Of a stretch of 64,000 bases of DNA, positions 1 to 64,000 are shown piece after piece. The DNA lies in NCBI RefSeq assembly GCF_013184775.1, contig NZ_JAATVV010000011.1, forward strand, positions 1 to 64,000, given 5' to 3'. The position numbers and the translations under genes were made by a program. Within the stretch, counting starts at the first letter, position 1; each line of letters begins with the position of its first letter. Below the pieces are notes generated by a model. That model was not told the DNA's origin, made no database searches, and was given only the letters and a program-made list of their open reading frames with translations. This DNA comes from Martelella sp. HB161492. Its GTDB lineage: Bacteria; Pseudomonadota; Alphaproteobacteria; Rhizobiales; Rhizobiaceae.

Positions 1-53
1 TAGGGCTGAAGACGAGCCATTTGCTCGTCCGTCAGCCAAAACAAATTACTCAT
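1..53 (-). CDS. IS5-family transposase, N-terminal fragment (runs off the window)
   Basis: Reading the reverse strand from the ATG at 53 gives MSNLFWLTDEQMARLQP and then the window edge. The WLTDEQMARLQP start is typical of IS5-type transposases of alphaproteobacteria, which continue into an insertion-element helix-turn-helix region and a DDE domain. Only 17 codons are visible, so it is unknown whether the gene is intact. A TGA stop precedes the ATG in frame. Confidence 0.6.
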   Translation of the reverse strand, partial: MSNLFWLTDEQMARLQP

Positions 54-116
54 CAGTCAGGCTCCTGCACACCCGTCTGAATCATAGTCGTCAATTCAAA
101 TCAATGGGTCCTGACC
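1..116 (-). mobile_element. End of an IS5-like insertion sequence (cut by the window)
   Basis: The left edge carries the 5' end of a reverse-strand transposase gene followed by about 60 bases of non-coding DNA ending in a GGGTCCTGACC-type terminus and a CTAG tetranucleotide at 117-120. CTAG is a plausible YTAR-type target site for the IS5 family, so the boundary is placed at about 116. The rest of the element lies outside the window, so the second inverted repeat and the target duplication cannot be checked. The family call is from memory of similar rhizobial elements. Confidence 0.55.
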
Positions 117-120
117 CTAG

Positions 121-439
121 GTAGCGACAATTTATAATCAGAAAAGGATCAAGCTATAGCTAGTTCTATAGTTGATTTTGGGGATCTCCTAAAATCCCTT
201 TATCTGATCTAGACCCATTCAAGGTAGTCTCGACAAATGCCGCACCGACGGCACCACGCCGAATGACATGCCGCCTAAGGCGAGAGACCGGTCAGGATTA
301 TCGCTTCTCTTGGAGGTCAATTTGCGCGCCGGTAACAGGTTTTGTTACACACATAGTGCCAACTACGCATCTTGAATGAGGGTGTAGAATTTTAATGAAA
401 TAAAATTAGAAACTTAGCGCACTATGAGTGGCTAGTTTT
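121..439. other. Intergenic stretch between IS end and tRNA-Leu, nothing recognised
   Basis: About 320 bases that look AT-richer than the surroundings, with no convincing reading frame, RNA gene or terminator. The AT-rich block around 150-190 contains short self-complementary stretches (AGCTATAGCTAGTTCTATAG) but no structure I can name. It may be the old insertion-site flank of the IS. Confidence 0.4.
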
Positions 440-524
440 TGGTGCGGTCGAGAAGACTCGAACTTCCACGGGTTGCCCCACAGCGACCTCAACGCTGCGC
501 GTCTACCAATTCCGCCACGACCGC
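440..524 (-). tRNA. tRNA-Leu (GAG anticodon)
   Basis: The reverse strand folds into a type II tRNA with a long variable arm. The acceptor stem is GCGGTCG/CGACCGC, the D-loop region is GGAATTGGTAGACGC, the anticodon stem is CAGCG/CGCTG around the loop TTGAGGT (anticodon GAG), and the T-arm contains GTTCGAGTC. The CCA end is encoded at 442-440. It decodes CUC/CUU leucine codons. Confidence 0.95.
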
Positions 525-721
525 ATCGTGGTAGGTGCCGGTTTGTGCCGGCGCCGCAGCATGTAGCAAAAGCGATGACGCCGCACAAGCGCCTGTGACA
601 GATTTTTTTCATTTATTCCGCAATGCCTGATCCGCCGGTCTCGCAATGGCTCTGGCGCGGGCTGGCGAAGCTTGCCGCAAAGGCCTAAATCTGCGAAGAA
701 ACGGCCAAAAAGGACCATTTC

Positions 722-1459
722 ATGCAAAGACAGGATCTCGAGATTGCCATGCGGGCGGAAGAAGGCTCCGCCGCTGTGCGCTGGTGGATAACCGATAATC
801 CGGTCTCTTATCCGCAAGCTCTGGCCGTGATGGAGCGGGAAGTCGACAGAATCGCCCGTGGCGAAGCTGACGAACTGGTCTGGCTGGTCGAGCATCCACC
901 GCTCTACACGGCTGGCACCAGTGCCAATGCCGGTGATCTTCTGGCCCCGGGCCGATTTCCCGTCTATGAGACCGGCCGCGGCGGTGAATATACCTATCAC
1001 GGCCCCGGACAGCGCGTTGCCTATCTCATGCTTGATCTGAAACGCAGGCGCCGCGATGTCCGCGCTTTCGTTTCGGCGATCGAAGAGGTGATCATCCGCA
1101 CACTTGGCAGCATGAATGTGCGTGGCGAGCGACGCGAGGACAGGGTTGGTGTCTGGGTGCGTCGGCCCGAAAAGCCGCTGCTGCCGGATGGCCAGGTCTG
1201 CGAAGACAAGATTGCCGCAATCGGCATAAGGCTGCGTCACTGGGTCAGCTTTCATGGGCTTTCCATCAATGTCGAGCCGGAACTGGAGCACTTCAGCGGC
1301 ATCGTCCCCTGCGGAATTTCCGGCTATGGTGTCACCAGCCTTGTCGATCTGGGCCTGCCGGTGACCATGGGTGATGTCGATATTGCCCTCAGGGCCGCAT
1401 TTGAAGAGGTTTTCGGCCCGACAATACGATGTCCCGACACCGGTCCGGCCGAGGCCTGA
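722..1459 (+). CDS. lipB: Octanoyltransferase LipB
   Basis: Transfers octanoyl from octanoyl-ACP to the lipoyl domains of 2-oxoacid dehydrogenases and GcvH, the first step of lipoate synthesis. The 245-residue protein has the family signature [12 protein letters not shown] at residues 86-97. It keeps the catalytic Lys163 (in DKIAAIG) and the acyl-carrying Cys197 (in IVPCGIS), with the HGLSINV segment near 178. The ATG at 722 gives the usual family length with a short N-terminal extension. It stands alone after the tRNA; GcvH, one of its substrates, is encoded 9 kb downstream. Confidence 0.96.
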
Positions 1460-1545
1460 CCGGACCCGCATAACGCGTTCTCTTCTTGCTGTTGCAATCT
1501 TTCTGTAGTCTTATGGAAAAGCCTAGATTGCGGGAGGAGACCCAT

Positions 1546-2322
1546 ATGGACGGGCAATTCATCTGGTATGAACTCATGACCTCCGACACGGCGGCGGCGG
1601 GCGATTTCTACTGCAAGGTCATCGGCTGGCAGCTGCGCGACAGCGGCATTCCCGGCATGGACTACATGCAGTTTGCCGTTGACGGATTCGAGATGCCGAT
1701 TGGCGGATTGATGGCCTTGTCCCCGGACATGGTTTCGCCCGGCGTGCCGCCGAACTGGAGCGGCTATGTCTATGCTTCCGATGTCGACGCGAAGGCGTCC
1801 GCGTTCGAAACGGCAGGCGGCAAGATTCTCATTCCACCGACCGATATCCCGAAAACCGGTCGATTCGCGGTTCTGGCTGATCCGTTCGGCGCTGTGATCA
1901 ATCTTTTCTGCCCGGTGCCCATGGAGGGGCCGATGCCGGAAGGGCCGAAACCGCCCTCACCCGGTACCTTCGCCTGGCACGAGCTCTATACGGACGATCC
2001 CGATGCAGCGATGGCCTTTTACGCCGAAATGTTCGGCTGGCAGGCCGATGCGCCTTTCGATATGGGGGAGATGGGCAAATATCTGCTGTTTTCAGCCGGT
2101 GGCAGGCAGATCGGCGGGATCATGCGAAAATGGCCGGCCATGCCCATGTCCTTCTGGAACTACTATGTCGTCGTCGATGCAATTGATGCCGCGGTTTTAC
2201 GTGTCACAGACAATGGCGGCACGATCGTCAACGGTCCGCATGAGGTGCCGGGCGGCAGTTTCATCGTGCAATGCAACGATCCGCAGGGCGGATTGTTTTC
2301 GCTCACCGCATCAAAGCGATAG
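1546..2322 (+). CDS. Two-domain VOC (glyoxalase/bleomycin-resistance fold) protein
   Basis: 258 residues made of two vicinal-oxygen-chelate domains. The first runs from GQFIWYELMTSD to about residue 125; the second begins at GTFAWHELYTDD after a Pro-rich linker. Each half repeats the pattern W(Y/H)EL..D...A..FY....GW, so it is an internal duplication. Such proteins include glyoxalases, dioxygenases and resistance proteins, and the substrate here cannot be predicted. The start at 1546 is chosen over an upstream in-frame start because a GGGAGGAG ribosome-binding site lies just before it. The gene is probably monocistronic. Confidence 0.85.
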   Translation: MDGQFIWYELMTSDTAAAGDFYCKVIGWQLRDSGIPGMDYMQFAVDGFEMPIGGLMALSPDMVSPGVPPNWSGYVYASDVDAKASAFETAGGKILIPPTDIPKTGRFAVLADPFGAVINLFCPVPMEGPMPEGPKPPSPGTFAWHELYTDDPDAAMAFYAEMFGWQADAPFDMGEMGKYLLFSAGGRQIGGIMRKWPAMPMSFWNYYVVVDAIDAAVLRVTDNGGTIVNGPHEVPGGSFIVQCNDPQGGLFSLTASKR

Positions 2323-2457
2323 GCCTCGCGCCCCAGAATAACGTGATCGTGTCGATTTCCCGGCCTTGATTGTCGCTGCGGGGCTTGCTGCATGCTTCAC
2401 CTCCGTGGCAAATGTCCCGAGAGGAAACACTTACCTATTGTGAAGGAGAGGTCCACC

Positions 2458-3585
<1,128 letters not shown>

Positions 3586-3592
3586 GGCCTTC

Positions 3593-4057
3593 ATGACCAC
3601 GATCTATGTCGATGCCGATGCCTGTCCGGTGAAGGACGAAGTGATGCGGGTGGCCGAGCGCAACGGGCTGCCGGTCATTCTCGTCGCCAATTCCGGACTT
3701 CGGCCATCGCGTGATCCCATGGTCCGCAACGTCATCGTCGGCGCCTCTTTTGACGCCGCCGATGACTGGATCGCCGAACGTGCCGGTACCGGCGATATCG
3801 TCGTGACTGCCGATGTGCCGCTGGCGGAGCGCTGCGTTCACGCCGGTGCGCTGGTGACCGGGCCGACCGGCCGTATCTTCGATGCCGCCAATATCGGCAT
3901 GGCCCGCGCGATGCGTGATCTCGGGCAGCACTTGCGCGAGACGGGCGAGAGCAAAGGCTATAATGCCGCCTTCTCGGCGCGCGACCGGTCGCAGTTTCTT
4001 CAGACGCTTCACCGCTTGTGCGGTCAGGCGAAAAGCCTGCCCAAGGGCATGGCGTGA
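3593..4057 (+). CDS. YaiI/YqxD family protein (DUF188)
   Basis: A 154-residue cytosolic protein opening with IYVDADACPVKDEV, the hallmark of the DUF188 family, followed by NSGLRPSRDPMV and GDIVVTADVPLAERC. The fold is PIN/NYN nuclease-like with conserved aspartates, but no reaction is established. It starts 8 bases after the dehydrogenase stop (GAGG site, ATG at 3593) and ends 15 bases before fghA, so it sits inside the formaldehyde-detoxification operon. Whether that placement is functional or incidental is unknown. Confidence 0.9.
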   Translation: MTTIYVDADACPVKDEVMRVAERNGLPVILVANSGLRPSRDPMVRNVIVGASFDAADDWIAERAGTGDIVVTADVPLAERCVHAGALVTGPTGRIFDAANIGMARAMRDLGQHLRETGESKGYNAAFSARDRSQFLQTLHRLCGQAKSLPKGMA

Positions 4058-4072
4058 CGTAAAGGAGTTTTC

Positions 4073-4906
4073 ATGAAAATCCTGTCCGAGAGCACCGCCT
4101 TTGGCGGCATGCAGGGTGTCTTCGCCCATGATTCGGAGGTCTGCGGCTGCGAGATGACCTTTGCCGCCTTTATTCCACCGCAGGCGATCAAGGGGCCGCG
4201 TCCGGTTCTGTGGTATCTGTCCGGCCTGACCTGCACCCATGCCAATGTGATGGAAAAGGGCGAATATCGCCGCCTTGCTGCCGAGCACGGACTGATCGTC
4301 ATCTGCCCGGATACCAGCCCGCGCGGCACGGATGTCCCCGATGAACTGACCAACTGGCAGATGGGCAAGGGTGCCGGCTTCTATCTCGATGCCACCGAGA
4401 AGCCCTGGTCCGAAAACTATCGGATGTACAGCTACATCACCGAAGAACTGCCGGCGCTTGTTGCATCAAGCTTCCGCGCGGATATGGATAAGCAGGGCAT
4501 TTTCGGTCATTCCATGGGCGGACATGGCGCGATGACGATTGCGCTGAAGAACCCGGAGCGTTTCAAAAGCTGCTCCGCCTTCGCCCCGATCGTCTCGCCG
4601 TCGACCTCTGACTGGTCGATACCGGCACTGACGAAATATCTCGGCCCCGATCAGGCTCAGTGGCGCAGCTATGACGCCTGTGCGCTGGTGGAAGATGGTG
4701 CGCGTTTTCCCGATTTCCTGATCGATCAGGGCAAGGCCGATGGCTTCCTCGAAAACGGCCTCAAGCCGTGGATGTTCGAGGATGCAATCAAGGGCACGGA
4801 AATTGCGCTGACGCTGCGCATGCACGAGCGCTACGATCACTCATATTATTTCATCTCGACCTTCATGGATGATCATATCCGCTGGCATGCCGACCGCCTG
4901 CTCTGA
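4073..4906 (+). CDS. fghA: S-formylglutathione hydrolase
   Basis: Hydrolyses S-formylglutathione to formate and glutathione, completing the glutathione-dependent formaldehyde pathway begun by frmA. The 277-residue protein is an alpha/beta hydrolase with the nucleophile Ser147 in GHSMGGHGA, the esterase-D motif LSGLTCTHANV near residue 45, and the C-terminal HERYDHSYYF supplying the catalytic His. AAGGAG precedes the ATG at 4073. The three-gene unit frmA-yaiI-fghA ends at a hairpin downstream. Confidence 0.95.
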   Translation: MKILSESTAFGGMQGVFAHDSEVCGCEMTFAAFIPPQAIKGPRPVLWYLSGLTCTHANVMEKGEYRRLAAEHGLIVICPDTSPRGTDVPDELTNWQMGKGAGFYLDATEKPWSENYRMYSYITEELPALVASSFRADMDKQGIFGHSMGGHGAMTIALKNPERFKSCSAFAPIVSPSTSDWSIPALTKYLGPDQAQWRSYDACALVEDGARFPDFLIDQGKADGFLENGLKPWMFEDAIKGTEIALTLRMHERYDHSYYFISTFMDDHIRWHADRLL

Positions 4907-4930
4907 CGATCTGCTTGGCGCCAGACAAAA

Positions 4931-4953
4931 GGCGACGCGGAAATCGCGTCGCC
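4931..4953. terminator. Hairpin between convergent fghA and ATP12 gene
   Basis: A 9-bp perfect inverted repeat, GGCGACGCG with CGCGTCGCC and a 5-base loop, lies in the gap between two convergent genes. There is no long T tract on either side, so it may act as a weak bidirectional terminator. Confidence 0.6.
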
Positions 4954-4985
4954 GTCCTTGAAATCTCAGTTTTCGCGAAACTCTG

Positions 4986-5780
4986 TCAGGGCTGCATGGC
5001 TTTCAGCACCGTATGGGCTGCCACCATGTCGGTATAGCGCAGTTCCCGCCGCTGGTCGGCTTCCGCGTCGTGGCCCCAGTGTTCGATCGTCCAGTCCTCT
5101 TCCAGATGGGCAAGCTCCCAGGCCTGCTCCAGACTGATCTGTTCGCGCGCCACCGCCAGCGCCAGAATTGCCGATCCGGTCAACGTGGTCATCACATGCA
5201 GTGCGGCAAGCGCAAACGGATCTTCATGCCGCTGAAGTTCACGCTTGAATATATCAATGCTTTCAGCGGGTTGCTGCACAAACATCACGCTCTTTGTGAC
5301 TTTGAACGTGGCGGAAAAATCACGCGCCATCCATCCCAGCAGCGGATCCCAGCGATCCTGCTGGCGCTGAACCAGTTCGGCCGGGCTTGAAGCACGATAA
5401 AACAGCAGATCGTTTCCGCAATAAGAGACGATCTCGCCGAGAACCGCAGCGGCATTGTCACTGATACCATCAAGCGTGGTATTGGCCAGTCTGGTCAACG
5501 GCATGGATGCCGGATCGATCACATCAACCTGGTCTTTCCATTCCTGGCAGATGAGTTCCGCCAGAACAGTATTGGGCAGCTTGAGCGCCTGGCCGGCCGG
5601 CGTCTTGACGCCGCGCCCATCCAGTTGAATGGAAAAGTGACCGTCATCGGCCGGAACAAAGCTGACGTCGCTGTAGAAACGCCGCGGCAATTCGGAGCGC
5701 ATCAGCTCCTGAGAGCGCCGAATCGGATCGATTGCGGCCAGTTCCTTTTCGAATTGCTCAGTGTTCAAGTCGTCTCGCAT
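4986..5780 (-). CDS. ATP12 family chaperone for F1-ATPase assembly
   Basis: A 264-residue homologue of mitochondrial ATP12, which binds free F1 alpha subunits during assembly of the ATP synthase core; the family outside mitochondria is largely alphaproteobacterial. Visible family features are RRFYSDVSF near residue 34, LDGRGVKTPAGQ, the MPLTRLANTTLDG segment, and the C-terminal HLEEDWTIEHWGHDAEA block. The ATG at 5780 has GGAGAAG upstream. It overlaps the 3' end of the HAD phosphatase gene by 23 bases, so the two are translationally linked within a reverse-strand run from rluC. Confidence 0.92.
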   Translation of the reverse strand: MRDDLNTEQFEKELAAIDPIRRSQELMRSELPRRFYSDVSFVPADDGHFSIQLDGRGVKTPAGQALKLPNTVLAELICQEWKDQVDVIDPASMPLTRLANTTLDGISDNAAAVLGEIVSYCGNDLLFYRASSPAELVQRQQDRWDPLLGWMARDFSATFKVTKSVMFVQQPAESIDIFKRELQRHEDPFALAALHVMTTLTGSAILALAVAREQISLEQAWELAHLEEDWTIEHWGHDAEADQRRELRYTDMVAAHTVLKAMQP

Positions 5781-6441
5781 GATCTTCTCCGATCAGCTGC
5801 TTCAAGATGTCATTCGGCGATGCCAGTATCCGCTCGGCGCCTGCGGACATCAGTGCATCGGTTTCACCGTAACCCCAGCTCACGCCGAGTGCCCGCGCGC
5901 CAGCTGCCCTCGCCATCTGCATGTCGAAGACGGCATCGCCGATGACGACCGTTTCGGCCGGATCGATCCCGGCGTCCGAACAGCATTCCAGAACCATCGC
6001 CGGATGGGGCTTGGACGGGCAGTCATCAGCCGTGCGCGTTACTAGAAATCTGGCGGACCAATTGTGAACTTCAAGCATGTGATTGAGGCCACGGCGTGAT
6101 TTTCCGGTGACCGCGCCAAGGACAATGTCGTTTTCGCCGAATAATCGTTCCATGACATCGGCTATGCCATCGAACAGGCTTTCCTGCATCGAGGGATCCG
6201 CTCTGACGTCAGAAAACAACGAGCGGTAATGCGCCATCATGGCGCGTGCCTCTTCGTCAATCGCCGGCTTTTCAAGCAGGCCCGCAATTGCCACATCCAG
6301 CGTCAGGCCAACTGTCGAGCGCGTCGCCGCGATATCCGGGGCCTGATAACCGAAGTCCACGAAGGTGCGCCTCATCGTTTCATGAATAATGATAAGGCTG
6401 TCAACCAACGTGCCGTCACAGTCAAAAAGAACCAGTTTCAT
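5758..6441 (-). CDS. HAD-family phosphatase (phosphoglycolate-phosphatase-like), copy 1
   Basis: 227 residues beginning KLVLFDCDGTLVDS, the HAD motif I with nucleophile Asp8 and acid Asp10. Motif II/III positions include AVTGKSRRG and a Lys in CPSKPHPAMV, and motif IV is GDAVFDMQMA. The helical cap region lies between about residues 15 and 80. It is close in sequence to the neighbouring HAD gene at 6531-7181, indicating a tandem duplication. The natural substrate is unknown; gph-like phosphoglycolate or nucleotide phosphatase activity is only a family guess. AGGACGGGA precedes the ATG at 6441. Confidence 0.9.
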   Translation of the reverse strand: MKLVLFDCDGTLVDSLIIIHETMRRTFVDFGYQAPDIAATRSTVGLTLDVAIAGLLEKPAIDEEARAMMAHYRSLFSDVRADPSMQESLFDGIADVMERLFGENDIVLGAVTGKSRRGLNHMLEVHNWSARFLVTRTADDCPSKPHPAMVLECCSDAGIDPAETVVIGDAVFDMQMARAAGARALGVSWGYGETDALMSAGAERILASPNDILKQLIGEDHARRLEH

Positions 6442-6530
6442 TCCCGTCCTGTCGTTGCAGGGGCTGAATTGTCCTGCATATCAACTGCTTGCAATATACC
6501 ACAACATAAAAGAATGGCGAAGTAAAATTA

Positions 6531-7181
6531 CTAGATATAGTTGAGGATGTCCGCCGGGTGACCGACCGTCATATCTGCTCCGGCTGTCTTCAGGGCATCG
6601 ATCGTTCCGTACCCCCAGGCAACGCCGATGGCATCGGCGCCCGCAGCCTTGGCCATCTGCATATCGAAGACAGCATCACCGATGACAAGCGTCTGTGCCG
6701 GGCTGAAATCGAGTTCTGCGCAGCATTCCAGAACCATGGCCGGATTGGGCTTGGAGGGGCAGTCATCGGCCGTGCGGGAGACGCGGAAATGTTCGGAGAA
6801 ACCGTAGAGGCTCAGTATGTGATTGAGCCCGCGCCGGGAATTGCCGGTCACGGCGCCGATGATCACGTCATCGCGTTGCGCCAATGCGCCGACAAGCTCT
6901 GAAATGCCTGGGAAAAGCTGTTCGGTCATGGCCGGGTCGGCATGAACTTCGGCAAAGAGCGACTTGAAATGCAGCCGCATCGCCATCGCCTCGTCGTCCA
7001 CGCTCGTGCGTCCGAGCAGCCGCGCAAAGCTGACATCCAGCGACAGACCGACGACCGACTTGACATCATCAAGGCTCGGCGCGGGATGGTTGAAGGCAAG
7101 GAATGTACGGCGAAAGGTTTCATGGATCCGCTTGACACTATCGACAAGCGTTCCGTCACAATCAAATAATACGAGCTTCAT
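6531..7181 (-). CDS. HAD-family phosphatase (phosphoglycolate-phosphatase-like), copy 2
   Basis: 216 residues beginning with the same KLVLFDCDGTLVDS motif as its downstream neighbour and sharing AVTGNSRRGLNH, CPSKPNPAMVLECC and GDAVFDMQMAKAAG. A longer in-frame reading exists upstream, but it is antisense-type sequence of the rluC gene; the ATG at 7181 gives the standard HAD N-terminus and abuts the rluC stop (1-base gap). The two HAD copies are separated by an AT-rich 89-base gap that may hold a promoter for copy 1. Substrate unknown. Confidence 0.9.
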   Translation of the reverse strand: MKLVLFDCDGTLVDSVKRIHETFRRTFLAFNHPAPSLDDVKSVVGLSLDVSFARLLGRTSVDDEAMAMRLHFKSLFAEVHADPAMTEQLFPGISELVGALAQRDDVIIGAVTGNSRRGLNHILSLYGFSEHFRVSRTADDCPSKPNPAMVLECCAELDFSPAQTLVIGDAVFDMQMAKAAGADAIGVAWGYGTIDALKTAGADMTVGHPADILNYI

Positions 7182-7182
7182 T

Positions 7183-8172
7183 CTAGTCCTTGTCGAGATC
7201 ATCCCGGTTGGCATCGAAGCCGAGCAGGTTCCAGCTCTGCACCATATGCGGCGGCAAGGGTGCGGTGATGCGCAGCCGGCCGCCATCGGGATGGGGTATG
7301 TCGATATGGCGGGCATGCAGGTGGAGACGCTTCTGCATGCCGCCGGGGAAATCCCAGTTGGGATCATCGTCGAAATATTTCGGGTCGCCAATGATCGGGT
7401 GACCGATGTGGAGCGCATGAACGCGCAACTGGTGTGTGCGTCCGGTGTAGGGCTCCATTTCCAGCCAGGCCAGGCGGTTTGCCGCCGTCTCGACCACCCG
7501 GTAATAGGATACGGCGTGGTCGGCGCCATCATCGCCATGTCTGGCGATGCGCATGCGGTCGCCATCCGGCGTCTGCTCCTTGGCAAGCCAGGTGGAGATC
7601 TTGTCTTCGCTTTTCCGTGGCACGCCCTTCACCAGCGACCAGTAGGTCTTCTTGGTGGTCCGTGCGCGGAAGGCTTCGGTGAGCTTCTGGGCAGCACCTC
7701 TGGTGCGCGCAATCACCAGGACACCCGAGGTGTCCCGGTCAAGGCGGTGGACCAGGCGCGGCTTCTCGCCCTTCTTGCTGGTCCAGGCTTCCAGCATCTT
7801 GTCGATGTGGCGCACCACGCCCGACCCGCCCTGCACCGCAAGGCCGGCCGGTTTGTTGAGCACGAAAAGCCGGTCATCTTCATGCAGCAGCATGCGGGCC
7901 AGAAGCTCCGCATCGGGCGAATGTTTCAGTGCCTTGGAGGCAATCGGTCCGCTGGCCTTGTGATCGATGCCCATCGGCGGCACGCGCACCATCTGCCCCG
8001 GCTGTATGCGGGTATCCGTCTTGACCCGGCCGCCATCGACGCGAACCTGTCCGGACCTGAGGAGTTTTTGCAGCGCACCAAAACCAAGGCCGGGATAGTG
8101 GATCTTGAACCAGCGGTCGAGGCGCATGCCTGCCTCGTCGTGGTCAACCTTGATATGTTCGATACCCGCCAT
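7183..8172 (-). CDS. rluC: RluA-family 23S rRNA pseudouridine synthase (RluC-like)
   Basis: Isomerises specific uridines in 23S rRNA to pseudouridine. The 329-residue protein has an N-terminal S4 RNA-binding domain (about residues 15-75, including MRLDRWFKIHYPGLGFGALQKL) and the catalytic domain with HRLDRDTSG, where the Asp after Arg is the catalytic residue. GRTHQLRVH and HLHARHIDIPHP follow. The S4 domain and length fit RluC rather than RluA; the exact target positions are inferred. The ATG at 8172 is 11 bases after an AGGA. First gene of a reverse-strand run with two HAD genes and ATP12. Confidence 0.9.
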   Translation of the reverse strand: MAGIEHIKVDHDEAGMRLDRWFKIHYPGLGFGALQKLLRSGQVRVDGGRVKTDTRIQPGQMVRVPPMGIDHKASGPIASKALKHSPDAELLARMLLHEDDRLFVLNKPAGLAVQGGSGVVRHIDKMLEAWTSKKGEKPRLVHRLDRDTSGVLVIARTRGAAQKLTEAFRARTTKKTYWSLVKGVPRKSEDKISTWLAKEQTPDGDRMRIARHGDDGADHAVSYYRVVETAANRLAWLEMEPYTGRTHQLRVHALHIGHPIIGDPKYFDDDPNWDFPGGMQKRLHLHARHIDIPHPDGGRLRITAPLPPHMVQSWNLLGFDANRDDLDKD

Positions 8173-8282
8173 TGGAATTGTCGTCCTTCAGAAACACGGC
8201 CACTGCGGGCTCCATTCACAATGGTGACCCGAGTCATGAATGACATGCTCTATCGCATATTCGCATTCATTGAAACGGGGCC

Positions 8283-8672
8283 TCAGAAGGCGGCGCGTCC
8301 GATCATCAGCCCGGCAAAGGCAGCGACAAGGCCGAGAGCCACGCTGGCAGCAACGTAGAGCGCGGCCGTAGCATAGTCGCCGCGTTCAACCATGGTCATC
8401 GTATCGAGCGAAAAGGACGAAAAGGTGGTGAAGCCGCCAAGCACGCCGGTGACGAGGAAGACACGCATATCCGCTGACTGGTTGAGCAGCCGCGCGACAA
8501 CCTCGACCAGAAGGCCGATCATCAGCGAGCCAACAATATTGACGATAAAGGTTCCCCAGGGAAAGTTGGGTCCGGCCAGCCGAATGGCGGCGATACCAAC
8601 GAAGTACCGTCCAGCCGCACCAATCCCCCCGCCAAGCGCCGCAAGAACGGCATGCGCAAATGTCTGAGACAA
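8283..8672 (-). CDS. crcB: Fluoride channel/exporter CrcB (Fluc)
   Basis: A small four-helix inner-membrane protein that relieves cytoplasmic fluoride, acting as a dual-topology dimer. Motifs are GGGIGAAGRY at the N-terminus, GTFIVNIVGSLMIG with the conserved Asn, and GVLGGFTTFSSFSLDT with the phenylalanine track. The TTG at 8672 is chosen because it has AGGA 7 bases upstream and gives 129 residues, the family length; ATG codons at 8711 and 8717 would add a 13-15 residue tail with no ribosome-binding site. No fluoride riboswitch fold was recognised upstream. It is divergent from the gcv operon. Confidence 0.88.
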   Translation of the reverse strand: MSQTFAHAVLAALGGGIGAAGRYFVGIAAIRLAGPNFPWGTFIVNIVGSLMIGLLVEVVARLLNQSADMRVFLVTGVLGGFTTFSSFSLDTMTMVERGDYATAALYVAASVALGLVAAFAGLMIGRAAF

Positions 8673-8843
8673 TTCTGTTTCCTGAATGTCGTTCCAATTT
8701 TCCTGCAACATTCGCATGCCGCCGCGCACACGGCAAGAGGCGCGTGCGGTTCGCAGCGCGCCGGCCTGCCCTTCCCGGTTTGCCCGGCTGTGGGAAACAG
8801 GCACGCAGCGACGCGAATTTCGCATCTATGGGGCATGAGGCTC

Positions 8844-8871
8844 TTGCAAATCTTTCCATCTGGCTGATAAT
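8844..8871 (+). promoter_or_regulatory. Probable promoter of the gcv riboswitch-operon
   Basis: TTGCAA at 8844-8849 and GATAAT at 8866-8871 are separated by 16 bases and place a start point near 8878, about 10 bases before the riboswitch begins. Seen in the sequence only. Confidence 0.5.
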
Positions 8872-8887
8872 CGGCTGCAACATCGTG

Positions 8888-9040
8888 TTGGGAGAATCCG
8901 CGGGAATTTTCGCGGTGCCGAAGGAGCAACTGCCCCGGAAACTCTCAGGCCAAAGGACCATCGCGGTGGCTAGACTCTGGAGACAAGGCGGGAAACCGCT
9001 GGCCGAAGGGATAATATTCTCAGGCGAACAGGACAGAGGG
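8888..9040 (+). promoter_or_regulatory. Tandem glycine riboswitch upstream of gcvT
   Basis: Two consecutive glycine aptamers. The first contains the conserved core CCGAAGGAGCAACTGCCCCG, then GGAAACTCTCAGGCCAAAGGACC. The second begins CTCTGGAGA (8975 on), contains CCGAAGGGATAA and TTCTCAGGCGAACAGGACAGAG, and closes on the CTCTG/CAGAG stem. The linker is short, as is usual for cooperative tandem aptamers. Downstream, GGCTCAT at 9041-9047 can pair with ATGAGCC at 9082-9088, a candidate part of the expression platform. Glycine normally turns gcv expression on. Confidence 0.93.
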
Positions 9041-9119
9041 GGCTCATTCGCGCGGCACGTCTTCAATCGTTGCCCAACCCCATGAGCCAGCGCCTGACCC
9101 GCGCTATCCGGAGGCATTT

Positions 9120-10262
9120 TTGACCACGCCAGATATTCTCAAACAAACGCCGCTTCATGCGCTGCATCTTCAGCTGGGCGCGCGCATGGTTCCCTTTGCC
9201 GGCTATGACATGCCAGTGCAATATCCAGCCGGCGTGCTGAAGGAACACCTTCATACCCGTGAAAAAGCTGGGCTTTTCGATGTCTCGCATATGGGGCAGG
9301 TTCACGTGCGGCCGATCTCGGGCAATCTCGGCGATGCTGCCATCGCGCTTGAGCGCCTGGTGCCCGTTGATGTTGCGGGACTCAAATCCGGCCGGCAGCG
9401 CTATGCCTTCTTCACCAATGAAGCGGGCGGCATTCTTGACGATCTGATGATCGCCAATCGCGGTGACTATTTCTATGTCGTCGTCAATGCGGCCTGCAAG
9501 CACGCCGATCTCGCTTATATGAAGGCGGCTCTGTCCGACCTCTGCACCGTTGAGGACCATTTCGACGACCGTGCGCTGATCGCCCTTCAGGGGCCGCGCG
9601 CCGAGGCTGTGCTGATGGGCGTGTTCGATGGCGCTGCGGCGATGAAATTCATGGATGTCCGCGATGCCTCCATTTTCGGCGCGGACTGCATCATCTCGCG
9701 TTCAGGCTATTCCGGCGAGGATGGATTTGAAATCTCGATGCCAGCGGAAAAGGCGGACGAAATCGCCCGTGCGCTTCTGGCGCATGAGGACTGCGCGCCC
9801 GTAGGCCTTGGCGCCCGCGATTCCCTGCGCCTGGAAGCCGGTCTCTGCCTCTATGGCAATGATATTGACACCACCACGACGCCGGTTGAGGCGGCTCTGG
9901 AATGGGCGATGCAGAAGGTGCGCCGGAATGGCGGTGATCGCGAGGGTGGTTATCCCGGCGCTTCCGTCATCCTGCCACAGCTTGCATCGGGCGCATCGCG
10001 CCGCCGGGTCGGGCTGAAGGCCGAAGGCCGTGCGCCGATCCGACCGCCGGCGAAGCTCTTTGCCGATGATCAGGGTGCCCGTGAGATTGGCCATGTGACC
10101 TCCGGCGGCTTCGGCCCCTCGGTCGGCGCACCGGTTGCCATGGGCTATGTGGAAACGGCCCTCGCCGTCTCCGGAACCCTTCTCTATGCCGAGGTGCGCG
10201 GCAAATACCTGCCTGTCACCGTCACCGATACACCCTTCGTCACCGCCACCTACAAGCGCTGA
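9120..10262 (+). CDS. gcvT: Aminomethyltransferase (glycine cleavage T protein)
   Basis: Takes the aminomethyl group from lipoyl-GcvH and makes 5,10-methylene-tetrahydrofolate, releasing ammonia. The 380-residue protein starts TPLHALHLQLGARMVPFAGYDMPVQY, with LFDVSHMGQ near residue 56 and RDSLRLEAGLCLYGNDI near 238, a conserved folate-binding/active-site stretch. The start is a TTG at 9120, five bases after CGGAGG; the next in-frame Met would remove the conserved N-terminus. First gene of gcvTHP, under glycine riboswitch control. Confidence 0.96.
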   Translation: MTTPDILKQTPLHALHLQLGARMVPFAGYDMPVQYPAGVLKEHLHTREKAGLFDVSHMGQVHVRPISGNLGDAAIALERLVPVDVAGLKSGRQRYAFFTNEAGGILDDLMIANRGDYFYVVVNAACKHADLAYMKAALSDLCTVEDHFDDRALIALQGPRAEAVLMGVFDGAAAMKFMDVRDASIFGADCIISRSGYSGEDGFEISMPAEKADEIARALLAHEDCAPVGLGARDSLRLEAGLCLYGNDIDTTTTPVEAALEWAMQKVRRNGGDREGGYPGASVILPQLASGASRRRVGLKAEGRAPIRPPAKLFADDQGAREIGHVTSGGFGPSVGAPVAMGYVETALAVSGTLLYAEVRGKYLPVTVTDTPFVTATYKR

Positions 10263-10291
10263 ACCGCGCCTCTTTTAGCGAGATCTGAGCA

Positions 10292-10657
10292 ATGACCATC
10301 AAATTTACCGAAGAACATGAATGGCTGAAGATTGACGGCGACGTCGCAACGGTTGGCATTACCGCCCATGCCGCCGAAGCGCTGGGTGACCTTGTTTTCG
10401 TCGAACTGCCGGATGTCGGTGCCAGCTTCGACAAGAATGACGACGCGGCAACGGTGGAATCCGTCAAGGCTGCTTCGGATGTCTTCTGCCCGCTTTCCGG
10501 CGAGATCATCGCAATCAACGAAGCGATCGTCGAGAACCCGGCACTCGTCAACGAGGCGCCGATGGGCGAAGGCTGGTTCTTCAAGCTGAAGCTTGCCGAC
10601 GTCGCCGATGCCGATGGCCTGATGGACGAAGCCGCCTATATGGAGTTCATCGCCTGA
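10292..10657 (+). CDS. gcvH: Glycine cleavage H protein
   Basis: The lipoyl carrier that shuttles the aminomethyl group between GcvP, GcvT and lipoamide dehydrogenase. The 121-residue protein has the lipoyl-lysine Lys59 in [11 protein letters not shown], the [12 protein letters not shown]-terminus and the [14 protein letters not shown] stretch. Its TGA overlaps the ATG of gcvP (TGATG), so the two are translationally coupled. Its octanoylation needs LipB, encoded at 722-1459. Confidence 0.97.
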
Positions 10658-13521
10658 TGACGACGCCTTCCGATTTCAAATTCACCGATTATCAGCCCTA
10701 TGACTTTGCCAATCGGCGTCATATCGGCCCCTCGCCCGCTGAAATGGCCGAGATGCTGAAGGTGATCGGTTATGACAGCCTTGATGCCATGATTGACGAC
10801 ACGGTTCCCGCCGCAATCCGACAGCGTGAACCGTTGGCTTTCGGCCCCGCCATGAGCGAGCGCGAGGCGCTCGACAAGCTGCGCGAGACCGCTGACAAGA
10901 ACAAGGTGCTGGCCACCATGATCGGTCAGGGCTATTACGGCACGATCACGCCGCCGGTGATCCAGCGCAATATTCTGGAAAACCCCGCCTGGTACACAGC
11001 CTATACGCCCTATCAGCCGGAGATCAGTCAGGGTCGGCTTGAAGCATTGCTCAATTTCCAGACCATGATGTCGGAACTGACCGGCCTCGATATTGCCAAT
11101 GCCTCGCTTCTGGACGAGGCAACGGCGGCGGCTGAGGCCATGGCCATGGCAAAACGCGTTGCCAAATCGAAGGCCAATGCCTTCTTCGTTGACGCAGGCT
11201 GCCACCCGCAGACCATTGCCGTGATCGAAACCCGTGCCGAACCGCTCGGCTGGGAGGTGATCATTGGTGATCCCCTCACCGATCTGAAGCCCGAGGCCGT
11301 GTTCGGTGCGATCTTCCAGTATCCCGGCACCTATGGCCACGTGCATGATTTCACGAGCCTGATTGCCGGCCTGCACGAGGCCAAGGCGATCGCCATCATG
11401 GCCGCTGATCCGCTGGCACTGACGCTGTTGAAATCACCGGGCGAAATGGATGCCGATATTGCCATCGGCTCGACCCAGCGCTTCGGCGTGCCGCTTGGAT
11501 TTGGTGGACCGCATGCCGCCTATATGGCGGTCAAGGATGCCTATAAGCGCTCCATGCCGGGCCGCCTCGTCGGCGTTTCCGTCGATGCGCGCGGCAACCG
11601 CGCCTACCGTCTGGCGCTGCAGACCCGTGAACAGCATATCCGCCGTGAAAAGGCGACGTCGAATATCTGCACCGCCCAGGTGCTGCTCGCCGTCATGGCT
11701 TCGATGTATGGCGTATTCCACGGACCGGATGGCCTGAAGGCCATCGCCCAGCAGATCCATCGCAAGGGTGTGCTGCTGGCCAAGGGGCTGGAAGCGCTCG
11801 GCTTTGTCGTCGAGCCGGGGAATTTCTTCGACACGATGACGATCGAGGTCGGTGCGTTCCAGGCGCTGATCATGAAGAATGCCGTCGACAATGGCGTCAA
11901 CCTGCGCAAGGTCGGCGAAACGAAAATCGGCATCTCGGTCAACGAACGCACCCGTCCGGCGCATGTTGAGGCCGTCTGGGCCGCCTTTGGCGGCAATTTC
12001 GCCATTGCCGAGTTCGAAGCCGACTATCGTCTTCCGAAAGATCTCCTGCGAACAAGTGCTTACATGACGCATCCGATCTTTCACATGAACCGCGCCGAGA
12101 GCGAAATGACGCGCTATATGCGTCGCCTCGCCGACCGCGATCTGGCGCTGGACCGGGCCATGATCCCGCTTGGCTCCTGCACGATGAAGCTGAATGCAAC
12201 GGTGGAGATGCTGCCGATCACCTGGCCGGAATTTTCCGACATGCATCCTTTCGCGCCGGAAAATCAGACGATGGGCTATCGTGAGATGATCGCCGATCTT
12301 TCAGACAAGCTCTGTGCGATCACGGGCTATGATGCTTTTTCGATGCAGCCGAATTCCGGTGCGCAGGGCGAATATGCCGGGCTTATGACCATTCGCCGTT
12401 ACCACAAGGCAAACGGTGAGGATCATCGCGATGTCTGCCTGATTCCGACATCGGCACATGGCACCAATCCGGCCTCGGCCCAGATGGCCGGCATGAAGGT
12501 CGTACCCGTCAATTCACGCGACAATGGCGATATTGATCTCGATGACTTCGCCGCCAAGGCCGCCCAATATGCAGACAATCTTGCTGCCTGCATGATCACC
12601 TACCCCTCGACCCATGGCGTGTTTGAGGAAACGGTGAAGTCGGTCTGTGAAATCACGCATCAGTTTGGCGGCCAGGTCTATCTCGACGGCGCCAATATGA
12701 ACGCGATGGTCGGCCTGGCGCGGCCTGGCGATATCGGCTCCGATGTCAGCCATCTGAACCTGCACAAGACATTCTGCATCCCGCATGGCGGCGGCGGTCC
12801 CGGCATGGGGCCGATCGGCGTCAAGGCGCATCTCGCACCGCACCTGCCCGGCAATCCGGCACTTGATGCTCTGGGGGGCGCTGTCTCTGCCGCAGCCTTC
12901 GGCTCGCCCTCGATCTTGCCGATTTCATGGTCCTACTGCCTGATGATGGGTGGCGAAGGCCTGACGCAGGCAACCAAGGTGGCGATCCTGAACGCCAATT
13001 ATATCGCTGCCCGGCTCAAGGGAGCCTATGAGGTGCTCTACAAGTCCGAGAAAGGCCGGGTTGCGCATGAATGCATCATCGACACCCGCCCGCTGAAGGA
13101 CAGCGCTGATGTCAGCGTCGATGACATCGCCAAACGCCTGATCGATTGCGGCTTTCACGCACCGACCATGAGCTTCCCGGTTCCCGGCACGCTCATGGTT
13201 GAACCGACGGAGTCGGAGACCAAGGCAGAGCTTGACCGGTTCTGCGATGCCATGCTGTCGATCCGCGCCGAGATTGCCGCGGTTGAGGACGGCAAGGCTG
13301 ACCGCGCCGATAATCCGCTGAAGAATGCACCGCATACGGTTGAGGATCTGGTCGGCGAGTGGACGCATCCTTATTCGCGCGAGGAAGCCTGCTTCCCGCC
13401 GGGCGCCTTCCGGGTCGACAAATACTGGCCGCCGGTCAACCGCGTCGACAATGTCTATGGTGACCGCAACCTTGTCTGTGCATGCCCGCCCATGAGCGAC
13501 TATGTGGAAGCGGCTGAATAG
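10657..13521 (+). CDS. gcvP: Glycine dehydrogenase (decarboxylating), P protein
   Basis: The PLP enzyme that decarboxylates glycine and loads the remaining aminomethyl group on GcvH. At 954 residues it is the single-chain form (fused halves) rather than the split GcvPA/GcvPB form. It opens with the [12 protein letters not shown] motif; the PLP lysine is Lys704 in [18 protein letters not shown], and the glycine-rich stretch follows it. The ATG overlaps the gcvH stop. The operon closes at a strong hairpin 27 bases downstream. Confidence 0.97.
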
Positions 13522-13547
13522 GCAATGCCAGACTGATTAGCTCGAAA

Positions 13548-13571
13548 AGCCGGCGGAAACGCCGGCTTTTT
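13548..13571 (+). terminator. Intrinsic terminator of gcvTHP
   Basis: AGCCGGCG, GAAA tetraloop, CGCCGGCT and a following TTTTC: an 8-bp GC-rich stem with a GNRA loop and a short T tract 27 bases after the gcvP stop. Confidence 0.85.
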
Positions 13572-13954
13572 CATGATCCGTTCGTGTGACATCGGCGCCA
13601 TAGGGCCGGATGTCCCTGTTAGCGCGATCAGTGCAAAGAGTCTTATGTTCTCCAGAAATTACTTTTGGAATTCTGATTTCAAATTACGGCACATCAATGC
13701 GAACACAGCGGCAGGACAACTGATATTCGGAGCCATGCTGGCTTGTGAGGGCTTCGGGGGGAGCGATCACGATTCAGGGCAGCAGTGCCGATTAATTCGT
13801 GAAATCGCCCGGCCCGCACGCCTGTAAGAATTGGCGTTGCCGGGATCTCATCGCCGTCGAGGCAGACGTTTAGATGCGCGACCGTGATCCTTTTGCGGTC
13901 AAAGTCGCCGCGCGTCGTGGAAATCAACGTATTCACAATTCGAAAGTAAGCGCC
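13572..13954. other. Long gap upstream of the ARM-repeat gene
   Basis: About 380 bases without a supported gene. It looks AT-richer than its neighbours, notably 13640-13730. I looked for a type III secretion tts box, a type IV effector signature and an IS end and saw none. It presumably holds the promoter of the downstream gene. An in-frame ATG at 13874 could extend that gene into this region. Confidence 0.4.
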
Positions 13955-16900
13955 ATGCCTTTGCCGCCCGCACCCTCAACTTTGAGTTCGACTTCCCACG
14001 CTGCAGATGGCAGTTCGTCTGCCGCTGAAGCGACACGTTCAGTGCCGCGCCCCGTTCGGCGCCGAAGACAACAAGTCCGCATTGAGCTGGTGGCTCCTGA
14101 TTCTCCTCCGGCAAAAATAAGCCCGAACTCGGTTTTTTCTGAAGTGAGCGGCCTGGGGCAACCACGTCCCATTGTTTTATCGGCCGTGGCACGGGATCTC
14201 GGCGCAGGGGATCCCGGCGTCCGCAAGCCGGCGCTCGATGCACTGAAAGGGCTATTGGCGCAACGACACGGGCTGGTGAAACCCAAGATCGAGCGTTTTT
14301 CCGTCGAAGACAGCCCGGAACTGGTCCACAACCTGACAAATGTGCTCAACGCGAATGATTTATGTGATGACGCCGAATCTCGAGAAGCGATTCTTGTTGC
14401 TTTGGCCAAGCTGACGCGCGAGACCAAAGATTCAGTCGTCTTGGTTCGGGATCCAGTCGTCGTGAATGCGCTCGTCGAGCGCCTCCAGAACGAGAGCGAG
14501 ATGTCGGTTCGATCGGCATTGACCGGTTGTTTGGAGAATTTGGTATATGACAGTCTTAACAAGACACCCTTGCTGAAAAATAGCGCATTCTTGCCTGCCT
14601 TGGTAGCCCAGCTCAACCGCCAGGACGGGGCGGAGTCGGCTGATGTGCGCGCCCGTTCGTCGAGGATGCTGGAAGCATTGGCAGCCCTGGAAGGTAATCG
14701 CCGTTTCTTCACAGAAAATCCTGACCTTCTTGACGGTCTGATTGCGCATATTTCTGCAAAGGGCGAGCCCGATGCAAAGGTGCGAAATAACATCCAGAAC
14801 GTAATGTACTCTTTGTCATCGCATGTGGGAGAGAAACTTTCCCCGGAACGCACTCAAGCACTCGTCAATGCTGTGCTCGACGCCTCGCAGACGAAAGACG
14901 GTGAATCGGATTATTTGGCTGGATCCGCTTTCAGACTGCTCGCAAAATTGGCTTCCGGTCCCCGTAATTGTATCCTGATGCGGGAGAACGACCGGCTGGT
15001 GAGCGCAATAACAGATGGGCTCGGTAATGCGTCGCGTTTCGATCGGGTGGATGCGGCTGACTTGCTGAAGCGGCTGGCGTTCGCTCGTGAGAACGTGAAA
15101 CCACTGGCGGAGAATACGGAGTTAATGAAGGCTCTGCAGGTTTGTCTTGAATTGCATGGCAGCGAAGGCACCCCGACGCAGATAAGTGCCGCGAGGACAA
15201 TCCGATTTCTCATGCTGAACAAAGATGTCAGTGACCTTCTCCTTTCAAGCCAACCAGATTTTTTGGATGTGTTGCAGGAGCAACTGAACAACAAGGATTA
15301 TTCCGTTCGGACAGATGTGTTTTTCGCTCTGCTAAATCCAATTCGAAGGTCAGTTAATATAGACAAAGCCATAGAAAATGGAGCCATAGAGAGGGTCTTG
15401 CACGAGGTACTTAGTGATGGCGGGAAAGATCTCCGGGAGAATGGCGCATACATGGCACGTTCGCTAACGACGAATGCTGCTTTTCGCGCGAGAATCGAAG
15501 CAAATCCGGATATATTAACTGACATTTTGAGTCTGACCGCCCCTGAGGAGAAAGCAAGCATCCGGATAGCCGGACTTGGCGCACTGGGAAGTCTGGCGAG
15601 CGATCCTCAAAGTGCCCAAAGGTTATCAGCAAATCCGAAGGTGCTGAATGCTCTGGTGGCCACTCTTGATCTTCCCGACACGCCGATGACAGATCCGAAT
15701 GCAGCTTATCAGGGTGTGCACGGCAAAGCATCCATGGCACTGGCGAACATTGCAAGCTTTCCTGAAACGCATGCAAATTTGAGGAGAGCGCCGGGCCTGA
15801 AGGGCGCCCTGGAACGTAACATGAACCATGAAGAGGATCTTGTTCGCGACAAGATCATGGCTGTTGCGACCGAACTGGGACTTGTTTCCGAGAGATTTGA
15901 TCCGCAGAATACACACAGAGGAGAGGTCCACGATCGTGCATCAACCAATGCCAGCTTGCTCAAGTCCAGGTTCAGTGGACGTGATCTGGAGCAGGCGTTC
16001 AATGGGCTATGCAAGGACATCAAACGTCTCGATATTACCGGAGCAGCCATCGATCCATTTCGCCACGCCAATCAAGGATATCGGCGACAGGTCGCTCAGA
16101 AGTGGCTCGTCCCGGTAGAACACGCCTTGGTCGAGGCTAAATCGATATCACTGGCCGACGCGGTACAGGCGTCCAGCGCAGCAGAACAGATAGCGAAGCG
16201 TGCGCGGACTGCCGCGAAAAGCGCAGCACTGGAAGCAAGAAACGCTGAAGCGGAACGCGCTGCAGACCCCGAAAACCAGGCCCTGGTGGAAAAGGCAGAA
16301 AAGGCGGCAGAGAAGGCCGCGCGCCTCAAATCTGAAGCCGACGCAAAAGCAGAATCTGCTTCATACGCGGTGCAGATTTCCCATTTTGCGCATGTCGATC
16401 AGGCATCCGGCACAAGCGTGCAAGACTTCCTCGGCTTGTTCTGGCTAGCCGTCACTGATGAGGCCAGTCGTGAAAAAGACGTAACGCAAGACGATGGTCT
16501 CGATGCGATCGCCAATGCACTTTACGAAATTGCCAGAGCTTACAATCTCAGCGAAAATGAGCCACCCGAGGATGATGGCGAAGCAGCGAGAAGTAGTTGT
16601 TCTGGCGGTGCCTTCAACAAAATCTCCGAGAAAATGATTTCTGTGATCGCCGGCATCGATACGACTGCGCTGACCCCGCAGGTCGTCAGGGACAGACTGC
16701 ATTTTGTCATCCGGCAACATGTTGCGGAACTGAGTGCCACGGATCCTGACGTGGATCAGGCGATCAGAGAGAATGACAACTATCTGACCCAAGGCGTCTG
16801 GGAGCGGATAAAGGATGCTGTTCTGACGAAAATCCGAGAGGACCTCGACACGGTACCATCGTCGTCCGCTGATGACCTTAACGCGCGACTTGAAACCGAG

Positions 16901-16957
16901 GCCGATTTTCCCACAGCGCTGGCCTATCTGCATTGTGGGCCCCGCTCGGAGCGCTGA
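13955..16957 (+). CDS. Large armadillo/HEAT-like repeat protein of unknown function
   Basis: About 1000 residues with no recognised enzyme domain. Residues 1-60 are Ser/Pro/Ala/Arg-rich and low-complexity. From about residue 80 to 640, roughly 40-residue helical repeats recur, with V(R/D)...ARSLxxLA-type helices and NPDLL/NPKVL/QPDFLDVL turns, which fits an armadillo or HEAT solenoid. An Ala/Glu/Lys-rich coiled-coil stretch follows (about 715-790). The C-terminal part contains SCSGGAFNKISEKM at about residue 880. No signal peptide or membrane segment is seen. The base composition looks AT-richer than the neighbours and the gene stands alone, which suggests acquisition. The ATG at 13955 is preferred for its Pro/Ser-rich start, but 13874 (same frame, 27 residues longer) is possible; neither has a strong site. 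Confidence 0.7.
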   Translation: MPLPPAPSTLSSTSHAADGSSSAAEATRSVPRPVRRRRQQVRIELVAPDSPPAKISPNSVFSEVSGLGQPRPIVLSAVARDLGAGDPGVRKPALDALKGLLAQRHGLVKPKIERFSVEDSPELVHNLTNVLNANDLCDDAESREAILVALAKLTRETKDSVVLVRDPVVVNALVERLQNESEMSVRSALTGCLENLVYDSLNKTPLLKNSAFLPALVAQLNRQDGAESADVRARSSRMLEALAALEGNRRFFTENPDLLDGLIAHISAKGEPDAKVRNNIQNVMYSLSSHVGEKLSPERTQALVNAVLDASQTKDGESDYLAGSAFRLLAKLASGPRNCILMRENDRLVSAITDGLGNASRFDRVDAADLLKRLAFARENVKPLAENTELMKALQVCLELHGSEGTPTQISAARTIRFLMLNKDVSDLLLSSQPDFLDVLQEQLNNKDYSVRTDVFFALLNPIRRSVNIDKAIENGAIERVLHEVLSDGGKDLRENGAYMARSLTTNAAFRARIEANPDILTDILSLTAPEEKASIRIAGLGALGSLASDPQSAQRLSANPKVLNALVATLDLPDTPMTDPNAAYQGVHGKASMALANIASFPETHANLRRAPGLKGALERNMNHEEDLVRDKIMAVATELGLVSERFDPQNTHRGEVHDRASTNASLLKSRFSGRDLEQAFNGLCKDIKRLDITGAAIDPFRHANQGYRRQVAQKWLVPVEHALVEAKSISLADAVQASSAAEQIAKRARTAAKSAALEARNAEAERAADPENQALVEKAEKAAEKAARLKSEADAKAESASYAVQISHFAHVDQASGTSVQDFLGLFWLAVTDEASREKDVTQDDGLDAIANALYEIARAYNLSENEPPEDDGEAARSSCSGGAFNKISEKMISVIAGIDTTALTPQVVRDRLHFVIRQHVAELSATDPDVDQAIRENDNYLTQGVWERIKDAVLTKIREDLDTVPSSSADDLNARLETEADFPTALAYLHCGPRSER

Positions 16958-17218
16958 TCCGGCCTTATTCCCCTCACCGTCCGGTTTCTGGAAGACTGGA
17001 ACGGGATCGCATCCGCCAGGGCGCCGTCTTTGTCGCCCTGGCAGATCGCCGCATTGACCGGTCTCAACGCCTGCGCGAACCGCATTTCAAGTATGTAAAT
17101 GATAGCTAACTCACCATTGACATTTCGGTCGCGGACATCTCAGATCAGCCTGTCAGGAAATTCCCATATTATCTAACATTGAGGCGCTTCGAGCGCCGTT
17201 TTCTGTGAGGGGAAAACA

Positions 17219-18106
17219 ATGCGGATTTTCACACCACTCCTTTGCTCAGCGCTGGCCCTGATCGGCCTGGCCACGTCAGCGGCTGCAGCCGAGCAGACTG
17301 TTTCCTTCGATGTCGACGGCCAGACTGTCGTCGGAACCCTGAATGTCCCCGATGGCGCTGAGGCGCCGCCGGTCGTGCTGCTGCTACATGGTTTCACCGG
17401 CAGCCGCGACGAACTTGAAATCCCCGCGGTCAGCGAAGGGATTTACCAGCGGGCGGCACGCCTGTGGGCGGAGAAGGGCCTTGCCAGCCTTCGGATCGAT
17501 TTCATGGGCAGCGGCGACAGCGATGGTTCCTATGCCGATACAACCATGCAGGTGGAAATCGCCGATGCGCTGGCGGCACTGGATTTCCTGTCGGACCGCA
17601 CCGATATCGATCCGGCCAAGATCTCTGTCGTCGGCTGGAGCCGTGGCGGCGCTGTCGCGGCATCGATTGCCGGTCTGTCCGAGGTGCCGCTGACGAGCGT
17701 TTCGCTCTGGGCCCCTGCCGTCAACATGGCTGCGACGATCTATTCCCTGTTCGGCGCAGAGGCCGTCAATAAGGGGCTGGCATCCGGTGATGAGGCCATT
17801 GCCTACAAGCTCCCCTGGGGGGCGGAGGTGACGCTGAAAGGGCCATTCTTCAGAAGCCTGTTCGAAGTCGATCCGCTGGTCGATCTGACAAATTACAACG
17901 GTCCGCTATTCGTCGCCGTTGGCACCAACGACCCGATCGTTTTCCCGCAGCCTGAGACTGGTGAGATGATTCTCGATGCGCATGACGGCCCCGAACAGCT
18001 CTGGGTGCAGCCGATGGATCACAGCTTCAATTCCTATGAAGGTGTCGGCATGGTCGACAGCCTGATCACCACGACCGGTGATTTCATCGCCGAAGCGTCG
18101 AAGTAA
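17219..18106 (+). CDS. Secreted alpha/beta hydrolase
   Basis: 295 residues. A signal peptide is visible (MRIFTPLLCSALALIGL then TSAAAA, cleavage near residue 23). The mature part is an alpha/beta hydrolase with the oxyanion motif LLLHGFTGSRDE, the nucleophile elbow VGWSRGGAVAAS and a C-terminal MDHSFNSYEG that would supply the His. It resembles the dienelactone-hydrolase/serine-aminopeptidase S33-like group; the substrate is unknown. The GAGGGG site supports the ATG at 17219. It is probably periplasmic and monocistronic, and is convergent with cowN. Confidence 0.85.
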   Translation: MRIFTPLLCSALALIGLATSAAAAEQTVSFDVDGQTVVGTLNVPDGAEAPPVVLLLHGFTGSRDELEIPAVSEGIYQRAARLWAEKGLASLRIDFMGSGDSDGSYADTTMQVEIADALAALDFLSDRTDIDPAKISVVGWSRGGAVAASIAGLSEVPLTSVSLWAPAVNMAATIYSLFGAEAVNKGLASGDEAIAYKLPWGAEVTLKGPFFRSLFEVDPLVDLTNYNGPLFVAVGTNDPIVFPQPETGEMILDAHDGPEQLWVQPMDHSFNSYEGVGMVDSLITTTGDFIAEASK

Positions 18107-18157
18107 GACATCATGATACCGTGCCGGCTGGCGTCCGAAGGGCGTCAGCCGGGCATC

Positions 18158-18436
18158 TCACATGCAGCTCTCTTCAAGTGCTTCCAGCATGGCAAGCGTA
18201 TCATCGTCCTGCAGCGTCTCGAGCAACTCGCGCAGCGTTGACACGTAGTTATGCAGCACCCTGAGGTCGTCGAACCCCTGTGACAGGGCCTTGTCGCGCT
18301 GCTGGAAGAAATAGGGCCAGAACGGGCTCGTCTCACGCGCCCTGTGGGCTTCAAGCTTCGCCATGATCGCGGCACTGCGGTTCTCCCAGTCAGCCCCTTT
18401 GAAGCTGACATAGCGGTCGTAGTTGGATTCGCTCAT
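18158..18436 (-). CDS. cowN: CowN, protects nitrogenase from carbon monoxide
   Basis: A 92-residue protein matching CowN, the small protein that sustains N2-dependent growth under CO in Rhodospirillum rubrum. Family landmarks are YDRYVSFKGADWENR at the N-terminus, FWPYFFQQRDKA, HNYVSTLRELLETL and the closing DDDTLAMLEALEESCM. The ATG at 18436 is preferred to one 13 codons upstream because AGGAG lies 9 bases before it. It follows a CooA-like regulator gene on the same strand, and a CooA-type operator sits upstream. No nitrogenase gene is in the window. Confidence 0.87.
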   Translation of the reverse strand: MSESNYDRYVSFKGADWENRSAAIMAKLEAHRARETSPFWPYFFQQRDKALSQGFDDLRVLHNYVSTLRELLETLQDDDTLAMLEALEESCM

Positions 18437-18463
18437 CTCGTCTTGCTCCTGTCCGTTGACGGG

Positions 18464-18469
18464 ATGATA
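18464..18469 (-). promoter_or_regulatory. Candidate -10 box of cowN
   Basis: TATCAT on the reverse strand. A start point about 7 bases downstream (near 18457) would put the CooA-type operator centre at about -41.5, the class II activator position. No good -35 box is present, as expected for an activated promoter. Confidence 0.45.
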
Positions 18470-18490
18470 GGTCAAGTCAGTGCCGTCGTC

Positions 18491-18506
18491 TGTCAGCTGG
18501 CCGACA
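18491..18506 (-). promoter_or_regulatory. CooA-type operator upstream of cowN
   Basis: TGTCA-GCTGGC-CGACA read on the + strand: the two half sites and N6 spacer known for R. rubrum CooA targets. The centre lies 62 bases upstream of the cowN ATG and in the 101-base gap between the CooA-like gene and cowN. The regulator keeps the RQT(A/T)ST recognition-helix sequence expected to read this site. Confidence 0.75.
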
Positions 18507-18537
18507 GTAAATGTTGCATCGCACCAATTAATGACTG

Positions 18538-19197
18538 TCAGATCTCGGCTTCGCCCGCCCAGCGGCGCAACCTCTCGGGCTGAAGAATGACCAGTGCATT
18601 TCGTCCCTGACGCGCGATCGCGCCGTCGCGCAGCATGGCATTCAATTCCGTTGACGCCGTCTGCCGGGTCGTGCCGATCAGCGTGGCGATCTGCTCCATG
18701 CTAAGATCAAGCTTGACGGTCGTGCCGGCAGCAAGCTGGCTGGTCTGAGTTGAACCGAGACGGATGAGGTAGCGGGCAAAGCGCCCGCGAACCGGATGAA
18801 AGGCCAGATCCTCGATGATTGTCATCGTCTTGGCCAGCGTTGCCGCGAGCACCCGAAGAATGGCCTCCTGCAGCAGCGGGTAGTGGGCGAACTGCCGTTC
18901 GACCACTTGGCGCGGCGCGATCAGCACCGCACTGTCTTCCTGGGCGCTCAACTGCGCCCGTGTATGGGTACTGAAGACATCGCCGGGCAAGAGATAGCCG
19001 AGACTGAGCTCACGATCCTCATTCGCCAGATAGAGCCGCAACCGACCCTGACGCACGATCAGGATCCGATCCTCCCTGTCATCCGGTAGCAGCATTCCCG
19101 CAGTGAAATGCTGTTCGGTGAACAGCCTGCGCAATTCGGCCCCTTCTTCGCCGTCGATAAACGCGGCAAGCGAGGGATGTTGGGTCGTGGTCCGCAT
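18538..19197 (-). CDS. cooA: CooA-like Crp/Fnr-family carbon monoxide sensor
   Basis: A 219-residue Crp/Fnr regulator with a cyclic-nucleotide-binding-fold sensor domain (to about residue 125), a dimerisation helix with TIEDLAFHPVRGR, and a winged HTH with LIGTTRQTASTELNAM. It resembles CooA across the whole length: GRLRLYLANEDRELSLGYLLPGD aligns with the CooA beta-roll, and the haem His77 equivalent is His78 in DVFSTHT. The ferric-haem ligand Cys75 of R. rubrum CooA is Ser here. Upstream of cowN on the same strand. The ATG at 19197 is chosen by length; a TTG at 19221 would add eight residues (MAPAQAFL). Confidence 0.78.
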   Translation of the reverse strand: MRTTTQHPSLAAFIDGEEGAELRRLFTEQHFTAGMLLPDDREDRILIVRQGRLRLYLANEDRELSLGYLLPGDVFSTHTRAQLSAQEDSAVLIAPRQVVERQFAHYPLLQEAILRVLAATLAKTMTIIEDLAFHPVRGRFARYLIRLGSTQTSQLAAGTTVKLDLSMEQIATLIGTTRQTASTELNAMLRDGAIARQGRNALVILQPERLRRWAGEAEI

Positions 19198-19336
19198 CAA
19201 AAATGCCTGAGCTGGCGCCAAAGAGCGCGAAGACGGGAACAGAGTGCAATAGTTTCACAACCGGAGCATACGGGCAACAGACAGACATGCACCGGCAGAC
19301 GCATCATCGCGCAACCGGTGCCTTGCATGCCCCCCC

Positions 19337-19407
19337 GCGCTCTATCTTATTGAGTCTACGCATCGTTTCTTTCGAAAAGCGATTCCGATTTTCGAGCCGG
19401 TGCGCTA
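19337..19407 (-). repeat. Dispersed palindromic repeat, copy A
   Basis: One of four related elements in the window. Read on the reverse strand it begins CTAGCGCACC, has a central hairpin (TCGAAAATCG...CGCTTTTCGAAAG) and ends ATTC/CTCAATAAGATAGAGCGC. The TAG in its first four bases is the stop codon of the caspase-like gene. Confidence 0.8.
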
Positions 19408-20703
19408 GTGGCAGCCAAACGACTTTTCCAAGGCTGCGATCCGGGCAACCTCGGCTCGCTCTGCGACGGTCAGCGGTGCATTGGCTGCAGTCACCCCGGC
19501 AATGCAGTCGGCGTTTGAAAAGGCGGCCTTGCCGCGTGCGCTGGTAAAGCAATAGCCGTATTTGTCAAACAGCGTGTTTCGCGCAAGCCACAGTGACTGG
19601 CACTGATCCTCTGCCGCCGCCGGCGCGGTCGAGCGGTTGGCCTGCCGGATCCAGTTGGAATGGGCCCACCCCTCCTGCCCCGCTTCCGTTGCGACATGGA
19701 TCCAGGCGCCGTCCACACCAAGCACGGCAAGCGCGGTGCCTTCCGAGAGCTTGCCAATCATGGACGCGTTCGACGCAGCACCGGAACGAAGTGCGAGAAA
19801 CCCGTCGCCACCGGGATCAAGCCCCGTGACGCGCCAGGAAAAATCCCGTGTGGCCGGCGCCGGCGGAACCGTGGCGGGCTTGAGCTGCGGCATTGCGGCG
19901 ACAAGCGACTGAGCGGCTTTCTCGCCGGCAGCGCGCCCATCGTCACTGCCGAGAAAAATCTCTTCGATCAGCGACGAGTTTTCCCAGGGAACCTGACTTC
20001 CGTCGGTCGCAGACACCACATCGGAGCGAACCTTGCGCATCATCGCATGGAGATCGTCGTCGGGCTCGGAAAGATGCGTCAGCAGCGCTTCGGTGAAAGG
20101 GCTGTTGCGGCCATTGCCGTCGAGCGCAACGTTTCCGGGTTGCGTCGAGAATGCGATATAGGAGCCGACTCCGGCATCGATGCGTGCCAGCCCCCGGCTC
20201 GCACCGCCAACAGAACGTGCTTTCAGACCGACGAGAAACGGGTTGTTGCGGCAAGCATCGAGGATAACGATGTTGCGGTCGGCCCGCATCTCCATCTCAC
20301 GCAGAATGGTCTGGAGACTGACCGAGGAGGCTTTCAGACGCACCTCGTCATCGCCACGGGCATCAACGGGCAGAACGAAATTTTCAGCACCGATCTGAAT
20401 GCCATGACCGGAAAAGTAGAACAGCGCAACGGCATCCGGCTGCAGGGCATCCGACATGCGCGACGTCAGCTGCAGCATGTCGACCCGGTTCAGATCATAG
20501 CCATCAAAGACGTCGAAGCCCAGTTGCCGCAGCGCCTCGGCCACGTCACGGGCATCCTGCGCCGCATTGGGAAGAAAGGGTACGTTTGAATAGCCGGAAT
20601 TGCCGATCACCAGAGCAATGCGCTGGCTGGCCTGCACGCAGGTCCATGACAGGAGAAACAAGACAAATCCGGCGAAACCGGCACGCAGAGCTCTGGCCGT
20701 CAT
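19405..20703 (-). CDS. Caspase-family secreted protein with SH3 and YARHG domains
   Basis: 432 residues. An N-terminal signal peptide (about residues 1-25) is followed by a C14-type caspase/metacaspase domain: RIALVIGNSGYSNVPFLPN opens it, the catalytic dyad is His100 in YFSGHG and Cys151 in ILDACRNNPF, and EIFLG closes the domain. A bacterial SH3-like segment (GFLALRSGAASNASM to GWAHSNWIRQ) and a C-terminal YARHG-type segment (LWLARNTLFDKYGYCF) follow. Likely exported to the periplasm or envelope; the substrate and role are unknown. Both catalytic residues are intact, so activity is plausible. The stop codon lies in a dispersed repeat. Confidence 0.87.
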   Translation of the reverse strand: MTARALRAGFAGFVLFLLSWTCVQASQRIALVIGNSGYSNVPFLPNAAQDARDVAEALRQLGFDVFDGYDLNRVDMLQLTSRMSDALQPDAVALFYFSGHGIQIGAENFVLPVDARGDDEVRLKASSVSLQTILREMEMRADRNIVILDACRNNPFLVGLKARSVGGASRGLARIDAGVGSYIAFSTQPGNVALDGNGRNSPFTEALLTHLSEPDDDLHAMMRKVRSDVVSATDGSQVPWENSSLIEEIFLGSDDGRAAGEKAAQSLVAAMPQLKPATVPPAPATRDFSWRVTGLDPGGDGFLALRSGAASNASMIGKLSEGTALAVLGVDGAWIHVATEAGQEGWAHSNWIRQANRSTAPAAAEDQCQSLWLARNTLFDKYGYCFTSARGKAAFSNADCIAGVTAANAPLTVAERAEVARIAALEKSFGCH

Positions 20704-20783
20704 TCCGTCGCATTCCCCATGACCACCTTAAGCGGCAGCATGGCACAGCCCCGGAAAGCGATCAATTGTGAAAATGCGCGTCC

Positions 20784-20862
20784 AGCGCATCGTTCTTTTC
20801 GAAAGTCTGAATCGATTTTCGAAGAGAACGATGCGTCGATTCAATAAGATAGGGCGCGCTAG
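20784..20862 (+). repeat. Dispersed palindromic repeat, copy B
   Basis: An 18-bp imperfect hairpin, GCATCGTTCTTTTCGAAA against TTTCGAAGAGAACGATGC with one wobble, followed by CGATTCAATAAGATAGGGCGCGCTAG. The reverse-strand AbrB-family gene ends in the terminal CTAG (TAG stop at 20861-20859). Confidence 0.85.
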
Positions 20863-21926
20863 AGTGACGTCCGGTTCGCCACGAACCGTGCCAGCATCGG
20901 CCCCAGTGCCATGACGAAGAAGAAACGGGCGATCTGCATCGACATGACGAAGGCGACATCGACATGGGTGGTGGCGGAAATGATGGCAACGGCATCGGCG
21001 CCGCCGGGGCTGGTGGCCAGATAGGCCGTCAGTGGATCAACGCCGGCAAAGACGACGAGAAGGCTGGCAAAACCGGCACAGATGAGAACGAGGCAGACGA
21101 TCGACAGCAGAACCCGTGGCAATGCCTTGCCAGCGTGACGGATCACGTCGCGATCAAAGCGCGAACCGATCCCCCAGCCGACAAGTGCATAGGACAGTGC
21201 CAGAAGCAGCTGCGGCAATTCTATGGTGATGAGGCCGGCAATGTTCAGTGCCGAACCCAGGATCACCGGAACGATCATCGGGCCGGCGGGGATGTTCGAG
21301 ACACGGCCGATCGCCACGCCGACAACGACCATGGCCAGCGTTGCACCAAGCGCCTGCCAGTCCGGCTGCACCAGCCATGAAACGGTTGCGACCGCCGGTG
21401 CCCCGCTGCTCGCCGCCCAGATGGTGGCCACCGTCGCTGCAACGATGGTGACGATCACGACACGGGTATACTGCATGAAGGCGACGAGACGCATGTCAGC
21501 GCCGAAGGAGGCAGACATCAGCGTCATCACCGTTGCGGCGCCCGGAAAGGATCCCCAGATCGCCGTCGTTCCCGGCAAGACCTGCAGCTTTGCCAGCACC
21601 CAGCCAAGCAGAATGGCGGCAAACACGACAGAGAGGACACCGCCGATGAAGATCGGCCATTCCTTGCTGATCTCCGTGACGATCGGCAAGGTCATCGTCC
21701 GCGCGATCAGGCAGCCGACGACCCCTTGCGCCAGGTTGAAGGGAAGGCGCGAAACCGAAATTCTGTTGCCGAAAAACGAAAAGCAGATCGCTGCGATCAT
21801 CGGTCCAAGAAGAAGCGCAGCCGGCAGACCGACCCATTCGAGACCGACAATCAATACAAGTGACGTGGCAATCAGCCCGGCCCAGATCGCAACGTTTCGT
21901 GTGGTCGAATTCTGATCCTCAGACAT
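20859..21926 (-). CDS. AbrB/AmoA-like family inner-membrane protein
   Basis: 355 residues with about ten hydrophobic segments, matching the family annotated as AbrB (putative ammonia monooxygenase, Pfam AbrB duplication), whose two halves repeat. Landmarks are GLPAALLLGPMIAAI near residue 33, the GSFPGAATVMTLMSASFGADMRLVAFMQYTR region split over two helices, and ATSPGGADAVAIIS near 310. Function is uncertain; the older regulator or monooxygenase labels are not supported by the membrane topology, and transport is more likely. GAAGGTGAG precedes the ATG. A MarR regulator gene lies just upstream on the same strand. Confidence 0.8.
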   Translation of the reverse strand: MSEDQNSTTRNVAIWAGLIATSLVLIVGLEWVGLPAALLLGPMIAAICFSFFGNRISVSRLPFNLAQGVVGCLIARTMTLPIVTEISKEWPIFIGGVLSVVFAAILLGWVLAKLQVLPGTTAIWGSFPGAATVMTLMSASFGADMRLVAFMQYTRVVIVTIVAATVATIWAASSGAPAVATVSWLVQPDWQALGATLAMVVVGVAIGRVSNIPAGPMIVPVILGSALNIAGLITIELPQLLLALSYALVGWGIGSRFDRDVIRHAGKALPRVLLSIVCLVLICAGFASLLVVFAGVDPLTAYLATSPGGADAVAIISATTHVDVAFVMSMQIARFFFVMALGPMLARFVANRTSL

Positions 21927-22064
21927 GCGTGCTCACCTTCATCGCAACAAGCCGCATACCGGGCGCGGCGCCCTCTCCTCCCCATTCCAATGCGGCCGCA
22001 ATGCTTCGTCGCCGGCCGGACAATGCGATGATCATGAGCTGTCTCCAGATAGTGTCGCTGGCAT

Positions 22065-22511
22065 TCAAGTGATCCGATCAAGCAGCCGGATGGCATCGGC
22101 AAGGTGATCCCGCTCCGCCTCGGAGAAACGCTCCGCCAGCACCGTGGCAAGCCAGCTCTCACGGCGGGCACGGTCTTGCCCCAGCCAGGACACGGCCTTT
22201 TGCGAGAGTGTCAGAAGCTGGCTGCGGCCGTCGGTCGGATCGGGGCGACGCTCCAGATAGCCCTGCTCGCCAAGCTTTGCGACAACGGCACTCATGGACT
22301 GCGCCGTGACCCCTTCCGCACGCGCAAGCGCACTCATCGTTGCCGCACCATCACGGTCCAGCCGAACGATCACACTGATTTGAGATGGCGTCAGCCCGCC
22401 CCGGTCAACCTCGTCACGCAGCCGCCTGCGGATCTGGCGCATGGCAGCCTGAAGCGCCATTGCAAGATGCGCAGGATCGTCGTCGCGCTCGGTTTCATTG
22501 TCGGAAAGCAT
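22065..22511 (-). CDS. MarR-family transcriptional regulator
   Basis: 148 residues with the winged-HTH of the MarR family: LTPSQISVIVRLDRDGAATMSALARAEGVTAQSMSAVVAKLGEQGYLERRPDPTDGRS contains the recognition helix and the wing with the conserved DGRS turn. The ligand is unknown. It is followed on the same strand, after a 138-base gap, by the AbrB-family membrane protein, a possible target. The ATG at 22511 fits the family length. Confidence 0.88.
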   Translation of the reverse strand: MLSDNETERDDDPAHLAMALQAAMRQIRRRLRDEVDRGGLTPSQISVIVRLDRDGAATMSALARAEGVTAQSMSAVVAKLGEQGYLERRPDPTDGRSQLLTLSQKAVSWLGQDRARRESWLATVLAERFSEAERDHLADAIRLLDRIT

Positions 22512-22628
22512 GGAAGAACTCTTCAGCTAAGATGATCAGTTTAGCTGAACATTTTGTTTTGGCAATAGCAAACCGCGCTTGTGCGCTGTGCGCCAGCTAC
22601 GGGGCATGGAGAACGAACGAGAAAGAGA

Positions 22629-22704
<76 letters not shown>

Positions 22705-22873
22705 GGAAGCGACACTGTCGTGTCGTTGACCGCGGCTATAAAGATGATTCGCCGATTCGGCAAGCACCCATGCACACGGAAAATGAAAAAAGTCGGGACT
22801 ATTTTAGTCCGGTGCAGAAACGAAAAAACGACGCCAGGCGTCGTTCTTCAAATTCTTGATATACAAGAGAAAT

Positions 22874-22949
<76 letters not shown>

Positions 22950-23087
22950 GGAAACAACACTGTCGTGTCGTTGAGAGGCCGTATAAAGAGGATTATCGGT
23001 CTTGGCAAGCACCTGCGAGCGTTTTTTTACACGTTTTCTGTTCGGGCCCTTTCACACCGGCGCGATTCATCCGCCGGAACCGAAAGA

Positions 23088-24005
23088 TCATGCGGCCAGA
23101 AAGGTCCCGCGCATCGTGCAAGCGGCGAAACCGCCAATCCTCGCGCCCGAAATGGCGCCCGATTCGACATCGATATGAAGATGGATATAGGACGGGCGCC
23201 CCATTTCCACGCCCTGCTCGATCAGCACCGCATGGTGTCCATCGCCCAACTGGTCGAAATGATGAATGGCACCGGAAAAAGCCGCCGCAGCCGAGCCTGT
23301 GGCGGGATCTTCGGCAATCCCCATATCGCCGCTGAACATGCGGGCGTGAAAGCTCGAATCATGCCGGACGCCGCCGCGCGTATAGATATAGGGCGATGCA
23401 AGGCGGCCATCCACAAGCGGCGCGATCGAGCGCCAGACACGCGTATCGAAGTCAATGGCTTCCATCGTCCGCAGATTCGTGACGGGGATACAGATGAAGG
23501 GCACACCTGCGGACCAGAGTGTCGGCACATGATTCTCAAAGCCGATCATGGCTGGCTCGAGTCCGAGCATTTCGGCGAGTTTGGCCCGATCGAGCGTCTC
23601 ACGGGCCTGGCGGGAGAGCTGTGGCAGATCGAACTCAGCAAAACTTGTCTTGCCGGGCCGCAGCTTCACCGCACATCGGACCGGTCCGACCTTTTCGGCC
23701 AGTACCGAGACCATGTCGACAGCGGCATCGCCTTCCCGGTTACGCTCGGCAAGAGCAATTGCTCCGCCAACAGTCGGGTGGCCGGCAAAGGGCAGTTCAC
23801 CGCCTGGGGTAAAGATCCGCGCTGTCGCGGTCTGCGAACGGTTTTCGCTGGCCTTGAAAAAGATTGTCTCGGAAAGATTGAACTGCCGGGCTATGGCCGC
23901 CATGGCGTCATCGGACAGGGCATCGGCATCAAAGACCACCGCGAGCGGGTTGCCGGCAAGGGAATGATCCGTAAAAACGTCGTATATCGCAAAATCCAGC
24001 GCCAT
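23088..24005 (-). CDS. PhzF-family isomerase-like protein
   Basis: 305 residues of the PhzF / diaminopimelate-epimerase fold family, made of two similar halves. Typical features are FAIYDVFTDHSLAGNPLAVV at the start, the catalytic-Glu region NLSETIFF near residue 46, TPGGELPFAGHPTVG near 70, and GIAEDPATGSAAAAFSG near 225. No phenazine genes are nearby, so the biosynthetic label should not be taken literally. AGGAGG lies 7 bases before the ATG. It follows the NUDIX gene by 11 bases, implying one operon. Confidence 0.9.
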   Translation of the reverse strand: MALDFAIYDVFTDHSLAGNPLAVVFDADALSDDAMAAIARQFNLSETIFFKASENRSQTATARIFTPGGELPFAGHPTVGGAIALAERNREGDAAVDMVSVLAEKVGPVRCAVKLRPGKTSFAEFDLPQLSRQARETLDRAKLAEMLGLEPAMIGFENHVPTLWSAGVPFICIPVTNLRTMEAIDFDTRVWRSIAPLVDGRLASPYIYTRGGVRHDSSFHARMFSGDMGIAEDPATGSAAAAFSGAIHHFDQLGDGHHAVLIEQGVEMGRPSYIHLHIDVESGAISGARIGGFAACTMRGTFLAA

Positions 24006-24016
24006 GAGGCTTCCTC

Positions 24017-24772
24017 CTAATCCGGTAGTCCGGTCGTCTTTTGATCGAAATACAGCGCAAGCGCGGGTGGCATCGAATGAGAATAATTAAAGGAGAACCG
24101 GTTGTCGCGGTTGATCGCAATAACGTCGTCAATTTCCTTTTCCTTGTCCACCTGCATGTGCGCCCGGATCTTCGCCATCACCGCTGCAGTCGAAAGCGAT
24201 GTGCGGAAGAAACGGTAAAACATCAGGCATGAATCTTCGCGGGCGCAAAAGAGCGTATTGCCGGTTTCGAAATCGGCGAGATCAAGCCCGGTTTCCTCGC
24301 TGACTTCACGCCGCATATTGGCCTCGATATCAACCCTGCCAGCGATAATATCGTCTGGTTCGAGCGAGCCAGAGGCGCAGTAGACCTTGCCCGGATTGGC
24401 CGTGGTCTGGCTCATGCGAATGGCGATGATGTCACCATCTGCCGAAATCATCATTGCCATGGCGAAGGAATGAAAGCTTGCAGGACGCGGTTGCTGCCGG
24501 CGCCACCAGAGATGATAGGCATAGGGAATGACATAAGCCCGCGCGACAATCTGTCCGGCCTCAAGGCTGGCCGCATGCAGTGTCAACAATGAACCGTTGA
24601 AGAGATGCGGATTGGCTGCTGTCTCCTGCTGCCAGTTGGCGTCCACCGCGGCACGGTTGGCCGCAAGCACCGGGCTTTCGCCCGGATCAACCACAATTTC
24701 CAGCCCCGAAAGCGCAAAAGCCACGCCCTCTTCGGGCCAGTCGTCAAAACGGAATTTTGCTGAAGCGCTCAT
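24017..24772 (-). CDS. NUDIX hydrolase-like protein
   Basis: 251 residues. The central part carries a Nudix box: GSLEPDDIIAG, then a longer gap, then REVSEETGLDL (about residues 135-165), with the REXXEEXG glutamates intact but a spacing slightly longer than the consensus. The N-terminal 100 residues look like a family-specific extension. The substrate is unknown. Upstream partner of the PhzF-family gene. GGGGAG precedes the ATG at 24772. Confidence 0.78.
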   Translation of the reverse strand: MSASAKFRFDDWPEEGVAFALSGLEIVVDPGESPVLAANRAAVDANWQQETAANPHLFNGSLLTLHAASLEAGQIVARAYVIPYAYHLWWRRQQPRPASFHSFAMAMMISADGDIIAIRMSQTTANPGKVYCASGSLEPDDIIAGRVDIEANMRREVSEETGLDLADFETGNTLFCAREDSCLMFYRFFRTSLSTAAVMAKIRAHMQVDKEKEIDDVIAINRDNRFSFNYSHSMPPALALYFDQKTTGLPD

Positions 24773-24887
24773 CTTGTTCTCCCCTGCCTGCCGGCCAAAT
24801 CACGGTCCGGCGCGAGAGAACCACGTTGCGCCGCCGCAAACAAGGCCGACGGCACCATTGGCCGTCCGCCATCTGACAGATAGACAA

Positions 24888-24913
24888 AAACCCGCCGGCA
24901 ATGCGGCGGGTTT
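24888..24913 (-). terminator. Intrinsic terminator after the aminotransferase gene
   Basis: AAACCCGCCG and CGGCGGGTTT form a 10-bp stem with a six-base loop. On the reverse strand it ends in a T-rich tract (GGGTTTTTTG), placed 27 bases after the aminotransferase stop. Confidence 0.85.
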
Positions 24914-24939
24914 CTTGATTGTGACAATGCTGAAAAGGA

Positions 24940-26166
24940 TCAGGCTGCCGCTGAAAGCTGGTTGCTCAGCAGCGAGCCAAGCCGGCCGATCCCCTCGTCA
25001 ATCATCGCCGGTTCGGCGCAGGAGAAGCTCAGACGCATGTGGTTGGCGCCCGTTCCGTCGGCATAGAAGGCCTGTCCCGGGACGAAGGCCACCTTGGCTG
25101 TCTTCAATGACAGCTGCAGCAATGCGGCCGCATCCATGGTCTCCGGCAGGGTGATCCAGACGAACATGCCGCCCTCCGGACGGGTCCATGTGACGCCGGC
25201 GGGCATATGCCTGGCAAGCGAGGCGAGCATGGCATCGCGCCGCTCCTTGTAGACCTTGCCGATCTTTTCCGCCTGGGCATTGAAATAGCTTTCGGCAACG
25301 CGGGCAATCGCCATCTGGTTGATGGTCGGCGAATGCAGATCAGCGGCCTGCTTGGCCAGAACCAGCCGGCGGATGATCGGCTTTGCGGCACAGACCCAGC
25401 CAACGCGAAGTCCCGGAGACAGCGTTTTGGAGAAGCTGCCACAATAGAGCGTCCGGGTGTTTTCAATACCACCGCTGCGTTCGCAATCAAGCGTCAGAAG
25501 CGTCTTCTGCCGTTCTCCGTCATAGCGCAGAGCACGATAGGCGGCGTCCTCGATAACGGCAACATCCAGCTCTTCGGCCAGATCGAGAAGCCGTTCACGC
25601 TCCTCAAGCGTCAGGGATTCGCCGGTCGGATTGGCGAAATCTGCCGAAAGATAGGCAAATTTGATCTTCGAGCCGTTCATCTGTGCATCGGCTGCATAGG
25701 CCTGCGGCGTCGTGTTGCCCTTGATGTCGAGCTTCTCGTAGCGCGGTTCATAGGCGTTGAACGCCTGCAGTGCGCCGAGATAGGTCGGCCAGGTCACCAG
25801 CGCGGTATCGCCCGGCGACAGGAACATCTTGCCGAGGTAATCGAGCCCCTGCTGCGAGCCTGATGTGATGAAGATGTTGTCGATCGTGCATTCGATGCCG
25901 CGCGCCTGCATGCGCTTGACGATCCACTCACGAAGGCGCGGATAACCTTCACTGATCGAATACTGAAGTGCCGCACCGGCTTCCGGCCCCGACAGAATGT
26001 CGGAATAGGCAGCCTGAAAGGCATCGGCCGGGAACAGCGCAGGATCAGGAATCCCGCCGGCAAACGAAATGATATCAGGCTGCTCGAGGAGTTTCAGCAG
26101 TTCACGGATTTCCGACGCACCCATCCGTTTGGCGCGCGACGCGTAGATTTTTTCCCAGTCAAGCAT
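24940..26166 (-). CDS. PLP-dependent aminotransferase (class I/II, LysN/ARO8-like)
   Basis: 408 residues of fold type I. Landmarks are FAGGIPDPALFP near residue 36, the TSGSQQGLDYLGKMF stretch that binds the cofactor phosphate, FAYLSADFANPTGES, VIEDAAYRALRYDG, and the PLP lysine in YCGSFSKTLSPGLRVGWV. These place it with 2-aminoadipate/aromatic aminotransferases of the MocR-like aminotransferase clade but without an HTH domain. The exact amino acid is not predictable. GAGGAAAC lies before the ATG at 26166. Confidence 0.9.
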   Translation of the reverse strand: MLDWEKIYASRAKRMGASEIRELLKLLEQPDIISFAGGIPDPALFPADAFQAAYSDILSGPEAGAALQYSISEGYPRLREWIVKRMQARGIECTIDNIFITSGSQQGLDYLGKMFLSPGDTALVTWPTYLGALQAFNAYEPRYEKLDIKGNTTPQAYAADAQMNGSKIKFAYLSADFANPTGESLTLEERERLLDLAEELDVAVIEDAAYRALRYDGERQKTLLTLDCERSGGIENTRTLYCGSFSKTLSPGLRVGWVCAAKPIIRRLVLAKQAADLHSPTINQMAIARVAESYFNAQAEKIGKVYKERRDAMLASLARHMPAGVTWTRPEGGMFVWITLPETMDAAALLQLSLKTAKVAFVPGQAFYADGTGANHMRLSFSCAEPAMIDEGIGRLGSLLSNQLSAAA

Positions 26167-26474
26167 GGGCGTTTCCTCAAGTCTTTTTTAAGTAGCGCCT
26201 AAAAACCACATGGCCTTCATTAAGTCAATAATGCTGACCTAATTTTTGGCAATAAAAATGAACTTTCTCTTCCCTGTCGGTAATTTTGCGTCGCCATATG
26301 CGCCTCCCCCGAAATTTTCAGGAAAGCACGGCCAGCTGCATGGGGTAAGGGCGGCGCGCTTTCGACGGCTGCCGCACCAGCATAAAAGACAGATCAAATT
26401 GTGGGATCAGGCTTATTCAGTCTGAAAATTATGTATGGTATCAATTCTTTGTGAGATTTATTCAGGAGATGAAA
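26167..26474. other. AT-rich gap between aminotransferase and lipoprotein genes
   Basis: About 308 bases without a gene. The part next to the aminotransferase (26185-26275) is AT-rich and presumably holds its promoter; the part near 26400-26450 would hold the lipoprotein promoter. No hairpin or operator stands out. Confidence 0.4.
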
Positions 26475-27233
26475 ATGAATAAATTAGCATTTGCATCACT
26501 TCTACTGTTTTTTCTGGCAGGATGCTCGAAATCTGCCATTGTTGATCTCAATTATGCTCAAACCAATCTGGGTTACAGAAATTCCGGCGGGCTTGCGCCC
26601 GGAAAGATTTTCCTGTGGGACAGTGAAGACAATAAATTGGTGGATCTTCACACCATTGCCAGTCTGGGCTCCGAGCCCCTTGCTGCACCGGCATCTTATC
26701 GGGCGAGCAGTGTCCGGGGCTACAGTGTGGCGCTCGGCGGCCAGTCTCCGGGCATCAATCCGGCTGTCGAGGCGGATATTTCCGGGGCGGTCAGCAGGAA
26801 TATTTCCTACACTGTTGAAGACGCGATCCGGGTCAACAACAACAAGATCTATACAGCCATGAAAGACGCCTATACGGCATTGGGCGAAGATGGCTACCGG
26901 CTCTGGCATGTTGATGATCTGCGGAGCGGGCCGCGATACAAGCTCGTTCTTCTTGTTGATCCGGTTCTGGCATCAAGGGAAACCCTGACCTACGACAAAT
27001 CTGCCGTCGCAAATGGTCGCTTCACCCTTAAGACGGCGGCGATCGGAAAAATCACCCTGACGTTTCCGAATACGGGCACGTCGTCATGCAAGGCGGCGGG
27101 TTCCGAACGCGCCGCATGTTTCATCAATGCCTTTGTTTTGGATGCGTGGGTGAAGCCTGACAAACTACTGGGCTTCAGTCCGGCGACGGATTTTGATCCA
27201 TCGGCGCTGTCCTCTGCATTTCGCAAGCTTTAG
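26475..27233 (+). CDS. Hypothetical lipoprotein
   Basis: 252 residues with a type II signal peptide: MNKLAFASLLLFFLAGC, lipobox LAGC with the lipidated Cys at 17. The mature protein has no recognised domain. It carries two cysteines near the C-terminus (SSCKAAGSERAACF) that could form a disulphide, and no further membrane segment. AGGAG lies six bases before the ATG at 26475; two earlier in-frame starts lack one. It is convergent with ilvC. Function unknown. Confidence 0.8.
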   Translation: MNKLAFASLLLFFLAGCSKSAIVDLNYAQTNLGYRNSGGLAPGKIFLWDSEDNKLVDLHTIASLGSEPLAAPASYRASSVRGYSVALGGQSPGINPAVEADISGAVSRNISYTVEDAIRVNNNKIYTAMKDAYTALGEDGYRLWHVDDLRSGPRYKLVLLVDPVLASRETLTYDKSAVANGRFTLKTAAIGKITLTFPNTGTSSCKAAGSERAACFINAFVLDAWVKPDKLLGFSPATDFDPSALSSAFRKL

Positions 27234-27336
27234 CGCCGGGGGATCATTCGTTTGCCGGACATTGCCACTGCAAGCTTCGGCAGGATTGACCTTCCCGCCA
27301 TTATCGCCCCAGCGCGCAATGGGCAATGAAGAAGGA

Positions 27337-27355
27337 CCGGGCGTTGACCGCCCGG
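27337..27355 (-). terminator. Hairpin downstream of ilvC
   Basis: CCGGGCG and CGCCCGG with a five-base loop; on the reverse strand it is followed by TCCTTCTTC. It lies 33 bases after the ilvC stop. Confidence 0.65.
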
Positions 27356-27387
27356 CCCCAGATGACCGACCCAAAGGTCGCTCAGGA

Positions 27388-28431
<1,044 letters not shown>

Positions 28432-28456
28432 TTATCTCAAAAACCGCGAAATACGG

Positions 28457-29080
28457 TCATTCCGTTGCGAAAAGTGCCCAGAAGCGATCCACCGCCTTGC
28501 TGGCACGGTCTGCAAAATCCCTCGGCTCCAACCGGTCGCCAAGCAGCATGCGCACATGCCAGTCGCCGACAATCAGGCCGTAAAAGACGCGATAGGCGTC
28601 ATCACCGTCATCAAAGACCAGAAGTCCCGAGCGGCGGCCATCTTCAAGAAGCGCGCGTGCACGCTGGTCGATCTGAGCACGTCCGCGTGTCAAAAGCATG
28701 GGGCCAAGCTTCACGCCATCGCGCCCTGCCCGGCCGATTGCCAGCCGGTTCAGCGCGAGCGATACGTCGCCGGCCAGAACCGCCAGCAGATCGACGGCGA
28801 ATGCACGCAGATGATCCTTCAGCTCGGTGGCCGACAGCCGGTGGCCGGCACTTTCAAATGTGCGGACCTTGCTCGCCTGATAGGCGATCATCGCCGAAAG
28901 CAGGCCTTCGCGATCACCAAACCATTTATAGAGACTTTCCTTGGAGCAGCTGGCAGCCCGGGCTATGCCCGCCGTCGTCACTGCCTTTTCGCCACCTTCG
29001 ACAAGCAGATGCAACGCCTGCTCCAGCACGGCCTGCTGTCGCGGGGTGAAACGCTGATCTGCATGACGATCATCAATCAA
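28457..29080 (-). CDS. TetR-family transcriptional regulator
   Basis: 207 residues with an N-terminal HTH (AVTTAGIARAASCSKESLYKWFGDREGLLSAMI), followed by an AefR-like C-terminal ligand domain. The start is a TTG at 29080, eight bases after GGAG; a longer frame extends upstream but its sequence is not family-like. A near-perfect 21-bp palindrome covers the promoter region just upstream, so autoregulation is likely. It lies directly upstream of ilvC on the same strand, but whether it regulates ilvC is unknown. Confidence 0.85.
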   Translation of the reverse strand: MIDDRHADQRFTPRQQAVLEQALHLLVEGGEKAVTTAGIARAASCSKESLYKWFGDREGLLSAMIAYQASKVRTFESAGHRLSATELKDHLRAFAVDLLAVLAGDVSLALNRLAIGRAGRDGVKLGPMLLTRGRAQIDQRARALLEDGRRSGLLVFDDGDDAYRVFYGLIVGDWHVRMLLGDRLEPRDFADRASKAVDRFWALFATE

Positions 29081-29098
29081 GGCATATTCTCCGTAATT

Positions 29099-29119
29099 GG
29101 TACTGTACGGTACGGTACC
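29099..29119. promoter_or_regulatory. 21-bp palindrome, likely TetR-family operator
   Basis: GGTACtGTACgGTACgGTACC: symmetric at 18 of 21 positions, with GTAC repeated every five bases. It lies 19 bases upstream of the TTG start of the TetR gene, where a repressor would block transcription. Confidence 0.7.
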
Positions 29120-29332
29120 GGTCTTTTGCCGGAAAATTCTGCCGAGGTCAAGACGGAATTCATGCGCAGAATGGCATTGGGATGACGAAAATGAAGCCGA
29201 TATCAGCGTCCTGTGAGACCCGACCGCGGATGGCGAACACTGCGTAAACGTCAAATCACTTGAAAAACGAACGGCGAAAGCCCAGATATTGATCAACCGA
29301 TTAAGAAACGGATGATTCGTTTAGGTGTCATC

Positions 29333-29590
29333 ATGAAGAACACAATGAAGAAGGTCGCCATGCTGGCGACCGTTTTGCCGCTTCTGGCTTCTCCCGCTTT
29401 TGCGCTGCAGCCGGTTCAACTCAATCTGGATGACCAGATTCCGGGCGTGAATGCGCCGGAAGACGCTGTCATCGGTTCGGTCGTGCATCAGGACGGCCAG
29501 GACCGCAACGGCAAGTCCTATACCGATATCTATATGGTCGCCCCCGATGGCAATCTCCACCATATGGGCCGATTTGCCGGAAGCAAATAG
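29333..29590 (+). CDS. Small secreted hypothetical protein
   Basis: 85 residues with a signal peptide (MKNTMKKVAMLATVLPLLASPAFA). The mature 60-residue part has DDQIPGVNAPEDAVIGSVV and YTDIYMVAPDGNLHHMGRF and no recognised domain. The ATG at 29333 gives the best signal peptide; 29312 would add seven residues. A strong terminator follows. Divergent from the TetR gene, so it could share its operator region. Confidence 0.7.
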   Translation: MKNTMKKVAMLATVLPLLASPAFALQPVQLNLDDQIPGVNAPEDAVIGSVVHQDGQDRNGKSYTDIYMVAPDGNLHHMGRFAGSK

Positions 29591-29633
29591 GAACATCGCC
29601 TTGCTGGCGCAAAACGGCCGGCAATGAAACTTG

Positions 29634-29665
29634 AAAATGGCCGGGCCTAGCCCGGCCATTTTCTG
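29634..29665 (+). terminator. Strong intrinsic terminator after the small secreted protein
   Basis: AAAATGGCCGGGC and GCCCGGCCATTTT: 13-bp perfect stem with a three-base loop and flanking A/T runs, able to act on both strands. Confidence 0.9.
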
Positions 29666-29795
29666 TTTCGGATCCATCTGCAGACAGATCGTCAGCCGTA
29701 AATCTGACGAAAATGCCCTTCATTGAAGCAATGATTACAAATCCGTAACCTTTCAAAGTCAATCGAACTTGAAACCGAGGTGGGGCATATCAATC

Positions 29796-30671
29796 ATGGA
29801 ATTTCGTTTAGGTCTCAGACTTGTCTGGGAAGAGAGTTTTTCGCTTCTATTTGCGAATATCAAATCTGGGTTTCGGCTTCTCTGGCCGATACTGGCACTT
29901 GTCATCGTTACTCAGATGTTTTTTCCAACTGACATTTCTTTGACTGAACTCAACTCAATGTCATCATCGGCTAGAACGATAATACTATTCCTGTTTCCGT
30001 TCGGTACGATCGTTGGTTTTGTCGTAATCCCGTCATTTCTGATTGGCTGGCACCGCTTGATCCTGCTGGATGAGCAGCCCGGATGGTTCAGCTATCGACT
30101 GGGCGCGCGGCAGTGGCGATATATTCTCGCCTGCTTCCTTTTCTGGCTCATCAGTCTGCTTCTCATCATTCCCGCTGGTCTGTTTCTTGTTTTCATAACA
30201 AGTCTCGGCGCGCAGGGTGGTTTGATCTTGGCTCCGATTTTCGCATTGATCGGCCTCGCGATAGCCTATTTCGCGACTGCACCGAACCTGGCGCGTTTTG
30301 CTCTTGCTCTTCCTGCGGTAGCGCTGGACAGGCCGATTGCCTTCAAGGCAGCGCGCCGCATGGGGGCAGGACTTGGATTGCCAATGGCCGTTGCTTTCTT
30401 GGGGCTGTTTCTGGTGGGCTTGCTGATAAGCATGTTTCTCGGCCTTGTAGCCTTCGTGCTCTCACTTATTGCCACGCTCATGGGCCCTATCACGTTTGTG
30501 GTCCCTGTCATCAAACTCATCGCCGCGCTCCCCATGGTTGTCACCAACGTCTATTTCCCGCTGGCCGAAGCGACCCTGATCACGGTCGGCTATCGCATCG
30601 CGCTCAAGCAGAGCGAGACGAACGAGGCGCAGCCGGCGTCCGATGAGACTGGTGCTCCCGTCCCGGCATGA
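29796..30671 (+). CDS. Multi-pass membrane protein, copy 1 of a tandem pair
   Basis: 291 residues with about six hydrophobic helices, for example FLFPFGTIVGFVVIPSFLIG, YILACFLFWLISLLLIIPAGLF and VAFLGLFLVGLLISMFLGLVAFVL. The conserved pattern is WHRLILLDEQPGWFSYRLGARQWRY in the middle and TVGYRIALKQ near the C-terminus. The adjacent gene at 30852 has the same layout. No transporter signature is recognised; it resembles uncharacterised rhizobial integral membrane proteins. The ATG at 29796 follows GTGGGGC; a TTG nine codons upstream is an alternative. Confidence 0.72.
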   Translation: MEFRLGLRLVWEESFSLLFANIKSGFRLLWPILALVIVTQMFFPTDISLTELNSMSSSARTIILFLFPFGTIVGFVVIPSFLIGWHRLILLDEQPGWFSYRLGARQWRYILACFLFWLISLLLIIPAGLFLVFITSLGAQGGLILAPIFALIGLAIAYFATAPNLARFALALPAVALDRPIAFKAARRMGAGLGLPMAVAFLGLFLVGLLISMFLGLVAFVLSLIATLMGPITFVVPVIKLIAALPMVVTNVYFPLAEATLITVGYRIALKQSETNEAQPASDETGAPVPA

Positions 30672-30851
30672 GGCGTCGCTGAGCCTTGCCTGAAAGCACG
30701 ACACAACCGCGTGACGAGACGGCCGGGCAGTTCCGGCCGTCTTTTGCATCCGTTGCGATGCCGACCCCTGTTTTCTGATCTGATTATATTTGAACTCTTC
30801 CATCTCTGATTGTATCTGGCCCGTCTGTTTGAAAAAGGGGACATCGGGCTC

Positions 30852-31754
30852 ATGACGTCTGCAACGCGGCTGAAGCTGGTTTTCAGGGATACCGGCCGCA
30901 TGGTTACGGCCAACATGATGTCGATGATCGTGCTGCTATGGCCCTTTGCCGCTCTCGGCCTGCTGGAATATGCATTGCTGGTCATGGTGATGGAAAACGG
31001 CACGCTGGCGGGCATATTCAGAAGCCACCCCGAATTCTTCGCGATCCTCTTCAGGCTCTTTCCCTTTGTCCATCTGCTGCTGGCAGCCTCTGCAGCCGTT
31101 GCCTTGCACCGTTGCCTGCTGCGCAACGAAAGACCCGGCTGGACCGGCCTGCATTTCGGGATGCGCGAATTCATCTACTGGCTTGTCCTGCTCGCGATCT
31201 ATTCGTTAGGCCTCGCATTTGATCTTGGACGAACCAGCGCCATGAAATTTGTCGATGGGCTGACCGTCGCGGATCAACTGAGCGGTTGGTATCCGGCGCT
31301 GTTTGAGGCGCTGGGCGTGGTGCTCTGTCTGGTGATTGCACCGCTCGGCCTCAGGCTCGCACTCATTCTGCCAGCCATCGCGACGGATCGGCAGATATCC
31401 TATCTGCTCAATCTGCGCATGAAGGATCTTCATGCCTGGTATTGCCATTTCGGACGCGGTTTCGGCCTGCCCATGGCCATGAGCGGGCTGGTTCTGATCG
31501 TCCTCTTTCAGGCGTCAGAGCCACTTTTCCACCATGGGGCGGTTCTGGCTTTCAGACTGACTGACAGTCTGGAGCGGCACGGCGTTCCCTCAATACTGGC
31601 CGCACAGCTGAAAGCGCTGATGCCCGCGCTTCAATATGCATTCGACGCCTTGCTGTTTCTCTTTGTCGTCACCATCATCAGCGCCACCTACCGGATCGCC
31701 CTCAGGCAGATCGGCAATCGCGACAATCTCTGCCAGAGCCAGACGGCAGACTGA
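30852..31754 (+). CDS. Multi-pass membrane protein, copy 2 of a tandem pair
   Basis: 300 residues with about six hydrophobic segments, including MIVLLWPFAALGLLEYALLVMV and FIYWLVLLAIYSLGLAF. It shares with copy 1 the central HRCLLRNERPGWTGLHFGMREF (equivalent to HRLILLDEQPGWFSYRLGARQW) and the end ISATYRIALRQ, indicating ancient duplication. Function unknown. The ATG at 30852 is chosen over an upstream TTG at 30810 because AAAAGGGG and the conserved start fit better. Confidence 0.72.
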   Translation: MTSATRLKLVFRDTGRMVTANMMSMIVLLWPFAALGLLEYALLVMVMENGTLAGIFRSHPEFFAILFRLFPFVHLLLAASAAVALHRCLLRNERPGWTGLHFGMREFIYWLVLLAIYSLGLAFDLGRTSAMKFVDGLTVADQLSGWYPALFEALGVVLCLVIAPLGLRLALILPAIATDRQISYLLNLRMKDLHAWYCHFGRGFGLPMAMSGLVLIVLFQASEPLFHHGAVLAFRLTDSLERHGVPSILAAQLKALMPALQYAFDALLFLFVVTIISATYRIALRQIGNRDNLCQSQTAD

Positions 31755-31809
31755 CCGGCGCACGGGTCCTCCGACGGCGCGTTACCGGCCGTCGGCATCT
31801 GGGACAAAC

Positions 31810-34125
31810 TCACTTCTTGCGCATCGCCGCAGCCAGGGCCGCACCGAAAGCACCCTGCCCGCCCGTCTCCTGCCGGCGGCCGCCATTGTTGTTGCGATTG
31901 CGGTTGCCGCCGTCCGGCCGCGGGCCGCGCGGTCCAGACGCGGCGGCATCATCATTCTTCTTCATCGACAGGGCGATACGCTTGCGTTTCACATCAACAT
32001 CAAGCACTCGCACCTTGACCACATCGCCGGCCTTGACCACCTCATGCGGATCCTTGACGAAACGATCCGCCAGCGCGGAGACGTGAACCAACCCGTCCTG
32101 ATGCACACCGATATCGACGAAAGCGCCAAAGGCGGCGACATTGGTCACCGTGCCTTCCAGCATCATGCCGGGCTTGAGATCCGAGATCTCGTCAATGCCT
32201 TCGGCAAAGCTGGCAGTCTTGAATTCCGGACGCGGATCCCGGCCGGGCTTTTCGAGCTCGACGAGAATGTCGCGCACCGTCGGCAGGCCGAAACGCTCAT
32301 CGACAAACTGGCGCGGATCGAGGCCCTTCAGCGTGCCGCTGTCGCCCATCAGCGCCCGCAGATCGCGCCCGCAGGCCGCAATGATCTTCTTGGCGACGCC
32401 ATAGGCTTCGGGGTGAACCGAGGACGCATCGAGCGGCTCGGCGCCATCACGGATACGCAGGAAGCCGGCGCATTGCTCAAAAGCGCGCGGACCAAGCCGC
32501 GACACTTTCAAAAGCTCCTTGCGGCTCTTGAACGCGCCGTTGACATCGCGGTGCACGACAATCGCTTCGGCCAGCGATGCACCAAGGCCGGAGACGCGGG
32601 CCAAGAGCGGGGCCGACGCGGTGTTGAGATCGACACCGACACCGTTCACCGCATCCTCGACGACGCCGTCAAGCGAGCGTGACAGCTTCATCTGATCGAC
32701 ATCATGCTGGTACTGACCGACGCCGATGGATTTCGGTTCGATCTTCACCAGTTCGGCCAGCGGATCCTGCAGCCGCCTTGCGATCGAAACCGCGCCACGC
32801 AGGGACACGTCCAACTCCGGAAATTCCTTCGCTGCCGTTTCCGAGGCCGAATAGACCGATGCTCCGGCTTCCGAAACGATCACCTTCATCGGTCTGGGTT
32901 CGGGAAGTTCCCGCATCAGCTCCATCACCAGCTTCTCTGTCTCGCGGCTTGCCGTGCCATTGCCGATGGCGATGAGATCGACCTTATGGCGCGCAATCAG
33001 TGCCTTCAGCACCGCCCGGGCGCCGATGACGTCGTTCTTCGGCTGAAACGGGTAGATCGTGGCGGTGTCCAGCAGCTTGCCGGTCCCGTCAACGCAGGCG
33101 ACCTTCACCCCGGTGCGGATGCCCGGATCGAGACCGAGCGTCACCCGCGAACCGGCAGGAGCCGCCAGAAGCAGATCTTTCAGGTTACGGGCAAATACCT
33201 GGATTGCCTCGTCTTCGGCGCGTTCGCGCATTTCCCGCATCAGATCAAGTGACAGCGAGGTCGACAGCTTCACCCGCCAGGACCAGCCAGCAACGCCCAT
33301 CAGCCATTCATCGGCAAGGCCGCGACTGCCGATATCATAATGCCGGGCAATCATCTTCTGCGCCGGCTTCACCGGTGAGGGATCATCGCGATCGGCTTCG
33401 ATGGCTATCGTCAGCACTTCCTCGTTCCAGCCGCGCAGCATGGCGAGGATACGGTGGCCAGCCGCCGTGGCAAAACGCTCCGAGTGGGCAAAGTAATCGG
33501 AGAATTTGGCGCCTGCCTCTTCCTTGCCGGAAACGACCGTGGCGTAAACGACGGCATTGTCGCGCATATATTGCCGCAAGGCGCCAACAAGGGCTGCATC
33601 TTCGGAAAACTGCTCTGACAGAATGTCGCGCGCTCCATCGAGCGCTGCGCGGATATCCGCTACCGTCTCGCTGACATAGGCCTTGGCCAGCGCTTCGGGA
33701 TCGGCGGTCCGGTTATCGAACAGGGCATCGGCCAGCGGCTGCAATCCGTTCTCGCGGGCAATCTGGGCGCGGGTGCGGCGCTTCGGCCGATAGGGAAGGT
33801 AAAGATCCTCCAGCTCCGCCTTGGTGGCGGCGGCCTCGATCCGCCCCATCAGATCGTCGGTCATCTTGCCCTGACCGGTAATGGACTCGACAATGGTGTG
33901 GCGCCGCGCCTGCAATTCACGCAGATAGGTCAGCCGCTCGGCCAGAAGGCGCAGCTGACCATCATCGAGACCGCCAGTCACTTCCTTGCGGTAGCGCGCA
34001 ATGAAGGGAACCGTCGCACCTTCATCCAGCAGCGCGATCGCTGCAGCAGCCTGCTCGGGCCGGGCATTCACTTCCGCTGCGATGATATGTGCGAGATCTT
34101 TGCTTTGAGCAGGCATTGCGGCCAT
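31810..34125 (-). CDS. tex: Tex-family RNA-binding transcription accessory protein
   Basis: 771 residues with the complete Tex layout: N-terminal helical domain ([16 protein letters not shown]), YqgF/RNase-H-like domain around [19 protein letters not shown]-type sequence ([15 protein letters not shown]), two helix-hairpin-helix motifs ([27 protein letters not shown]), and a C-terminal S1 domain ([22 protein letters not shown]) followed by a basic, Arg/Asn/Gly-rich tail. Tex binds RNA and influences transcription; its precise role is unclear. ATG at 34125 with AGGA seven bases upstream; a longer in-frame reading is not family sequence. Confidence 0.93.
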
Positions 34126-34333
34126 CCCTCTTCCTGAATTCTCCGGCAGCGCCGGAATCATGCGCCATGAATGACGAGATTTAGTCGCAGGGCCTGACGA
34201 AACAATGGCCATGTGACCGGAAAAAAGTGCCGATCCACAATATTGCCACCATCCCGCCCCGCTTTGGCGCTTGACCTTTGCGCTGGCTCTGCTTACCCCA
34301 TCGGCCAAGACGGACCACTGGAGACGCATCACG

Positions 34334-35614
34334 ATGAATGTCCTTCTGATCGGCTCGGGCGGGCGCGAGCACGCGCTGGCCTGGAAACTGGCTCAGTCCC
34401 CGCGGCTTGAGACGCTTTACGCCGCCCCTGGAAATCCCGGTATTGCCCGCCATGCGACCTGCGTCGCGCTCGATATTGATGATCACGCCGCCATCATAGC
34501 CTTCTGCCGCGAGAAAGCGGTTGATCTGGTTGTCGTCGGCCCCGAGGCACCTCTGGTCGCCGGTCTTGCCGATGACCTGCAGGCAGAGAATATCGCGGTC
34601 TTCGGTCCGAGCCGTGCGGCTGCACAGCTGGAGGGATCCAAGGGCTTCACCAAGGATCTCTGCGCCCGGTTCAATATTCCGACGGGTGCCTATCGGCGGT
34701 TCACCGATGCCGAGGCCGCGCGGATCTATCTTGAGGAGATCGGAGCGCCGATCGTGGTCAAGGCCGATGGTCTCGCCGCCGGCAAAGGCGTCACGGTTGC
34801 CAAGACCAAGAAGGAGGCGCTGGACGCCATCAATGATTGCTTTTCCGGCACCTTCGGCGCCGCCGGCGCGGAAGTGGTGATCGAGGAGTTTCTGATCGGC
34901 GAGGAAGCGAGCTTCTTCTGCCTGTCCGATGGCAAGCATGCGCTTGCCCTTGCCACGGCACAAGATCACAAGGCCGTCGGCGATGGCGATCTTGGCCCCA
35001 ATACCGGCGGCATGGGCGCCTATTCGCCCGCGCCGGTGATGAGCGCGGCGATGATCGAGCGGACGATGACGGAAATCATCGAGCCGACGATTGCCGGCAT
35101 GGCTGAGCTCGGCCATCCCTTCCAGGGCGTTCTTTATGCCGGACTGATGATCACCGACACCGGCCCGCAGCTTATCGAATACAATGCCCGCTTCGGTGAT
35201 CCGGAGTGCCAGGTGCTGATGATGCGGCTGAAAAGCGATCTGCTGGATCTGCTGGAAGCATCGAGCAACGGCACCCTCGACACGGTTTCAGCCGAATGGG
35301 CAAGTGATACAGCCCTGACCGTCGTCATGGCAACGAACGGCTATCCGGGATCCTACAAGAAGGGCAGCGTCATTTCGGCCCTACCCGATGACACCGCAAC
35401 GGGCCGCACCTTCCATGCCGGCACGGCATTCAGGGACGGCAATCTTGTTGCCAATGGCGGCCGCGTTCTCAACATCACCGCACTGGGCCACAATGTGACC
35501 GAGGCGCAGACAGCGGCCTATGAAATGATCGAGGACATCGATTGGAAGGATGGCTTCTGCCGTCGCGATATCGGCTGGCGCGCCGTTGCCCGTGAACAGG
35601 GCGAACCCGGCTGA
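34334..35614 (+). CDS. purD: Phosphoribosylamine-glycine ligase
   Basis: The second step of purine synthesis: ATP-dependent joining of phosphoribosylamine and glycine. The 426-residue ATP-grasp enzyme starts [18 protein letters not shown] and has [27 protein letters not shown] with the ATP-binding Lys, [21 protein letters not shown] and [11 protein letters not shown] with the metal-binding Glu/Asn. The ATG at 34334 is the family start; an upstream in-frame start is spurious. It is divergent from tex and ends at a hairpin shared with the HxlR gene. Confidence 0.97.
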
Positions 35615-35642
35615 GCCCGGTCCGATTCACCAGGACCTGAAT

Positions 35643-35675
35643 GAAATCGCCTGGCGCCAAGCGTCAGGCGATTTC
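35643..35675. terminator. Bidirectional hairpin between purD and the HxlR gene
   Basis: GAAATCGCCTG and CAGGCGATTTC, an 11-bp perfect stem, 29 bases after the purD stop. The right arm encodes the last codons and stop of the convergent HxlR gene, so the two share one structure. Confidence 0.7.
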
Positions 35676-36077
35676 GCTTTCAGGGGTGCAGTCAAAGCGC
35701 TCCCGGGCCGCCCTCACCGCTTCATGGTGATGTCCTGCCCAATCCATCAGCGCTGACAGCGGCTCGAGATAGGACCAGCCGAGCGCGGTCAGTGCATAGT
35801 CGACACGTGGCGGCTTGGTTGGATAGACGCTGCGGCTGAGATAGCCGTCACGCTCCAGATCCTTCAGTGTTTTGGTGAGCATGCGCTGGGAAATATCCGG
35901 TACAAAACGGCGCAGCTGCGAAAACCGCATCGGCCCTTCGCTGAGCGCGACGATCAGCAACGAGCTCCATTTGCTCGACACCGGTGCAAGCACATCGCGC
36001 ATCGGACAGTTTTCCAGCGCACCGCTGTTGATGGAGACGGTCAGTCGCTGGCGGATGGTCGGCGATGCATCGGTCAT
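35664..36077 (-). CDS. HxlR-family transcriptional regulator
   Basis: 137 residues with the HxlR winged [54 protein letters not shown] and the YALTALGWS wing. The Cys in NCPMRDV is where family members such as YodB/QorR sense electrophiles or redox state. It is divergent from the quinone-oxidoreductase-like gene at 36222, a gene pair commonly linked this way; regulation of that gene is inferred. The ATG at 36077 is in good family position. Confidence 0.88.
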
Positions 36078-36095
36078 GGTTCCGGTTCCCTCGGT

Positions 36096-36140
36096 GTAAC
36101 TCCCTTACAAAATAGTGCCTTCTTTACAAAAAGACCATGG
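36096..36140. promoter_or_regulatory. Divergent promoter region with repeats (HxlR/NmrA)
   Basis: Two direct copies of CTT(T)ACAAAA, in CCCTTACAAAATAG and TCTTTACAAAAAG, lie 20 bases apart, followed by the palindrome AGACCATGGTCT. These are candidate binding sites for the HxlR regulator encoded next to them. The assignment is by position only. Confidence 0.4.
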
Positions 36141-36221
36141 TCTCTATTTGAATAGTGATCTCAAAATGAGACCAGCAATCGGGCGAGAGCCGGTTGTCGT
36201 GGAAACAAGGGAAGACGTAAG

Positions 36222-37103
36222 ATGAGCAACAAGAAACTCCTGGTCACCGGCGCATCCGGCAAGCTTGGCCGCGAAGTGCTGGACCAGTTGCTGGCTTCCG
36301 GTGTGGCGCCGGCCAACATCATCGCAACCACCCGCGATCCGTCGAAGCTTGGCGACTATGCAGCCAAGGGCATCACGGTTCGCCCGGCCGACTTTGACAA
36401 GCCGGAAACGCTTGAGGCTGCATTTGCAGGCGCTGACCGCCTTGCGATCATTTCCACGGATGCGCTCGGCCCCGATGCCCATCGCATCACCCAGCACGCC
36501 AATGCCGTTGCTGCGGCAAAGGCCGCGGGTGTGTCTCACATCATCTATACATCAATGCCGGGTCCCGAAACCTCCAAGATCAGCTTTGCGCATGAACATC
36601 TCGGATCGGAAAAGGCCGTGAAGGAAAGCGGCCTCAGCTACACGATCCTGCGCAATGCCTGGTATCAGGAAAATCTGCTGATGGGGTTGCCGAATGCTTT
36701 CGCGGCCGGAAGCTGGGTCAGTGCTGCCGGTGATGGCAGACAGAACCTTGTCGCGCATCAGGATTGCGCAGCAGCCCTTGCCAGCGCACTTGCCGCCGAG
36801 ACCACGCAAAGCGCCACCTACACGCTGACCGGACCTGAAGCTCTGTCGATCCCGGAAATCGCCGCCCTCGCATCGGAAATCGTCGGCAAGCCGCTTTCGG
36901 TGCAGGCTGTTTCCACCGATGCTCTTGCCGAGGGTCTGGGCAAGGCCGGATTGCCATCCTTTGTCGTTGACCTCCTGGTCTCGACGGATGCCAATATCGC
37001 TGCCGGTGGTTTTGACATTGTCACCAATGATTTCGAGACGCTGACCGGCCGCAAGCCGCGCAGCCTGAAGGCGTTCTTCGAACGCAACAAGGCCGCGTTC
37101 TGA
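36222..37103 (+). CDS. NmrA-like NAD(P)H:quinone oxidoreductase (QorB-like SDR)
   Basis: 293 residues of an atypical short-chain dehydrogenase. The cofactor motif is LVTGASGKLGREVLDQLL near residue 6, and the remainder follows the NmrA/QorB pattern (TRDPSKLGDYAAKGITVRPADFD, HIIYTSMPGPE, YTILRNAWYQENLL). The classic SDR Tyr-x3-Lys is not obvious, as in this subgroup. The probable role is quinone or electrophile reduction, consistent with the divergent HxlR-family regulator. ATG at 36222 after GGGAAGACGTAAG. Confidence 0.88.
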   Translation: MSNKKLLVTGASGKLGREVLDQLLASGVAPANIIATTRDPSKLGDYAAKGITVRPADFDKPETLEAAFAGADRLAIISTDALGPDAHRITQHANAVAAAKAAGVSHIIYTSMPGPETSKISFAHEHLGSEKAVKESGLSYTILRNAWYQENLLMGLPNAFAAGSWVSAAGDGRQNLVAHQDCAAALASALAAETTQSATYTLTGPEALSIPEIAALASEIVGKPLSVQAVSTDALAEGLGKAGLPSFVVDLLVSTDANIAAGGFDIVTNDFETLTGRKPRSLKAFFERNKAAF

Positions 37104-37140
37104 ACGCGGCCCTGAAGGACAACTGCGAATGCGGGCCGGC

Positions 37141-37893
37141 TCAGGCTGGCTCGCCACAGGCCCGGCGGAACCGCAGCACGCTTTCACGCATGCCATATTC
37201 CAGTGCATCCGCCGTCAGCCCATGACCGATCGACACCTCGGCCAGATGCGGAATCTGACGTGCCAGCAGCGGCAGGTTGGCAACGGTCAGATCGTGACCG
37301 GCATTGACGCCGAGACCGAGTTCATGCGCCATGATCGCGGTCTGACTAAGCTCGATGGCGATTTCCTTTTCCTTTTCGGGATCGTCGTAGCAGGCGCCAT
37401 AAGGCCCGGTATAGAGCTCGATCCGGTCCGCGCCGGTCGAGGCCGCGGCGCGAAGCTCTGCCATAGAGGCATTGCCATCGGCGAAAAGCGAAACGCGGGC
37501 GCCTTTCTTCTTCAGTTTCTCGACCACCCGGCACAGCGTTTCGCGCTGCTCGACGAAACGCCAGCCATGATCTGAGGTCGCCTGCGCCGGGTCATCAGGC
37601 ACGAGGGTGATCTGATCCGGCTTGTTGGCGCAGCACAGGCCGATAAAGTGATCCGTCGGATAACCCTCAATGTTGAACTCGGCACCACCTTCAAATTCCT
37701 GCGTCAGTTTGCGCAGAACGGGCAGATCGGTAAAGCGGATGTGACGCTGATCCGGGCGCGGGTGAACGGTAAGGCCGTGCGCACCGGCTTGCAGGGCGAC
37801 AAGGCCGAGACCGGCGACGCTTGGCCAGGGCAGATTCCGGCGATTGCGAAGCTGAGCGATAGCATTGAGATTGACCGATAATTTAGCAGGCAC
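37141..37893 (-). CDS. pdxJ: Pyridoxine 5'-phosphate synthase
   Basis: Condenses 1-deoxyxylulose 5-phosphate with aminoacetone 3-phosphate to give pyridoxine 5'-phosphate. The 250-residue TIM-barrel protein has [16 protein letters not shown] at the N-terminus, HPRPDQRHI near residue 48, [11 protein letters not shown] near 75 with catalytic Glu, [15 protein letters not shown] and NAGHDLTV near 210. The start is GTG at 37893, six bases after GGAGG. It appears monocistronic with a long empty region upstream. Confidence 0.96.
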
Positions 37894-38517
37894 GCGGGCC
37901 TCCGACGTTCATGAAATCCGTGATTTGGCGCGCACACCATTAGGGGAAAGGTAGGCCAGCACCAATCGTTTTTTTTGATGATAGTATTCCGGCGTCTGGT
38001 TTTTTCCGCTATCAGCGCCGAAATATGTCGTCGCAAAAGACGGTATGCCAAAGCTAATCTGTCATCCACCGCAAACATAGGCGACAATTTGCCATTTGGA
38101 AGATTGCCAGGTATCCGGGCAATCAATATCTGCCAATATTCATGGATAGACTAAAATCATCCGAAATATCTGCGCAAGATATGGTAACATCTTACCAAGA
38201 TTTCGTGACGCAGACGCTTGTGGCGGGCGGGCGGGTTGCCGCAATTTCCTAGCGACCCGGATCACGGAAATGCCTGAAATAATTTTCCCGACATGCCGCG
38301 CCCGTCAGCAATTGCCCGTTCTTCAACATCGATAGTGGCCTGTTCCACGACAGGTCAGGCCGGATCAGCAGGATGTTGCTGATTCCCGTTGCGCCGCATG
38401 TCAGGAAAAAGCGGCGTCCCTTCAGAAATGATGTCAGGTCGGGCGATGGTTCTGGCGGGCGTTGTTTATGCTGTTGTCAGGATCACGGCGCCATCTGGCC
38501 ATGGTGATGGCGCTGAT
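37894..38517. other. 624-base gap upstream of pdxJ with overlapping palindromes
   Basis: No convincing gene. At 38166-38182 ATATCT...AGATAT and at 38182-38197 TGGTAACATCTTACCA form two adjacent inverted repeats that share a boundary, which look like operators or a small hairpin RNA. The rest, including a GC-rich run at 38220-38240, shows nothing I can name. The block near 37900-37990 should hold the pdxJ promoter. Confidence 0.45.
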
Positions 38518-38623
38518 CTAGTGCATCGGCTCGAAAACCGGAATCGATTTTCGAAAAGAACGATGCGTAGATTCAATAAGATAGAGCGTCCTGCTGCGTC
38601 CTGAAGGGCGCACTGCGCGCTAG
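38518..38623 (+). repeat. Dispersed palindromic repeat, copy C (CTAG at both ends)
   Basis: Begins CTAGTGCATCGG, has the hairpin (TCGAAAACCG...CGATTTTCGAAAAGAACGATGC), then GATTCAATAAGATAGAGCG, and ends GCGCGCTAG. This copy is bounded by CTAG at 38518-38521 and 38620-38623. The reverse-strand helicase gene ends in the second CTAG (TAG at 38622-38620). The right third, CCTGCTGCGTCCTGAAGGGCG, is also partly present in copy D. Confidence 0.85.
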
Positions 38624-39747
38624 CGGACGATCGTCAGCGTTTCTGCGGCACGGGTGACGGCGGTGTAGAGCCAGCGCTCGCTCATGTCGCGGAAGGCCCA
38701 GCTTTCATCGAACAGCACGACATTGTTCCACTGCGAGCCCTGGGCTTTGTGAACCGTCAGGGCATAGCCATAATCAAAGTCGTCGTAGCGCTTCTTCGTC
38801 GACCAGGGAATTTCCGTCTCACTGTCTTCAAACGCGGCTTTCAGCAGCTTGATACGCGCCGCACCGCGGTCAATATCATCATCATCCGGTTTGACGAGCA
38901 GGTTCATGCCCGGCTTCACCGTCTCGCGCGACGAGGACATGACCTGCCAGAGCGAGCCATTCAGCAGCCCCTTGGCCGGATCATTCCTGAGACAAACCAG
39001 CTTGTCACCCGCCTGCGGATGGATCTGGGTGAAGCCTTTCAGCTCGCGCAGACGCTGATTGTAGCGCCGTCGGGTGCGGTTGGTACCGACCAGAACCTGG
39101 TCGGCATCGAGCACCAGATCCTGCGTCACCTCGCGGCGCGAAATCACCCGCGCCGTACCGAAATCACCATAGTTCAGCTCCTCGCCGTTGCGCACGCGCA
39201 TGGCGAGATCGATAATCGGATTATCCCGCGCCTGACGATGAATTTCCGTCAGCAGAAAATCCGGCTCTTGCTCGGTGAAATAGCCGCCACCGGAGACAGG
39301 CGGTAGCTGGCCGGGATCGCCAAGCACCAGAACCGGCGTACCGAAGCTCATCAGATCCTGGCCAAGCTTCTCATCCACCATCGAGCATTCATCGATCACA
39401 ATGAGGGCGGCTTTGGCCAGCGGGCTCTGGCGGTTGATCGAGAACATCGGCGAAACCGAGGTCTTTCCGGTTTCCTCATTCTCGATCATTTCCTCGCCCT
39501 TGGGGCGATAGATCAGCGAATGAATCGTACGGGCATTGCTGGCGCCGCGCGCGCGCAGAACCTGCGCCGCCTTGCCGGTGAAGGCAGCGAACAGCACATC
39601 GCCATCAACATGTTCGGCGAAATGGCGGGCAAGCGTGGTCTTGCCCGTTCCGGCATAGCCGAACAGTCGGAAAATCGGTCTGCGCCCTTCCTTCAGCCAT
39701 TTCGAAACGGCCTTGAGCGCCTCATCCTGTTGCGGTGAAAACTCCAT
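38620..39747 (-). CDS. RecD-like ATP-dependent DNA helicase/AAA ATPase
   Basis: 375 residues of superfamily 1. Walker A is FGYAGTGKTTLARHF near residue 28, the Walker B equivalent is ALIVIDECSMVDEKL, motif III is LGDPGQLPPV, and motif VI is YTAVTRAAETL near the end; a UvrD/RecD-type C-terminal domain with YALTVHKAQGSQW is present. It lacks the long N-terminal domain of exonuclease V RecD, so it is a RecD-like/Pif1-like helicase of unknown cellular role. The stop lies in the border of a dispersed repeat. Confidence 0.88.
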   Translation of the reverse strand: MEFSPQQDEALKAVSKWLKEGRRPIFRLFGYAGTGKTTLARHFAEHVDGDVLFAAFTGKAAQVLRARGASNARTIHSLIYRPKGEEMIENEETGKTSVSPMFSINRQSPLAKAALIVIDECSMVDEKLGQDLMSFGTPVLVLGDPGQLPPVSGGGYFTEQEPDFLLTEIHRQARDNPIIDLAMRVRNGEELNYGDFGTARVISRREVTQDLVLDADQVLVGTNRTRRRYNQRLRELKGFTQIHPQAGDKLVCLRNDPAKGLLNGSLWQVMSSSRETVKPGMNLLVKPDDDDIDRGAARIKLLKAAFEDSETEIPWSTKKRYDDFDYGYALTVHKAQGSQWNNVVLFDESWAFRDMSERWLYTAVTRAAETLTIVR

Positions 39748-39853
39748 GGCGCGAATTGGCCGGATTCGGGCCCAAAAGGCAAGCCTCCTTTATGCGATCT
39801 GTCGCGCGGAGCTTCAGATGCGCATCTATAGCCGGCATCGCAAGGACGATGCG

Positions 39854-40453
39854 CTAGCGCAGCATCGGCCAGAGACTGGCCAGCAGCAGAACAGCCATGG
39901 TGATGTTGAACACTCTGAGGCGTCCGGGATGCGCAAGCCACTGGCTGAGCGCAGAGCCGAATCCGGCCCAGATCGACACCGAAAACAACGAGACAATGCC
40001 GAAGAAGCCAGCAACCAGAGCAACGCTGGATATATAGGCAGACTGGCTGGTATAGAGGGCCATCGCCGTCATGCCCATGATCCATGCCTTGGGGTTGACC
40101 CACTGGAAGGCGACGGCCTGCAGAAAGCTCAAGGGCCTGCCCCTGGAATTGGCCGTCCCCTCGCCCATGCTGCGCGTGGTGGCGATCTTCCAGGCAATCC
40201 AGACAAGATAGGCGCCGCCTGCGATCTTCGTCGCCAGGAAGAGCGGCGGAAACGCCGTCAGCAGCGCACCGAGCCCTGCACCGACGCAGGCCAGCAGAAA
40301 GGCAAAACCGAAGGCGATGCCGGCGATATGCGGCAGGGTGCGGACATAGCCGAAATTCACGCCGGATGTGAAGGCCATCATGTTGTTCGGCCCCGGTGAA
40401 AGCGAGGCTGCGATGGCAAATCCCGACAATGCGAAAAATGTTTCCAGAGGCAT
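39854..40453 (-). CDS. LysE/RhtB-family exporter, copy 1
   Basis: 199 residues with about six membrane helices and the family signature LSPGPNNMMAFTSGVNFGYVRTLPHIAG in two adjacent stretches near residue 22. The RhtB/LysE family exports amino acids and related compounds; the substrate is unknown. The gene is closely related to its neighbour at 40531-41124. ATG at 40453 with GGAG six bases upstream is chosen over a TTG four codons earlier. Confidence 0.88.
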   Translation of the reverse strand: MPLETFFALSGFAIAASLSPGPNNMMAFTSGVNFGYVRTLPHIAGIAFGFAFLLACVGAGLGALLTAFPPLFLATKIAGGAYLVWIAWKIATTRSMGEGTANSRGRPLSFLQAVAFQWVNPKAWIMGMTAMALYTSQSAYISSVALVAGFFGIVSLFSVSIWAGFGSALSQWLAHPGRLRVFNITMAVLLLASLWPMLR

Positions 40454-40530
40454 GGTGATCTCCAAGGGCCAGGGAAATGCTAGTCCCGGCCCGCAGTGAT
40501 CTCAAGCACCCCAGGAATAAAGCCCGCCGT

Positions 40531-41124
40531 CTACTTCAGCATTGGCCAGAGACTGAGCACCAGCAGCGTTGCCATCGACAGGTTGAAACCGCGCAGATAA
40601 CGCGGGCGCTGCAGATATTGGCGCAGTGCCGTACCGAAACCGGTCCAGACAGACACGCTGATCGTCGACATGGCTGCGAACGACAAGACGACCAGCACAG
40701 CCATCACCGCATAAGGGCCTTCGCTTGTGAACGCCGCCATGGCCGCGAGCGCGGAAACCCAGCCCTTCGGGTTGACCCACTGAAAGGCGGCGGCCTGGGC
40801 GAAGGTCATCGGGGTTCGGGCAGCATCGCTCTTGGCAATCGTGTTCCGCGTTGCCAGACGCCAGGCCAGGTAGAGGAGATAGAGACCACCGGCGACTTTC
40901 AGCGCGTTCAGCAGCGGCGGAAACGACGTGATCAGGATGCCGAGCCCGGCGCCAACGGCCGTCTGCAGCACCATCGAGCCGAAAATCACACCGCTCATAT
41001 GCGGCAAAGTGCGTTTGAAGCCGAAATTGGCGCCGGAAGCCAGCAGCATCATATTGTTGGGCCCGGGCGTGATCACGGCGGCAAAGGCAAAGCCGATCAA
41101 CGTCAGAATAATACCCAGCGCCAT
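40531..41124 (-). CDS. LysE/RhtB-family exporter, copy 2
   Basis: 197 residues with about six hydrophobic segments and ITPGPNNMMLLASGANFGFKRT near the N-terminus, the same motif as copy 1, plus FQWVNPKGWVSALAAMAAF as in copy 1 (FQWVNPKAWIMGMTAMALY). ATG at 41124, eight bases after GAGG; a longer frame upstream lacks family sequence. Together with copy 1 and a damaged third member it forms a three-gene array downstream of ilvIH on the same strand. Confidence 0.88.
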   Translation of the reverse strand: MALGIILTLIGFAFAAVITPGPNNMMLLASGANFGFKRTLPHMSGVIFGSMVLQTAVGAGLGILITSFPPLLNALKVAGGLYLLYLAWRLATRNTIAKSDAARTPMTFAQAAAFQWVNPKGWVSALAAMAAFTSEGPYAVMAVLVVLSFAAMSTISVSVWTGFGTALRQYLQRPRYLRGFNLSMATLLVLSLWPMLK

Positions 41125-41279
41125 GGAAAGACCTCGATGATTTCGGCCGTGCGGCCGTGCTGATCTATTGGTCTTTCGTAGTAAGCAAGCGGTTTGAAAG
41201 CTGACAACTGACAAGTGTGCATAGCTGCCTCACGCATTTTGCGTGCGTTGCAGCATGAGCGTATCGTGATGGTGCGGCG

Positions 41280-41880
41280 TTACCAGAACAGCCAGAGCGG
41301 AACCTGTGTCGCGACAAGCAGCAGCACCGGCGCGGTGCGCCCCAGCTTCGAACATTGCGTCCGGTTGCAGATGGCCTGCATCTGTCGCCCGGCCAGCAGC
41401 CAGACTAGGCTGGCGATCAGACGGACCGAGGCGCAGATCGCAATGGCGACCGGAAACCACCTCAGGAATCTAAGGTCATTGGCATAGAGCAGAAACAGTG
41501 CCAGCGCGGTGAACCATTGCCGCGGACTGATCCATTGCAGCATCAGCGTCTCGGAGAAGGACCGGCAATCGTGGACGAAAAGCACGCGATCGGCCGGCAG
41601 GGAGCGCCAGAGCGAGAGGGCCATGAAGATGAAGATCACCAGGCCAATGACGCGCAGAAAGAGACCGATGTGCGGCAATGCAAACATCAGCGCTCCGGTC
41701 AGACAGGCGGCCCAGGCCTGCAGGCTGACCTGACCGATCAGCGAACCTGATATTGACGGCACCGATAGCGTGTCGCCGGCCTTTGACGGCCAACGACATC
41801 ATGTAAAAATTATCAGGCCCCGGCGGCAGAAAGGCCGCCAGAGCCAGCCCGGTAAGGGCCAGAAGAGCTTCCTGCGTCAT
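41280..41880 (-). pseudogene. LysE-family exporter, frameshifted
   Basis: The reverse strand from ATG 41880 (after GGGAGGAGAG) reads TQEALLALTGLALAAFLPPGPDNFYMMSLAVKGRRHA, the LysE start, and then loses family similarity. From about 41760 a different frame carries SGSLIGQVSLQAWAACLTGALMFALPHIGL to a stop at 41280, the LysE C-terminal part. Together they give a 601-base unit, one base off a multiple of three, so a single indel near 41740-41765 breaks the gene. A sequencing error is an alternative. The substrate is unknown. Confidence 0.8.
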
Positions 41881-41914
41881 CTCTCCTCCCTGGAGCTGGA
41901 CGCCATGCAAGTCT

Positions 41915-42487
41915 TCACATTCCCTGCGCGCCACGGTTCATCGAAGCTGGTCCGGTTCTGCAGATCTCAACCAGCCCAAGCGGCCGCAAGACCGCGATGA
42001 ACTGATCCACTTTCGACACCTTGCCCGTCAGTTCGAACATGAAGTGCTCCACTGTAGCATCAACGACCTTGGCATTGAAAGCATCTGCTAGTCGAAGCGC
42101 TTCAGCGCGCAACTCGCCACGTCCAGCGATCTTGATCAGCGCAACCTCCCGTTCTACCGGGCCATCCTGGCCGAGTTCGCGGGCGCGCACCGAAAGATCA
42201 ACGACCTTGTGCACAGGAACAAGGCGGTCCAGCTGTGCCTTGATCTGCTCCAGCACTTCCGGCGTTCCCTTGGTGACGACGGTGATTCGCGAAACATGCG
42301 CCTCGTGCTCGGTTTCCGAAACGGTGAGGCTCTCGATGTTGTAGCCGCGGCCTGAAAACAGGCCGATGACCCGGGCAAGGACGCCCGGCTCGTTGGCAAC
42401 GAGGATGGACAGCGTGTGGCGCTCGGCAATCGTATGCTGCCGGCTGATGAAATAGGCCGAACCGGTCGGCTGTAGCTTGGCATTCAT
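41915..42487 (-). CDS. ilvH: Acetolactate synthase small (regulatory) subunit
   Basis: Regulatory partner of IlvI: confers valine feedback sensitivity and stimulates the large subunit. The 190-residue protein has the ACT domain (HTLSILVANEPGVLARVIGLFSGRGYNIESL, about residues 25-55) and the C-terminal ferredoxin-like domain with VDQFIAVLRPLG. ATG at 42487 with AAGGGGT upstream; an upstream in-frame start is not supported. The gene begins 17 bases after the ilvI stop, and the two form one operon behind an attenuator. Confidence 0.96.
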   Translation of the reverse strand: MNAKLQPTGSAYFISRQHTIAERHTLSILVANEPGVLARVIGLFSGRGYNIESLTVSETEHEAHVSRITVVTKGTPEVLEQIKAQLDRLVPVHKVVDLSVRARELGQDGPVEREVALIKIAGRGELRAEALRLADAFNAKVVDATVEHFMFELTGKVSKVDQFIAVLRPLGLVEICRTGPASMNRGAQGM

Positions 42488-42503
42488 TGTCTTTACCCCT
42501 TCA

Positions 42504-44282
42504 TCAAACCAGCTGGCGACCCTTGGCGTCGATGGCCGTGGCAACGGCCTCGTCGCTGGCTTCGTCCGGCAACAGCATTTCGTTATGCGCCTTGCCCGAC
42601 GGGATCATCGGGAAGCAATTGGCAAGATTGGCGACGCGGCAATCGAAGATCACCGGCTTCGGGCTCTCGATCATGCGGATGATCGCCTCATCGAGATCGG
42701 CCGGATCGTCGCAATAGATGCCCTCGCCGCCATAGGCCTCGGCCAGCTTGACGAAATCGGGCATTGCCTCGGTATAGGAATGGGACAGCCGGTTGCCATG
42801 CAGAAGCTGCTGCCACTGGCGCACCATCCCCATATACTGATTGTTCAGGATGAAGATCTTGATCGGTGCATTGTGCTGGACCGCCGCCGACATTTCCTGA
42901 ATGCACATCTGGATCGAGGCGTCGCCGGCAACATCGATGACGAGGCTCCCGGGATGGGCGATCTGAACGCCAAGCGCTGCCGGCAGACCATAGCCCATCG
43001 TCCCGAGACCGCCCGATGTCATCCAGCGGTTCGGCTCGTCGAAGTCGATGAACTGCGCCGCCCACATCTGGTGCTGGCCGACTTCCGTGGTGATGTAGAA
43101 GTCCCGGCCCTGCATATGCGCATTCAGCCGCTCCAGCGCATATTGCGGCATGATGACGTCCTTGCTCGGCGTATAGGCAAAGCAGTTGCGCGCGCGCCAG
43201 CGTTCGATATCACTCCACCAGTTCTTCAAAGACGGCCTGGCCGGTTCCTTTGGCAGCGCCCGCCACAGACGGACCATCTCCTCCAGAACGTGGGCGACAT
43301 CGCCGAGAATCGGAATATCGACGCGGATATTCTTGTTGATCGACGACGGATCGATATCGATATGGATCTTCTTCGAATTGGGCGCGAATGCATCAACCCG
43401 GCCGGTGATGCGGTCGTCGAAACGGGCGCCGATACAGACCATCACATCGCATTCATGCATGGCGAGATTGGCCTGATAGGAACCATGCATGCCCAGCATG
43501 CCGAGCCAGTTCTTGCCCGATGCTGGATAGGACCCCAGTCCCATCAGCGTCGAGGTGATCGGAAAATCGGTGATCTCGACCAGCTCGCGCAGCAGGCGAA
43601 CTGCGTCCGGCCCGGAATTGATGACACCGCCACCGGTATAGAGAACCGGATGCCTGGCATTGGCCATCAGTTCGACGGCGGCCTGAATGGCAGCGGCATC
43701 GCCTGAAACACGCGGCTGATAGCTCTCGCGGACCGGGTGATCGGCCAGTGACGTATAGCGCCCCATGGCGAACTGGACATCCTTCGGGATATCGACAACA
43801 ACCGGGCCCGGCCGGCCGGTCCTGGCGATGCGGAAAGCCTCATGAATGACGCTCGCCAGCTCGTTCACATCCTTGACCAGCCAGTTGTATTTGGTGCAAG
43901 GGCGCGTGATGCCGACCGTATCGCATTCCTGAAAGGCGTCCGAGCCGATCAGCGAGGTCGGAACCTGGCCGGACAGGCAGACGATCGGGATCGAATCCAT
44001 CAGCGCATCCTGCAGCGGCGTCACGGCATTGGTCGCGCCCGGGCCGGAGGTGACCAGCATGACGCCAACCTTGCCGGTGGAACGGGCATAGCCTTCGGCC
44101 GCATGGCCGGCACCCTGTTCATGACGCACGAGCACGTGCTGGATATCGTCCTGCTGGAAGATTTCGTCATAGATCGGAAGCACAGCGCCACCCGGATATC
44201 CGAAGATGTGCTCTACCCCGTTCTCTTTCAGCGCCTGGAGGACGATCTCCGCGCCCGTCATCATGTTTTCCTTAGCAGTCAT
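42504..44282 (-). CDS. ilvI: Acetolactate synthase large (catalytic) subunit
   Basis: ThDP enzyme that joins two pyruvates (or pyruvate and 2-oxobutyrate), the first committed step of branched-chain amino acid synthesis. The 592-residue protein has HIFGYPGGAVLPIYDEI near residue 25, HEQGAGHAAEGYAR with the catalytic Glu near 58, the FAD region in the middle, and GDASIQMCIQEMSAAVQHN, the ThDP motif, near 456. The ATG at 44282 is preferred; a second lies six codons on. A leader peptide and attenuator lie 60-170 bases upstream, so expression likely responds to charged Ile/Leu/Val tRNA. Confidence 0.96.
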   Translation of the reverse strand: MTAKENMMTGAEIVLQALKENGVEHIFGYPGGAVLPIYDEIFQQDDIQHVLVRHEQGAGHAAEGYARSTGKVGVMLVTSGPGATNAVTPLQDALMDSIPIVCLSGQVPTSLIGSDAFQECDTVGITRPCTKYNWLVKDVNELASVIHEAFRIARTGRPGPVVVDIPKDVQFAMGRYTSLADHPVRESYQPRVSGDAAAIQAAVELMANARHPVLYTGGGVINSGPDAVRLLRELVEITDFPITSTLMGLGSYPASGKNWLGMLGMHGSYQANLAMHECDVMVCIGARFDDRITGRVDAFAPNSKKIHIDIDPSSINKNIRVDIPILGDVAHVLEEMVRLWRALPKEPARPSLKNWWSDIERWRARNCFAYTPSKDVIMPQYALERLNAHMQGRDFYITTEVGQHQMWAAQFIDFDEPNRWMTSGGLGTMGYGLPAALGVQIAHPGSLVIDVAGDASIQMCIQEMSAAVQHNAPIKIFILNNQYMGMVRQWQQLLHGNRLSHSYTEAMPDFVKLAEAYGGEGIYCDDPADLDEAIIRMIESPKPVIFDCRVANLANCFPMIPSGKAHNEMLLPDEASDEAVATAIDAKGRQLV

Positions 44283-44340
44283 CGCTTCATTTCCGTCTCG
44301 ATGGTCCGTTGAATGGATGTTTCCGGTTGTTTTCAGGCAT

Positions 44341-44364
44341 AAAAAAAGCCCCCTTGAGGGAGCC
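44341..44364 (-). terminator. ilvIH attenuator (intrinsic terminator hairpin)
   Basis: On the reverse strand GGCTCCC-TCAA-GGGGGCT, a 7-bp stem with two wobble pairs and a four-base loop, followed by seven T. It lies between the leader peptide and ilvI, 59 bases before the ilvI ATG. An alternative structure pairing TCGCGCATGGG with CCCATGCGCGA spans 44370-44432 upstream of it and probably acts as the competing fold. Confidence 0.8.
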
Positions 44365-44397
44365 GTTTGTCGCGCATGGGAGGCTACTGCCGAACGG

Positions 44398-44454
44398 TTA
44401 CACCGTTCTGCCCATGCGCGATCCCACCACAATAAGGAGTGCCTTGATAATCAT
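44398..44454 (-). CDS. Branched-chain leader peptide of the ilvIH attenuator
   Basis: Reverse-strand ATG at 44454 to TAA at 44398 encodes MIIKALLIVVGSRMGRTV: seven of the first ten residues are Ile, Leu or Val, including the run LLIVV. Stalling on those codons under Ile/Leu/Val shortage would free the alternative hairpin and prevent the terminator at 44341-44364. The promoter just upstream places the transcription start at or next to the ATG, so the mRNA may be leaderless. No good ribosome-binding site is present, which agrees with that. Too short for most gene callers. Confidence 0.8.
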   Translation of the reverse strand: MIIKALLIVVGSRMGRTV

Positions 44455-44460
44455 GGAAGC

Positions 44461-44489
44461 CTGATACCCTCTAAACGCCACCCCGTCAA
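44461..44489 (-). promoter_or_regulatory. Promoter of the ilvIH leader
   Basis: Reverse-strand -35 TTGACG (44489-44484), 17-base spacer and -10 TATCAG (44466-44461). It predicts a start near 44454, the first base of the leader-peptide ATG. Confidence 0.6.
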
Positions 44490-44548
44490 CAAGGACTGCA
44501 AGAAAAATAGCCAAATGCGACCTTCTGTGAAATATTATTAAGCAAATG

Positions 44549-45457
44549 TCAGTTTGCCGCCCCGGACAGCGGATCGAAACGTGCCCAATCCGCGCCCATC
44601 TGATTGCGAAACCACGTCATCTGACGTTTGGCATATTGCCGGGTTGCCGCACTGGCCTTCTCAATGACCTCTTCACGCGTCATCTTCCCGTCCAGCATGG
44701 CGGCGATTTCGCGCACACCGATCGCTTTCATCAGCGGTTGTGCCGGGGACAGGTCGAGCGCCATCAGCGCCCTCACCTCCTCGACCGCGCCCTGATCAAG
44801 CATGGCCGCGAAACGGCTGTTGATGCGCTGATGCAATGCGGCGCGCTCAGGCAGAACGACAATCTTCTGCGCCCGGGCCGCATCGACAAGCGGAACTGAA
44901 TTTTCCGCCTGAAACGTCGCAATCGACCGGCCCGTGCTTTCAAGAACCTCCAGCGCCCGCACGATCCGCTGCGCATCGCCCGGCCCGAGTTTCGCTGCCA
45001 CGGTCGGATCCCTTGCCTCAAGCTCGGCATGAAGGGCCTTTGCGCCGCCTGCCTGCTGCAGGCCGCGATAATGGCCGCGCACGGCCGGATCAATCGCCGG
45101 CATGACCGCGATGCCTTCCGTCAGCGCCTTGAAATAGAGCCCGGTTCCACCGACGAAGACCGGTTTCTTGCCATCCAGCTGCTTCATCACCTCGCTGACG
45201 TCATCCAGCCAGCGGCCGGTGGAATAATCGCCGGCAGCCGGTACATGGCCGTAGAGCCTGTGCGGCCGGATCGCGAGATCGGCTTGCGCCGGCCGGGCTG
45301 TCAGCACCGCGAGCGTGTCGTAGACCTGCATGCTGTCGGCATTGATAATGATGCCATCAATGCGCGCAGCAATGTCGAGCGCAAGCGCAGACTTGCCGCC
45401 CGCCGTCGGTCCCGTTATCAGATAGGCATCAAAACTGTCGTTTAAGGAAATATCCAT
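44549..45457 (-). CDS. miaA: tRNA dimethylallyltransferase
   Basis: Adds dimethylallyl to A37 of tRNAs reading UNN codons. The 302-residue protein has the P-loop LITGPTAGGKSALALDIA at residues 14-31, INADSMQVYD near 40, the GGTGLYFKAL segment near 103, and RQYAKRQMTWFRNQ near the C-terminus. The ATG at 45457 gives the family start; a longer frame upstream overlaps serB on the opposite strand. Its start codon shares three bases with the opposite serB start codon. Divergent overlap means each gene's leader lies within the other. Confidence 0.93.
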   Translation of the reverse strand: MDISLNDSFDAYLITGPTAGGKSALALDIAARIDGIIINADSMQVYDTLAVLTARPAQADLAIRPHRLYGHVPAAGDYSTGRWLDDVSEVMKQLDGKKPVFVGGTGLYFKALTEGIAVMPAIDPAVRGHYRGLQQAGGAKALHAELEARDPTVAAKLGPGDAQRIVRALEVLESTGRSIATFQAENSVPLVDAARAQKIVVLPERAALHQRINSRFAAMLDQGAVEEVRALMALDLSPAQPLMKAIGVREIAAMLDGKMTREEVIEKASAATRQYAKRQMTWFRNQMGADWARFDPLSGAAN

Positions 45458-46334
45458 GGCTCTCGTTGCCACGCTCATCACCAATCCGTCAAACCCGATT
45501 TTGAGCGAAGCGCTGGTGAAAGCAGCAGCGGCTGCCTCCGGTGCCGAAAGCACCGCCTGGCTTGCCGAAGGTGTTGCGGCCGATCTCTTCTTCTCCGCTG
45601 ATGCCGATCGCGCCGCCATCGAACGGGCGCTTGATGGTGCACCGGTTGATATCGTCATTCAACAGGCCGAAACCCGCCGCAAGAAGGCATTGCTTGCCGA
45701 TATGGATTCCACCATGATCGGTCAGGAATGCATCGACGAGCTGGCGGCCGAAGTCGGGCTCAAGGAAAAGGTCGCAGCGATTACCGCGCGCGCCATGAAT
45801 GGCGAGATCGAGTTTGAGCCGGCGGTGCGCGAACGGGTCGGCCTCTTGAAGGGGCTGCCGATTGCAATCGTCGACGAGATCATCGCCAAACGCATCACGC
45901 TGACGCCGGGCGGACGCGAACTGATCGCCACCATGAAGGCCAATGGCGGCTACACTGCGCTTGTGTCCGGCGGCTTCACTGTCTTCACCAGCCGGATCGG
46001 CGCCATGATCGGCTTTGACGAGAACCGCGCCAATATCCTGAACGAGGAAGACGGTCTCCTGACGGGAACCGTTGCCGAACCTATCCTCGGCAAGCAGGCC
46101 AAGGTCGAGGCACTCCATGACGTGGCGAAGAAGCGCGGTATCGGTCTTGAGGATGTCATGGTTGTCGGCGACGGCGCCAATGATCTCGGCATGATCCAGC
46201 TAGCCGGCGCCGGGGTCGCGCTGCATGCCAAGCCAACAGTCGCGGCGCAGGCGGAAATTCGTATTGATTACGGTGACCTGACCGCACTTCTTTACATTCA
46301 GGGTTATCGGCGCGAAGACTTTGCGACCGATTGA
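45456..46334 (+). CDS. serB: Phosphoserine phosphatase
   Basis: Last step of serine synthesis. The 292-residue HAD enzyme has an N-terminal ACT-like region (residues 1-70) and the catalytic domain with nucleophile Asp82 and Asp84 in LADMDSTMIGQECIDELA, Ser in ALVSGGFTVF and motif IV GDGANDLGMIQLAG. The ATG is at 45456, with TTTAAGGAAATAT upstream inside miaA. It overlaps the opposite-strand miaA start codon. It is followed nine bases on by a GNAT gene on the same strand. Confidence 0.96.
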   Translation: MALVATLITNPSNPILSEALVKAAAAASGAESTAWLAEGVAADLFFSADADRAAIERALDGAPVDIVIQQAETRRKKALLADMDSTMIGQECIDELAAEVGLKEKVAAITARAMNGEIEFEPAVRERVGLLKGLPIAIVDEIIAKRITLTPGGRELIATMKANGGYTALVSGGFTVFTSRIGAMIGFDENRANILNEEDGLLTGTVAEPILGKQAKVEALHDVAKKRGIGLEDVMVVGDGANDLGMIQLAGAGVALHAKPTVAAQAEIRIDYGDLTALLYIQGYRREDFATD

Positions 46335-46343
46335 GGGGATAAG

Positions 46344-46919
46344 ATGCTGATCGCCGAGACCGACCGCCTGATCATCAGGAACTGGCGCGATAGCGACCGC
46401 GATCTCCATTTCGAGATCAATTCCGATGAGCGCGTCATGGAATTCTTTCCCATGCGGCGCAGCCGGGAGGAATCCGATGCGATTTTCGACATGGTGCGTG
46501 ACAAGATCAGCAATACCGGTCTCGGCTTCTATGCCCTCGAACTGAAGCGGGACGGCGCGCCGATCGGCTTTTGCGGGCTCAATGACCGCTATTCCGCACC
46601 GGTGGAGCCCGCCGGCACCTATGAGATCGGCTGGCGGCTGGCGGCCCGCTACTGGGGCAAGGGCTATGCCAGTGAAGCAGCGCGTGCGCTCATGACGCTG
46701 GGCTTTGAAACGCATTCTCAGCAGCAGATCGTTGCTTTTGCCGTGGCCGGCAATCACCGCTCGACGGCGGTGATGGAACGGCTTGGCATGAAGCGCGATG
46801 TCGCTGCCGATTTCGACCATCCGGCGGTGCCGGACAGCCACCCGCAGCTGAAGCGCCACGTGCTCTACCGGATCTTTCGGGAAGACTGGCGGAAAGCCGC
46901 TATTCCAGAACGAGGCTGA
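46344..46919 (+). CDS. GNAT-family N-acetyltransferase (RimJ/RimL type)
   Basis: 191 residues. RLIIRNWRDSDRD at the N-terminus, YEIGWRLAARYWGKGYASEAARALMTLGFE with the acetyl-CoA binding GKGYASEA stretch, and AGNHRSTAVMERLGM form the GNAT core. Such proteins acetylate ribosomal proteins, amino acids or small molecules; the substrate is not predictable. The ATG at 46344 follows GGGGATAAG. It probably shares transcription with serB, and its 3' end overlaps the convergent degP-like gene by 20 bases. Confidence 0.88.
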   Translation: MLIAETDRLIIRNWRDSDRDLHFEINSDERVMEFFPMRRSREESDAIFDMVRDKISNTGLGFYALELKRDGAPIGFCGLNDRYSAPVEPAGTYEIGWRLAARYWGKGYASEAARALMTLGFETHSQQQIVAFAVAGNHRSTAVMERLGMKRDVAADFDHPAVPDSHPQLKRHVLYRIFREDWRKAAIPERG

Positions 46920-48453
46920 CGACTTTCAGCGTCCCGTCGGGCGATGTGACCATCACAGACACGCTGCGGCGGCCTTCGGAGACCAGCTGGGTCAGCCGCT
47001 CGGTGACGTCTGTCGGCGTGTTGACCGCCTGCTGGCCGATTTCCGATATCACCATGCCGGGCAGAATCCCCTCTTTCGACGCTTCCGAGCCCGGCTCGAC
47101 AGCCGTGATGAGCACGCCTTCCACCGAAGGGTCGATGGCGTGAACCGCACGCCCGTTGTCATCAAGAAGACCGAGTGTCATGCCATAGGCCGCAGATGTC
47201 GGCACGGTTTCACTGGCTTCCGGCGGAGCGCCCTCCTCGGTCGCACCGTCATCCGGAACGGACTGCGCCTCGTCTCCGGCCTTGTCTTCCGGCGGCGGTA
47301 CATCTGCCTCATCGCCGGCCACAAGTGCCGGCGCCATGCGCACCGTCATGCGCTTTCCGTCGCGCATGATCACGATCGGCACATTTTCGCCGGGAATGCT
47401 TTCAGCGACGAAGCGCGGCAGATCTTTGACACTGTCAACATTCTGACCATCGTAGCTGAGAATGATGTCACCCGGTTTCAGCGGACCGTTCTCGGCAGGA
47501 CCGCCTTCGATCAGGCTGGAGACCATCACCCCATCGGGATCATCGTCGCCCAGTGACTTGGCAAGATCCTCGCTGACGGCCATCACCCTGAGGCCCAGCC
47601 AGCCGCGCCGGGTGTGCCCATAATCGATGAGCTGATGCACCACCTTCTCGGCGAGTTCGCTCGGAACGGCAAAGCCGATGCCGATCGAACCTCCGGACGG
47701 CGACAGGATAGCGGTGTTGATCCCGATAACATTGCCGTCCATGTCAAACAGCGGCCCGCCGGAATTGCCCTTGTTGATCGCAGCATCGGTCTGGATGAAA
47801 TTGTCATAGGGGCCATCCAGCGTGCGGCCACGGGCCGAGACAATGCCGAGCGTGACGGATCCGCCGAGACCGAAGGGGTTGCCGATCGCCAGCACCCATT
47901 GTCCGATCCTGACCTTGCGGGAATCACCGAAAGAAACCGCTTTCAGCGGCTCTTCCGGGGCAACCTTCAGCACCGCCAGATCGGTTTCCTTGTCGACGCC
48001 TAGCAGCGTCGCTGGCATGGAGGTGCCATCGGCAAGCGTTACCTCGATCGAATCGGCGCCGTCGATGACGTGATTATTGGTGACGATGATGCCGGACGGA
48101 TCGATGATGAAGCCGGAACCGAGCGATGAGATCGGGTTCTTCTGGCGTTCGCCATCATGATTGTCGAAATAATCCTTGAACAGATCCGAAAATGGCTGAC
48201 CTTCCGGCACCTTTGGACGCGGCGCCGAGTCCGGATCGCTTTCGTCGGAAGCGGCGTCGTCCTTCTGCGAAATGGAAATATTCACCACTGCGTCCAGCAG
48301 TCGTTCCGACAGATCTGCAACCGAGACATCGGCGAGGCTCTCCGGCTGCGGCTTGGCGGCTGCAAAACCGGGCCCGGGCGCGGCGGCTGCCAGCACGGTT
48401 GCAAGACTTGCGCATATCAGGCGCTGGCGATGACGGAGCAACATGGACTTCAC
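46900..48453 (-). CDS. Do-family periplasmic serine protease (DegP/DegQ)
   Basis: 517 residues. A signal peptide is followed by a trypsin-like domain with His in IIVTNNHVID, Asp in KETDLAVLK and Ser in NKGNSGGPLFDMDG, and by two PDZ domains (the first begins GWLGLRVMAVS; the second includes LITAVEPGSEASKEGILPGMVISEIG). An acidic linker (EDKAGDEAQ...) separates the PDZ domains. The start is GTG at 48453, with GGGAGG eight bases before it; an internal ATG at 48444 is too far from that site. Downstream of hflK, hflC and DUF2065: a membrane protein quality-control cluster. Confidence 0.93.
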   Translation of the reverse strand: MKSMLLRHRQRLICASLATVLAAAAPGPGFAAAKPQPESLADVSVADLSERLLDAVVNISISQKDDAASDESDPDSAPRPKVPEGQPFSDLFKDYFDNHDGERQKNPISSLGSGFIIDPSGIIVTNNHVIDGADSIEVTLADGTSMPATLLGVDKETDLAVLKVAPEEPLKAVSFGDSRKVRIGQWVLAIGNPFGLGGSVTLGIVSARGRTLDGPYDNFIQTDAAINKGNSGGPLFDMDGNVIGINTAILSPSGGSIGIGFAVPSELAEKVVHQLIDYGHTRRGWLGLRVMAVSEDLAKSLGDDDPDGVMVSSLIEGGPAENGPLKPGDIILSYDGQNVDSVKDLPRFVAESIPGENVPIVIMRDGKRMTVRMAPALVAGDEADVPPPEDKAGDEAQSVPDDGATEEGAPPEASETVPTSAAYGMTLGLLDDNGRAVHAIDPSVEGVLITAVEPGSEASKEGILPGMVISEIGQQAVNTPTDVTERLTQLVSEGRRSVSVMVTSPDGTLKVVSLVLE

Positions 48454-48594
48454 CGTTCAAACCTCCCGAACCGAGCATTGGAGTGGCGCATCGGATGTGA
48501 TGGAAGCGCCGTGCGGACATACCGCGAAGGAACCGCACGGCGAAACACTAGCATGGCAGGCCTTAAGCTTTCCTGCTGCAGACGATCAGGGCAT

Positions 48595-48801
48595 TCATAT
48601 CCCCGTCAATCTTATGTGAACCAGCCACACAAGACCGACGCCGAAAGCGACAGCGACAACACCCACAACACGCAGATATCCCTCATCTACCGAAGGAATA
48701 CGGCGCGCCACCGCCTTAACGAGAGAAGGGGCCAGTGCATAGACCAGCCCCTCGATGACCAGAAAGAATGCCAATCCGATCACAATATCACGAAGCGGCA
48801 T
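48595..48801 (-). CDS. DUF2065 family small membrane protein (YjeT-like)
   Basis: 68 residues with two hydrophobic segments, DIVIGLAFFLVIEGLVYAL and YLRVVGVVAVAFGVGLVWLV. The DUF2065 family is regularly placed between hflC and downstream genes; its function is unknown. It begins at the hflC stop codon: the coordinates overlap by one base (48801), so translation is probably coupled. Confidence 0.85.
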   Translation of the reverse strand: MPLRDIVIGLAFFLVIEGLVYALAPSLVKAVARRIPSVDEGYLRVVGVVAVAFGVGLVWLVHIRLTGI

Positions 48802-49739
48802 CAGTTGCCGGCTCCGGCTTTCGCTGCGGCAGGCTTGCCAGCCGTTGCCGGTGCGGCAGCTGCACCATCGCTCGAACCGAAATAATCAAAGAATTCGGAA
48901 TTCGGCGACAGAACCATGGTCGAGTTCGCACTGAAGGCGCCCTGATAGGCCTGCATCGACCGGTAGAAGTCGAAGAAGGACGGATCCTTGCCATAGGCTT
49001 CACCGAGGACACGGTTGCGCTCGGCATCGCCCTCACCGCGCAGGATCTCCGATTCCTTGTTGGCTTCAGAGCGGATCTCAACGACCTGGCGATCGGCGAC
49101 AGCCTTGCGGCTTTCCGCCTTTTCACGGCCGCGGGCACGCGTGGCTTCCGCCTGGGCCAGACGTTCCGCCTTCATACGGGCATAGGTCTGTTCGGAAACC
49201 TGCGGCGTCAGATCGGTCCTCAGAATCCGGACATCGACGATATCGACGCCGAGCGATTCTGCATCGGGACGTAGCTGATCGCCGACTTCCTTCATCATCG
49301 AACCGCGTTCGGTCGAAAGCGCCGCCTGGAAATCCCTGAGACCGTAAACACGGCGCAGCGACGAATCGAGGCGGGTTCTCAGCTGCGATTCCGCAATCGT
49401 CCGGTCACCGGATACCGCCTCGCGGAAGCGGGTCGGATCAGTGATCTGGTAGATCACGAAGGCATCAACGTCATAGAACTTGCCGCCGGAAACCTGCACG
49501 CGGATATCATCGAGATCGAAGCGCAGATCCTGCCGGGACAGATACTGGACTTCATCCGCACCGGCAAAGGAGAAGGGCAGCTTGAAATAGATGCCCGGCT
49601 CCTGCTTGACGCTGGTGATCTGGCCGAAGCGGATCACCAGTGCCTGTTCACGCGGATTGACCACAAAGATCGACCCATAGATGAGAAGAGCGACAGCAAT
49701 CAACGCTGCAGCGATGGCGAATATACGATTCGAGTTCAT
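48801..49739 (-). CDS. hflC: HflC, SPFH-domain modulator of FtsH
   Basis: 312 residues. An N-terminal membrane anchor (IFAIAAALIAVALLIYGSIFVV) is followed by the SPFH/band-7 domain: NPREQALVIRFGQITSV, DAFVIYQITDPTRFREAV and VVEIRSEANKESEILRGEGDAERNRV, which is the coiled-coil-rich end. With HflK it forms a membrane cage around the FtsH protease and limits its activity. Its start overlaps the hflK stop by one base (49739). A C-terminal Ala-rich tail (AAAPATAGKPAAAKAGAG) is typical. Confidence 0.95.
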   Translation of the reverse strand: MNSNRIFAIAAALIAVALLIYGSIFVVNPREQALVIRFGQITSVKQEPGIYFKLPFSFAGADEVQYLSRQDLRFDLDDIRVQVSGGKFYDVDAFVIYQITDPTRFREAVSGDRTIAESQLRTRLDSSLRRVYGLRDFQAALSTERGSMMKEVGDQLRPDAESLGVDIVDVRILRTDLTPQVSEQTYARMKAERLAQAEATRARGREKAESRKAVADRQVVEIRSEANKESEILRGEGDAERNRVLGEAYGKDPSFFDFYRSMQAYQGAFSANSTMVLSPNSEFFDYFGSSDGAAAAPATAGKPAAAKAGAGN

Positions 49740-50881
49740 CAGTTCGCCGCTCCCTGGGTCATTGACTGCGTTGACGTGGACGTCGCCGGCCGCGCCGTGC
49801 TCTGCGTTGCCGCCTTGTTGATCTGGTCAAGCGGCAGATAGGGCACAACACCAGTTCCGTTGTCATCAACGATGACATTGTGGCTCTGCGACAGGGCTCC
49901 CTGCATGGTTTCGAGATAGAGGCGCTTGCGCGTGACGTCCGGAGCAGTCTTGTAACTGTCATAGATGGACGTGAACCGCTGTGCCTCACCTTCCGCTTCC
50001 TTGGTGACGCGATCCTTGTAGGCCGCGGCATCTTCACGGATCTTGGCAGCCTCACCGCGTGCGGCACCCAGTTCCTTGTTGGCGTACTGGTTTGCCTCTT
50101 CCATGTAGCGATCTTCGTCCTGCTCGGCGCGCTGAACCTCATCAAAGGCGTCTGCGACTTCCTTCGGCGGCGAAACATCCTGAAGCGTCACGGCGGTGAT
50201 CGTGAGGCCAGCACCGTAGCGATCCATGGTGTCCTGGACGATCGCCTTGACGTCGGACAGAATGCCCTCGCGATCATCGCGGAAGACATCATCGGCCGGA
50301 CGACGGCTGACGACCTCGCGCATGGCGCTTTCGGCAACCTGCTGCAGCGTCTGAACCGGACCCTCGACGTCAAAGAGATAGTCCTGCGGATCGGTGATCG
50401 TGTAGAAAACCGAGAAAGAGATATCGACGATGTTCTGGTCGCCCGTCAGCATGGTACCCGCGCGCGACGATGTGCCGGTACCGACATTGATCTGCTGCTG
50501 GGTGACATTGACAAATTCGACCGATTCAATCGGCCAGATCATGAAATGCAGACCAGGCATCTGCACTTCCTGCTTCGGCTTGCCGAAGCGCAGTTCAACA
50601 CCGCGCTGTTCCGGCCGGACCGTGTACATGCTTTGCAGGACCCAGAAGGCAGCAATCACCACGACCACAATCGCAACAAGGCCGATACCGAACCCGCCAG
50701 GGAACATGCCCTTGAACTGGTCCTGACCGCGCTTGAAGAAATCCTCGATGTCCGGAGGTCCACCATTGCCGTTGCCGCCGCCATTGCCACGGGGACGATT
50801 CGGTCCCTGTCCCCAGGGCCCGGGATTGTCGCCGCCGCCACCTCCCCAGGGACCGCCGCCATTCTGATTGCTCCAGGGCAT
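49739..50881 (-). CDS. hflK: HflK, SPFH-domain modulator of FtsH
   Basis: 380 residues. A Gly/Pro-rich N-terminus (PWSNQNGGGPWGGGGGDNPG) precedes a membrane helix (IGLVAIVVVVIAAFWVL, about residues 70-90) and the SPFH domain (VRPEQRGVELRFGKP, VDISFSVFYTITDPQDYLF). The C-terminal helix includes KDRVTKEAEGEAQRF. Partner of HflC, with which it overlaps by one base. The ATG at 50881 has AGAGGTG upstream and gives the canonical start; a longer in-frame reading upstream is not family sequence. Confidence 0.95.
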   Translation of the reverse strand: MPWSNQNGGGPWGGGGGDNPGPWGQGPNRPRGNGGGNGNGGPPDIEDFFKRGQDQFKGMFPGGFGIGLVAIVVVVIAAFWVLQSMYTVRPEQRGVELRFGKPKQEVQMPGLHFMIWPIESVEFVNVTQQQINVGTGTSSRAGTMLTGDQNIVDISFSVFYTITDPQDYLFDVEGPVQTLQQVAESAMREVVSRRPADDVFRDDREGILSDVKAIVQDTMDRYGAGLTITAVTLQDVSPPKEVADAFDEVQRAEQDEDRYMEEANQYANKELGAARGEAAKIREDAAAYKDRVTKEAEGEAQRFTSIYDSYKTAPDVTRKRLYLETMQGALSQSHNVIVDDNGTGVVPYLPLDQINKAATQSTARPATSTSTQSMTQGAAN

Positions 50882-51031
50882 TAACACCTCTAAAAAAAGA
50901 ACCCTCTCGGATCGCGCCGACATGACGGCGACCCGTTTGACGCATAGTCGCGTCTGCACCGTTATAGGTATGCGCGTGTGGGCTTTCAACGCGAGCGTTA
51001 CAAAAGCGTCAGAATTTTCCGTGAATTCGCC

Positions 51032-51547
51032 TCAGACGCGACGTCCATAGACGACGAAGCGGGTGGCAAAGTCGTCCTTCGGGCCGGACGGCAGCCTTTC
51101 TTCCTCAAGTTGAAGCCAGATCGCCGGATCGATCGGCGGGAAGCATGTATCGCCTTCGATCAGGGTTTCGACATGGGTGATATAGAGCCTGTCAGCGAGC
51201 GGCATCGCCTGGCGATAGATTTCGCCGCCGCCCTGAATGCAGATCTCGCCGAGATCTTTCGCTTCGGCGTCCTGCCTGGCCAGCGTGATCGCTTCCTCCA
51301 GCGTCGACGCGGTCAGGCAACCGGGACAGGCGAAATCGCCGTTGCGGGTGACGATGATATTGGTGCGCCCTGGCAGCGGGCGCCCAATCGATTCAAAGGT
51401 CTTGCGACCCATGATCTGCGGCTTGCCCATGGTGAGCCGCTTGAACCGCGCAAAATCGGATCCCAGATGCCAGGGCATCTGATTATCTTTTCCAATCACC
51501 CCGTTACGGGCGATCGCTGCGAAACAGACGATATCGATTTTTGCCAT
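51032..51547 (-). CDS. folA: Dihydrofolate reductase
   Basis: Reduces dihydrofolate with NADPH. The 171-residue protein has AIARNGVIGKDNQMPWHLGSD with the conserved Trp-Asp region (here SD in place of the usual ED/GD), MGRKTFESIGRPLPGRTNIIVTR, and IQGGGEIYRQAMPLADRLYITHV. The ATG at 51547 is eight bases after GAGG; a second ATG two codons upstream is also possible. It lies 23 bases after thyA, whose product makes dihydrofolate, so the pair forms the thymidylate cycle. Confidence 0.95.
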   Translation of the reverse strand: MAKIDIVCFAAIARNGVIGKDNQMPWHLGSDFARFKRLTMGKPQIMGRKTFESIGRPLPGRTNIIVTRNGDFACPGCLTASTLEEAITLARQDAEAKDLGEICIQGGGEIYRQAMPLADRLYITHVETLIEGDTCFPPIDPAIWLQLEEERLPSGPKDDFATRFVVYGRRV

Positions 51548-51570
51548 GGGCATTTCCTCGCAAGACGGCT

Positions 51571-52365
51571 TCAGACCGCGATCGGTGCCTTGATCGACGG
51601 TGCGGCAACATAGTTTTCGAGCGTGAAATCGTCGAAAGTGAAGGCGAAGAGATCGGCCACATCCGGATTGATCCGCATTGTCGGCAGCGGGCCGGGTTTA
51701 CGGGTCAGCTGCAATTTCGCCTGTTCGAAGTGATTGCTGTAGAGATGTGCGTCGCCGAGCGTATGGATGAATTCGCCGGGCTTCAGCCCCGTGACCTGGG
51801 CAATCATCATCGTCAGCAGGGCATAGGAGGCGATGTTGAACGGCACGCCGAGAAAAATATCAGCGGAACGCTGATAGAGCTGGCAGGACAATCTGCCGTC
51901 AGCCACATAGAACTGGAACAGGCAGTGGCAGGGCGGCAGAGCCATGTCGTCGACCTCGGCCGGGTTCCAGGCTGAGACGATATGCCGCCGGCTGGCCGGA
52001 TTGGCACGGATCTGGGCGACGAGGTTGGCCATCTGGTCGATCCTGCGGCCGTCAGGCGCTGGCCAGGAGCGCCATTGCGCACCGTATACGGGACCGAGAT
52101 CGCCATTTTCATCGGCCCATTCATCCCAGATCGAGACGCCGTTCTGCTTCAGATAGGCAATATTGGTGTCGCCTCTGAGGAACCACAGCAATTCGTGAAT
52201 AATCGAGCGCAGATGCAGTTTCTTGGTGGTGAGAACCGGAAAGCCTTCGGCGAGATCGAACCGCATCTGGTAGCCGAAAACCGAACGGGTCCCCGTGCCG
52301 GTCCGGTCGCTACGGTCGCTTCCTGTGTCCAGCACATGCTGAAGAAGGTCCAGATATTGCTGCAT
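51571..52365 (-). CDS. thyA: Thymidylate synthase
   Basis: Methylates dUMP to dTMP with methylene-tetrahydrofolate. The 264-residue protein matches the E. coli length and has [18 protein letters not shown] near residue 21, [18 protein letters not shown], the catalytic Cys in [31 protein letters not shown] and the [12 protein letters not shown] stretch. The ATG at 52365 is the family start; the frame continues upstream without similarity. Operon thyA-folA. Confidence 0.97.
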
Positions 52366-52552
52366 GGTCCTGCCCTGCTTTCGTTCCAATCTCTCCCTGA
52401 CATAAGGCAAAGCATCGCGGCCTGCGATGGTTTCCTCGAGACACTCACAGGAAATGACCTGCTCGTCGTTTCACCGGATCGGCGGGTTTTTCATCCTGCC
52501 CCCCTTTGCGAACGCGTCTGAAAGCCTTATATGACACCTGCCGGCTCGACCG

Positions 52553-52866
52553 GCTATGGTGATAAACGGCAATGTAATAAGCTTATTGGACCCGGGGGCG
52601 GTACCCGGCGCCTCCACCATAACCAGGCGGACAAGGCCTTGTTATGATGGGGGCGAAATAGGATCGACAAGAGTGTAAAGATTGACCTTTTGCCCGGCAT
52701 GATACCACCGTTATCGGGTCACTAGAGTAGTTGCAAATGACAACAATGCTCAGGGTTACGCTGTAGCTGCCTAATGGCGGTTCCAGAAACCCAATTTAAG
52801 TCCTTGCGGGTAGCACTGTAAGGCGGGGTCCGGAGGCACCTGGCAACAGAAGCCTCCACCGAAATT
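52553..52866 (+). ncRNA. ssrA: Permuted two-piece tmRNA (alphaproteobacterial ssrA)
   Basis: The gene encodes the acceptor piece first: GGACCCGGGGGCGGTACCCGG, then CGCCTCCACCA ending with CCA at 52617-52619. A linker of about 29 bases follows, then the coding piece starting GGGGGCGAAATAGGATCGAC at 52649. GGGGGCG (52649-52655) pairs with CGCCTCC to close the tRNA-like acceptor stem across the break, which is the permuted arrangement. The tag reading frame is GCA at 52733 to TAA at 52774 and gives ANDNNAQGYAVAA, close to known rhizobial tags. The outer ends are approximate. Confidence 0.93.
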
Positions 52867-52983
52867 TGAACATATTCCATACACATAATTGCCGATAATC
52901 ATCCGCCAAAGGGTTTTGACGCACTGGCTTATTGTCGATATAGGCTTTAGCTAGAACCGAGTTTTGAAAGCGGGAAGGACAGT

Positions 52984-53469
52984 ATGGCTCAGGACCACAT
53001 TCGCTACGATATTCTGGCGCAGGATGCCTTGCGCGGTGTCATCCGCAAGGTCCTGTCCGAAGTTGCAGCAGCGGGAAGACTTCCCGGTGAACACCACTTC
53101 TTCATCACCTTTCTGACCGGCGCCCCCGGTGTGCGGATCTCGCAGTTCCTGAAGGAAAAATACAGCCAGCAGATGACGATCGTCATCCAGCACCAGTTCT
53201 GGGATCTCAAGGTGACCGAGAGCCAGTTCGAGATTGGCCTGTCCTTTTCCGACAAGCCGGAAAGGCTCGTCATTCCCTTCAACGCGATTGTCGGCTTCTA
53301 CGATCCCTCGGTCAATTTCGAACTTGAATTCGACGTTGCGGCCCTTGAGGTCGATGATCCGGAAGGTCAGCCCGTCAGCGATGATGACAATGATGATCAG
53401 CCGCCGCCGACGAGCGATGATGACGGTTCGTCCGTTGTGTCGCTGGATGCATTTCGCAAGAAACACTGA
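52984..53469 (+). CDS. sspB: SspB-alpha, ClpXP adaptor for ssrA-tagged proteins
   Basis: 161 residues of the alphaproteobacterial SspB type. IRYDILAQDALRGVIRKVL opens the SspB fold; FFITFLTGAPGVRISQFLKEKYSQQMTIVIQHQFWDLKV follows in two stretches and forms the tag-binding barrel. A linker rich in Asp leads to the C-terminal ClpX-docking peptide (ending FRKKH). It lies 120 bases downstream of ssrA, whose tag it would deliver to ClpXP; the adjacency is informative. ATG at 52984 after GGGAAGGACAGT. Confidence 0.94.
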   Translation: MAQDHIRYDILAQDALRGVIRKVLSEVAAAGRLPGEHHFFITFLTGAPGVRISQFLKEKYSQQMTIVIQHQFWDLKVTESQFEIGLSFSDKPERLVIPFNAIVGFYDPSVNFELEFDVAALEVDDPEGQPVSDDDNDDQPPPTSDDDGSSVVSLDAFRKKH

Positions 53470-53510
53470 TCCTTGATGACCGGTCCGCAAGACCGGAACA
53501 GGAGTGTTGA

Positions 53511-53711
53511 ATGAGTGCAGATATCGTCAACCTTCGTCAGTTCAAGAAACGCCGCCAGCGTGACGACGACAGCCGCAAGGCTGAGGAGAACCGGCGGATT
53601 CACGGACGGAGCAAGTCCGAACGTTCGCTGGAAGAGGCCGAACGTTCGATGTTTGAAAAGAAACTCGATCAGGGGCGGATCGAGCGCAAGCCTGGAGATG
53701 ACGCGGATTGA
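53511..53711 (+). CDS. DUF4169 family small protein
   Basis: 66 residues, highly charged: VNLRQFKKRRQRDDDSRKAEENRR and SKSERSLEEAERSMFEKKLDQGRIERKPGDD. The family is found in rhizobial and related genomes; function unknown. It begins 41 bases after sspB and overlaps the next gene (TTGA overlap at 53708-53711), so it belongs to a short operon. Confidence 0.85.
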   Translation: MSADIVNLRQFKKRRQRDDDSRKAEENRRIHGRSKSERSLEEAERSMFEKKLDQGRIERKPGDDAD

Positions 53712-53929
53712 TTCGCAAGCACTCTGTGAGCCTACACGGCCACAAGACCAGCTTTTCCCTCGAAGACGCCTTTTTTGACGAACTGAAAGCCATCGCGTCC
53801 GCGCGCGACATCGCTCTTGCAGCCTTGTTGCGCGAGGTTGACGATGACCGTCCCGCTGAAGTGAACCTTTCCTCAGCGCTCAGGCTCTATGTGCTGGCCA
53901 CCCTGAAACAGCAGTCAACGCACCACTAG
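53708..53929 (+). CDS. Ribbon-helix-helix domain protein
   Basis: 73 residues. SVSLHGHKTSFSLEDAFFDELKAIASARDIALAALLREVD is a ribbon-helix-helix-type fold (RHH_4 family), probably DNA-binding or a small adaptor. The start is a TTG overlapping the DUF4169 stop, implying coupled translation. Its TAG stop is supplied by the first bases of repeat copy D. Target unknown. Confidence 0.8.
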   Translation: MIRKHSVSLHGHKTSFSLEDAFFDELKAIASARDIALAALLREVDDDRPAEVNLSSALRLYVLATLKQQSTHH

Positions 53930-54030
53930 CGCATCTGTTCGAAAATCGGAATCGATTTTCGAACAGATCGGTATGTAGTTTCAATAAGATAGAGCGACCT
54001 GCTGCGGCCAAAAGGACGCACGGCGCTGAA
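53926..54030 (+). repeat. Dispersed palindromic repeat, copy D
   Basis: Begins CTAGCGCATCTG, then the near-perfect hairpin ATCTGTTCGAAAATCG / CGATTTTCGAACAGAT, followed by TTTCAATAAGATAGAGCG and a C-type right third (CCTGCTGCGGCC). The TAG in its first bases is the stop codon of the RHH gene. The hairpin arms differ from copy B but vary together, so base pairing is kept. The right end is approximate. Confidence 0.85.
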
Positions 54031-54124
54031 GCGCGATGAACTGACCGGCGACCGGCCTCGTTACGGCTGTCGCCGGATGATCGTCTGATGCGCGCTGAAC
54101 ACGGAAACAGGCCGCAGGCACGGC

Positions 54125-55654
54125 CTATTCCGCAGCATCACGCCCGCTGTTTGCGGAAAGCGGCGCATCGGCATCGCCCGGCGATGTCTGCGCATCGAAA
54201 TCCGGGAAGGCGACGATCCGCTTGCCCGAAAAATCGCTATGCAGCACGATCAGTCCCTGCTCTTCGAAATAGTCGAGAAACCGGCGCGCGCGCCGCGTGG
54301 AATGCGTGCCATAGGCCTGGGCAATCCGTGCGTCGGACGGACAGGGCTCGCCGCCAAGTGCAGCCTTGGCCAGCATGAGAAAGACACCGGCCAGATCATC
54401 GGTCACCCGGGTCGCAAGGCCAAGGGCCATCTGCCAGGCTTCGCTTTCAGCCATTGCCTCATCGACACCCGAGCGGCCGATCGCCAGCTTGAGCCGGAAT
54501 TCAGACATGGAAAGCGGTGCGCCGGCGATCCGCTTCATGCGACCACGCATCAGAAAGTCCTGATAAAGCACTGAATCAGAACGGAAAGAGGATTGAGGAT
54601 CAGAAGCGATCTCGGCCATGGTTGCGGCGATCCAGGCCTCTTTCTCCTCGTCATTCATGGCCGGAGCGCGGGTGCGGCGATGCTCGCTGTCGTCACCATG
54701 CTCGCCGGCGTCAGCTGCCCGGCTGAGCTCTTCCATGAGGTCGGGCATCGGCCGCACCGTATGGACCGGCCGGCTGCGCGGCATGGCCGGTCGCGCCAGA
54801 TCTTCGGGATCCGGTGTCATGATCAGGTCTTCGATATCTTCAGGCTTGTCGGGCAGCGGCATCAGCTTCGGGCTTGATGAGCGCGCCGACGTCTCGACAT
54901 TTCCGATCACCACCTTCAGCGGCCGGCGTGACATCGCCGGACCAAGCGCGACGAAGTTGCCGCGTTTCAAATCCCGGAACTGTTCGGCCTGGCGGCGATC
55001 CATGCCCAGAAGATCGGCCGCACGCGCCATGTCGATGTCGAGAAAGGTGCGCCCCATGAGGAAGTTGGAGGCCTCGGCCGCGACATTCTTGGCCAGCTTG
55101 GCAAGACGCTGGGTGGCGATAACGCCTGCCAGGCCGCGCTTGCGGCCGCGACACATGAGATTGGTCATGGCGCCAAGCGATGCACGCCGGGCGTCTTCGG
55201 CAACCTCGCCACCGGCGGCAGGAGCAAACATCTGCGCTTCGTCGACGACGACGAGGATCGGATACCAGTGTTCACGATCGGCATCGAACAGCGCATTGAG
55301 AAAGGTGGAAGCCGCCCGCATCTGGTCGTCGATTTCCAGCCCCTCCAATGTCAGCACGCAGGAGACGCGGTGCTGACGGATGCGGTTGGCAATGCCGATC
55401 AGCTCGCCTTCGCTGCGATCGGCGTCAACAACGACATGACCGAATTTGTCGGCGAGCGTCACGAAATCGCCTTCCGGATCGATCACGACCTGCTGCACCC
55501 ATTTGGCTGACTGCTCGAGCAGGCGGCGCAGGAGGTGCGATTTTCCGGAACCGGAATTGCCCTGAACCAGAAGACGCGTCGCCAGCAGTTCCTCGATATC
55601 GAGTTCGGCCACATCGCCGGTGGACGTCGTTCCCATATCGATATTGATCTGCAA
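54125..55654 (-). CDS. HerA/DUF87-like ATP-binding protein
   Basis: 509 residues. Walker A QGNSGSGKSHLLRRLLEQ near residue 32, Walker B IPILVVVDEAQMFAP-like (ILVVVDEAQMFAP near 134) and VIATQRLAKLAKNVA place it with HerA/FtsK-type hexameric motor proteins. The C-terminal half (after about 300) is variable, ending with an HTH-like DARIAQAYGTHSTRRARRFLDY. The usual partner nuclease NurA is not adjacent, so the role is uncertain. The start is TTG at 55654, with AGGT nearby; the first in-frame ATG at 55636 has no site. Confidence 0.85.
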   Translation of the reverse strand: MQINIDMGTTSTGDVAELDIEELLATRLLVQGNSGSGKSHLLRRLLEQSAKWVQQVVIDPEGDFVTLADKFGHVVVDADRSEGELIGIANRIRQHRVSCVLTLEGLEIDDQMRAASTFLNALFDADREHWYPILVVVDEAQMFAPAAGGEVAEDARRASLGAMTNLMCRGRKRGLAGVIATQRLAKLAKNVAAEASNFLMGRTFLDIDMARAADLLGMDRRQAEQFRDLKRGNFVALGPAMSRRPLKVVIGNVETSARSSSPKLMPLPDKPEDIEDLIMTPDPEDLARPAMPRSRPVHTVRPMPDLMEELSRAADAGEHGDDSEHRRTRAPAMNDEEKEAWIAATMAEIASDPQSSFRSDSVLYQDFLMRGRMKRIAGAPLSMSEFRLKLAIGRSGVDEAMAESEAWQMALGLATRVTDDLAGVFLMLAKAALGGEPCPSDARIAQAYGTHSTRRARRFLDYFEEQGLIVLHSDFSGKRIVAFPDFDAQTSPGDADAPLSANSGRDAAE

Positions 55655-55763
55655 TTTACCTATACCTTCATCCGTGCTGGTCGGTTCTTTCTACCAGTTT
55701 AAAAGCCCGGCCAGACGAGGCCCGGCAGGTTTTCCCCAGCGCATTTTCCGATTGGGTTATCGC

Positions 55764-56483
55764 TCATCCGGCATCGAGGTCAAGCACTTTGCCGGAGAGA
55801 CCGAAGGCCTTGCCGAAGCCCGCCTGCCCCTTGCGGGTCAGCACCAGTGTGCGCCCGCTTTCGAGACGTCGGACAAAGCCCAGTTCGAGACTTCTCGACA
55901 GGATCGACGCGCCAAGCCAGCCGCCAAGGTGATGCCGCCGCTCGCTCCAGTCGAGACAGGTGCGGCACAGCGCGCGGCGAGACTGCCGGGCGTCATCGAC
56001 ATCAATGCCGAAGCAGTGGAAGGTCGCCCGCCCCTGATCCGTCAGCATGCCTGCCCCGTCGGCAATCACCAGATCACCGCTGTCGATCAGCCGGTCGGCA
56101 AGGGCGACGGCAATGCTGCCTGCCATGTGATCGTAACAAGTCCGCGCCTTGCGCATCGCCAGATCTTTCGGGCCTGTCGGGCGGTGTCGCCGGGGGCCGG
56201 TTGCTGCAACCGCGGACAATGTCTCGATCAGCTCGGCAATATCGGCGGAGGCCAGCCGGAAATAGCGGTGACGCCCCTGCTTCTCAACGCTGACCAGATG
56301 GCCGTCAACCAGCTTGGCCAGATGGCTGCTGGCCGTCTGCGGCGTCACGTCAGCCAGTGAGGCGAGCTCACCAGCCGTCAGCGCCTTGCCGCCCATCAGC
56401 GCAGACAGAATATTGGCTCTGGCGACATCGCCGATCAATGCGGCGACAGAAGCGAGCGCGTTACCGGAAATCTGATTGATCAT
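55764..56483 (-). CDS. ArsR-family winged-helix regulator with C-terminal domain
   Basis: 239 residues. The ArsR/SmtB-like HTH is ALTAGELASLADVTPQTASSHLAKLVDGHLV followed by SVEKQGRHRYFRLA (residues 35-80). The C-terminal half has CYDHMAGSIAVALADRL and two Cys in ALCRTCLDWSERRHHLGG, a candidate metal or redox site. Target unknown. The ATG at 56483 is used; a GTG one codon earlier is possible. Confidence 0.85.
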   Translation of the reverse strand: MINQISGNALASVAALIGDVARANILSALMGGKALTAGELASLADVTPQTASSHLAKLVDGHLVSVEKQGRHRYFRLASADIAELIETLSAVAATGPRRHRPTGPKDLAMRKARTCYDHMAGSIAVALADRLIDSGDLVIADGAGMLTDQGRATFHCFGIDVDDARQSRRALCRTCLDWSERRHHLGGWLGASILSRSLELGFVRRLESGRTLVLTRKGQAGFGKAFGLSGKVLDLDAG

Positions 56484-56599
56484 CACCGGAGATTATCACC
56501 GGCAGCGAGCGTCGTCAGCAGACAAAGCTTCGATGCCGGTCGAAACATCATCGTCCATCAGGCGGCTATTGCGATTGGCGAAACCAGCCATGGAGGCAG

Positions 56600-56818
56600 A
56601 TGATGACGACCATCCGTGAAGATGTGATTTCCACGCAGGACAAAGATGTCAGCGGGCCGGGTCGATGGATCCGGCATGCATGGAACCTGTATCGCAAGGC
56701 CCGCAGGCGGCGCCGGCAGCGACGCCAGCTCAGCGATCTGGAAGATTATCTGCTCAAGGATATCGGTGTCAGCCGGCGCGACGCCCGGGCCGAGGCCGAC
56801 AAACCCTTCTGGCGCTAG
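56600..56818 (+). CDS. DUF1127 (YjiS-like) small basic protein
   Basis: 72 residues. The C-terminal part is the DUF1127 pattern: RRQRRQLSDLEDYLLKDIGVSRRDARAEADKPFW. Very basic in the middle (RKARRRRRQRRQ). Family members in Agrobacterium affect RNA turnover and phosphate or motility phenotypes; the role here is not known. GGAGGCAG immediately precedes the ATG at 56600. Convergent with mntR. Confidence 0.85.
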   Translation: MMTTIREDVISTQDKDVSGPGRWIRHAWNLYRKARRRRRQRRQLSDLEDYLLKDIGVSRRDARAEADKPFWR

Positions 56819-56819
56819 A

Positions 56820-57257
56820 TCAGGATGACCGGGCGATAAAACGGGCAAAGGCAGACAGCGTTTCTTCCGAGACGTGATGCTCGATACCCTCGGCATCGAG
56901 TTCGGCGGCATCGGCGGGAACGCCGATCGCCAGCAGGAGCTCCAGCACGATCCGGTGACGCTCCCGCGCCTTGACCGCCATGGCCTCCCCCTCCGCCGTC
57001 AGAAACACGCCGCGATAGGGCCGCGACGTTGCAAGACCCTCACGCTTCAGCCGTCCGATCGCCTTGGTCGCGGTCGGATGGGCAACCCCCATATGCCGGG
57101 CAATGTCGGTAATCCGCGCCTCGCCATGCTCGGCGATCAGATCGGCAATCAGTTCGGTGTAATCTTCAAGCAGCGCCTGCGAACGCTGGTTGCGCGCCTG
57201 CGAGAAGCGATCTGCTTCCGCCGCACAGTTTTCCATTGATTCGCTGTCGTCTTCCAT
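56820..57257 (-). CDS. mntR: Manganese-responsive repressor MntR
   Basis: 145 residues of the DtxR/MntR family: EDYTELIADLIAEHGEARITDIARHMGVAHPTATKAIGRLKREGLATSRPYRGVFLT forms the HTH (two stretches) and ERHRIVLELLLAIGVP...DAEGIEHHVSEETL the dimer/metal domain with conserved Glu and His. Divergent from mntH with a MntR-like box in between. It lacks the SH3-like C-terminal domain of DtxR, as in E. coli MntR. ATG at 57257; a second ATG lies seven codons on. Confidence 0.92.
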   Translation of the reverse strand: MEDDSESMENCAAEADRFSQARNQRSQALLEDYTELIADLIAEHGEARITDIARHMGVAHPTATKAIGRLKREGLATSRPYRGVFLTAEGEAMAVKARERHRIVLELLLAIGVPADAAELDAEGIEHHVSEETLSAFARFIARSS

Positions 57258-57404
57258 CGCCCGCTCCCAAAGCCGACTATGCCGGTGAAAAACCGTATCA
57301 ACGGCTACACTTTATAGCGCGACATAACACATTGATCCCTGTCTTGACAATTTCGACGCAAAAATCGCCGGAAATACTTGAGATGAGCCTCATTGACAAA
57401 AATG

Positions 57405-57416
57405 TAGCCAAGGCTA
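57405..57416. promoter_or_regulatory. MntR box in the mntR-mntH intergenic region
   Basis: TAGCCAAGGCTA, a perfect 12-bp palindrome inside AATGTAGCCAAGGCTATATT, resembles the E. coli MntR site (core TAGC-N4-GCTA) and sits 48 bases upstream of the mntH ATG. Binding would repress mntH when Mn is plentiful. Confidence 0.7.
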
Positions 57417-57463
57417 TATTCGAAATCATAACCTGTTAATTTCGCGTCCTCCCGGCGGAAAAG

Positions 57464-58777
57464 ATGACTGATTTGAGCAATAGACGTCCTACCCTTACAG
57501 AACGAAATGCAGCCAAGATCAACGCAGTGATGGCCGCAGGCCGGGTGCGTCCGCGCTCGGCGCTTCTCTTTGCCGGTCCTGCGGTGATCGCATCGATCGC
57601 CTATGTCGATCCCGGCAATTATGCGACCAATATCCAGGCCGGCGCCGGTTACGGCTATACGCTGCTCTGGGTCGTGCTCGTCGCCAATCTGATCGCCATG
57701 CTGTTTCAGGCGCTGTCGGCCAAGCTCGGCATTGTTACCGGCAAGAACCTTGCGGAAATGTGCCGCGACGAGTTTTCCAAGCCGGTGGTGATCCTGATGT
57801 GGATCGTCAGCGAAATTGCCGCCATGGCGACCGATCTTGCCGAATTTCTTGGCGGCGCCATCGGTCTTGCTTTGCTGTTTAACATGCCGCTGATGGCTGG
57901 CATGGGCATCACCGCCATTGTCACCTATGGCATCCTGATCTTTGAAGGTCGCGGCTATCGGCCGATGGAGCTGATCATCGGTGCGCTGATCGCCGTCATC
58001 AGCCTTTGCTATGTGGTTGAGCTCTTCATCGCGCCGATTGCCTGGGGCGAGGCTGCCACCCATCTGGTGTCACCCGAGATCCCGGACACCGCCGCACTTG
58101 CAATTGCGGTCGGCATCATCGGCGCGACTGTGATGCCGCATGCCGTCTACCTTCACTCAGGTCTGACCCAGCATAGGTTTCACATCGACAATGAGCATAA
58201 CCGCCGCCGGCTGCTGCGCTTTTCCAATCGCGAAGTGGTGATCGCCCTGGCACTTGCCGGCGTGGTCAACATGGCCATGGTGATGATGGCGGCAAGTGCC
58301 TTCCATCAGGGCCATTCCGATGTTGCCGAGATCGAGACCGCCTATCACATGCTGACGCCGCTGCTCGGTGGCTTTGCCGCCGCCGCTTTCCTCGTGTCGC
58401 TGATCGCTTCGGGCATCTCGTCTTCGGTTGTCGGTACCATGGCGGGCCAGATGATCATGCAGGGCTTTGTCGGCTTCCGCATTCCGATCTGGCTGCGCCG
58501 CCTGATCACCATGGCACCGGCCTTCATCATCGTTGCGCTTGGCGTCAACGCGACGCAGGCACTGGTCGTCAGCCAGATCATCCTGTCGATCTCTTTGCCG
58601 GTTCCGATGATCGCGCTGGTTCTCTTTACCCGCCGCCGCGACCTGATGGGAACCTACGCCAACAGCAAGCTGATCGATGCGCTGGCAATCCTTGGGGCAG
58701 TCGCGGTTCTGTCGCTGAATTTCGTGCTTCTGGCGCAGACCTTCGGTCTCGACATTCCGGGCCTGCCGTCGGCCTGA
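57464..58777 (+). CDS. mntH: Nramp-family Mn2+/H+ symporter
   Basis: 437 residues with about eleven membrane segments. The transport signature is GPAVIASIAYVDPGNYATNI with the metal-binding DPGN near residue 45, and the second motif is GATVMPHAVYLHSGLTQHR with MPH near 226. Takes up manganese (and other divalent metals) at the inner membrane. Divergent from mntR. The stop is directly followed by the convergent murI stop (58777/58778). Confidence 0.95.
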   Translation: MTDLSNRRPTLTERNAAKINAVMAAGRVRPRSALLFAGPAVIASIAYVDPGNYATNIQAGAGYGYTLLWVVLVANLIAMLFQALSAKLGIVTGKNLAEMCRDEFSKPVVILMWIVSEIAAMATDLAEFLGGAIGLALLFNMPLMAGMGITAIVTYGILIFEGRGYRPMELIIGALIAVISLCYVVELFIAPIAWGEAATHLVSPEIPDTAALAIAVGIIGATVMPHAVYLHSGLTQHRFHIDNEHNRRRLLRFSNREVVIALALAGVVNMAMVMMAASAFHQGHSDVAEIETAYHMLTPLLGGFAAAAFLVSLIASGISSSVVGTMAGQMIMQGFVGFRIPIWLRRLITMAPAFIIVALGVNATQALVVSQIILSISLPVPMIALVLFTRRRDLMGTYANSKLIDALAILGAVAVLSLNFVLLAQTFGLDIPGLPSA

Positions 58778-59587
58778 TCACGGCACGTTGAGATCAAGGC
58801 CGAAGCCGTGCAGCAGCCGCCGCGTCTGCGGGCTGATGGCCGGATCGGTAAACAGCGCGACGTCGTGGTTATGGGAGAGTTCGGCAGGCCAGTCAGCGGC
58901 CGCCAGGACCCGGCGTGCCTGACGGGCAATGGCTTCGGCCGGATCGATCCAGTCGACCGGCCATGGCGCCAGACGGCGAAATTCATTGGCGAGAAAGGGA
59001 TAATGGGTGCAGGCCAGCACGATGATATCGGTGCGGCCTTTCTCACTGCTCTGAAAGCAGGGCAGCACCTCGGCCTTGAGTGCGCCCTCGTCCACCAGCT
59101 CACCGCGAATATGCGCCTCGGCCATCGCCGCAAGCGGTTTTGACCCGACGAGCGTCACCGTACAGCCTGCGGCATAGCGATCGATCAGGGCGCGGGTATA
59201 TTCGCGCGACACCGTGCCAGGCGTCGCCAGGACGGTGATCAGACCGGAACGCGTGCGCTCGGCAGCAGGTTTTATCGCCGGAACCGTGCCGATGAAAGGG
59301 GTTTCGGGAAAACGGGCGCGCAGCGCCTCACCGGCGAGCGTGAAGGCGGTGTTGCAGGCAATCACCACCGCTTCCGGACGGATTTCGGCCAGGAGGCGCT
59401 CGAACAAGGTGACGATATGCGCAAGCAGCGGCGCCTCGTCCCAGTCGCCATAGGGGAATCCGGCATTGTCAGCGACATAGACGAAACGCCGTTCCGGCAT
59501 CTGCACGCGCGCCTCGCGCAGAACGGTGAGACCGCCAATGCCTGAATCAAAGATCAGAACCGGCCGCGCGACACGCTCTGCGCTCAT
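58778..59587 (-). CDS. murI: Glutamate racemase
   Basis: Supplies D-glutamate for peptidoglycan. The 269-residue protein has [16 protein letters not shown] with the conserved Asp/Ser, [13 protein letters not shown] with one catalytic Cys and [16 protein letters not shown] with the other. ATG at 59587 after GGAGG. It follows the methyltransferase gene by a single base, so they share an operon. Confidence 0.96.
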
Positions 59588-59588
59588 C

Positions 59589-60383
59589 TCAGTCCTCCGA
59601 GGGCGGATTGCCGCGCGGTGATTTGCGGGTGAACCGGTCGAGTGAGGAAATCACGCCGCGGATAAGGTTGATTTCCTGCAGCGACATTTCACGGCGGGTA
59701 AACACCGCGCGCAGATTGTCGATCATCTTCGGCTTCTTGTCTTCGGGGCGGAAATAGCCGCGCGAATCCAGTGCGTCTTCCAGATGGCCGAACAGGCCGA
59801 ACAGATCATGCTTGGTGGCGGGCGTCTGTTGAAGCGGCGCAAAGGCCGTGGCGCTCTCGTCTTCCATGCCGGATTTCATCCATTCATAGGACATCAGCAG
59901 CACGGCCTGGGCGATGTTGAGCGAGGCAAAGGCAGGATTGACCGGAAAGGTGACGATCTCGTCGGCCAGCGCCACTTCCTCATTGGAAAGGCCCCAGCGC
60001 TCACGGCCGAACAGGATGCCGGTGCGCTCCCCCTTGGCAAAACGCTGACGCAATGTCTGCGTCGCGACCGTCGGCGCGCGCACCGGCTTGAAACCATCGC
60101 GGGCGCGCGCCGTTGTCGCATAGACGAAATTGAGATCGGCAATCGCGTCTTCAAGCCGGTCATAGACCTTGGTATTGTCGATCACATGATCGGCCTTGGA
60201 GGCGGCGGCGCGGGCGGTATCGGATGGCCAGCCGTCGCGCGGTTCAACCAGACGCAGTTCCCAAAGACCGAAATTGGCCATGGCGCGGGCGACCATGCCG
60301 ATATTCTCGCCGAGCTGCGGATTGACCAGAATGACCACGGGTCCCTCGGTGATCAGTTCAAGCTCGCTATTGGTGCCTGCCAT
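59589..60383 (-). CDS. trmJ: SpoU-family RNA 2'-O-methyltransferase (TrmJ-like)
   Basis: 265 residues of the SPOUT superfamily. [23 protein letters not shown] near the N-terminus, [19 protein letters not shown] and [21 protein letters not shown] form the knotted SAM-binding site; the C-terminal extension carries the TrmJ-like helical tail. TrmJ methylates position 32 of tRNAs, while other family members act on rRNA; the tRNA target is inferred. ATG at 60383 has AGGA five bases upstream. A longer reading upstream is not family sequence. Confidence 0.87.
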
Positions 60384-60469
60384 GTCGTCCTGTTCTTCAT
60401 ATCGTCGCAGTTGAGGGGATGAACCCGGCTTATCCACCCCGCGCGCATGAAATGCAAGTCTTGCGATTG

Positions 60470-61291
60470 TCAGGCGCGATATTGCGCTGGCGGCCAGTTG
60501 CCATCGGGCATTTCAACACTGGTGAGATCACCCACCAGTGCCGCAAGGGCCGTTGCCGCATGGTCGAGCAGTACCCTGCCCTTTTCCGCCGTCGCCCGGC
60601 TTGCGTCACCGGTGACGCCATCGGGGTGCAGATCCTGTGCCTTCCAGCCGAGCCCGCCAACACGTCCGCCGCCAGGATTGGCGGAAAGCTGCGCTGTCTT
60701 GCCCTCGATCTCATCAACGGCGGACCGAAAATCCTCAGCCCTGCCCATCGCCACAAGATCGGGATGCAGCGCCAGCATCATCGATGTCTCGATATCGCCG
60801 CCATGGAAGCCGGTGCGAATTTCGTCATCGGTGAACAGGCCTTCCGGATAGCCGCTGTCGAACCATGTCGCATAGGCTGCGAGGATATTGTGACGGACCC
60901 GCTGATCCAGCGCCACAACAGACAGCAGGCCGGACTGACCGCCATGGCTGTTGAAGATCAGCAGGCGTTTCAGACCGGTGGAGCGCACTGCACAGTCCAG
61001 GATCCGGGTCCAGGACTGCATCAGATCGGATGCCGGATGCGCCAGCGAACCGGCATAGTCGAGATGTTCCTGCGAGGCGCCGACCGGCTGCAGTGGCAGC
61101 ACCACGGCGGGCACGTCATCACCGAGCTTTTTCAGCATGGCGGCGATGATGCTATTGTTGATCAGGCAATCGGTTCCGACCGGCAGATGCGGCCCATGCT
61201 GCTCGACGGCGGCGACCGGCAGAATTGCAAGCGTATTGTCCGGCAGCGCCGCATGTTCGGGGCTCGAAAGTTCCATCCAGTAGCGTTTCAT
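60470..61291 (-). CDS. Creatininase-family amidohydrolase
   Basis: 273 residues of the creatininase/FAPy-deformylase/MftE family. LPVAAVEQHGPHLPVGTDCLIN carries the metal-binding Glu, His and Asp, and LLIFNSHGGQSGLLSV and GFHGGDIETSMMLALHPDLV complete the active site. Known members open creatinine, remove formyl from FAPy ribosides, or trim a mycofactocin peptide; the substrate here is unknown. Last gene of a tight operon with an ADP-ribosylglycohydrolase-family gene, a PfkB kinase and an ABC transporter. ATG at 61291, GGGAG seven bases upstream. Confidence 0.88.
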   Translation of the reverse strand: MKRYWMELSSPEHAALPDNTLAILPVAAVEQHGPHLPVGTDCLINNSIIAAMLKKLGDDVPAVVLPLQPVGASQEHLDYAGSLAHPASDLMQSWTRILDCAVRSTGLKRLLIFNSHGGQSGLLSVVALDQRVRHNILAAYATWFDSGYPEGLFTDDEIRTGFHGGDIETSMMLALHPDLVAMGRAEDFRSAVDEIEGKTAQLSANPGGGRVGGLGWKAQDLHPDGVTGDASRATAEKGRVLLDHAATALAALVGDLTSVEMPDGNWPPAQYRA

Positions 61292-61292
61292 T

Positions 61293-62342
61293 TCAGGCTC
61301 CCTGAGCAAAGCGTGCATTATAGGCGCAAAGCCCTGCGGCAACGGCGGTGAGATCAAGGCCGTTGACGGCGACAGCCTCGTCGATCAGTCCGGCCGGAAC
61401 GTCCGCTGCGCCATTCCAGGCCGCGGCAACAGAGCCGGCGATCATCGCAATCGTGTCACTGTCATTGCCGCCATTGACGGCGGCAACGATCGCGCCCCAG
61501 GCCGACCCCTTCGCTGCCTTGACCAGGCCGAAGGCATGCGGCACGGCCTCGGCCATGGCAACACCGTTACCGACCACTTCGGTCAGTTCGGAACGCGCCG
61601 CCTCGATATCACCCGCGTAACGTTCGGCTATTTCGAAGGCGAGTTCAATGCGGCGGATGACGCCGGTTCCGCCGACAATGCGGCCGGTTTTCAACGCTTC
61701 CGCCTCGCCAAGCCGCGCGGCTTCAAGCGCTGCATCTTCCAGCGACATGCGGCGATCTGCAGCAAGCCCGACGGCGATCGCACCGGCAACGGCCGAAGCA
61801 CCCGAATAGGCGATCTGGGTATTGTGGGTCGGCGCTGAGAGCAGGCAGGCCAGCCGCACCGCCTCGTCCAGATTGCCCGCAGCCGCACTTCCGGCGGTTG
61901 GCGCCCGCATGGCGCCGCCATTGGAGGTGCCAAACATGCAGGAATAGGCGGCGGGTGTGGCGACATCTTCAGCCCTCGCGCCCGCACGCATGGCTTCCAC
62001 GGCGATGCGGGTCGTCGGACCGGCGAATCGCTGGAACATTTCCTCATCATTCGACCAGTCGATGAAGCCGGCAATTGCATCGTCGGGACCGGCCGGCCGG
62101 TCGAGCGCGATCAGCCGCCGGGCCATGGCCAGCATCTGGGTTGCATCATCCGTCAGTCGTCCCGGCGCCAGGCCCTTGGCGAAGGGCGCATGTTCCGGCG
62201 GCTGGCGATAGGTCACGACCGGACCGCCAAAGACCTCACAGATCAGTGCCGGATACATGCATTCCGTCGCAGCGCCCAGCGCATCGCCAACGCAGGCGGC
62301 GGCCAGTACCGCTTCGATTTTCTGGGCCAGATCCGAACTCAT
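61293..62342 (-). CDS. ADP-ribosylglycohydrolase-family protein
   Basis: 349 residues of the DraG/ARH fold. The first metal motif is GDALGAATE (near residue 19) and LTDDATQML (near 63); the C-terminal metal motif is NGGNDSDTIAMIAGS (near 290), so the two-Mg site is intact. Family members cleave N- or O-glycosidic bonds of ADP-ribose conjugates, and several bacterial ones sit in sugar/nucleoside operons. It overlaps the kinase stop by four bases and ends one base before the creatininase start, implying coordinated function as a glycosidase on the phosphorylated or free riboside. No DraT is nearby. Confidence 0.88.
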   Translation of the reverse strand: MSSDLAQKIEAVLAAACVGDALGAATECMYPALICEVFGGPVVTYRQPPEHAPFAKGLAPGRLTDDATQMLAMARRLIALDRPAGPDDAIAGFIDWSNDEEMFQRFAGPTTRIAVEAMRAGARAEDVATPAAYSCMFGTSNGGAMRAPTAGSAAAGNLDEAVRLACLLSAPTHNTQIAYSGASAVAGAIAVGLAADRRMSLEDAALEAARLGEAEALKTGRIVGGTGVIRRIELAFEIAERYAGDIEAARSELTEVVGNGVAMAEAVPHAFGLVKAAKGSAWGAIVAAVNGGNDSDTIAMIAGSVAAAWNGAADVPAGLIDEAVAVNGLDLTAVAAGLCAYNARFAQGA

Positions 62343-63277
62343 GATACTGCATTCTCCCTGTCGCGCAGCCGTTCGGCTGCCTTGTCATATTCACATTTTC
62401 CGGTTTCGAGGAAATGGGCGGAACAGGCCGTTGCCTGTCGCAGTGCCCTCTCGAAGGCGCTTCCGCGGCGCAGCGCGGTTGCGAGGCCGGCGAGAAAGAC
62501 ATCGCCGGCGCCAGTGGTGTTTTTCGGCCTCACCTTCAGCGCAGTGACGGTCTGGACCGCTCCATCGGCGAAAGCGATCAGCCCTTCGGCTCCAAGCGTC
62601 ACGATCGCCCGGCCCGCGCCTTTCTCAACGAGTGTTTGCGCCAGCGTACTGGCGGCGTCCTCAAGGTCTGCCGTCACGGAATTGCGCTTCATCCAGGCTT
62701 CAAGCATCTGCCTGTTGGTCACGGCGATATCGGTCTGAGGCAGGACGCGCTCCAGAGCATCCCAGCCCCAGCGTTCGATCTCAGGCAGTTCGAGATCGAT
62801 CATCCGCGACAGGCCGAGCGGCTCGGCCCGGGCAAAGATGGCCGCGACGGCTTCGGGATGGAAAAGATTGGCAATGACGGTATCGCCCGGCTGAAGCTCC
62901 ACTTTGGTTCCGATTGCCTCAAGCGCTTCGATCCGCATCGGATCGATCAGGATCGCCTTTTCGCCGGTTCGATCAACGATGATCAGCGCCGAAGCCGTGG
63001 CGGCATCGGCCTCCACTTCGACCGCCTCGGTCGACAGATCATGATCCGCAAGCCACTGCATCAGCTTGGTGCCGTCGCCATCATCACCGATGGTGGAAAC
63101 GAGGCGGGCATCTTCGCCAAAACGCGACAGGGCAAAGGCACAGTTCAGCGGAGGCCCGCCAGCCCGTTCGTCCTTTTCCTTGATGAAGGCTTTCTCGTCA
63201 TGGCCAGGCAGATCATCGACCGTCAGAATACGGTCGAGCACCAGCGGCCCGAGGCAATAGACTGCACCCTTGGTCAT
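62339..63277 (-). CDS. PfkB-family carbohydrate/nucleoside kinase
   Basis: 312 residues of the ribokinase superfamily. The sugar-binding [15 protein letters not shown] is near residue 40, and the second signature with the catalytic base is [17 protein letters not shown] near 254. The closest named relatives would be ribokinase, fructokinase or pseudouridine/nucleoside kinases; specificity is not predictable. Its 5' end overlaps the ABC ATPase stop by four bases and its 3' end overlaps the glycohydrolase start by four bases (ATGA). Confidence 0.9.
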
Positions 63278-64000
63278 GCGGCCTCCAGCTTCTGTCCGGT
63301 CTTTGCATCGAAAAGCAGAGGTGCGGCATCGGCAATGCGAATATGCGCAGGCGCGCCGAACTGCGGCGGCTTTTCGCGCGATGGCACCGCGAGACGGTGT
63401 TCACCGAGAGCGACGTGAACGAGCCATGCCCCGCCGATATATTCGCTGGAATGGACCTCGCCCGAAACCGTTCCATCATCGGCCGCATCGGCAAAGGACA
63501 GGCGGTCGGAGCGAAGACCGAGCAGCAGCGACCGGCCGGGCGCCGCATCAACGGCGCGCCGGAGCGCAGCCGAGGGCGCAAATGCGGCCCCTCCAAGCGT
63601 GAGACCGCCGTCCTGCGCCTTTTCCACCGGCAGAAGGATCGCCGGCGGATTGCCGACGAAGGTGGCGACGAAGGCGGAAGCGGGCTGCTCGTAGATGGTC
63701 TCGGGGCTGTCATGCTGCAGCACATAGCCGTTCGCCATGACGGCAACCCGGTCAGCCATGCTCATGGCCTCCTCCTGATCATGGGTGACCATGACCGTGG
63801 TGAGCCCGATACGCTCGTGAAGCTCGCGGATATCGACGCGCACGCTCTTGCGCAGCACCGCATCGAGATTGGATAGCGGCTCATCAAGAAGCAGAAGCTT
63901 CGGCCGGATCACCAATGCACGGGCAAGCGCCACGCGCTGCTGCTGACCGCCGGAAAGCGCGTTGGGCATGCGCGCGGAAAGCCCGTGCAGCTTGACCAGA
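63274..64000 (-). CDS. ABC transporter ATP-binding protein, C-terminal part (runs off the window)
   Basis: The window contains the signature [32 protein letters not shown] in two motifs (ABC signature and Walker B), the [14 protein letters not shown] switch region, and the C-terminal OB-type TOBE domain ([27 protein letters not shown]). This is the MalK/UgpC type that serves sugar or polyol (CUT1) and some ferric/spermidine systems. The 5' part, with Walker A, is beyond 64000. Most likely the energising subunit of an importer for the substrate of the downstream enzymes. Confidence 0.9.

Follow-up and report, generated by a model that had tools for sequence, protein, structure and literature searches.

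What does a regulator resembling the CO sensor CooA do beside cowN, the gene of a nitrogenase CO-protection protein, in a stretch of Martelella sp. HB161492 DNA that carries no nif genes? The window that we examined is the whole stretch of 64,000 nucleotides, and its sequence pointed, at a probability of roughly 87%, to a CO-responsive haem regulator of the CooA type that would activate the adjacent cowN from one class-II site, with CowN in turn guarding nitrogenase. In the mechanism that we propose, CO would bind a ferrous haem ligated by His78 and, probably, the N-terminal amine, and the CO-bound dimer would then bind 18491-18506 beside a sigma-70 -10 element and recruit polymerase. In the presence of CO, CowN would thereby sustain the activity of a Mo-nitrogenase whose genes lie on another contig. 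The features of the locus are as follows.

18538 to 19197, minus strand: gene of a cooA-type Crp/Fnr regulator, 219 aa, ATG start; His78 corresponds to Rhodospirillum rubrum His77, and Ser76 stands at the Cys75 position
18491 to 18506, minus strand: predicted CooA operator TGTCGGCCAGCTGACA, TGTCG-N6-TGACA on the coding strand
18464 to 18469, minus strand: inferred -10 element TATCAT, 21 bp downstream of the operator
18457, minus strand: inferred cowN transcription start, from the operator and -10 geometry
18158 to 18436, minus strand: cowN, nitrogenase CO-protection protein, 92 aa, with NF033689 and PF20543 matches

The two genes, the 101-base gap between them (on the minus strand the regulator gene precedes the gap and cowN follows it) and the site at 18491-18506 were found as the first-pass annotation had described them. 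The identity of CowN was borne out, since the protein, scored in a 105-aa form, exceeded the cut-offs of both family models, with 103.2 bits against NF033689 (cut-off, 48) and 87 bits against PF20543 (cut-off, 27). Its most likely start, judged from alignment, is the ATG at 18436, because cowN relatives align from there. For the regulator, the ATG at 19197 is a likelier start than the TTG at 19221, since the gene of Martelella alba carries an ATG at almost the corresponding position. Thus, the pair would span 18158-19197 and not extend to 19221, as had been proposed.

To place the regulator, solved structures were searched, and the CooA chain 1FT9 was its best relative (1.5e-32); further CooA chains were 2FMY (2e-30), 2HKX (7.1e-30) and 6CPB (5.3e-17), and the best non-CooA chain was at 4.2e-16. 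1FT9 is CooA of R. rubrum, and 2FMY and 2HKX are CooA-1 chains, the former from Carboxydothermus hydrogenoformans. By sequence, then, the regulator is CooA-like, with R. rubrum CooA as its best solved relative. Among the Pfam models, the Crp helix-turn-helix was above its cut-off. Two family searches count against the CooA-cowN reading: the cNMP-type sensor domain of Pfam fell just below its cut-off (25.9 versus 27.5 bits), and no NCBIfam cut-off was passed, the name CooA being absent from the 8 models listed.

The haem ligands were compared by alignment to 1FT9, in which R. rubrum residue numbers were counted from F23. His78 aligned to R. rubrum His77 and Ser76 met Cys75, which upheld the earlier calls of a retained haem His and of a Ser in place of the haem-ligating Cys. 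We then aligned six cowN-linked CooAs, namely, those of the window, M. alba (L003), two Novosphingobium loci (L004 and L005), L040 and Rhodobacter sp. CZR27 (L042). The His was invariant, and the Cys75 position was occupied by Ser in four proteins, by Val in two and by Cys in none. These data indicated that the loss of Cys is not special to the window, and the R. rubrum thiolate would be lacking across the compared group. Two further residue differences count against the CooA-cowN reading: Gly117 of R. rubrum is Ala in the window regulator (counted from the 1FT9 alignment), and the likely N-terminus, in a region where the first residues align poorly, is Met-Arg-Thr, unlike the Pro2 or Ala2 of studied CooAs. 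The L042 protein begins Met-Pro, like R. rubrum CooA with its Pro2. An AlphaFold model of the regulator, built from 4 sequences, was discarded as too poor (mean pLDDT, 65.6; pTM, 0.42; residues 61-79, including His78, below 50).

With Ser at the Cys75 position, the protein might be a haem Crp/Fnr sensor of another ligand or redox state, such as NO or O2, that has lost its Cys ligand, and the literature, in excerpt, describes the haem Crp/Fnr protein HcpR as sensing NO and PgRsp as a proposed redox sensor. We regard this as highly unlikely, since the His in the FxTH motif and the IE-LAF helix stretch were kept in all six cowN-linked proteins, the best solved match is a CooA and the partner gene is cowN. 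Moreover, the ligands of ferrous, inactive R. rubrum CooA are reported to be His and Pro2, not Cys (PMC9670170, excerpt), and the haem of C. hydrogenoformans CooA is held by Ala2 and His82, with no ligand switch upon redox change (PMC6955866, excerpt). Given these two reports, loss of Cys need not harm CO sensing, and from the latter we take the Cys75 ligand to be non-defining for CooA. CO thus remains the predicted signal for the window regulator.

Within the gap, the coding strand reads TGTCGGCCAGCTGACA, which agrees with the CooA consensus tGTCg-N6-tGACa (PMC8047169, excerpt) at 10 of 10 specified positions, so the CooA target pattern seen at first pass was real. The operator is centred at 18498.5, which is 62.5 bases before the cowN ATG, and when TATCAT is set at -12 to -7, the centre falls at -41.5, the position of a class-II activator. 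A distance of about 41.5 bases to the cowN start, as originally given, therefore holds for the inferred transcription start (around 18457), which fits TATCAT, and not for the ATG at 18436. R. rubrum CooA is known for class-II activation. Among 300,000 random 101-base gaps, a degenerate operator occurred in 105, and an operator together with TANNNT at 20 to 22 bp occurred in none.

Conservation of this arrangement was evaluated at 12 distinct cowN loci, six with an adjacent cooA and six without cooA in the stretch around the locus. TGTCR-N6-TGACA and a TANNNT were present in all six cooA-cowN loci, the spacing between them being 21 bases in five and 20 in one, and the operator is thus kept in the relatives that keep the pair. 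At cowN loci without an adjacent cooA (L031-L034, L039 and L041), an operator matching at least 9 of the 10 positions was found at cowN in 0 of 6; L041 had one such site elsewhere.

As for nitrogenase itself, the statement that the window lacks nif genes held for nifH and nifK, all matches to which lie on contig 2, but it gave an incomplete picture, since a Mo-nitrogenase cluster is present elsewhere in the genome. On contig 2, nifA (755.6 bits), nifV, nifH (452.8 bits), nifD, nifE, nifN, modA and nifK (889 bits) were over their cut-offs; a NifS-like desulfurase scored 480.8 bits, below the cut-off of 530.75, and a gene read as fixA gave an EtfB-type match below cut-off. Searches of the genome for CO metabolism revealed no CooS-type anaerobic CO dehydrogenase, and matches to CoxL stayed below its cut-off, the best reaching 123 of 991 bits.

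The exact pattern TGTCR-N6-YGACA was found at 30 places genome-wide, versus 11 for a reversed control pattern. Open reading frames of at least 120 aa, some of them possibly spurious, overlap 27 of these places, including all four of the nif stretch described below, and two further places outside such frames (L066 and L070) were rejected as regulon members, the -10 being absent at the right spacing. A class-II-spaced -10 accompanied the pattern at the cowN site only (1 of 30). Within this strict pattern, CooA therefore looks dedicated to cowN, as had been suggested, with no second operator plus class-II -10 in the genome.

The four nif places lie in the nif stretch C2:115000-136000 of contig 2, where the one at C2:125624-125639 precedes the nifH ATG by 213 bases, and they bear on another reading of the cowN site, in which 18491-18506 would be a NifA upstream activator sequence (TGT-N10-ACA), cowN would be driven by NifA and sigma-54, and CooA would play a minor part. 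Indeed, nifA is encoded in the genome, the cowN site fits TGT-N10-ACA, and 4/5 TGT-N10-ACA sites of that nif stretch also fit the CooA pattern. The same was found for 4/5 such sites in a 35-kb nif stretch of the genus member G385, and for 2/4 in a 20-kb nif stretch of G386, a genus member with nif genes and without a CowN or CooA match. In Gluconacetobacter diazotrophicus, moreover, CooA and NifA sites are reported to overlap before cowN, and CowN expression also depends on NifA (PMC8047169, excerpt). From pattern and place, the CooA-like sites in nif stretches are best read as NifA sites. Since NifA-like sites fit the operator pattern, a match to it in a diazotroph is by itself poor evidence for CooA; the pattern not being CooA-specific, it is the -10 spacing that decides.

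That spacing, together with three further observations, makes control of cowN by NifA quite improbable. TATCAT stands at 21 bp, and a TANNNT at 20 to 21 bp is found in all six pairs. The -24/-12 pattern of sigma-54 promoters, GG-N10-GC, occurs nowhere in the gap of the window, and none lies within 80 bases downstream of the site in 4/5 other pairs, the one in L004 overlapping the cowN start. The half-site TGTCAG/CTGACA is present in 6/6 cowN sites and in 0/10 CooA-like nif sites (four from this genome, four from G385 and two from G386; 7 distinct sequences), and it is not unique to the cowN site, occurring at 4 others among the 30 places. Activation of cowN by CooA thus remains the preferred reading.

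It is also conceivable, at rather long odds, that in this lineage the operators recognised by CooA and by NifA are nearly identical (TGTCR-N6-YGACA), in which case CO-bound CooA may occupy the NifA-like sites before nifH and other genes of the nif cluster, and NifA may occupy the cowN site. If true, shared DNA sites would integrate CO and nitrogen signals by way of a Cys-less, perhaps redox-insensitive CooA. The nif-type sites of G386, which has no CooA match, speak against CooA having shaped such sites.

The distribution of the two genes was surveyed at several levels, with G385 and M. alba (L003) taken as one genome and counted once. Of the 13 genus genomes, three have nifK, and two of these three also have CowN, which was found in no other; the presence of nif genes in G386 without a CowN or CooA match counts against the CooA-cowN reading. 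CowN is scarce more broadly, occurring in 5/385 class genomes and 5/398 phylum genomes (the genome studied here and G043 are in both counts). A CooA-profile match at E 1e-20 was obtained in three of the nine CowN genomes searched and not in the other six, one of which is only 81% complete. Because of these six and G386, neither gene would strictly need the other. Searching the 385 class genomes for CooA returned our own genome and three weak matches, among them L077, a Crp relative (E 2.9e-28) without an equivalent of His77, and in the class of G404 the only match among 48 genomes was G404 itself. Single-sequence searches miss divergent CowN, as the window CowN matched no plasmid record although one holds CowN. 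The regulator had matches in 21 plasmid records, of which H1 and H3 were looked at, and a Bhargavaea locus (L006) with 21 residues matched was dropped as a chance match. In Azospirillum lipoferum 4B plasmid AZO_p4, an annotated gene of 1764 bases (L061:4759-6522), near an aldehyde ferredoxin oxidoreductase gene, encodes a protein whose later part is CooA-type-like (31.9% identity over about 160 residues), possibly a fused sensor.

The surroundings of the pair differ among the loci. In both Novosphingobium loci (L004 and L005), nifN flanks it on one side and nifU-nifS on the other, with all three genes over cut-off in each locus; in M. alba, cooA-cowN adjoins gcvP; and in the window, a 1027-aa open reading frame and a hydrolase gene lie between gcvP and the pair. 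This frame (13874-16957, plus strand) is not there in M. alba L003, and its sole Pfam match at E 0.01 was ARM_PUB (41.2 bits; cut-off, 33). Just upstream of cooA, 19405-20703 (minus strand) encodes a caspase-domain (Peptidase_C14) protein with SH3 and YARHG domains and, by eye, a signal-peptide-like start. Two tRNA-Lys (ctt) genes lie close together at 22629-22704 and 22874-22949 (minus strand), and they explain short open reading frames on the other strand with identical end residues.

CooA serving cowN had been regarded as unusual, yet precedent is published. According to an excerpt of PMC8047169, G. diazotrophicus has the order algH-cooA-cowN, where a CooA site that overlaps a NifA site lies 60 bp ahead of cowN, and the same source cites CooA regulation of cowN in Rhodobacter capsulatus; in Rubrivivax gelatinosus CBS, cooA adjoins cowN, and two relatives have both genes without genes of anaerobic CO metabolism (PMC4257681, excerpt). 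The window resembles R. capsulatus and G. diazotrophicus in that a diazotroph carries cowN together with a regulator of the CooA type, and its operator centre, 62.5 bases before the ATG, may be set against the 60 bp of the latter. It differs from both in that the pair and nifHDK lie on different contigs and in that no TGT-N10-ACA occurs over the 400 bases that precede cooA; three loose GG-N10-GC matches there (-300, -136 and -125) were unconvincing by eye. In R. capsulatus, cooA reportedly adjoins nifHDK and is under NifA, a description ascribed to Hoffmann in 2014.

R. rubrum CooA (1FT9) has the sequence family and His77 in common with the window regulator, which differs in its Ser for Cys75, its Ala for Gly117, its Met-Arg N-terminus and a genome in which anaerobic CO dehydrogenase was not found. 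With C. hydrogenoformans CooA (2FMY) it shares the THTRA stretch at the ligand position; that protein keeps a Cys at the Cys75 position, where Ser is found here, and is known from a CO-oxidising organism. Youn is said to have described CooA homologues of other bacteria in 2004.

Taken together, the CooA type, CowN, the operator, the His and the Ser of the first-pass annotation held by sequence, and the absence of nif genes and the service of CooA to cowN did not hold as surprises. Because cooA-cowN is published in diazotrophs, the window pair is a well-preserved new example and not a new system. It carries the warning that a CooA operator pattern alone is insufficient for calls in diazotrophs, where NifA-like sites fit. 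The cowN-linked CooAs compared (6/6) are all without the Cys75 ligand, and the known occurrences of cooA next to cowN now extend to Martelella-type Rhizobiales and Novosphingobium, all compared pairs having retained the activator geometry.
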